From a virus, in the IMG/VR virus record IMGVR_UViG_3300021962_011626, positions 1 through 27,788 of that record: a stretch of DNA of 27,788 nt. One strand, given 5' to 3'. A program made the position numbers and the translations under genes. Below, piece after piece: positions 1 through 27,788 of the stretch. Below the pieces are notes generated by a model that was not told the DNA's origin, did no database searches, and saw only the letters and a program-made list of their open reading frames with translations. Within the stretch, counting starts at the first letter, position 1. Every line of letters begins with the position of its first letter.

Positions 1-1824
1 ATAGACTAGATCTGTTTTTGTGTCAAAGTCCGGTTCGGGTCCGCCATACTCGCGAATACGTAAAATTGTTTGTGGAATACCAAAACAGTTAATTAAAGCA
101 CGAACACCTCTTTCGGTTCCTTTTGTTTTAAGTAAATGAGGTAGATTGTTAATAATACGTTTCCATATTTCTTTAGTTTTGTCTTCAGTCGTTACGTAAT
201 ACGTCGAAGCTATGGATCCAGAAACATTTGTACCTAACGTATAGCCCCAAAGTTCTTCTAAAGTTGCTCCATTTTCAAAATCTACTCCTAAATTTCTTGA
301 CAATTCATAAACTAATTGCTTACTAAATCCTTCGGTGAGTGATTGATCACGATTGTGTATTTTAGTTAATTCTTTAATATAAGCAAATATGAGATCAAAA
401 TAATGACCAATCATATTCACAAACAACACATACTGGTCGTTTGCTTCGTCTTCTAAAATATGAGCTGGAATGGTCTTGTATAAAGCGTTTAGATTGTTTT
501 GATCGTATACGCTTGCTGATTTTATTATTCCGTCAAACCATTCTTGTGCTTGAGATGAAGTAAATGAAAAGTTTGCGTATGGTTTGATGCTTGTTGACTT
601 TGGCCAAGTGGTAGGATAAAATTCACCATAACTATTAGTTACGTAGCTGCTAGACTCGTAGTATAGGTATTTTTCGTATTGATCAAAAGCTCCTAATAAT
701 GCAGCTTTTTTATTTTGAGCATCGGTTATATTATTTAAAAAATATAGGCTTGATGATACGCTACTACTAGGTAGTCCTGATAAAGCTGAAGATAGTTGCT
801 GAATGCGTGCATTATAGTTTTCTATTAGTTCTGCCTTATACTTAAAGTTATTTAAGCGTTCAGTAGCTGAACCAAAGTTTATGTAGTTTTTAAACTCTTT
901 ATAATCGATGTTTAAATCAATTCCTTCAACTAAAGATCCACTAAGTAGTTTGTTAACTATGTCTTGAGAAGTTGTAGTTTGTGATGATAACATATCATCC
1001 CAATCTTTGTATGGAGTTGACACTACCGTTTTAGTTTTACTCAATACGTCCCAATTTGGTCCAGCTATTTTAATAGTTGTACCTCGAGTTCGTGGTGGTG
1101 TTAACGTGATATTATCAATCAAGTCATCACTAACTTGTTGTGCTAACCAAACAAAGTCATTTACAAAAAAAGTATCAGATATTGGTGTTGGGAACTTTAA
1201 GATGATACTATAAGGTACATCTGGAAAAGTAAACCTATCTTGAATATAATCAAAAACCGGAGTAAAGGTTGTAGCGTTTTTAAAAAGAGTTAAGTTTGTT
1301 AAAATTCTACTTTTAGTCTTAATAAATAAACTATCACGAAATGCTTCTAAAAAACCATAATTATCAAGTTGAGTAGCTAAACTCGGTACAATCCGAATCT
1401 CCAATCCATCTGCACTGACTTCTTGAATCTGCATTTTATGAGCATCACCTGCACCTAAAATGTTTCGATGAAATTTATACTCTACACGATATCTTCCAGA
1501 CACATAACCAAGTGAGCTTAAATCTTGTTCTGGGTTTGTTGTTACTGTAAAATCTTGCTGGCTGTAGTTTGCTACTCGGTATGTGGTTTCAAGATATTGA
1601 TTATTTGCATTATATATGTCTAACCTGACTACATCATTGGGATAATCTACTAATGAGCTTTTATAAGCACCAAATGGCAAAACTTCGCTAACCGGTAAAG
1701 ATATTGATGAGCCAAAATCATTCTTACTTTTAGGATTAGAGGTGATTGAGCCCTTACTTAAACCAAAAGATTGAAGTTCGGATGGTGTTGTCGTTTGTAA
1801 ATTTATTGATTCTTGTTTAGCCAC
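1..1824 (-). CDS. Large phage virion (tail/baseplate) protein, partial, C-terminus off the left edge
   Basis: An uninterrupted minus-strand reading frame of 608 codons runs from a GTG at 1824 to the window edge, so the C-terminus is missing. I translated it by hand; it begins VAKQESINLQ. GTG is chosen because no in-frame ATG occurs for over 100 codons and because a TATTTATA box lies 9 nt upstream. The first half is beta-rich. The last 50 or so residues include the stretch LLKTKGTERGVRALINCFGI followed by a REYGG motif (about residues 564-595). This resembles the conserved KTKGT...RAL...FG segment of tail proteins of the P2 gpI type and of large virion proteins in T4-like phages; that link is from memory of the families. 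It follows two Ig-like virion proteins in the baseplate cluster. A structural role is likely, the exact role is unknown. Confidence 0.75.
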   Translation of the reverse strand, partial: MAKQESINLQTTTPSELQSFGLSKGSITSNPKSKNDFGSSISLPVSEVLPFGAYKSSLVDYPNDVVRLDIYNANNQYLETTYRVANYSQQDFTVTTNPEQDLSSLGYVSGRYRVEYKFHRNILGAGDAHKMQIQEVSADGLEIRIVPSLATQLDNYGFLEAFRDSLFIKTKSRILTNLTLFKNATTFTPVFDYIQDRFTFPDVPYSIILKFPTPISDTFFVNDFVWLAQQVSDDLIDNITLTPPRTRGTTIKIAGPNWDVLSKTKTVVSTPYKDWDDMLSSQTTTSQDIVNKLLSGSLVEGIDLNIDYKEFKNYINFGSATERLNNFKYKAELIENYNARIQQLSSALSGLPSSSVSSSLYFLNNITDAQNKKAALLGAFDQYEKYLYYESSSYVTNSYGEFYPTTWPKSTSIKPYANFSFTSSQAQEWFDGIIKSASVYDQNNLNALYKTIPAHILEDEANDQYVLFVNMIGHYFDLIFAYIKELTKIHNRDQSLTEGFSKQLVYELSRNLGVDFENGATLEELWGYTLGTNVSGSIASTYYVTTEDKTKEIWKRIINNLPHLLKTKGTERGVRALINCFGIPQTILRIREYGGPEPDFDTKTDLVY

Positions 1825-1833
1825 GTACTTTGA

Positions 1834-1841
1834 TATAAATA
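1834..1841 (-). promoter_or_regulatory. Late-promoter-like box TATTTATA upstream of the 1824 virion gene
   Basis: On the minus strand the octamer TATTTATA ends 9 nt before the GTG at 1824. It lies in the 25-nt gap after the previous gene's stop. It belongs to the recurrent set of boxes in this window; the assignment as a gp55-type late promoter is inferred from that recurrence and from the spacing at the tmRNA. Confidence 0.6.
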
Positions 1842-1849
1842 TAAAGAAA

Positions 1850-4783
1850 TTATATTATAGAGGTTAAGGTTGGTAGGCCTCCTTTACTAGGTCCTGATCC
1901 CGATCCTTGTGGAGGAGTTGGAGGTGTAGGACTAACTTCAAAAGGACTTGATACGATTGGTGGTTCTTGTAGGTTTTGAGGTTGATAAAGTTTATATGAA
2001 AAGTCAGCTGCGTCTGCTGTATTGTAAGCATTTGGATCTGCATATCGTTTATACATCATTCCTAATACGGTATCTGCGGAGGGTGGCATGCTATAGGTTA
2101 CGTGCTTGTTATCAATTTGAATATTATTCACTGCAAGTAAAAGTTTTATAGAAGTAATTCCACATCTTGGATTACCATATTCTGATAAACGTCTACTCGT
2201 TCCAGATTCTTGTCCATAATCGTTATTGTAAATCTCCGAGTCTTGCCATCCTTTTATTGCAGGTAATGGGTCCTCTAGTATTATTGAGTCGTGTCGAAAT
2301 ATAACACTAACTCTTATTGATCTTGTTCTAGGTGGTACTATTACGTTTCGACCAACACCAAACATGGCAGCTGCGCCATAATCGTTTACTCCATTTTGTG
2401 CTGTAAACTGCCTTGCTGTACCTGGCATTGAGTAGTCTCCGTTATTAGGTGGATAAGCGGCTCCCCATTTTGTAAAGTCGTATTTATTTAACAAAAACCG
2501 AGCATTTTTATCTTGTATAGGTGATTTGTCTTCAAACTGGTTTATAGTTGTAAATATTCCATTTCCATCTAAACTATCTAAACCCTTTGATAACAAGCCA
2601 ACACCTCTACCAACTTCTTGTCGTGTGAAGAATGGACGAAGTACATTAGTTGTCGTGTACTTTTGACCAAGCACTCTTATGCTTACGTTTGCATCAAAAC
2701 TACTTGGTCTTAAAAAAGTGTACAAAGGATATAGTGTTAATGGAAAAAATACTTTTTCTTTAACAGCCCATATGTCCAAGCTTGAAGGACCTTTGATAGA
2801 TTCTTTTTTCAATACAACACCACTACGATCAATAAAATCTAATACAACTTCTGTTGTATCTGCTGTGATTGGAGTAATTTCAATTTTTGATCGATCCTCA
2901 AGAAAGTAAGATCGTTGAATTTGAGCTTTATAAAATGCTTGTTGCTCTATATCTAATAACCATTGTTTCTTTTTAATATTACCAAGATCTGTCGAGGTTT
3001 GGTTAATCAATTGATCATACTGTTCCTCTGTTGGTTGTGATATTATAGCTTTTTCTGTCTCAGCCTTTTTTTGTTCCATTTCTCTTATTCTGTCGCGAAA
3101 ATCAAACAATCGAGCAATTGGAGCAAGTATCAAAGCAACACCTGGAATGCCCACGAGCAATTGGCCTGTGACAATTATTAGAGAAAGTGTTGGTATAAGC
3201 GGTATAAGCCAAAAAATTATTGGACCAAGAACAGCACCTGCTATAGCTGCTTTAGCTATAAGCTGATTTCTTTCTTTACGGCGTCCTTCTTCAAGATTTA
3301 AAATCTCTGTTGTATAAGCTGGAAGAGCTGCTTTTAAATTTAAAAGATTTTGTTTTTGTTTTTGAAGTTCTACTTTTTTAGCTTCTAAAGCTTGTGCGCT
3401 AGCATTGAGAGTCCCTTGCGTTAATGTTTCTGGATTAAACTTATCAGCTAGTTCTTTGTAAGAAATAAATGGTCCATTTGGACCCTCTGCATATACATCA
3501 TCTACGTATTCCCCTTCTTTAAATGCAAACAATCTAGCATATTGCTCCGAATCTCCAATGTAATAATTAAATGTTTTTTCAAAAAAAGGACCTATGGGAT
3601 TTTTTGAAACCTTTGCTTTGACTTGGTATCCCGTTATTCCTGTACCAATGTAAGCAAAAAACTGAGAGGTAAGGTACTTAATTCCATAAGCGTTACCATC
3701 TATCATGTCGGCTAAATCTGATATGTCAACTGTTTGAGATAACGATGCTTGTGATGTTCCACCTACGTTTGCAAATTTTAATTTTTCTCGAGTAAAATAA
3801 GTAATGTTTTTTCTATGTATTTCAGTACTTAGGTTTATTTCCTTTGTGTCTGTGTTTTTATTGTAACGATCCATCCACAAAGGACCCGGAAAAAAGCCTG
3901 CTACTTTTGCATTTGGTACTCCATAATCTTCATTAGCTATAATTTGTGGTAGTATACCTTCAGAGATGTAACTTTCTTCAGGATTTAAAACAGTTGATGC
4001 GTTTGATTTTGCATTTATGTTTTTAAAAGTATCGTCTTTTTGATAGCGTTTTAGAAAATATGGAAAAAATAAACCATAATGACTCCCATTAGAAAAACGA
4101 AATTCAGGTGGCACGTTGTTTGCCTCTTGTGTATCTTTTTTAAAAGTAATCAAACCGCCAAGTCGAAAACTTGCAAAATTTTTAGCAAACACTAAATGTT
4201 CTTGAAAAGCTTCTGTTCGTATTTCTCCTTCAGTCTCCCAACCATCTGTTCCACCACTACCATCTCCATTGTTGATTAGGTTTTTATATAGTTTTGGATG
4301 ATTGTCTGGATCTACGATTGTGAGGTTTATGTTTTCTGTGTTTGTTGTTCCAAAATTGTTGGTAACTTCGCAATGATATATGCCAGATTTGGCTGGCGTA
4401 CATTCTGTGGCAGTCATTGTAAATTTTACACTACCACTTCCTTTACTAAATCTAGTCAGCGTTGCATCGTCGCGTTTCCATTTATATGATAATCTATCAC
4501 GTTGGTTTATTGGATCTAAATTTGAAGGATCTGTCGCATACACTTGTATATTAAAAGTAGTGCCTTGCAACATGGTTAATCTATTTTCTTGTGGTTGTAT
4601 TGTTTGAAAAATAGGTTTACCATTTTCGTACTTCTGAATCCAAGTTGTTTGGTTTAGATTGTTAAGCGGTTGTGTAACAATTTCTGGTGAAACTTCGTTT
4701 GGTGGTAGTAGCGAAAAAGGGCTTGAATATTCCTTCAAACTCACTTGAGCTGGTTTCAGCTTAGCTGTCAACGATTTACTCAT
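1850..4783 (-). CDS. Ig-domain virion protein with a coiled-coil/hydrophobic hairpin (977 aa)
   Basis: This is a large structural protein of the tail or baseplate block, of unknown exact role. An Ig-like domain spans about residues 65-158, with the Trp core (YKWKRD at 100-105) and the SGIYHCEV signature near 133-140. A region near 329-381 (YFTREKL...GG...DISDL...YIG) is shared with the next-upstream protein, so the two are paralogues. Residues about 458-510 look like a coiled coil rich in K, E and Q. They are followed by about 45 strongly hydrophobic residues (512-558) and a second charged helix (562-607), an arrangement unusual for a virion protein. The C-terminus is Pro/Gly-rich. The ATG at 4783 is only 4 nt after a TATTTATA box, which favours this start. 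Confidence 0.75.
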   Translation of the reverse strand: MSKSLTAKLKPAQVSLKEYSSPFSLLPPNEVSPEIVTQPLNNLNQTTWIQKYENGKPIFQTIQPQENRLTMLQGTTFNIQVYATDPSNLDPINQRDRLSYKWKRDDATLTRFSKGSGSVKFTMTATECTPAKSGIYHCEVTNNFGTTNTENINLTIVDPDNHPKLYKNLINNGDGSGGTDGWETEGEIRTEAFQEHLVFAKNFASFRLGGLITFKKDTQEANNVPPEFRFSNGSHYGLFFPYFLKRYQKDDTFKNINAKSNASTVLNPEESYISEGILPQIIANEDYGVPNAKVAGFFPGPLWMDRYNKNTDTKEINLSTEIHRKNITYFTREKLKFANVGGTSQASLSQTVDISDLADMIDGNAYGIKYLTSQFFAYIGTGITGYQVKAKVSKNPIGPFFEKTFNYYIGDSEQYARLFAFKEGEYVDDVYAEGPNGPFISYKELADKFNPETLTQGTLNASAQALEAKKVELQKQKQNLLNLKAALPAYTTEILNLEEGRRKERNQLIAKAAIAGAVLGPIIFWLIPLIPTLSLIIVTGQLLVGIPGVALILAPIARLFDFRDRIREMEQKKAETEKAIISQPTEEQYDQLINQTSTDLGNIKKKQWLLDIEQQAFYKAQIQRSYFLEDRSKIEITPITADTTEVVLDFIDRSGVVLKKESIKGPSSLDIWAVKEKVFFPLTLYPLYTFLRPSSFDANVSIRVLGQKYTTTNVLRPFFTRQEVGRGVGLLSKGLDSLDGNGIFTTINQFEDKSPIQDKNARFLLNKYDFTKWGAAYPPNNGDYSMPGTARQFTAQNGVNDYGAAAMFGVGRNVIVPPRTRSIRVSVIFRHDSIILEDPLPAIKGWQDSEIYNNDYGQESGTSRRLSEYGNPRCGITSIKLLLAVNNIQIDNKHVTYSMPPSADTVLGMMYKRYADPNAYNTADAADFSYKLYQPQNLQEPPIVSSPFEVSPTPPTPPQGSGSGPSKGGLPTLTSII

Positions 4784-4787
4784 CTAA

Positions 4788-4795
4788 TATAAATA
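4788..4795 (-). promoter_or_regulatory. Late-promoter-like box TATTTATA, 4 nt before the ATG at 4783
   Basis: Minus strand reads TATTTATA-TTAG-ATG. If initiation occurs 6 nt downstream of the box, as at the tmRNA, the transcript would begin within the start codon, so the mRNA would be leaderless or nearly so. The box is in the 14-nt gap between two virion genes. Confidence 0.6.
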
Positions 4796-4797
4796 CC

Positions 4798-6567
4798 TTA
4801 AACGTATGGAATTGTTATGCTAAGATCACTTGCATCATTAAACCTAAATAGATTTTTTACTAAGTAATCTATTTTAGTCTTATCGTCAAAAATAGGTAAA
4901 AGTACAAGGTTTAGGCCAGTAACCATTCCGCGTGGATCGTTGGCTACTGGTAAAATATCTCTAAGCTGCTTATTTTGATTATCTGGTCTTTTTCTCAACA
5001 ATCCTTCAACAGTTTCTTGAGCAATATTTCCAAAAGCAAATTGGTTATCTATTGATGGTGCTTGATATTGTATTGTTTCAAAAACAATTGGTGATTGATC
5101 TATACCCTCTTTCCACAACTCATACATTCGTGGGTCATCTGTAAAAAAGGACATAGTAATTCTAATTTTATTTGTCTGTTTATTTAATTTTTCTAATACA
5201 ACTTTATTAAACTCTACATACTGGCCGTAAGTAAAGACAGGTAATCCGTTTTGTAAAAACAACTCATCTGTTACTGATAACAACAGTTCTCTATAGTCGG
5301 GATTATTGTATTTTGGTAATCTTTTTTTCCACGGATCTGTAAATTGGACTTGTTGTACTGTTGTTGTTCGATAGCTGTTTTCGTCTAACACTGTAGATGC
5401 AATTTGGCTACCATGATCAAATTCTTCTAGGGTTACGGTTATTGTTTCGCTGATGTTAGCTGGCGATCCTGCTTTTAATATATTTTCTCGACTTAGTCGT
5501 GGTTTTTTTAAATCATAATAATTCTCTGACTTACGACCAAAGTCTTCAATAAGCATGTTTCTTGTTGGAATGTATTGTGGAATAGCAGATCCTATATAGC
5601 AGCTAAATACGGCTCTAACTCCTTGAACTCCCAGTACACCACCTTTAATTAAACCTTCAACATCAGTTAGATCTATGTCTTGATAGGCTTTTACTAAAAA
5701 GCTCCCACCTTTTTTTTCAAAAAATAAAGAATCGCGAGTAAAATAACTAGCTTTTGGATTAGACATTAGTGCGTTATAATCAGGACCTTTTAGTACCGGT
5801 GAACTTAGTTGTTGTGGTTGTGGATGCATCATATCAACTGTGTAGCCAAATATGTCAATATTATTGGGTTTTAAAAATTCAGTCGAATTAACTCTACTAA
5901 GTGGTTTACTTTTAAGTAGGTTGTTAGAGCTATTCCAGTCAGAAACCCCATCTGCACCTATTGGATTTTTTATTAAATTTGTGTAGAAAAGAGCATTATA
6001 ATCAAGAATCAGTATTTCTAAAGTTAAAGGTTCGCTTATTGTTGTTCCTGCGTCGTTTAATGCTTCACATGTATAAGTTCCTGCATGTTCTGGTTGTACA
6101 CTGTTAATAGTTAAGATATTGTTTTCAATGACAACTTGAGAAGCTAAGCCAAATGAATTTTGAGGTGAGACTATGGTTCCATCCCTTCTCCATATATAAT
6201 TTACACCAACATTTGCAGGCTTAATAACCGGTTTACCGTTTTCTACATTCAAAGTCTGAGGTTGTTCTGCTTCCATTATTAGCTGAAAACTTTCTCCTGC
6301 TAAGATCTTTATGTTTCCGTCTGGATGAACGTACAGTGCTCTTTTGGATCCGTAGTACAATTCAGAGTAAGATAGTATGCTTGGATTAGAAGCCTCGTTT
6401 ATTGTTTTAGTGATGACTGGTGGTTCATTTATTATAACAGGCAGTAGTGTGTACGTAGTTTGATTTTCATCTATACTTGACGATTTGTATATAGATAAAC
6501 TGCTAGATGTTGTAGCCGATACATTGTCATCTAGATTGCCTATTAATGTGCCGTTTGGGTATCTCAT
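4798..6567 (-). CDS. Ig-domain virion protein (589 aa), paralogue of the following gene
   Basis: A phage structural protein with an Ig-like domain at about residues 83-187: YIWRRDG at 124-130 holds the core Trp, and HAGTYTCEALND at 161-172 is a textbook Ig G-x-Y-x-C signature. After the Ig domain, YTNLIKN and a YFTRDSL...GG...DIDLTDV...YIG segment (about 275-326) match the same order of motifs in the 977-aa neighbour, so the pair arose by duplication. Ig-like domains are common on exposed phage tail, capsid and baseplate proteins, where they are thought to bind glycans or the cell surface. The start ATG overlaps the preceding stop as TAATG, implying translational coupling. No signal peptide or TM segment is seen. 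Confidence 0.75.
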   Translation of the reverse strand: MRYPNGTLIGNLDDNVSATTSSSLSIYKSSSIDENQTTYTLLPVIINEPPVITKTINEASNPSILSYSELYYGSKRALYVHPDGNIKILAGESFQLIMEAEQPQTLNVENGKPVIKPANVGVNYIWRRDGTIVSPQNSFGLASQVVIENNILTINSVQPEHAGTYTCEALNDAGTTISEPLTLEILILDYNALFYTNLIKNPIGADGVSDWNSSNNLLKSKPLSRVNSTEFLKPNNIDIFGYTVDMMHPQPQQLSSPVLKGPDYNALMSNPKASYFTRDSLFFEKKGGSFLVKAYQDIDLTDVEGLIKGGVLGVQGVRAVFSCYIGSAIPQYIPTRNMLIEDFGRKSENYYDLKKPRLSRENILKAGSPANISETITVTLEEFDHGSQIASTVLDENSYRTTTVQQVQFTDPWKKRLPKYNNPDYRELLLSVTDELFLQNGLPVFTYGQYVEFNKVVLEKLNKQTNKIRITMSFFTDDPRMYELWKEGIDQSPIVFETIQYQAPSIDNQFAFGNIAQETVEGLLRKRPDNQNKQLRDILPVANDPRGMVTGLNLVLLPIFDDKTKIDYLVKNLFRFNDASDLSITIPYV

Positions 6568-7661
6568 TAGCTTCTAGTAACTTTAAAAATCCACTTTTCG
6601 TCATATACCTGATAAGCTGTGCTTGATCCTGAGTTAGGAACTTTAAGCAGTATTTTGTAGTACTTTTCAGGTTGAAAACTATCTAAGTGTAATTTTATAT
6701 AGTTGCTAGTCGCGTCATCGCTTAGTTTAGTATAGTTACTAAAACCCACTACAATATCATCACTCTGAGCGTTGTGTATGGAATACTGGCTTCCTGATGG
6801 AAGTCTGTATCGTGTTAGATAAACTGATGAAGTTGTAAAAGCATCTGCTGGATAGCGATAACGAGCTGAAAAGCGTATTAATGGAGTTGAAGCTTCACTG
6901 TACTCAGGTTTTAAATTAACAGCTGTAATGTTGATATCATCATCAGTATTAATTAAAGTTAAAGATCCAGTACTTACACTTTCGTCGTATTTTGCTTCAA
7001 GTACTGGTAAATAAACTGTATGCGTATCTTTGCTAAAAAACTTAAGACTTGTAAAAAGGTTAGCAGAGCTTTCATCTGTATCGCTTTTTTTAATTAAAAA
7101 GCCATTAAACGAAATAGATCCTGATTGAATTTGACGAACAATTGATGTAACATCCATATCCACATCAGCTGTTGTGTAGCTAAAAGATTGTGAAGCTACA
7201 CTGGCTGTATACCAATTTCCACCACCAGCTGTTGTTGCCCAAGATCCTGTACTACCTGCTGCAAAACTTCCTGTTTTCCAAACAGTTGTTGCATCATCAG
7301 CTGTGTTTTTGTATTGCCAACTTACACCATCTGTTGTTTCTGGTAAGTTACCATAACGGCCAACACCCATACTCCAACTTCCACTTATTGGATAAGCATA
7401 CAGCGAATAATCTGTCGGAATTTCGTTAGCATCAGAAACGTATAATTTCAAGCTGTAATTAAATAAATTAGGATTATAGCCTAAAGCTGTAATGCTGGAT
7501 GATATTGATGAATAATCAAAATCTATTAAAACTCGAGAGTTGTAACTTGAACTATTTACAACAACTTTGCTAATTTCAAGCATAGCATCTAACCCTGTGT
7601 TTCTTTCTGGGTAGTACTCGTACAATGTAGAGTCTTTTTTAGGATAAAATCTTAGTATCAT
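6567..7661 (-). CDS. Baseplate/tail protein with a DNRLRE-like beta domain (364 aa)
   Basis: Structural protein within the baseplate operon. The N-terminal 220 residues have features of DNRLRE-type beta-sandwich domains: an opening FYPKKDSTLYEYYPERNTG, a central VTSIVRQIQSG and a following NGFLIKKSD. This is a pattern match by eye, not a search. Such domains occur in surface proteins of Bacteroidota and in phage tail proteins. The C-terminal third is beta-rich with Ser, Tyr and Thr. It is separated from the upstream wedge gene by TAAAATG and overlaps the downstream gene by TAATG. It may be a peripheral adhesive or connector component of the baseplate; function is inferred. Confidence 0.6.
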   Translation of the reverse strand: MILRFYPKKDSTLYEYYPERNTGLDAMLEISKVVVNSSSYNSRVLIDFDYSSISSSITALGYNPNLFNYSLKLYVSDANEIPTDYSLYAYPISGSWSMGVGRYGNLPETTDGVSWQYKNTADDATTVWKTGSFAAGSTGSWATTAGGGNWYTASVASQSFSYTTADVDMDVTSIVRQIQSGSISFNGFLIKKSDTDESSANLFTSLKFFSKDTHTVYLPVLEAKYDESVSTGSLTLINTDDDINITAVNLKPEYSEASTPLIRFSARYRYPADAFTTSSVYLTRYRLPSGSQYSIHNAQSDDIVVGFSNYTKLSDDATSNYIKLHLDSFQPEKYYKILLKVPNSGSSTAYQVYDEKWIFKVTRS

Positions 7662-7662
7662 T

Positions 7663-9546
7663 TTAATATGTTGCTATGCGACCTCGAATGTCATTGTTAG
7701 GATATTTTACTTCAAATATAGCTGGATCTAAGCTTGGATATACTATTCCATTGCGAGTTGCCTCTTTAATACTATAAACAACATTACTGTATCCTAAAGT
7801 GCTATCATTTAGATTGCTTATTTGGATTTTAGAAACCGTTTGAACACCTTTAACCATAAGTAGTGTGTTAAAAATATCGCTATGGATTATAGGCTGATTA
7901 ATTTGCCAAGCATCAGGATTAAAAAAAGATTTGAGCGTCTCTACACACTTCAATAAAACCTCGTTAGCATTAAAGCTCGGTAGAGAAATAATATCAAAAT
8001 CAACACCAATATTAATTATGTATGCATCTCGAATGTTAATACTATCGGTCAGCATTCTATACTGACTTAGGTATGTTTTTAAGTTTTCTTTTACAGCGCG
8101 ATTTACTATCGTAAAGTTTTTATTACTATTGTATCCAAGCGTATACATATTCATAGCTAATGGGTTTGCAACAGTATCATTAATCTCGGAAGTACCTATG
8201 TTATTTTGTTCATCAGGTGTTATGTATACTTTGGATACACTTCCGTATTTAACTGGCATTGAGTATGCTCGAATTATGTAATCTTCTCGAGTAACAGCTC
8301 TATTTTGGGAAGATAGTTGTGCTATTGTGTTTTGTCTTATTTCATCGATTGTTTCTTCACTACGACCTCCTGAAGCAGCTATTGGATTATTTACAACAAC
8401 AGAATTTAAAATAGTTGTATTCAGAGTTGGTGTGCTTGTTGGTAAGTTAACTCCGTTTGCTTGAAGATTGGTAATTTGTGTAATTGTATTACTTGGTACA
8501 TTAGATGCAATACCTCCTCCAACCAGATAAGTAACAGTTAAAGTTATGTTTGAAGGAGCAATACCATAGGCAGTTGTAAAAATAGGTGAAGCTGGATCTA
8601 GAGAGCTATCTGTATCGTCCTTTCCGGTTGGTAAAGTTAAACCAATATTTTCTGGTGTTGGTAAAAGCTCCTCATCTGGTGTAGATACGATGGCAGCTCC
8701 AAATTGGATTTCTAATCCTGTTGGAACAGTGCGAGCTACAAAGCGTCTTGGAACTCGTTTTAATTTTAAAAGATATGGAGTTTCGCTACTGTAAGTTGCT
8801 GCATCTGGATCGTTAAGTGATGTATTTTCTACTTGCTCAAATATAGAATCTTGAGCTAAGTATGGAACTTCATACCACGTGTTTCCATTAGAATCGGTTA
8901 TTGATTGTATTCCAATTAAATTTTCTACTTCTAAGAGTATTTTATAAAACTTTGTTGGACTTCCGATTACAAAGGTTTGTGTTTGAGTAGCTGCAGAAAT
9001 TGCTTTGGTAGTCTTCTTAGCTAAGTAGTAGTTTGGAGCTCCGTTATTATCTATTGAATAGACAGAGATCTCTGTTGGATCATACACGTTATTAATGCTA
9101 AAATCCACTGTATTCTGAGACACAAACTCAATACCTCCAACACTACTTTTTGCAACCATTCCTGGCTGTATTCTGAGAGCGTAACGAAGGTCTGGCTGAA
9201 CGTTTGCACCACTTCCTGATGGTGGTAAAAGTTGATATACGTCTAAATCTACAACAGATGGTACACTTAGCTTTGGTTTATATCCCATTGCTGCAGCAAT
9301 ACTTAAAATACTATTTCTTTCAGTCGCATGTAGTATCAGTGACTCTTTAAATTGGGCATCAATATAGTAATTTAAAACATCTCCAACATAGGCAGCCATT
9401 TCAATAAACATCATACCTGGATCCGATTCGTTAAAATCGTTGTAAGTGTTTGGATAATAAGTTTTAGCAAAGTCTATTAAACCGTTTTTAAGAGATACAA
9501 AATCCCTACCTAAATACTTTACATCTTTAGAAAGTTGTGTAGCCAT
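7663..9546 (-). CDS. Baseplate wedge protein, gp6/J-like
   Basis: Probable baseplate wedge subunit of the T4 gp6 / P2 gpJ (Baseplate_J) family, which forms the ring joining wedges around the tail hub. The N-terminus has the typical NESDPGMMFIEMAAYVGDVL block (about 39-58), followed by a helix leading to TERNSILSIAAAMGYKP. The region 389-428 has the J-type signature ASGGRSEETIDEIRQNT and then NRAVTREDYIIRAY. The 627-residue length is close to T4 gp6 (about 660). The ATG overlaps the stop of the gp25-like gene as TAATG, an arrangement matching the usual gp25-then-gp6 pairing in myoviruses. I am confident in the family. Confidence 0.9.
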   Translation of the reverse strand: MATQLSKDVKYLGRDFVSLKNGLIDFAKTYYPNTYNDFNESDPGMMFIEMAAYVGDVLNYYIDAQFKESLILHATERNSILSIAAAMGYKPKLSVPSVVDLDVYQLLPPSGSGANVQPDLRYALRIQPGMVAKSSVGGIEFVSQNTVDFSINNVYDPTEISVYSIDNNGAPNYYLAKKTTKAISAATQTQTFVIGSPTKFYKILLEVENLIGIQSITDSNGNTWYEVPYLAQDSIFEQVENTSLNDPDAATYSSETPYLLKLKRVPRRFVARTVPTGLEIQFGAAIVSTPDEELLPTPENIGLTLPTGKDDTDSSLDPASPIFTTAYGIAPSNITLTVTYLVGGGIASNVPSNTITQITNLQANGVNLPTSTPTLNTTILNSVVVNNPIAASGGRSEETIDEIRQNTIAQLSSQNRAVTREDYIIRAYSMPVKYGSVSKVYITPDEQNNIGTSEINDTVANPLAMNMYTLGYNSNKNFTIVNRAVKENLKTYLSQYRMLTDSINIRDAYIINIGVDFDIISLPSFNANEVLLKCVETLKSFFNPDAWQINQPIIHSDIFNTLLMVKGVQTVSKIQISNLNDSTLGYSNVVYSIKEATRNGIVYPSLDPAIFEVKYPNNDIRGRIATY

Positions 9547-9968
9547 TATTGTGTGTTAATTAGTTCAAAATTAATTGATCGTTTATCTATATCATTACCT
9601 TTTAAATATATTTCAAGACTAATAAACAATGAGTTTGTGTCGTTGCTTGGTATAATATTGAGAGTAGAAATTCCGATATAAGGTAACCATATCTCAAACC
9701 CAGTTCGAATATTACTCTCCAGTATCTCTATTGACTCTTCTGTTATATTTTCGAATAAAAAGTTTCGTATATTGCAACCAAAATTAGGCTGCATAATACG
9801 TTCTCCAGTGTTTGTTAGTAATAAATTTTTGGCATTAGCATATGCTTGATCCAAAGTAGTATAGTTTTGTTTAAAAAGAGTTCCTTTTGACCCAATCATA
9901 GGTAGGTCAATACCAACAGCTATATTTGGTTCAAAATCAATTGGATCTATTCTTATTTCAACTGCCAT
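9546..9968 (-). CDS. Baseplate wedge protein, gp25-like
   Basis: A 140-residue protein of the GPW/gp25 family, a small lysozyme-like-fold baseplate wedge protein linking sheath and wedge. It has the family hallmark LLLTNTGERIMQPNFGC (about 49-65), then NFLFENITEES and a C-terminal beta half containing FEIWLPYIGI. The length fits the family (about 130-140). It overlaps by TAATG both the upstream unknown gene and the downstream gp6/J-like gene, so the three are probably translated together. Confidence 0.9.
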   Translation of the reverse strand: MAVEIRIDPIDFEPNIAVGIDLPMIGSKGTLFKQNYTTLDQAYANAKNLLLTNTGERIMQPNFGCNIRNFLFENITEESIEILESNIRTGFEIWLPYIGISTLNIIPSNDTNSLFISLEIYLKGNDIDKRSINFELINTQ

Positions 9969-10438
9969 TATGGTCTATATCCCTGAGCGTGTTGATCAGC
10001 TGCTTTCATTACCCCACTGTAATCTTTCATCAAACTTGCCATAGGATCTGCATTAAAGCGTTGTGTTTGTGCTGGTTGAGATCTCATTGGTATTGCTGGT
10101 GCTTGCTCAGCTGTAAAAGTGCCTCCGTTCATTTCAGGCCAGTCTTGCATTTCAGCTTGCTCGTACATTTCATGTCCTTCCATGATTGAAGATGGTGCTT
10201 GTTGCATTGCTGCGTATGTTTCTTTTAATACATCAGCTAAAGGACCTTTAATACCTAAATCAGGCATTGGTTTAGATTTTGGTTGAGATTGTGGTACTGA
10301 TATGACTTGCTTTTTTGTAACCGGCTTTTGAGCTTCCATTAACATGGGTTTGTAAGCTCTAAGCTCTTCTTTTACAACAGTCCTCACCTCTTCGCGAATT
10401 ACTTTACGTAAGATTTTAATAAATTCTATGGATTTCAT
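9968..10438 (-). CDS. Unknown small protein of the baseplate operon (156 aa)
   Basis: I do not recognise a family. The first 35 residues form a charged amphipathic helix (IKILRKVIREEVRTVVKEEL). The rest is Pro-, Gln- and Met-rich and looks disordered, with MADPMASLMKDYSGVMKAAD-type helical patches near the end. It is the first gene after a TATTTATT box at 10450-10457 and is coupled by TAATG to the gp25-like gene, so a minor structural or assembly role in the baseplate is plausible. Small proteins with a basic/acidic N-terminal helix and a disordered tail are common next to gp25 in T4-like phages. Confidence 0.65.
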   Translation of the reverse strand: MKSIEFIKILRKVIREEVRTVVKEELRAYKPMLMEAQKPVTKKQVISVPQSQPKSKPMPDLGIKGPLADVLKETYAAMQQAPSSIMEGHEMYEQAEMQDWPEMNGGTFTAEQAPAIPMRSQPAQTQRFNADPMASLMKDYSGVMKAADQHAQGYRP

Positions 10439-10449
10439 GTTGTTTTAAT

Positions 10450-10457
10450 AATAAATA
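10450..10457 (-). promoter_or_regulatory. Variant late-promoter-like box TATTTATT
   Basis: Minus strand TATTTATT ends 11 nt before the ATG at 10438, in the 29-nt gap between two structural genes. It differs from the TATTTATA set by the last base, and the following ATTAAAACAAC resembles the AAAACA leader seen after other boxes. Confidence 0.45.
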
Positions 10458-10467
10458 GTTGAAAAAT

Positions 10468-13380
10468 TTATTTGTAGCCAAAAAATGGTATTGGTAATAT
10501 ACCAGTTGGTGGTGGTGGAATAACGAGGCCTGACATCTGGGTTAGTTGACTTTCAAAACCTCTTGCCATTTGCTTTATTAATCCAGAAGCACCCTCTTCT
10601 ACTGCTGCGTCTATCTTCACAAATTGGCCTATGTTTAGGGTAATATGGTTAGATCCAGTTGGTCCAATCCACGTTGCTCCAGTCCAAAATAAACGAGCTG
10701 CTAAACCAAACAATACACTTGCAGCAAGTGCATCTGCCTTTACTGCTGCCTCTCTTTTGGCTATTATTTTAACTCTTTCTTCTTGTTGCTTTTGTACTCG
10801 TTCTCGAAACTCTTGCAATCTTTTTCGTATACCCTCAAAGGCTTCTTTGATCTTTGCAGTCACAAACGCTGTGAATTTTTTTAACTCTCTTTTGAGAAGC
10901 TTTAAAGCTAATACTATAAAAGATTGATTTTTTTCTAAGCAATTTTTTATTTTTAAAAGAGTGGGATAAAACTTTGTAATTTTTAACTCTTCTGCTAAGC
11001 TTACTGTTTGTTTAGCAATTTGTCTACTTTTTTGAAGATACTTTCGTTCAAGAGCTAGTAGTACGTTTACTACTTGAATATCATCTAAAGCGGCTAATAC
11101 AGTTCCATTTATTGCTTGCTTTATTTCTCCAGGTGTTTGTGGAGGATTTTCAATTAAATTTTTTATAGCTTTTACAGATTCTGGTGTTAGTTTTTGCGTT
11201 AGTTCGTTAAACTCTTTTTTAAAGTCGCTTTTTGCTATGTCCTTAAAGGTCTCAATTAGACTGTAAACTAAACTTTCAATTATATACAAAGCCTTAAATG
11301 CATCTTTAACTTTTACCTTTTCTAACATCAAAGTTTTTTGAACTGCTGGAGGTTGTTGGTCCATTCTAATAATGTATAGGTTATCTACCATTAAATTAAT
11401 GTTTGTCTGGTTTGCACTAAATTTATACTCTCCTTGTGTTATTTTCTCAGTAAATAAGGTAAAACCTCGAACAACTTTATATAAAGCCTTACCAAGCTTG
11501 ATAGTATGATCAACTTTTTTCTTCACATCATCTACACGTCGCTTCTTGCTCAATATAACTTCTTTTTTATTTTTTATATCTTCTACAATACTGTTTAAAG
11601 GCACTAAACTTAATGCAAATACTTCTGCATCTTCTCGAAACTTTAACAACTTGGTAGTTAACTCTTCTTTTTGTTCTTTTATAAACCCTCTAATCTTTTC
11701 GATTATTTTTTTTATTTTAGGTCTTAAACGTGTTATCAGTGCATTTAGAACATCTTTTAAGGATCTTTGCTTTTTATTAGACGCAATAACTATTCTTTCT
11801 GGCTTTGGCTTATAGTTTTCGTCTTGCAGTTTTCTTATTGTATTTTGTATTTTTTGAATTTGCTTTTCTAGCTCACTAATCTCATTAAGGTATTTAGGCC
11901 AACGTGTAGATCGTCTTTCAAAAAAACGCTTAAATAAATCAAAAGAGGTTTTTGTTTGTAAAAGAACTCCAGCTGCAACTTCTGCAAAAGCAGATAGATT
12001 GATTGAGTTAAGATAGTTTCGTAGTAAGGTTAGTTCTTTATCCTTTATTATAGCTTGATCTACTTGTTGTATTGTAGGAACTGTTCCGGTACCTAGACTA
12101 ATGTTTCCAGCTGTTGTTGGTATTTGTTGTGTAGCTTGACCTATTTTAACAATTGATTGTTTATAAGCTTCTATATCATTTTTTATTTGTTGAAACTCAT
12201 TTTCCAATTGTTTTTTTAAGTTAATACTTTTTTCAAAAATAGCTGTTGCAGCTTTAAACGCTTCATACGACAGTTGTATGTTGGTTTTAGTTTTTTTAAT
12301 CTTTTTTTCGTTTTTCTTTTTAAAGTCGTCTACTTTTTTCTTAGCTTTGGTAAATATAGCAATCTTTTTTGATTCACGTTTTTTAGAAGTGTATTCTAGT
12401 GTTTTTTTACTCAACTTATCTTTTAAGTCGTTTAGTTTTGTTTGTATTAGTACTTTTAGTTCTTTTATCAGGTCTTGCTTTTTTTGTTCTAATCTTCGTA
12501 TCTTTGGTTGAATACGTCTTGTAAAAGCATCAAATTTTTTTAACTTTTCTAATAGCTTGTTTAGTCTAGTTTTTGACTTTGATATAGATCTAATATAGTC
12601 TAGTATTTTTACCGGATTAAGCACCCCATCAGCAAGACTTAGTATCTCCTCTGCAGCTGTTATTAAGCGGTTTGTAATATAGTTTTTTAATAAGTTTTGT
12701 GGAGTGCTTACTTGCAATCTCTGTTCGAGGTTTTGAGTTTGCTCACTGATAAATCGAAGTAGAGTTTGCACACTATCTACATTTGTTATATCAAACTCTT
12801 GCAATATATTATATACCGCTAACTCTTTTTGAAAAACTCTACTAAAGTCAGCCTCGCCAAGTTGCATTTTAGATGAATTAAATAAGGAATCGACTGATAC
12901 TTTGAGATCTTGAATAATCCGCTTAACCTCTGCTTGAATTTCTTGTACAATGTTTTTAATTAATTCTGGTGCTTGTTTGAGTTCTTCGGATAACGCTTTT
13001 AGTTCGTCAATAGTTGTGCGAATATCACGTTGAGTGCTTTTTATCTTGAGAATAAGAGTTTTTACCATTTTCACTAGATTGTCAATGGCAGCTTTGTCTA
13101 TGGATAACTGCTTTGCAAGATAGTAAGCGTAAACTGTGTTATAAAAAAGTTTTTCACGAGAAGCTGCTGTGGTAAAAGAGCCTGCTCCAATTGCAAATGG
13201 AACTCCTAATTGAGAAGGTGCTGGTAATGTCGGAGGTACTCCTTGAGGTAGTCCTGTCTTGATTGTATTTATATAGGCTTTAGTAATAGCGTTGGCCCAG
13301 TCTTCTGGACCGGCTATTTCACCATTGTCTAGTTTAAGAATTAATGGTTTTGTAAATGTAGCTTCAAAACTGTATGGCAT
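10468..13380 (-). CDS. Giant coiled-coil virion protein in the baseplate cluster (970 aa)
   Basis: Unrecognised large structural protein. The N-terminal 90 residues look globular (for example NGEIAGPEDWANAITKAY) and include a PP/PA-rich linker. Residues from about 90 to 860 are almost entirely Lys/Glu/Gln/Leu-rich helix, with several long heptad-like coiled coils. The last 90 residues are globular again, with a Gly/Trp segment (FWTGATWIGPTGSNH) and a VIPPPPTGILPIPFFGYK end. The reading is that of a small phage structural protein with a very long helical insertion. It lies between the M15 lysin and the gp25-like operon, so it is likely part of the baseplate or tail. A tape-measure role is possible but less likely, because the gene sits inside the wedge/hub cluster. 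It overlaps the previous gene as TAATG. Confidence 0.65.
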   Translation of the reverse strand: MPYSFEATFTKPLILKLDNGEIAGPEDWANAITKAYINTIKTGLPQGVPPTLPAPSQLGVPFAIGAGSFTTAASREKLFYNTVYAYYLAKQLSIDKAAIDNLVKMVKTLILKIKSTQRDIRTTIDELKALSEELKQAPELIKNIVQEIQAEVKRIIQDLKVSVDSLFNSSKMQLGEADFSRVFQKELAVYNILQEFDITNVDSVQTLLRFISEQTQNLEQRLQVSTPQNLLKNYITNRLITAAEEILSLADGVLNPVKILDYIRSISKSKTRLNKLLEKLKKFDAFTRRIQPKIRRLEQKKQDLIKELKVLIQTKLNDLKDKLSKKTLEYTSKKRESKKIAIFTKAKKKVDDFKKKNEKKIKKTKTNIQLSYEAFKAATAIFEKSINLKKQLENEFQQIKNDIEAYKQSIVKIGQATQQIPTTAGNISLGTGTVPTIQQVDQAIIKDKELTLLRNYLNSINLSAFAEVAAGVLLQTKTSFDLFKRFFERRSTRWPKYLNEISELEKQIQKIQNTIRKLQDENYKPKPERIVIASNKKQRSLKDVLNALITRLRPKIKKIIEKIRGFIKEQKEELTTKLLKFREDAEVFALSLVPLNSIVEDIKNKKEVILSKKRRVDDVKKKVDHTIKLGKALYKVVRGFTLFTEKITQGEYKFSANQTNINLMVDNLYIIRMDQQPPAVQKTLMLEKVKVKDAFKALYIIESLVYSLIETFKDIAKSDFKKEFNELTQKLTPESVKAIKNLIENPPQTPGEIKQAINGTVLAALDDIQVVNVLLALERKYLQKSRQIAKQTVSLAEELKITKFYPTLLKIKNCLEKNQSFIVLALKLLKRELKKFTAFVTAKIKEAFEGIRKRLQEFRERVQKQQEERVKIIAKREAAVKADALAASVLFGLAARLFWTGATWIGPTGSNHITLNIGQFVKIDAAVEEGASGLIKQMARGFESQLTQMSGLVIPPPPTGILPIPFFGYK

Positions 13381-14795
13381 TATGTGATGTTTAACTGATC
13401 AAGACCTAGATCTGAATAAAAACGATTTGCATTAGTTCCTTTTATCAAAGCATATGGTCCTTTTTTAGCTTTGTCAGGCCAATATTCAAAATGCCATTCC
13501 TCTGAAGAAACAGCTCTCACAAAGCCGTATTTCCAGGAGTTTTTTACCAACCAAATAAAAACATCTTCGTTTAGTTTTTTATTAAACGCAGTTCTACTAC
13601 CTGTGTTTAAATCTAAAGCTTCACCATTGCCGTGATTTGAATGGCCTGGTGGTGCTGTTGCTGGTGTTAGTGCGTGTGCTGGTGCTTTAAATATAAAATC
13701 CTCATCACTTGCAAATTTACTTCGCCAACTGCTTATCCAACGACTCTTATCACGCCTTAGAGTTTCTTGTGTATAAAACGTAACTTTTTTTCCTTTGCTA
13801 GTTTGTCCTGAAAAGTTAGGACCAAATGCAGGTCTAAATCCAGAGTTGATTAAGATTCTTACTCCTTCTTTTGCAGCTGCTTGTTGCATTATAAGAAAAG
13901 CAATTGCTGTTGTTTTTACTACTGTTATCCCCCCAATAACACAAATCTCAGGAATGCGACCACCATTATCTTTAACCTGATGGCCTACAACCATTTCCAT
14001 ATCTCCTGGTGCTCCTAACGTTGTAGATGCAGCTGGTGGTGTAGCTTTGTTAGTTTTTATTTCTTGCAAAACTTCTTTTACTTTTTCTGGTGGATTGGGT
14101 TGGGATATTGTTGCTACTTTTGATGAAAGTAATGATACATACTCTGAATCTCTTTGATATCTACCCAGTATAGTAACTAAAGCCTCCTGCTGATCTAAAG
14201 CTTGTGTTAAAAACGTAACTACCTCATCTAATCCAATAAAATACAAAGCTTTGCGTTGAACATCGTCGTACGGTACAAATCCAAAACTTATAGCATTATT
14301 GATAATCCACCTCCATACGTCAAAATTGTTAAGTATTCCTTCCGGTCCTACAGTAACAATTCTACCACTTTGTCTTGGATCTTCGCCTGGATATCTCGGA
14401 AATGGGTACACAAGACCACCATCTGTAGCTGAGTCAAATGGAACTAAAATTTGTGGGTTAAAAGCGCCTCCACGCAACTGACGCAAAGTTTCGTACACTT
14501 GTGGATAAACATCCTCGTTTGGAAATGTTTCTGCAGCATCGACTATTTCTAACATAGATCTATTAAGAGCAAGCTTTGCACTTAACTCAGCATCAGGATC
14601 TTTTACAGACTGTCTTAGTCTATCGGTTATCTCATACTCAGACAAGTAGCAATCCTCCGCTGTCATGTCTACAGCTTTGTCTTTTTTTAATGCTGTGACA
14701 AGTTGCTGAAATCGTAATTGTGTTTCTGGATCAAATACAGCATTTCCTGTTTGAACTAAGTTATTTTTATCTACTTTAATATTGGATATTGCCAT
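13380..14795 (-). CDS. Tail-associated peptidoglycan peptidase, M15 (VanY/D-Ala-D-Ala carboxypeptidase) family
   Basis: The C-terminal domain (about 285-440) is an M15-type zinc peptidase, expected to cut peptide stems of peptidoglycan. Visible motifs are SGFRP (318-322), SNHGNGEALDLN (386-397) giving His388 and Asp395 as zinc ligands, and EEWHFEYW (432-439) giving catalytic Glu432 and zinc ligand His435. The N-terminal half (1-250) is not an obvious enzyme, but NFDVWRWIINNAISFGF (157-173) resembles the active domain's own VFIWLVKNSWKYGF (412-425), suggesting a degenerate duplicate. The gene sits directly after the gp5-like hub gene and before a coiled-coil structural gene, so it is probably a virion lysin used at entry rather than the lysis enzyme. 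Confidence 0.85.
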   Translation of the reverse strand: MAISNIKVDKNNLVQTGNAVFDPETQLRFQQLVTALKKDKAVDMTAEDCYLSEYEITDRLRQSVKDPDAELSAKLALNRSMLEIVDAAETFPNEDVYPQVYETLRQLRGGAFNPQILVPFDSATDGGLVYPFPRYPGEDPRQSGRIVTVGPEGILNNFDVWRWIINNAISFGFVPYDDVQRKALYFIGLDEVVTFLTQALDQQEALVTILGRYQRDSEYVSLLSSKVATISQPNPPEKVKEVLQEIKTNKATPPAASTTLGAPGDMEMVVGHQVKDNGGRIPEICVIGGITVVKTTAIAFLIMQQAAAKEGVRILINSGFRPAFGPNFSGQTSKGKKVTFYTQETLRRDKSRWISSWRSKFASDEDFIFKAPAHALTPATAPPGHSNHGNGEALDLNTGSRTAFNKKLNEDVFIWLVKNSWKYGFVRAVSSEEWHFEYWPDKAKKGPYALIKGTNANRFYSDLGLDQLNIT

Positions 14796-14804
14796 TTTTA
14801 AAAT

Positions 14805-16583
14805 TTATCCTGGGTGTGATGGTTGTGTTGGATACTTTGGTTTGTTTATAAATGGATTAGTTACTGTGCTAGTTTGTTGATTAGTTGTTTCTGGTAATGG
14901 TATTGTTACAGTTCCAGTTAATGTTGTAGGAGGTTCTGTTAGGGTAGCTGGTGGGGTAGGCTCAGCTAATACTGAGTTGTGACTAATACCATCAACATAA
15001 GCAAATGTGCTTAACATTTCAGGTAATCGAGCTTGCAGTGATTCGAGTTCGTATTGCACATCTTCCCGAAAAGCACCTTTACCAACTGGTGTAAGTATTG
15101 TTGCTGTTTGCAACACCTTAAGTAAATCGTCAATTAGATTAACAAGCTTTGTTCCTAATACTAAAGGTTCATAAGCTGAATCTATAGTTGGTTGTGCTTT
15201 ATTTTTAGGTTGCTTAGTGATACCCTCAACCGGAGTGCCATCTTGATTTTTAGCTCCCTTTGCTGGCACACCTAGAAACAAACCATCCTCTCCAAATACA
15301 GTGACTGCATCGTCAGCATCAATATTAACATTTCCTTGCGAAGAGACTGCTACACCCTCTTGGCCGAATAGCATTAAATAATTTTCTCGCGCGTTTACAA
15401 TAACACGATCGGAGTTGAGTAACAGCTGAGGGCCTCCTGTATATGAGTTTACTCCTCCTTTGACTCCTAACAATTCCCCTAAGTCTGTTTTTTCGCTAGC
15501 AATTGATGTTTTAAAAGAAAGATCATCCATTGCATAGTTGATGGCTGGAAGTTGTGGTACTTCTATTACTACAGTTCCTGTAGCAAAGCCTGGTTGTGGT
15601 GGCTCTTGATCAAGTGTTTCTAATGGGGATGGAGTATATGGTTCTGAATCTAGAATATCGTGAGCTGCTTGGTATAATGAGCTTGAGTCTGCTGCTGTTG
15701 TGATGGGACCTATCTTGTAAGTTGCTTGCCAAGTTTTTAATTCTTTTGAACCACCAAGTATAAGATCTACTTTCTGAGTGGTCGTGAGGTATATAGATGC
15801 TGCATCTGTGCTTATATCCTCTCCAGTAAGCATATCCTTTTCTTCAGATACAAACTGGTCATCTACACGCAAAATCATAATCCCATCACCAGAACTGCCT
15901 GGACGGACTTCTCCTTTAGACCATGGAGTTTCCGTCTTAGCGCTTGTGGATCCAAAACGTATACTATTTCCAAAACGTCCTTGCAACACTACATCTCCTT
16001 CGTATGGCTTTAGTTGGGGATAGACTTTAACACTTCCTTCAAGACTTTTTACAGAACTAATGTCTACTGCTCGACGATCAAAACGCGTATAGAATATATT
16101 AGGATCTGGTGGGCTTAGGGAGCTTATTAAACTCTGGAGCGGACCAGTTGATATTTTTGGATCTGTAGTTAGCTCAGGATTGACGTTGTAGCTTATGTTG
16201 TGGGATAAGGCAACAACATTAGAGTAGAAATATATAGGTCTTATAGGTACTTCTTTTGGAGTTTTATTTGGAGTAAGATACGGTTCTCCAAAAGCTTGTG
16301 TAATAATAACCTGCTCACCTGGATATGGATACCGTATCATTGCTCTGTCTATTGGATACGCAAAGTTGAGTATTTCATCCTCAACTCGCATATTGTCTCG
16401 AATAAGATTTCGAAAGCGAATTAATCCAATATCCCTAGGTGATTCGTAAAAAGCATCAGATTCACTTAATACAACATCTAACACCTGCGCAGGAAATATA
16501 AGAGTTTCTGGTATAGCGGTTGAAATGCCACTACTATTAGCTTGTAGGACGTTATTTAACCCTTGATAAACCGAACTAGCCAT
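14805..16583 (-). CDS. Baseplate hub/central spike protein, gp5-like
   Basis: The arrangement fits a gp5-like hub/spike protein of cyanophage and marine T4-like phages that lack the lysozyme domain. An OB-fold-like N-terminus (FPAQVLDVVLSES, then YPYPGEQVIITQAFGEPYL at about 85-103) is followed by the characteristic VLQGRFGNSIRFGST block (199-213), GDGIMILR and DAASIYLTTTQ (260-270). Residues about 375-450 are short repeating beta strands (LLLNSDRVIVNAR, GNVNIDADDAVTVFG), as in VgrG/gp5 beta-helix needles. The C-terminus is Pro/Thr-rich and probably flexible. The lytic activity appears to have moved to the adjacent M15 gene. It overlaps the upstream gene as TAATG. Confidence 0.8.
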   Translation of the reverse strand: MASSVYQGLNNVLQANSSGISTAIPETLIFPAQVLDVVLSESDAFYESPRDIGLIRFRNLIRDNMRVEDEILNFAYPIDRAMIRYPYPGEQVIITQAFGEPYLTPNKTPKEVPIRPIYFYSNVVALSHNISYNVNPELTTDPKISTGPLQSLISSLSPPDPNIFYTRFDRRAVDISSVKSLEGSVKVYPQLKPYEGDVVLQGRFGNSIRFGSTSAKTETPWSKGEVRPGSSGDGIMILRVDDQFVSEEKDMLTGEDISTDAASIYLTTTQKVDLILGGSKELKTWQATYKIGPITTAADSSSLYQAAHDILDSEPYTPSPLETLDQEPPQPGFATGTVVIEVPQLPAINYAMDDLSFKTSIASEKTDLGELLGVKGGVNSYTGGPQLLLNSDRVIVNARENYLMLFGQEGVAVSSQGNVNIDADDAVTVFGEDGLFLGVPAKGAKNQDGTPVEGITKQPKNKAQPTIDSAYEPLVLGTKLVNLIDDLLKVLQTATILTPVGKGAFREDVQYELESLQARLPEMLSTFAYVDGISHNSVLAEPTPPATLTEPPTTLTGTVTIPLPETTNQQTSTVTNPFINKPKYPTQPSHPG

Positions 16584-16927
16584 TACTTGCTTTGATCAAT
16601 TAAATCTTGTGCTTCTTTAAGTAACTGCTCCTTTTCAGCTTCTGAGAGACCCATCTCATCGCCTGTGTTGGTTTTAGCATTAACTACTAATAACCTTTGA
16701 ATGATTGCTGTTAACCTTACTAAGTTATCATCATTCTTTACTGAAATCTCTAAATACTCCTTTATTAAAGGAACCATTAAAGAAGCATCAGTCATGTTTC
16801 TGATTAAAGGTTTTAACTGATCTATAAGCGTGTTGATTTGAGTTTCTTTTTTCTTGGTATTGTTGTATACATCACGCAAAAGATCACTAAAGGACTTATC
16901 ATCAAATAATATACTGTCTTTGTCCAT
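16583..16927 (-). CDS. Unknown helical protein, first gene of the late structural operon (114 aa)
   Basis: No family recognised. The protein is almost wholly helical and charged: NTKKKETQINTLIDQLK near 28-44, then two further helices and an acidic end (SEAEKEQLLKEAQDLIDQSK). It has no cysteine, signal or TM segment. It is preceded by a TATTTATT box and overlaps the gp5-like hub gene as TAATG, so it likely serves in tail or baseplate assembly. The ATG at 16927 is supported by the 14-nt spacing from the box. Confidence 0.65.
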   Translation of the reverse strand: MDKDSILFDDKSFSDLLRDVYNNTKKKETQINTLIDQLKPLIRNMTDASLMVPLIKEYLEISVKNDDNLVRLTAIIQRLLVVNAKTNTGDEMGLSEAEKEQLLKEAQDLIDQSK

Positions 16928-16941
16928 GTGACTATCTTTGT

Positions 16942-16949
16942 AATAAATA
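16942..16949 (-). promoter_or_regulatory. Variant late-promoter-like box TATTTATT before the structural operon
   Basis: Minus strand TATTTATT ends 14 nt before the ATG at 16927, within the 35-nt gap between the sigma-factor operon and the hub/baseplate genes. A late promoter here would separate the pre-late from the late block. Confidence 0.45.
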
Positions 16950-16962
16950 GCGTGACTTAAAA

Positions 16963-17211
16963 TTATTTTCCTCTATATTCAGGAAGAGTATTTAGTGCTT
17001 GTATATAAGCACGTAGAGATTTTATTCTTGCACCAGCTAACCAGGACTCTCTATTATCGTAATATCCTAATTGCTTGAGCACTTGAGGATCTGTAATCTT
17101 GGGATCAAAGTCAAACGCGTTTAAATTTGGACCACCTCCTACAGTTTCCCAGCATTTTATTTCTTCCTCTAAGAAATGTTGTAGTTGCTCTTTGGAAGTA
17201 ACAATAAGCAT
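16963..17211 (-). CDS. Unknown small protein downstream of the sigma factor (82 aa)
   Basis: Not recognised. The protein is soluble and acidic to neutral, with an EEEIKCWETVGGGPNLNAFD segment (about 15-34) and a helical C-terminus (SWLAGARIKSLRAYIQAL). It has one cysteine and no TM segment. Its ATG overlaps the stop of the gp55-like sigma gene as TAATG, so it is translationally coupled to it. A co-activator or accessory role in late transcription is conceivable (T4 uses gp33 beside gp55) but nothing in the sequence proves it. Confidence 0.6.
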   Translation of the reverse strand: MLIVTSKEQLQHFLEEEIKCWETVGGGPNLNAFDFDPKITDPQVLKQLGYYDNRESWLAGARIKSLRAYIQALNTLPEYRGK

Positions 17212-17951
17212 TAATAAATTTTGTTTTTAGGAATAAAGCCGTGAGTGATATAATCGCTATACATTACTTTATACTTATCACGAATTACTTTAACCATTTT
17301 AGTTATTTGCTGAGTATTGGCGTCAGACATCTCACGAATGTAAATGTATAGAGCTTTTTTATTAAAGAGCTCAATCTTTTCTCTTTTTCTAAACAGTTCA
17401 ATTACAGCAGCTGCTAGTACCTTATCCGCCTTTTTAGGAAAAGTTGTTTCTAAATTCTCATCCCAATACATTACAAATCTATCAAGAAAATCTACTAAGG
17501 TTGGTTGCTCTTCTTGTAAATCTACTACATCCTCAAGGTTTGAATCTACAGACAGATCGATGCGATCGTGTGAGGTAAGCTTTTTGTAATTGTTTTTGTT
17601 TTTTAGGATGCAGTAGTTTTTAGCAACAATAGAAAAATAGCTAAATGCTTTACCGTTATCTTTATTAAAGCGTGGTAGCTTTTCAACTAAGAAGCTTACA
17701 ACTTCGTGTTGTACTTGCTCGATTGTTTGTCCATCAGTGTAATAAAACTTGAAAGTGTGGATAATATTTTCCACAAGCTTTTCAAAAGCTGGTTTTATTT
17801 CATTTTGATAGATGATACTCCTTTGTAGGGTATCATCTGTTGAATTATACTTAATAATGCTTAGGTCAACTTCCGGACCGAAGTACATTCGTTTAGTTTT
17901 TGGTTTCCTTGTTTTCTTCGGTTTTGTTGACATATCTTGTAATAAAATCAT
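17211..17951 (-). CDS. Late-transcription sigma factor, T4 gp55-like
   Basis: Likely a divergent sigma factor that directs host RNA polymerase to late promoters, as T4 gp55 does. After a basic N-terminus (KPKKTRKPKTKR, 10-21) comes YFGPEVDLSIIKYN (23-36), a common start in gp55-like proteins of large T4-related phages. Then follow IKPAFEKLVENIIHTF (52-67) and a region-2-like helical core from EVVSFLVEKLPRFNKDNGKA to about 125, with aromatic residues FSYFSIVAKNYCI suited to -10 binding. No sigma region 4 is evident. The start may be Met1 or Met7 (MSTK); either overlaps the preceding gene's end by 41-59 nt. Multiple TATTTATA boxes in the window are its likely targets. Confidence 0.75.
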   Translation of the reverse strand: MILLQDMSTKPKKTRKPKTKRMYFGPEVDLSIIKYNSTDDTLQRSIIYQNEIKPAFEKLVENIIHTFKFYYTDGQTIEQVQHEVVSFLVEKLPRFNKDNGKAFSYFSIVAKNYCILKNKNNYKKLTSHDRIDLSVDSNLEDVVDLQEEQPTLVDFLDRFVMYWDENLETTFPKKADKVLAAAVIELFRKREKIELFNKKALYIYIREMSDANTQQITKMVKVIRDKYKVMYSDYITHGFIPKNKIY

Positions 17952-18201
17952 ATAAATCGTCTATTGATCCATCTAGTTCTTTAAATATGCTTCCGACCTC
18001 ATCATCGGCTCGGAAAGCTCCTAAACGATCTACCTCTTTCATTTTATCTCTTGTGTCAGAGAATTTAAAATAAAGAGCGGAGATAAATCGTACGTAAGCT
18101 TCACAATACCCTTCTGCGATCTCGGCCTTTCTAAAGTTAATATACAACAAATATCCTAGAACCCCCACAGCTAGTGAGAGTATAATAATAGCTATTATCA
18201 T
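17893..18201 (-). CDS. Small single-TM membrane protein (102 aa)
   Basis: One N-terminal hydrophobic segment (about residues 2-22, IIAIIILSLAVGVLGYLLY) is followed by a soluble helical domain of about 80 residues with an acidic stretch and a Lys/Glu/Asn-rich end. There is no lipobox or cleavage motif, so it is probably an N-anchored inner-membrane protein. It sits between the HD hydrolase and the sigma factor, overlapping the latter's start. Function unknown. Confidence 0.6.
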   Translation of the reverse strand: MIIAIIILSLAVGVLGYLLYINFRKAEIAEGYCEAYVRFISALYFKFSDTRDKMKEVDRLGAFRADDEVGSIFKELDGSIDDLYDFITRYVNKTEENKETKN

Positions 18202-18202
18202 A

Positions 18203-18958
18203 TTATTTAAACAATTGGTTAAATGTATTCATCAAATCTTTTTGTTGATCTGATGTCATAGAGCTTGGAATGTTTGGTTTGCGTTTAGTTTGCACCACTT
18301 CCTTACCTTGAGATCCTTCATTTCTGTCCCACATTTCAAACTCTATACGAGCTGCCATATGATCAGCATGATGTAGTATTACTGGTAAGTTAGTACGTAA
18401 CTTGGATTCTTTTGCATGTGAAATATAATAAGGCTTGTTTGCATCTTCGTATAAACCATCATGTAGTTTGATTCCTAAATACTCATTAAAGCTTATCTTA
18501 ATACCACGAGCTTGTAATAAAAACAAACTACGATCAGGTACAGTCATGAATGGATTAACAGGGTTGTGTTTGTAAATCTTACCTAAGTTTTTTCTATGCC
18601 ATTCTGAATCGTTAGGCTGATATTGCTCAGCTTCTTCAGTACCTATTTTACCTAAGTCATGATTCATTGCTGCAAATATAAGCTCCTCATCGGTGTAGTT
18701 TATATAAGCACCAGTGTCAGCCCATAACTGTTTAAGTTTAAGAGCACAATCCATAACTCGCATTACGTGATCTACATAACCTCCTGGAAAGGTGTTGTGA
18801 TGATGATCTATACTTGCAGCTGGCATTAGCATTATACGTTCCATATGATCTGTATAAAACTTTGTAAGCTGCTCTTTACGATCGCCAGTGATATATTTGT
18901 CAATATAAGATAAAAACTTAGTGTAATTTTCTTGTAACTGTTCTGCTGTAAAATTCAT
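18203..18958 (-). CDS. HD-domain metal-dependent phosphohydrolase
   Basis: A 251-residue protein with the HD-superfamily pattern of metal ligands: His64 in GGYVDHVMRV, the adjacent pair His100-Asp101 in AMNHDLGKIG, and Asp199 in HHADHMAARIEFE, with His166-Asp167 and His196-His197 as further candidates. HD enzymes hydrolyse phosphomonoesters or cyclic/di- and triphosphate nucleotides; the substrate cannot be told here. In a phage, nucleotide-pool control or removal of a host nucleotide alarm signal are both plausible. The gene lies in the sigma-factor operon, 1 nt from its upstream neighbour, so it is probably expressed before the late genes. Confidence 0.8.
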   Translation of the reverse strand: MNFTAEQLQENYTKFLSYIDKYITGDRKEQLTKFYTDHMERIMLMPAASIDHHHNTFPGGYVDHVMRVMDCALKLKQLWADTGAYINYTDEELIFAAMNHDLGKIGTEEAEQYQPNDSEWHRKNLGKIYKHNPVNPFMTVPDRSLFLLQARGIKISFNEYLGIKLHDGLYEDANKPYYISHAKESKLRTNLPVILHHADHMAARIEFEMWDRNEGSQGKEVVQTKRKPNIPSSMTSDQQKDLMNTFNQLFK

Positions 18959-18959
18959 A

Positions 18960-19394
18960 TTATATTTGTTTTTGTAACCGTTTAAGTTTAGATTCTAATT
19001 TCTTTTTATATGTCTTGCGTGTTTCTTTTTGAAAAGCTTTTTTAAGCTTTCCATATTCAGCTAGTAAAGCATCTCTTTCTTCTTTCTTTTGTGCTTTACT
19101 CTTTTTAGGCTTGATCGCAATTTGTGTTGCTTGCTTAGTGCCTTTTAGTGTGGGTTGTTCTACACCTCGATAGTACACAGTACCATCAGCATGTACAAAC
19201 TCTTTCATGAATCTCCAACCTTTAGGATATCCTTGTGCAGTTGTTTGCTTAGATTTTTTGGTAGGAAGTCCCTCATCGATAGTTCCATCCCTTTGCATAT
19301 CTTCAATAACGCACCTCCAGCATTTAGTTGCTTCCGTGTACTCTGGCACCTTAACCAGATCTCCGCATTGCATGCATTCAATAGACTTTGACAT
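18960..19394 (-). CDS. Zinc-ribbon protein with a basic helical tail (144 aa)
   Basis: An N-terminal zinc ribbon is seen as Cys7-x2-Cys10 and Cys25-x2-Cys28. The middle (about 55-85) contains GYPKGWRFMKEFVHADGTVYYRG, a W/Y-rich beta segment. The C-terminal 60 residues are very Lys-rich and helical. Nucleic-acid binding is likely from this composition, but no family is recognised. It is the first gene after a TTGACA-N17-TATTTT promoter and a perfect inverted repeat that touches the start codon, and heads the operon with the HD hydrolase and sigma factor. A role in early regulation would fit but is inference. Confidence 0.7.
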   Translation of the reverse strand: MSKSIECMQCGDLVKVPEYTEATKCWRCVIEDMQRDGTIDEGLPTKKSKQTTAQGYPKGWRFMKEFVHADGTVYYRGVEQPTLKGTKQATQIAIKPKKSKAQKKEERDALLAEYGKLKKAFQKETRKTYKKKLESKLKRLQKQI

Positions 19395-19410
19395 GATATA
19401 ACTTTATATC
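19395..19410 (-). repeat. Perfect inverted repeat immediately before the zinc-ribbon start codon
   Basis: Minus strand reads GATATAA-AG-TTATATC directly abutting the ATG at 19394, giving two perfect 7-nt arms with a 2-nt centre. It lies about 5-20 nt downstream of the predicted transcription start. The short centre makes a dsDNA operator more likely than an RNA hairpin, but chance in AT-rich DNA cannot be excluded. Confidence 0.4.
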
Positions 19411-19421
19411 TAAGTATCTTT

Positions 19422-19450
19422 AAAATAGGAAAAAAATAATTGATTGTCAA
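19422..19450 (-). promoter_or_regulatory. Sigma70-like promoter of the zinc-ribbon/HD/sigma operon
   Basis: Minus strand shows TTGACA (19450-19445), a 17-nt spacer and TATTTT (19427-19422). The -35 hexamer is a perfect sigma70 consensus. The predicted start is near 19415, giving a leader of roughly 20 nt. It is the best sigma70-type promoter I see in the window and would put the gp55-like factor under pre-late control. Confidence 0.5.
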
Positions 19451-19870
19451 CTAGTTTGGGCTAATTGGTTCAAAATGAAAGTCTCTATCTACAAGTAGAG
19501 TATATACGGTATTACCGTTTATAAACATTTTGCCAGTGTAAAAAGCCATTTCGCCAGTTTGATTGTAGTTGTAATTGATAGCGTCTTTTATTTGTGATTT
19601 GTTTTTAGTGTACGCAAAAAGATATTGATCAGCTTCAAAAAAGAATATGGTATCGGGATGATTCCAATCTTTTAATGAGTTTGTTATTTCTTCACGAACA
19701 TAAAAGTAATACACAAAATCGTCATAAACGCGTTTTCTTAAACCTCTTTCAAAAAAGAACGTAAGTTGAGCATGGCTCTTTTTACCTTGTATGGTTTGTC
19801 GAGCCATGCTCAATTCCCGAGAGACATTTTGCAAGAAACGTGATTGTACTAATTTCTCAAAACATCTCAT
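19451..19870 (-). CDS. Unknown soluble protein (139 aa)
   Basis: Not recognised. The protein mixes an N-terminal basic helix (about 1-30) with an aromatic-rich alpha/beta region (FVYYFYVREEI, TIFFFEADQYLFAYT). The C-terminal half ends in beta strands (GKMFINGNTVYTLLVDRDFH). It has a single cysteine and no TM segment. It lies 8 nt downstream of the TM/coiled-coil gene, probably in the same transcript; its 3' end overlaps the -35 element of the next operon. Confidence 0.6.
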   Translation of the reverse strand: MRCFEKLVQSRFLQNVSRELSMARQTIQGKKSHAQLTFFFERGLRKRVYDDFVYYFYVREEITNSLKDWNHPDTIFFFEADQYLFAYTKNKSQIKDAINYNYNQTGEMAFYTGKMFINGNTVYTLLVDRDFHFEPISPN

Positions 19871-19878
19871 AGTCCTTT

Positions 19879-20205
19879 TTAGTTATTTGGTTTTTGACCG
19901 TTAGGATTTTGGTTGCCTCTTTTCTTAAAAGGCTTTTTTGCTTTTTGTTGATTGCTATTAGGCTGTCCGTTTTGGATTGGCTTCTTGCTCAAATCCGCGG
20001 TAGCTTTTAATAAGGTAACTTGGTTAGCAAGATTTTGCTTCTCTTGTTCTAACTTAATAATCTTTTGACCTGCTTCATCGGCAAAAGTCTTAGTAGATTC
20101 AAATTTAATTTGAGCATCTTTAGCTTGATTCTTGTAATCAAATACATAATAAGCAAATACTCCATTTGCTAATAAACTTGCTACTAAAATTGTAACTGTA
20201 ATCAT
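19879..20205 (-). CDS. Single-TM coiled-coil protein with a basic low-complexity tail (108 aa)
   Basis: An N-terminal TM segment (about 3-23) is followed by a helical coiled-coil region (about 25-72, containing IIKLEQEKQNLANQVTLLKA). The tail (about 75-108) is Lys/Asn/Gln/Pro-rich and probably disordered. This layout resembles an inner-membrane spanin subunit in size and order, and a small lipoprotein gene (20542-20742) lies one gene upstream. However, the very basic tail and the distance from the endolysin argue for caution. Function is not established. Confidence 0.6.
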   Translation of the reverse strand: MITVTILVASLLANGVFAYYVFDYKNQAKDAQIKFESTKTFADEAGQKIIKLEQEKQNLANQVTLLKATADLSKKPIQNGQPNSNQQKAKKPFKKRGNQNPNGQKPNN

Positions 20206-20302
20206 AATTCTCTTTTTTAATTGTTAAACATTTAAGCACTTTATGTGCTCAATATCCGGATTTTTTTCCAGATAATCAACAGTGAAAGAACGATTTTATA
20301 GA

Positions 20303-20446
20303 TTATCTACCCTGACCAGCGTAAGGTTTACTGTAGTTTTTGCTATTTTTATTTTTACTTTGTTTTGTTTTAGCATGTACTCCAGCACGAGTTACTTTTG
20401 GTTTTTCTCGAAATGTAGATTCTTTTTGTACCTTTGATTTTGCCAT
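20303..20446 (-). CDS. Small basic protein (47 aa), too short for usual ORF calling
   Basis: A minus-strand ATG at 20446 opens 47 codons ending in TAA at 20303. It starts MAKSKVQKES and ends SKNYSKPYAGQGR, with TRAGVHAKTKQSKNKN in the centre. Composition is strongly basic (Lys, Arg, Asn, Ser). I recall very similar small GVHAKT...KNY..PY.GQGR proteins from phages and Bacteroidota, of unknown function. A perfect TATTTATA box lies 13 nt upstream followed by GAAAACA, which independently supports it as a real, late-expressed gene. RNA or DNA binding is plausible from charge. Confidence 0.75.
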   Translation of the reverse strand: MAKSKVQKESTFREKPKVTRAGVHAKTKQSKNKNSKNYSKPYAGQGR

Positions 20447-20459
20447 AGATTGTGTTTTC

Positions 20460-20467
20460 TATAAATA
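20460..20467 (-). promoter_or_regulatory. Late-promoter-like box TATTTATA before the 47-aa gene
   Basis: Minus strand TATTTATAGAAAACA ends shortly before the ATG at 20446 (13 nt from box to ATG). The box plus SAAAACA leader is shared with the boxes at 24910 and 27357. Confidence 0.65.
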
Positions 20468-20480
20468 GTACACAAAGGCA

Positions 20481-20513
20481 ATAAAAGAAAGGCCGAATAC
20501 CTTGTATCCGGCC
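20481..20513 (-). terminator. Rho-independent terminator of the lipoprotein gene
   Basis: On the minus strand GGCCGGATAC and GTATTCGGCC (20513-20504 and 20500-20491) form a 10-bp stem with one G-U pair and a 3-nt AAG loop, followed by TTTCTTTTAT. It lies 29 nt after the stop of the lipoprotein gene and before the TATTTATA box of the next gene, so it separates the two units. Confidence 0.8.
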
Positions 20514-20541
20514 CAATCTCACGCGCGTAAATATATGTTGA

Positions 20542-20742
20542 TTATTTTACGACTGATTCTGTAGTTACAGCAGTAGTAGCTGGTATAACAGTTGTATCAA
20601 GATACATTGCACATGTATCAGCACAAGCAGATGGAGTAGCAACTGCAGTTGAATCAACAGATTCGTTTGCGGTAGCCTCACCATTACCTGAACAACTTAC
20701 CATTACTAACGCAGCAACGAATGCAAACATTAAGTTTTTCAT
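20542..20742 (-). CDS. Small secreted lipoprotein (66 aa)
   Basis: A lipoprotein signal peptide is visible: MKNLMFAFVAALVMVSC, a hydrophobic run ending in lipobox MVSC with Cys17 as the acylated residue. The mature part is about 50 residues, Thr/Ala/Val/Ser-rich and acidic (VDSTAVATPS, then two Cys in ACADTCAMY). This style of tiny lipoprotein is very common in Bacteroidota genomes, suggesting host origin or host adaptation. It could alter the cell envelope of the infected cell or act as an outer-membrane spanin subunit; neither is shown. It is a monocistronic unit with a TTGCAA-N17-TATAGT promoter and a strong terminator. Confidence 0.75.
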   Translation of the reverse strand: MKNLMFAFVAALVMVSCSGNGEATANESVDSTAVATPSACADTCAMYLDTTVIPATTAVTTESVVK

Positions 20743-20779
20743 TTTGTTTTGGTTTTTAAATTGTTATTACTCTTATATA

Positions 20780-20808
20780 ACTATACAGAACTTTTACATA
20801 ACTTGCAA
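20780..20808 (-). promoter_or_regulatory. Sigma70-like promoter of the lipoprotein gene
   Basis: Minus strand shows TTGCAA (20808-20803), a 17-nt spacer and TATAGT (20785-20780). The predicted start is near 20773, giving a leader of about 30 nt. The same TTGCAw-N17-TATAGT layout occurs before the gene at 22873. Two further TTTGCAA motifs lie just upstream (20823-20839). Confidence 0.5.
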
Positions 20809-20841
20809 CAGAGTAATAATAAATTGCAAATTTTGCAAATA

Positions 20842-20853
20842 GTGGAGTCGGAG
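20842..20853. repeat. 12-bp direct repeat, left copy: detached copy of the tmRNA 3' end
   Basis: Plus strand GTGGAGTCGGAG is identical to 21435-21446, which encodes the tmRNA acceptor-stem 3' strand, discriminator and first C of CCA (read CTCCGACTCCAC on the minus strand). The two copies lie 593 bp apart and flank the HNH gene. No tmRNA body accompanies this left copy, so it looks like a remnant left when the HNH segment entered. Confidence 0.7.
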
Positions 20854-20879
20854 AGATTGTGTTTTAGTAAACAATCGCA

Positions 20880-20887
20880 TATTTATA
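20880..20887 (+). promoter_or_regulatory. Late-promoter-like box TATTTATA before the HNH gene, plus strand
   Basis: This is the only gene-proximal plus-strand copy of the octamer found, and it precedes the only plus-strand gene, ending 12 nt before the ATG at 20900. The orientation agreement supports TATTTATA as a directional promoter element. Confidence 0.6.
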
Positions 20888-20899
20888 CATAAATACACG

Positions 20900-21430
20900 A
20901 TGAGTACTATAAGACTACAATGCACTAACTGCAATACAACCTATACACAAAAACTATCGCAACACAAATACCAGACGAAAAAAGGCAGATTAAATTTCTG
21001 CTCTCGGTCGTGTGGCACATCTTACTATAATAAAAATAAATCAAAAACGCCACAAGCATATGATATATCTATACATGCTTCAAATAGGCGTGATGAGTTT
21101 ACTGGTTTCAGAGAGTTTATAACAAGAATTAATAAAAGAGCTAAGTTGAATAGCAAATTTATAAATCATTTAACTCTCCAAGATTTAAAAGAAGTTTGGG
21201 AAGCTCAAAATGGTATATGCCCTTACACAGGGCTTAAACTAGAGCTTCCCAACATTTCTAAGGTGTCTAAGAATAAACTTGCAAAAGCTTCTTTAGATAG
21301 AATTGATAGCAATAAAGGCTATACTAAGGATAATGTACAGTTTATGTCACCGTATATTAACTATCTAAAAAACGATCTAACTCAAGCTGAGTTTAAATCA
21401 ATACTGCAATTAATCAAAGAACACAACTAA
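20900..21430 (+). CDS. HNH homing-type endonuclease
   Basis: A 176-residue free-standing endonuclease. The N-terminus is a zinc-finger module with Cys8-x2-Cys11 and Cys34-x3-Cys38 (NFCSRSCG). The C-terminal HNH core runs from GICPYTGLKLELP (105-117) through ASLDRIDSNKGYTKDNVQFM (130-149) to INYLKND, giving the Asp133/Arg134/Asp136 cluster, Asn145 and Asn154-Lys157 of HNH nucleases. It is the only plus-strand gene in the window. It ends 2 nt from the tmRNA 3' end and is bracketed by 12-bp copies of that end. This marks it as a mobile element that targeted the tmRNA gene. It probably nicks or cuts DNA to spread itself; the target is inferred from position. Confidence 0.85.
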   Translation: MSTIRLQCTNCNTTYTQKLSQHKYQTKKGRLNFCSRSCGTSYYNKNKSKTPQAYDISIHASNRRDEFTGFREFITRINKRAKLNSKFINHLTLQDLKEVWEAQNGICPYTGLKLELPNISKVSKNKLAKASLDRIDSNKGYTKDNVQFMSPYINYLKNDLTQAEFKSILQLIKEHN

Positions 21431-21434
21431 TATG

Positions 21435-21446
21435 GTGGAGTCGGAG
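21435..21446. repeat. 12-bp direct repeat, right copy, inside the tmRNA 3' end
   Basis: Plus strand GTGGAGTCGGAG, equal to the left copy at 20842-20853. Here it forms the functional 3' acceptor strand of the tmRNA. The HNH stop codon lies 4 nt to its left. Confidence 0.75.
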
Positions 21447-21642
21447 GCATACGATAGCCTCGTCCAAACAGTAATTCAAATTGACTCGTTCACAAGCTTA
21501 GTAAGTTTTTCTAAACTAACAAAATATCAAGTTTGTAATTGTACTCCCACTTGCAACCCGTAGTCTACTTGATTCACGTACCCAAGTAGCAAAAACGTAT
21601 TGTTTGTACCTTTCTGTTCCTAGGATTGGTACCACCCGTTGG

Positions 21643-21717
21643 TTAGGCTGCGATTGCAACTTCACCGCTTACGAAAGACATTGCGTCTTCGAAAGTGAAA
21701 TCAGAGATTTCGTTATT
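21643..21717 (-). other. tmRNA tag-peptide reading frame and stop
   Basis: Reading back from the UAA at 21645-21643 the frame ends SGEVAIAA, matching the hydrophobic -AA end that ClpXP recognises. Upstream codons read NNEISDFTFEDAMSFV without a stop. The resume codon is not certain; by its distance from the PK1-like stem it should be near the Asn-Asn-Glu codons at 21717-21709, which gives a tag of about 22-24 residues. That is longer than the roughly 9-residue tags I recall from Bacteroidota. Confidence 0.6.
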
Positions 21718-21816
21718 TATTGGTGTACTTAGGATATTAAAGTGCTTCCAAAGCTAGCACTGCTTGCATCATCTCAAAGAACTCGCCTGCCTGTCAAAAC
21801 CGGACGACCCCATGAA

Positions 21817-21824
21817 TATAAATA
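21817..21824 (-). promoter_or_regulatory. Late-promoter-like box TATTTATA of the tmRNA
   Basis: The box ends 5 nt (TTCAT) before the first G of the mature tmRNA, so it spans -13 to -6 if transcription begins at the mature end. That is the same placement as TATAAATA in T4 late promoters, and it sets the spacing rule used for the other boxes. 5' processing could shift the true start. Confidence 0.7.
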
Positions 21825-21837
21825 TAGGAACTATTTT

Positions 21838-22362
21838 TTAATCTTGCAACGGCTTGTATAAAACCATTGGTAGGGCACGTCCTCGCTCATTTGGACCATC
21901 CATTCCGTATCCCCACACCCACTCATTGCCCATGTCAAAGGCGTGTAAATCCACTGGATAAGGACACTTGGACTTTTTCAGAAACACGCACGTTTTAACT
22001 TCTTTAGCGCCATATTGCATAAGCATTTGTGCTAAGAAATCTAAAGTTTTTCCTGAGTCAGCTATGTCATCAAACAGCCAGATTACACGTCCTCTGATAA
22101 GGCTCGGATCCACCATTTTGTAGAGATGAAATTCACCTTGACGTTCTCCTTTATATGAACTTACGCCAACGTAATCAATATAAGGATTAAAGGTGATACC
22201 TCTACAAATGTCTTGAAAAAAAGTTGTAGCTCCTTGTAAGATAGGAACAAATAAAACTTGTTGCTCGTTTTGCTCGTTGTATAGAGCGTTGAACTGTTTT
22301 GTTATGTCTAAAACCTTTTTTTGAATTTCTTGTGATTGTATTAATATGTTTTCCATTTGCAA
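21838..22362 (-). CDS. Purine-type phosphoribosyltransferase
   Basis: A 174-residue type I phosphoribosyltransferase of the hypoxanthine/guanine kind, expected to join a purine base to PRPP for salvage. The PRPP-binding loop is LFDDIADSGKT (96-106), close to the family's DDI.DTG.T. An N-terminal strand-helix VLFVPILQGATTFFQDI (36-52) matches the PPi-loop region, and YIDYVGVSSYKGE (61-73) the following segment. Length fits the family (about 170-185). The start may be Met1 or Met3. The first 161 nt overlap the preceding gene in another frame, and the N-terminal motif is needed for a full domain, so the overlap appears real. Base specificity cannot be told. Confidence 0.82.
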   Translation of the reverse strand: MQMENILIQSQEIQKKVLDITKQFNALYNEQNEQQVLFVPILQGATTFFQDICRGITFNPYIDYVGVSSYKGERQGEFHLYKMVDPSLIRGRVIWLFDDIADSGKTLDFLAQMLMQYGAKEVKTCVFLKKSKCPYPVDLHAFDMGNEWVWGYGMDGPNERGRALPMVLYKPLQD

Positions 22363-22873
22363 TTGACTTCCAGTGTTCTACATTAATCTTGCAATGCAGT
22401 TGTTTGTTTTTATTAAGCTTAAGAATGTGTTTAGCTATTTGTTGATCATTTAAACCTATCCACTCCTTAACGTAGGGTTTTACTTTTGGTAAGGTTAATT
22501 CGGTATCAAGTAAATCCATCACAAGATGTTTCAGCACATACAGCTTAGCATCTTCTTCATACTCAGAATCTACTACATTATAAACTTCTTTTGCTCTACG
22601 CATTGCCCACTTTTCAGAATTATATTCAGATAGATAACTATAGAGTCTTTCACCAGTACTTATATGACCAATCTCATGTAAGGCTACCAAGAAACTAAAA
22701 CTATCAATTGGAATAGGAACATGAACTCTGCGTGACGAAACATAAGCTTCATACATCATCTCATCATTCCAGTCAGACCACTTCTGAACTTTTGTGTTTG
22801 TAATTTTAAGCTGTTCACGAAACCAACCTATATAAGGATGCTTTTCAGCTTCTTTTAACTTTTGTTTGATCAT
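22202..22873 (-). CDS. HExxH metalloprotease-like protein with a basic C-terminus overlapping the next gene
   Basis: A 223-residue protein with a zincin motif: LVALHEIGHISTGE gives His66-Glu67-x2-His70, and Glu88 or Glu95 may be the third ligand. This indicates a zinc-dependent peptidase or a relative; no specific family is recognised and no signal peptide is present. The last 50 or so residues are very basic (SKKGFRHNKTVQRSIQRAKRA) and lie over the N-terminal coding region of the phosphoribosyltransferase in a different frame, an overlap of 161 nt. The ATG is about 2 nt downstream of the start predicted from a TTGCAT-N17-TATAGT promoter, so the mRNA may be leaderless. Confidence 0.7.
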   Translation of the reverse strand: MIKQKLKEAEKHPYIGWFREQLKITNTKVQKWSDWNDEMMYEAYVSSRRVHVPIPIDSFSFLVALHEIGHISTGERLYSYLSEYNSEKWAMRRAKEVYNVVDSEYEEDAKLYVLKHLVMDLLDTELTLPKVKPYVKEWIGLNDQQIAKHILKLNKNKQLHCKINVEHWKSIANGKHINTITRNSKKGFRHNKTVQRSIQRAKRATSFICSYLTRSYNFFSRHL

Positions 22874-22880
22874 TAAAAGA

Positions 22881-22909
22881 ACTATAGGAAACTAAAAGAG
22901 AAAATGCAA
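22881..22909 (-). promoter_or_regulatory. Sigma70-like promoter of the HExxH/phosphoribosyltransferase unit
   Basis: Minus strand TTGCAT (22909-22904), a 17-nt spacer and TATAGT (22886-22881), the same layout as at the lipoprotein gene. Initiation about 6-7 nt after the -10 box would fall within 1-2 nt of the ATG at 22873. Confidence 0.5.
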
Positions 22910-22915
22910 ATTTAG

Positions 22916-23260
22916 TTATGGGCAAGTGCCTGTACTAACCCAACCGCTACCTATTTGCCAATCAAACCATTTATATCCTGAACCACCATTTTGGGTTCCA
23001 TAGATACCACTTGAGGCAGATGTTGTTAAAGCGGTGTCTGAAAATATAGTTGAACCTGAATTATAAGCATCTAAAAAAGTTTTAGTACCTGAACCCGAAT
23101 AATAAACAGTAACAGCCTGATTGGGTCCTATATCTGCACAAAATCGACCTGATACGCCAGAGCTATTATAGTACCCTGTTATTGTACCATAACTAACTCC
23201 ACCACCACTACTTCGCTTAACCGAACTCGCTATCACTCCTATTACACTCGTAGACGCCAT
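22916..23260 (-). CDS. Gly/Ser-rich tail-fibre or adhesin-like protein (114 aa)
   Basis: A small beta-rich protein dominated by Gly, Ser, Thr and Tyr. It has alternating YYNSSG, VTVYYSGSG and NSGSTIFSDTALTT segments and an ending WVSTGTCP. The pattern of short strands with F-SDTALTT and a final G-x-C resembles repeat units of Bacteroidota and phage surface proteins; I infer a virion fibre or receptor-binding role. It follows another fibre-like gene after a 1-nt gap and shares its late promoter. No signal peptide. Confidence 0.55.
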   Translation of the reverse strand: MASTSVIGVIASSVKRSSGGGVSYGTITGYYNSSGVSGRFCADIGPNQAVTVYYSGSGTKTFLDAYNSGSTIFSDTALTTSASSGIYGTQNGGSGYKWFDWQIGSGWVSTGTCP

Positions 23261-23261
23261 A

Positions 23262-23891
23262 CTATTTTACTGCTCCTATAACAGCCCATTTATATGGTAC
23301 TCCTGATCTTTCAATCAATTTCGCAACAACAGCCATCCCAGTTCCTGCAATTCTTGGAGAAGCTATGCTACCTGAGCATACAATTGTAGTGTTTGAACTT
23401 GTTGTAAAAGTGATATCGTTTGTTGCGTCTGAAGCAAAAAATACAAACTCATAGCCTAGATAACTGCTTCCACCCAAATCATCTAACTGAATACTTACAG
23501 CATTACCACCAGCATTTACAGGAAAAAATCCACCTGGATAGTTTTTTAAATCTAAGCTGGCAGTGTATGCAGTCAAGGTCAAAGAAGTCTGCACTTCAGA
23601 TACACCTTTATTAGTACCACCACTTAAACTGGAAGGCAAATTAGAAACATTTTGAAATAGTATTGTTCCTCCATAGAAAGAAGCGGTTTGAGCTGTTATA
23701 GATAAACTTGCAGTACCCATTAAAGAACCAGTAAACCCAGCAGAAGCGCTAATAGGTGCCGATCCAGTTACAGGTCCGGCAAATACTAAATTGTTTGCTG
23801 TTGTTCCATCCAAAGCATCAATGATGTTTGTGATGTGGGTAGCTGAAATGGTATTACCATTGGTGATCCCTGTTTTACTAATTGTTGCCAT
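23262..23891 (-). CDS. Tail-fibre-like virion protein (209 aa)
   Basis: The opening MATISKTGITNGNTISATHI and the Ala/Ser/Thr/Gly-rich body (SAPISASAGFTGSLMGTASL, about 49-68) are typical of phage fibre proteins that trimerise. The C-terminal half (about 130-209) is a beta-rich globular domain with hydrophobic strands (GYEFVFFAS, TGMAVVAKLIE) that could be the tip. The ATG lies 4 nt after a TATTTATA box. With the downstream 114-aa gene it forms a late fibre unit. Receptor binding is an inference. Confidence 0.65.
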   Translation of the reverse strand: MATISKTGITNGNTISATHITNIIDALDGTTANNLVFAGPVTGSAPISASAGFTGSLMGTASLSITAQTASFYGGTILFQNVSNLPSSLSGGTNKGVSEVQTSLTLTAYTASLDLKNYPGGFFPVNAGGNAVSIQLDDLGGSSYLGYEFVFFASDATNDITFTTSSNTTIVCSGSIASPRIAGTGMAVVAKLIERSGVPYKWAVIGAVK

Positions 23892-23895
23892 TTAC

Positions 23896-23903
23896 TATAA
23901 ATA
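23896..23903 (-). promoter_or_regulatory. Late-promoter-like box TATTTATA of the fibre unit
   Basis: Minus strand reads TATTTATA-GTAA-ATG. As at 4788, only 4 nt separate box and start codon, predicting a leaderless or near-leaderless late transcript. Confidence 0.6.
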
Positions 23904-24293
23904 CTACTTGAATTGTTTTATAAAGTATCTTGGATCTCCTTGCATTGGTCCAAATCCTATCCTACGCCAAAAAGGTTTACTACTTGCTGATGGTAAAGCA
24001 ATAATTTGTTTTAGGTTTAACATTTCTACTAAAGCGTTTATAGCTTGAGGTCCATATCCTTTACCTCTATGATCTTTGTTAAGGTATATAGAAATTATTT
24101 CTACAGACTCTGGACCAGTTTCACCGTATTGAATTTCTCCAACCTTAGTGTTAACTGGTACCAAAATTTCCATATACTTTTCTTCTCCTTTAACATAGGA
24201 ACTATCATAGCCAGGACCAAAGTCCGACTCTTCAGGTTGTATAGGTTTAAGTACAACCGCTTGTTCAGATAACAAACGCTTTAATGATATCAT
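23904..24293 (-). CDS. GNAT-family N-acetyltransferase (129 aa)
   Basis: A small acetyltransferase expected to move acetyl from acetyl-CoA to an amine. The acetyl-CoA loop is visible as DHRGKGYGPQAI (74-85; Arg76, Gly77, Gly79, Gly81), preceded by the beta strand VEIISIYLN. The C-terminal strand KPFWRRIGF (106-114) matches the usual GNAT end. Substrate is unknown. Its ATG overlaps the endolysin stop as TAATG, so the two are translated together. Confidence 0.8.
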   Translation of the reverse strand: MISLKRLLSEQAVVLKPIQPEESDFGPGYDSSYVKGEEKYMEILVPVNTKVGEIQYGETGPESVEIISIYLNKDHRGKGYGPQAINALVEMLNLKQIIALPSASSKPFWRRIGFGPMQGDPRYFIKQFK

Positions 24294-24895
24294 TAAGCTA
24301 ATGCTGCGTAAAATTCTTTAAAGTGCTTAATGCGATCTGCTAATCCAATAGTACCACCATTAACACGTTTTGTTACAGCTGTTACTGTAGCATCATCTGC
24401 ACCTTTATCGCAGATAGCCCAAAGACTATTTGAGTTAAAGAAAAATGCTGCTGAAGCCAAAGGATATTTAGTTGCTACTAAGTCTGGGTTTGCTACGCAA
24501 TCTTCACCTATAAATTTAGTAAAGTTAGTATAGTTGGATTTGCCGGTTAATTGAATATAACCACGACCACGGAATTTCCAACCTTCTTTTGATGCTTCAT
24601 CTCCATTACCCATCCTGTTTGCATAAACTTTAGATGCAATCATTTCAGGTTTTCTTTCATACTGGGCAGCAGTGGCTGCATTAAAGTATTTAGGAAACAC
24701 ACCTAACAATCCTTTAGCACCATAGTTTAGGTTTTCGTTAATTGCTTTAAATCCACCACTTTCATGACCACACTGTGCTAAAAAGTGAGCAAGACGTAAA
24801 TTAGTTGTAATGTTAAATTTTGCTGCAGTATCTGGTATTTGTGCGATAACTGCATCCGGAACGTGTCCTTTTAGTTTTTCTAGGTTTAAGCTCAT
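24293..24895 (-). CDS. Endolysin, GH19 chitinase/lysozyme-like
   Basis: A 200-residue glycoside hydrolase family 19 domain, expected to cut peptidoglycan glycan strands at lysis. LAHFLAQCGHESGGFKAINE (35-54) carries the catalytic Glu45 in the HESGGF motif, followed by NLNYGAKGLLGVFPKYF. The signature GWKFRGRGYIQLTGKSNYTN (105-124) is the GH19 substrate-cleft block, and NGGTIGLADRI lies near the end. It is a single domain without cell-wall-binding module, signal peptide or TM segment, so it would need a holin. It starts a late unit (TATTTATA at 24910) directly after the signalling cassette. The tail-associated M15 enzyme is a separate hydrolase for entry. Confidence 0.9.
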   Translation of the reverse strand: MSLNLEKLKGHVPDAVIAQIPDTAAKFNITTNLRLAHFLAQCGHESGGFKAINENLNYGAKGLLGVFPKYFNAATAAQYERKPEMIASKVYANRMGNGDEASKEGWKFRGRGYIQLTGKSNYTNFTKFIGEDCVANPDLVATKYPLASAAFFFNSNSLWAICDKGADDATVTAVTKRVNGGTIGLADRIKHFKEFYAALA

Positions 24896-24909
24896 GATTA
24901 ATTGTTTTG

Positions 24910-24917
24910 TATAAATA
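24910..24917 (-). promoter_or_regulatory. Late-promoter-like box TATTTATA of the endolysin unit
   Basis: Minus strand TATTTATACAAAACA, ending 14 nt (box to ATG) before the endolysin start at 24895, inside the 28-nt gap after the coiled-coil membrane gene. The first 15 nt equal those of the box at 27357. Confidence 0.65.
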
Positions 24918-24923
24918 TCTCAG

Positions 24924-25637
24924 TTACTCTGATTTATTTTCTGATGCATACTTTACTCCCATTATAGTTCCAACTATACTAAAGGAGTTTGTGAGTAATA
25001 TTCCAATGATATTGGTCCAAGTTGATTCTATGACAGCTACATTCTTACCCGAAAACATAGCCATTAAATAAACAACTGTTGTTATTATTCCAACACCAAG
25101 TATCACCCATAAAGCCACTTTAACTATTTTTCCAATTAAAGCTGTTTGTGATCTTTTTTGCAAAACATCTAAATCATTTAAAGCAGCCTCTTTTGCCTTT
25201 ATTGCTTCATCTTTAGATTTTTCTGCTTCAACCTTGGCCTTCTCTGCTTCTACACGAGCAGCCTGAGCCTCTTCTATTAAGTTGCGATGTCTAGTTTTGC
25301 TAGTAATCATCAACTCTTCGGCAACCTCTTTTGCTTTTATCGCCTCGTTCTTAGAAATTTCAGCCTCATCAAGAGCTCTTGTGAGTTGACGATTTACTCG
25401 ATCATTCTCTTTTTGAGCTATTTCTAATTCTTTATTTTTACTCTGAATTTGTTTTGTAATCTCTAGTCGTCTTTTTCTATTTTGTTTGTCTTTTTCTATA
25501 CAATCACGCAAATAGATTTCAAAATCCTGATCACCCTCAGAATCAACAATCTTTAGAATGTTGCCTTCAAGACATACCTGAGACTCCTCTGCTAATTGAA
25601 GTAACTGCTTGCGTGTATTGGAACCAAACTTGATCAT
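24924..25637 (-). CDS. Coiled-coil protein with two C-terminal TM segments, last gene of the signalling cassette (237 aa)
   Basis: The first 45 residues look globular. Residues about 50-165 are one long charged coiled coil with a repeated unit (SKNEAIKAKEVAEE at 95-108, SKDEAIKAKEAALN at 141-154). Two hydrophobic segments follow (about 171-195 and 208-228), ending GVKYASENKSE. It is probably an inner-membrane protein with its coiled coil in the cytoplasm. The ATG overlaps the response-regulator stop as TAATG, so the two are made together. The most natural guess is an effector acted on by the receiver protein, but no known effector family is recognised. A holin-like role is possible given the endolysin 29 nt downstream. 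Confidence 0.65.
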   Translation of the reverse strand: MIKFGSNTRKQLLQLAEESQVCLEGNILKIVDSEGDQDFEIYLRDCIEKDKQNRKRRLEITKQIQSKNKELEIAQKENDRVNRQLTRALDEAEISKNEAIKAKEVAEELMITSKTRHRNLIEEAQAARVEAEKAKVEAEKSKDEAIKAKEAALNDLDVLQKRSQTALIGKIVKVALWVILGVGIITTVVYLMAMFSGKNVAVIESTWTNIIGILLTNSFSIVGTIMGVKYASENKSE

Positions 25638-26068
25638 TACTTATACACCTTGAATGGTGCTGTTCTACTTTTATATCCTTCAAAATCTTTTTTAAAATCC
25701 TCTAATCGAGGCTCGATATCGTCAGATTTTACAATCCAAAACTGGGCACCAGCTTTAATTGCTTTAGCTTGCTCATTCTCATCTGAACTAGAAGATATTA
25801 TACCTACCACGCATCCATTTCCGTATTCAAAATTAATCTTACGGATCATTTCAATACCATCGTACTTAGATCCAACAATATTTAGATCAACAAACACACA
25901 CTCTGGACGAGTGTCTTTTTTTCTAAAACGTTCTAAGAATATCTTTTCAGCCTCTTCTGTAGAGCTAACACTTTTTAATGACAGTGTAATGTCAAGAAGG
26001 CTACAAGCGTCTTCAAATACAAGATGAAATAAGTTTTCATCGTCAACGAGTAGAATAGAGTCAATCAT
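25637..26068 (-). CDS. Single-domain response regulator (receiver only)
   Basis: A 143-residue CheY-like receiver. Acidic pocket Asp9-Asp10 in LLVDDE, phospho-acceptor Asp61 in CVFVDLNI, conserved Ser92/Ser93 in GIISSSSDE and Lys114 in FWIVKSDD are all present, so it should be able to take a phosphoryl group. There is no DNA-binding or other output domain, so it must act by binding a partner. It overlaps the histidine kinase by ATGA and the coiled-coil membrane gene by TAATG. The partner is probably one of these neighbours. Confidence 0.9.
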   Translation of the reverse strand: MIDSILLVDDENLFHLVFEDACSLLDITLSLKSVSSTEEAEKIFLERFRKKDTRPECVFVDLNIVGSKYDGIEMIRKINFEYGNGCVVGIISSSSDENEQAKAIKAGAQFWIVKSDDIEPRLEDFKKDFEGYKSRTAPFKVYK

Positions 26069-27156
26069 TTTATTTTTATTTTTAGTTTAGTTCCTTTACA
26101 AATAGGGGCATCTGTCGGTTGGAAAAATATCACAGCTTTAGTCCTACCAACTGTAGATAGCCTTGATATAACCTTTCCCTTATAATTATGCTCTTTAGCA
26201 ATCTTTTCAATATTGCTTCGATTATAGATGTAGGATGTCGGACTCCATGCAACCATTTCATCCATACGAACTAAGTCAGCTTCAAAGGTTTCTTGATTAC
26301 CAACCTTCTTTTCGGCAGTAATGCTAAACTTATGTTCATCTAGAATAGCTGTACAGATATTAAGACCCAATCCTGAACCACCCTCCTGCTGTCCCTCTTT
26401 TCGCACATATGGCTTAGAAAGCTCTACAAAATCTTCTTGACTCATACCCCTACCATTGTCTTCTACAATAATAAAGTCTTCCTCTAAATATACTTTAACT
26501 ACTTTGGTTTTACTGTCATTGTACTTCAATCCATTACGAATTAAATTATCAATAGCAGTACAAAATAAAGGCTCATTTATTGTTAGAGTAGGTAGATTTT
26601 CGTTTAAAACAACCTGATCCTTATAAGATGTTAAATCTAAATAATCTTTTAAAGCATCACGAACATTGCATTCTTTTTTAGCTAAGGTAGCTCCTTGCTT
26701 TACCAAATTTGTAAACTCATAAACTCCAGCATAAACTTTTTGAGCATGCCGAACCCCGTCTTGAATAAGTTTTAGTGGAGCTTGTATTTTTAACTCTTCA
26801 ATTACCTTTTCATTTAAACGTCTTTGTAGGGAAGATACTCCTCGAGGAATGTAGGTATTAATTCCAGAATGCATATCATGTCTAATAATCTTAGCAGCAT
26901 GCTCAAGAAATATATTCTTTTTACTCAACTCCACAGCTACCTCTTCTTTCTTTTTAAGAAACTCAAATACAACCATAAAAAAAGGTGGCATAAAAGCAAT
27001 AACGCAGTAATAGCCAAATAAAGCTAGTTTATAGCTCGGACTACACCATCCAAACGCTACACAAGTTTGTACTCCAAAAAACACAAACATAATAAAACCT
27101 GCAATTAGTAACGCAATTTTAGATTTTAGAGATATACCATCCAATGCCTTAGACAT
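26065..27156 (-). CDS. Membrane histidine kinase
   Basis: A 363-residue sensor kinase. Two TM segments (about 13-35 and 43-66) are separated by a very short loop, so there is no extracytoplasmic sensor domain. The dimerisation/phospho-acceptor region carries the H-box AAKIIRHDMHSGINTYIP, with His93 followed by Asp94. The ATPase domain has the N-box AIDNLIRNGLKY (201-211), D-box VEDNGRGMS (231-239) and the G-box GGSGLGLNI (259-267). All catalytic motifs look intact. A C-terminal extension of about 60 residues (300-363) lies beyond the usual kinase end. It overlaps the upstream two-TM gene by TAATG and the response regulator by ATGA. Complete two-component pairs are rare in phages. Confidence 0.92.
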   Translation of the reverse strand: MSKALDGISLKSKIALLIAGFIMFVFFGVQTCVAFGWCSPSYKLALFGYYCVIAFMPPFFMVVFEFLKKKEEVAVELSKKNIFLEHAAKIIRHDMHSGINTYIPRGVSSLQRRLNEKVIEELKIQAPLKLIQDGVRHAQKVYAGVYEFTNLVKQGATLAKKECNVRDALKDYLDLTSYKDQVVLNENLPTLTINEPLFCTAIDNLIRNGLKYNDSKTKVVKVYLEEDFIIVEDNGRGMSQEDFVELSKPYVRKEGQQEGGSGLGLNICTAILDEHKFSITAEKKVGNQETFEADLVRMDEMVAWSPTSYIYNRSNIEKIAKEHNYKGKVISRLSTVGRTKAVIFFQPTDAPICKGTKLKIKIK

Positions 27157-27344
27157 TAAAGCTTACTTTTTTCTAATCCTAATTTTTCAAATAACCACTT
27201 TGATGGACAGAATTTTGTCCATACTCCAAGCTGCAACATGGATGCTACAAAAGCAACAATCCACCAATTTTGCATTAAGATTGAAGTGCATAGTACTAAC
27301 GACATTAAGAGATATACCGCTCTAACGGATGTCCATTTTTTCAT
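27156..27344 (-). CDS. Two-TM small membrane protein leading the kinase operon (62 aa)
   Basis: Two hydrophobic segments (about 8-24 and 26-42) are followed by WTKFCPSKWLFEKLGLEKSK. The Cys-Pro followed by a helix ending LGL resembles DUF2892/YgaP-type small membrane proteins, a weak match from memory. It is coupled to the kinase by TAATG and is the first gene after a TATTTATA box, so it is probably co-made with the kinase and may serve as a sensor or accessory subunit, since the kinase itself has no sensor domain. Confidence 0.65.
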   Translation of the reverse strand: MKKWTSVRAVYLLMSLVLCTSILMQNWWIVAFVASMLQLGVWTKFCPSKWLFEKLGLEKSKL

Positions 27345-27356
27345 AGCTGTGTTTTG

Positions 27357-27364
27357 TATAAATA
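27357..27364 (-). promoter_or_regulatory. Late-promoter-like box TATTTATA of the signalling cassette
   Basis: Minus strand TATTTATACAAAACA lies in the 22-nt gap before the ATG at 27344 (12 nt from box to ATG). It predicts that the kinase cassette is expressed late, together with lysis and virion genes. Confidence 0.65.
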
Positions 27365-27366
27365 TA

Positions 27367-27788
27367 TTATCTTACAGAGTAAACTCCAATTTGGTACTGG
27401 GCGTTTGATATTAACCACTTTTCAACATTTGGAATACGTTGTAAAAAGTCTAATTCCCATTTATAACACAATGCTTCTTCATAATCTTCATCTAATTTAT
27501 TTCCTGCTTTAAAAAGTTGCATATGAAGCGATTCGTGTACTAAGCAGGCAGCAATATCGTTTATACAACCTCTATCCATTACTTCTACTGGAAGTACAAT
27601 TAAAGAGTTACCATCACTTGTAGCAAATGGAAATAAACCAAAATCAATTTGTTTGCATTCATACATTAAAACATTATACTTGTGTATATCGTATTTTTGT
27701 ACAACTTTTATAGCTGCTAGAACTTTGGATTTCCATCCATCACCAACATCTATAATTTTAATTTGTGAATTAAGGAGTAGTGGGAATA
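27367..27788 (-). CDS. HExxH metalloprotease-like protein, partial, N-terminus off the right edge
   Basis: The minus-strand frame stays open from the TAA at 27367 to the window edge. An internal ATG at 27666 exists, but about 40 more in-frame codons upstream read like protein (for example QIKIIDVGDGWKSKVLAAIK), so the gene very likely starts outside the window. A zincin-type motif LVHESLHMQLF (His-Glu-x2-His) is followed by an EALCYKWELDFL helix that may give a third ligand. It suggests a zinc peptidase-like protein; it may also be non-enzymatic. It ends just before the late box of the kinase cassette. Confidence 0.7.
   Translation of the reverse strand, partial: FPLLLNSQIKIIDVGDGWKSKVLAAIKVVQKYDIHKYNVLMYECKQIDFGLFPFATSDGNSLIVLPVEVMDRGCINDIAACLVHESLHMQLFKAGNKLDEDYEEALCYKWELDFLQRIPNVEKWLISNAQYQIGVYSVR

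Follow-up and report, generated by a model that had tools for sequence, protein, structure and literature searches.

The window, the whole stretch of 27,788 nt analysed here, is a 27.8-kb linear fragment from IMG/VR, in which gene and profile searches identified a baseplate protein, an endolysin and other phage genes. A one-piece tmRNA gene (ssrA) of 379 nt lies among them on the minus strand, from 21433 to 21811. A phosphoribosyltransferase gene (21838 to 22362; PF00156, E 5.9e-18) is found just upstream of it on the same strand, and a gene for an HNH/endonuclease VII-like homing-type endonuclease (20900 to 21430) runs convergently on the plus strand, with its stop codon 2 nt from the CCA end of the tmRNA. 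Response-regulator and histidine-kinase-like genes, unusual for a phage fragment, adjoin at 25637 to 27156 on the minus strand. No smpB gene was found in the 27.8-kb fragment; SmpB is also encoded by some tmRNA-bearing phage contigs (G029, G030, G037 and G039 to G041, with open frames of 203 and 145 aa). The phage likely has a Bacteroidota host, because its baseplate protein shares 44% identity with that of Flavobacterium phage immuto and 50% with that of Microcystis phage Mel-JY01, and because a similar AGTTCTTTGAGA stretch occurs in the tmRNA of L217, a locus whose source genome was sampled from the phylum to which an Alistipes MAG belongs.

Parts and relatives of the tmRNA gene

The original prediction placed a tmRNA at this position without giving its strand, and named the lack of a covariance-model hit as what would speak against it. 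The Rfam model RF00023 matches 21433 to 21811 end to end (model positions 1 to 374) with 59.1 bits, above the gathering score of 47, and an E-value of 5.7e-21. ARAGORN, the second program proposed for the check, reported no tmRNA in the window, loosened thresholds included, and this miss is most likely due to a non-canonical T-loop. The 7-bp acceptor with its G-U pair is present as described: the 5' strand GGGGTCG (21805 to 21811) pairs fully with CGACTCC (21437 to 21443), G3-U70 included, and the 3' strand together with the discriminator A and the encoded CCA (21433 to 21443) is seen both in the sequence and in the Rfam alignment. A tag reading frame of 23 codons (21646 to 21714) is closed by TAA (21643 to 21645), and the T-stem is paired in the T-arm GAGG-C-TATCGTAT-G-CCTC (21444 to 21461). 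The evidence for the fold as a whole is the overall RF00023 alignment. The gene resembles the standard Bacteroidota-type tmRNA in its one-piece form, G3-U70 acceptor, D-loop GAC, tag ending in AA-stop and full-length model match, and differs from it in the 23-residue tag, a 5' block seen only in phages, an 8-nt T-loop and the negative ARAGORN result.

Over-threshold tmRNAs (87 to 116 bits with RF00023) were detected in six of 23 contigs encoding the neighbouring phosphoribosyltransferase, each downstream of that gene and on the same strand. A chance origin of the match is excluded, because of its E-value and of these homologous tmRNAs beside the same gene in six related phage contigs. The 5' block CTTTGAGATGATGCAAGCAG (21760 to 21779, minus strand) belongs to the same phage clade; its pattern CTTTGAGATGATGCARGCAG was found in 24 viral stretches, every one at a tmRNA sequence, and a scan of GTDB genomes with a near-identical pattern returned six unrelated matches and no tmRNA. 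By blastn of the tmRNA region no match was obtained among phages. The nearest relative, L164, is about 90% identical by eye over most of the RNA, with sharp divergence in two places, the T-loop and the stretch beyond the acceptor. Past the acceptor the similarity stops; the window continues there with its encoded CCA and the HNH gene, and no HNH homologue is present at the L164 tmRNA locus.

The claim that the gene is phage-encoded is borne out by its position between phage genes and by synteny in other phage contigs. A fragment of host ssrA, or an assembly chimera, in a viral contig was considered, since ssrA often lies at prophage borders and the first pattern scan was dominated by E. coli-type tags. 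Given the same synteny, and a tag, 5' block and T-loop that differ from those of sampled host tmRNAs, we regard its probability as negligible.

Several further arrangements were observed in other phages. In Cellulophaga phage Calle_1 (L189) a phosphoribosyltransferase gene also adjoins the tmRNA, on its 3' side. The 484-kb phage LR756508.1 has a tmRNA-like match at 92434 to 92880 and a second over-threshold match of 112 nt at 414804 to 414915, which is possibly the tRNA-like domain alone. In Maribacter phage Panino (L187) the annotated permuted tmRNA at 1455 to 1787, with a tag ending in RQFA, overlaps tRNA-Asp and tRNA-Thr and is probably a false positive of ARAGORN.

Families of long tags

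The predicted tag is NEISDFTFEDAMSFVSGEVAIAA, whose frame reads VAIAA-TAA at its end, in agreement with the AIAA-stop noted originally. If translation resumes at AAC, the codon which aligns with GAC in L164 (tag DEISDFTFEDAMSFVSGEVAIAA) and GCA in L149, its length is 23 residues, within the 22 to 24 predicted. As anticipated, this is much longer than the tags of Bacteroidota hosts, which have 9 to 10 residues in about thirty sampled tmRNAs.

The tag core TFED[AV]M[AS]F matches 89 viral stretches, most of them confirmed tmRNAs, with 43 distinct core sequences at the DNA level and 20 at the peptide level; the pattern was absent from 395 Bacteroidota genomes. A tblastn search of phage records with the tag gave no match, the query being probably too short. 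Over the 17-codon core, the window and L164 differ by four synonymous and no non-synonymous changes. Among seven TFEDAM cores, that of the window included, whose contigs had been retrieved with the 5' block and not with the tag, pS was 0.53 and pN 0.16, values for which sequence pairs are not independent and some positions are constrained by the peptide pattern. The tag core is under purifying selection.

Long phage tags fall into families. Very long predicted tags of roughly 32 to 45 residues were seen together with 8-nt T-loops in L315, L316, L317, L322 and L343, for example AENYISDLLAEAEYIFNNASEFLGDVVDSVVDFFNGAEQEYALAA, whose resume codon was read by eye. Similar tags also occur on different tmRNA bodies, as in L328 and L139 (EDMMS[IF]..S[IV]TR) and in L322 and L189 (AQIEANM), as if cassettes had been swapped or selected. 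Long tags are known in Mycoplasma and Chlamydia as well, which weakens the idea that the chief novelty here is the long conserved tag, with a middle part that would bind some factor of phage or host and give tagged chains a fate other than degradation. The retained Ala-Ala degron at the C-terminus does not favour it either, and no partner protein of the tag middle was identified. The TFEDAM core is, on the other side, kept across diverse tmRNA bodies, and other phage tags of about 32 to 45 aa include some alike between unrelated bodies. Such a role of the tag is thus conceivable rather than expected, and it is compatible with the explanation of the T-loop that we prefer.

An eight-nucleotide T-loop class in phage tmRNAs

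The original prediction overlooked two features, a recoded T-loop and the adjoining HNH homing-type endonuclease. In place of TTCRANN, the window has an 8-nt loop, C-UAUCGUAU-G (loop at 21449 to 21456), so that neither the canonical 7-nt loop nor detection by ARAGORN applies to it. The T-arm of L164 is canonical, GAGG-GTTCGAATC-CCTC with G-TTCGAAT-C between the stem strands, and the sequence on both sides of the loop is the same as in the window.

An exact-match search with the 22-nt T-arm of the window found nothing. Once the outer stem bases were freed, 45 and then 51 viral stretches were found to carry the window loop, and recent damage unique to the window was therefore rejected. In all 52 TATCGTAT T-arms, the window included, the stem has Watson-Crick pairs at its four outer positions, across nine different stem sequences. 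Where the contig allows, the acceptor partner strand was located upstream (one-piece genes) or 25 to 144 nt downstream (permuted genes), and Rfam confirmed the permuted tmRNA in L314 and L323. An unconstrained scan for 8-nt loops added related loops with a tmRNA partner, which among the matches listed comprise TATCGTAT, TCTCGGAT, TTTCGAAG/T, TATCGTAG, TAGCATAT and others.

A total of 63 unique phage 8-nt T-arms with paired stems were collected, 31 in one-piece and 32 in permuted genes. Over these, loop positions 2 and 6 covary as A-U (43), C-G (16) and U-A (4); the search pattern fixed positions 1 and 7 but put no constraint on this pair. Positions 1 and 7 are also constant in the unconstrained scan among the matches listed, with one tmRNA-like exception, TGAAACAC. 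The consensus of the class is U-X-UCG-X'-A-K closed by C-G. Compared with TTCGAAN, it would contain one additional U, would have the covarying pair instead of 54-58 and would in most cases preserve the UCG core at 55-57. No match to the window loop was found in 299 Pseudomonadota and 296 Bacteroidota genomes, and none to the whole 8-nt class in 150 and 148 of these, respectively.

These results bear on whether the tmRNA of the window is in decay, a relic with its T-loop damaged, for instance, by insertion of the endonuclease next door. Rejection by ARAGORN and a score of 59 bits, below the 87 to 116 of the related phage tmRNAs, fit decay. The loop is, however, common to dozens of phages with compensating changes in the stem, the tag core shows solely synonymous changes against L164, and acceptor, CCA and G-U pair are all intact. 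We rejected a degenerate tmRNA on account of the shared loop and covarying stems, and consider a relic very improbable.

Homing-type endonucleases and the T-loop

The HNH protein matches phrog_3322 (E 1.2e-20), phrog_1035 and phrog_3118, which give it an HNH/endonuclease VII-type domain; Pfam gave no match at E 0.001. In the first set of viral loci its only homologues are in L328 (41% identity) and L353 (35%), both beside TATCGTAT-loop tmRNAs, and later loci yielded further homologues in L383, L392 (TTTCGAAT) and L437 (TCTCGGAT). By tblastn, homologues of homing endonucleases lie within 600 nt of 19 of the 63 8-nt T-arms and of one of 57 canonical ones (Fisher p 1.4e-5). The query enzymes were drawn from the TATCGTAT class, hence we also counted the subclasses not used for query choice, with 6 of 28 against 1 of 57 (p 0.005). 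An earlier form of this comparison, 12 of 32 against 1 of 35, partly used GIY-YIG neighbours read from the sequence, and the tblastn version is preferred. The canonical exception is the phage tmRNA of L188, with an HNH homologue 376 nt away. The Pfam tally of tmRNA neighbours contains one OrfB_IS605 ORF, but TnpB-like genes beside variant tmRNAs were dropped as candidates: the suspected locus, L290, carries a baseplate gene.

The best HNH homologues in the phage record collection come from crAss-like phages. In two Buchavirus genomes, cr56_1 and cr113_1, the tmRNA is permuted and has the TATCGTAT loop, and its intervening sequence contains the HNH gene in antisense orientation. This loop also occurs in cr109_1, together with an apparent truncated HNH remnant; in the congeneric cr60_1 the loop is canonical and the HNH gene is missing at that place. 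In cr6_1 and cr128_1 a group I intron interrupts the T-loop in the acceptor piece of a permuted tmRNA gene (L365, 1424 to 1683, and L364, 1409 to 1678, both minus strand; RF00028, 96.7 and 86.1 bits), and each intron carries an HNH homologue antisense. The family of the window enzyme is thus found both inside T-loop introns and beside tmRNAs with 8-nt loops. The window tmRNA itself has no group I intron: RF00023 is its only Rfam match, and its T-loop is without insert. The combination of permuted gene and intron is absent among the forms counted in PMC11915505, as far as its accessible part goes.

We consider it rather probable that this is a functional tmRNA of the phage, with a T-loop recoded to resist homing endonucleases that target this loop. 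In infected cells the tmRNA would be charged with alanine, join SmpB in entering stalled ribosomes and append the 23-residue tag to stalled chains; the SmpB would come from the host, unless smpB is present in the phage outside the fragment. The C-terminus, a small or hydrophobic residue followed by Ala-Ala, would be recognised by Clp-type proteases and lead to proteolysis; the TFEDAM-FV middle is the conserved, phage-specific part. Ribosome rescue late in infection and a different protease fate of tagged chains, both raised in the original prediction, are plausible. The HNH protein most likely belongs, as a free-standing member, to a family of endonucleases homing into the T-loop of tmRNA genes; it would cut rival ssrA genes at their canonical T-loops, and the carrier would be protected by its recoded 8-nt loop, which the nuclease would be unable to cut. 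In a broader form, which we hold to be an even call, the T-loop would be a battleground attacked by diverse homing endonucleases and group I introns, to which phages answer with a working alternative 8-nt fold.

The loop might instead be an adaptation of the RNA itself, to SmpB, EF-Tu or modification enzymes, or for escape from host nucleases or integrases at the 3' end of ssrA, with endonucleases gathering there unrelatedly. The strong constraint on the loop and its covarying pair, which point to a folded and functional loop, would suit this, and ssrA is a favoured integration site (PMC11915505). Moreover, no recognised endonuclease is near 44 of the 63 8-nt T-arms, whose flanks are often short, and the loop may therefore carry another benefit. 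But adjoining endonucleases are nearly absent at canonical-loop phage tmRNAs (the one in 57 above), the introns tie the window HNH family to the T-loop itself, and loop and HNH change together between congeneric Buchavirus loci. Such an origin is rather unlikely, in our judgement. Recoding against homing endonucleases, which we prefer, leaves one point to account for: a near-identical loop is found again and again next to enzymes of the HNH, GIY-YIG and NUMOD3 types, a likeness that mere evasion of a nuclease would not call for. Most likely the loop is so uniform because the RNA has to preserve its tRNA elbow.

None of the single components is new: phage tmRNAs, long tags, T-loop introns and free-standing homing endonucleases have all been described. 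Among the last, the window enzyme resembles the Seg/Mob type of phage T4 in being a small intergenic HNH enzyme beside a conserved gene, where a presumably resistant form of the target is present; unlike there, the enzyme would be directed at the loop of a structural RNA, and a resistant variant therefore has to preserve the RNA fold as well. The window shares a full tmRNA in a tailed phage with mycobacteriophages and phage G (PMC4131195), the phages of PMC9004378 and the huge phages of PMC7162821. The original view that phage tmRNAs are uncommon does not hold up against the 402 of 18,146 phage genomes in which ARAGORN detected one (PMC9004378). The two larger surveys (PMC9004378, PMC7162821) relied on ARAGORN, which did not recognise the window T-loop. 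T-loop group I introns of bacterial tmRNA, 883 sequences with homing endonuclease genes reported as LAGLIDADG (PMC11915505), have the same target, and the window HNH family resides inside such introns in crAss-like phages; the window differs from what is described there in lacking an intron, in its free-standing HNH endonuclease and in a loop that is recoded, not interrupted. No description of the 8-nt class or its tie to endonucleases was found in the available portions of PMC4131195, PMC7162821, PMC9004378 and PMC11915505, a partial coverage of the literature.

Few parts of tRNA-like molecules are as conserved as the T-loop, and the 8-nt class amounts to a natural experiment that can reveal which properties of the tRNA elbow are required when the molecule is charged, binds SmpB and enters the ribosome. 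A testable reason for the loop change comes from its association with endonucleases and T-loop introns. Phage tmRNAs are undercounted by ARAGORN-based surveys, and the conserved long tags raise the question whether stalled proteins are redirected by phages. If the T-loop is indeed contested in this manner, phages would have evolved an alternative loop that escapes standard annotation and is not seen in the bacteria that were sampled.
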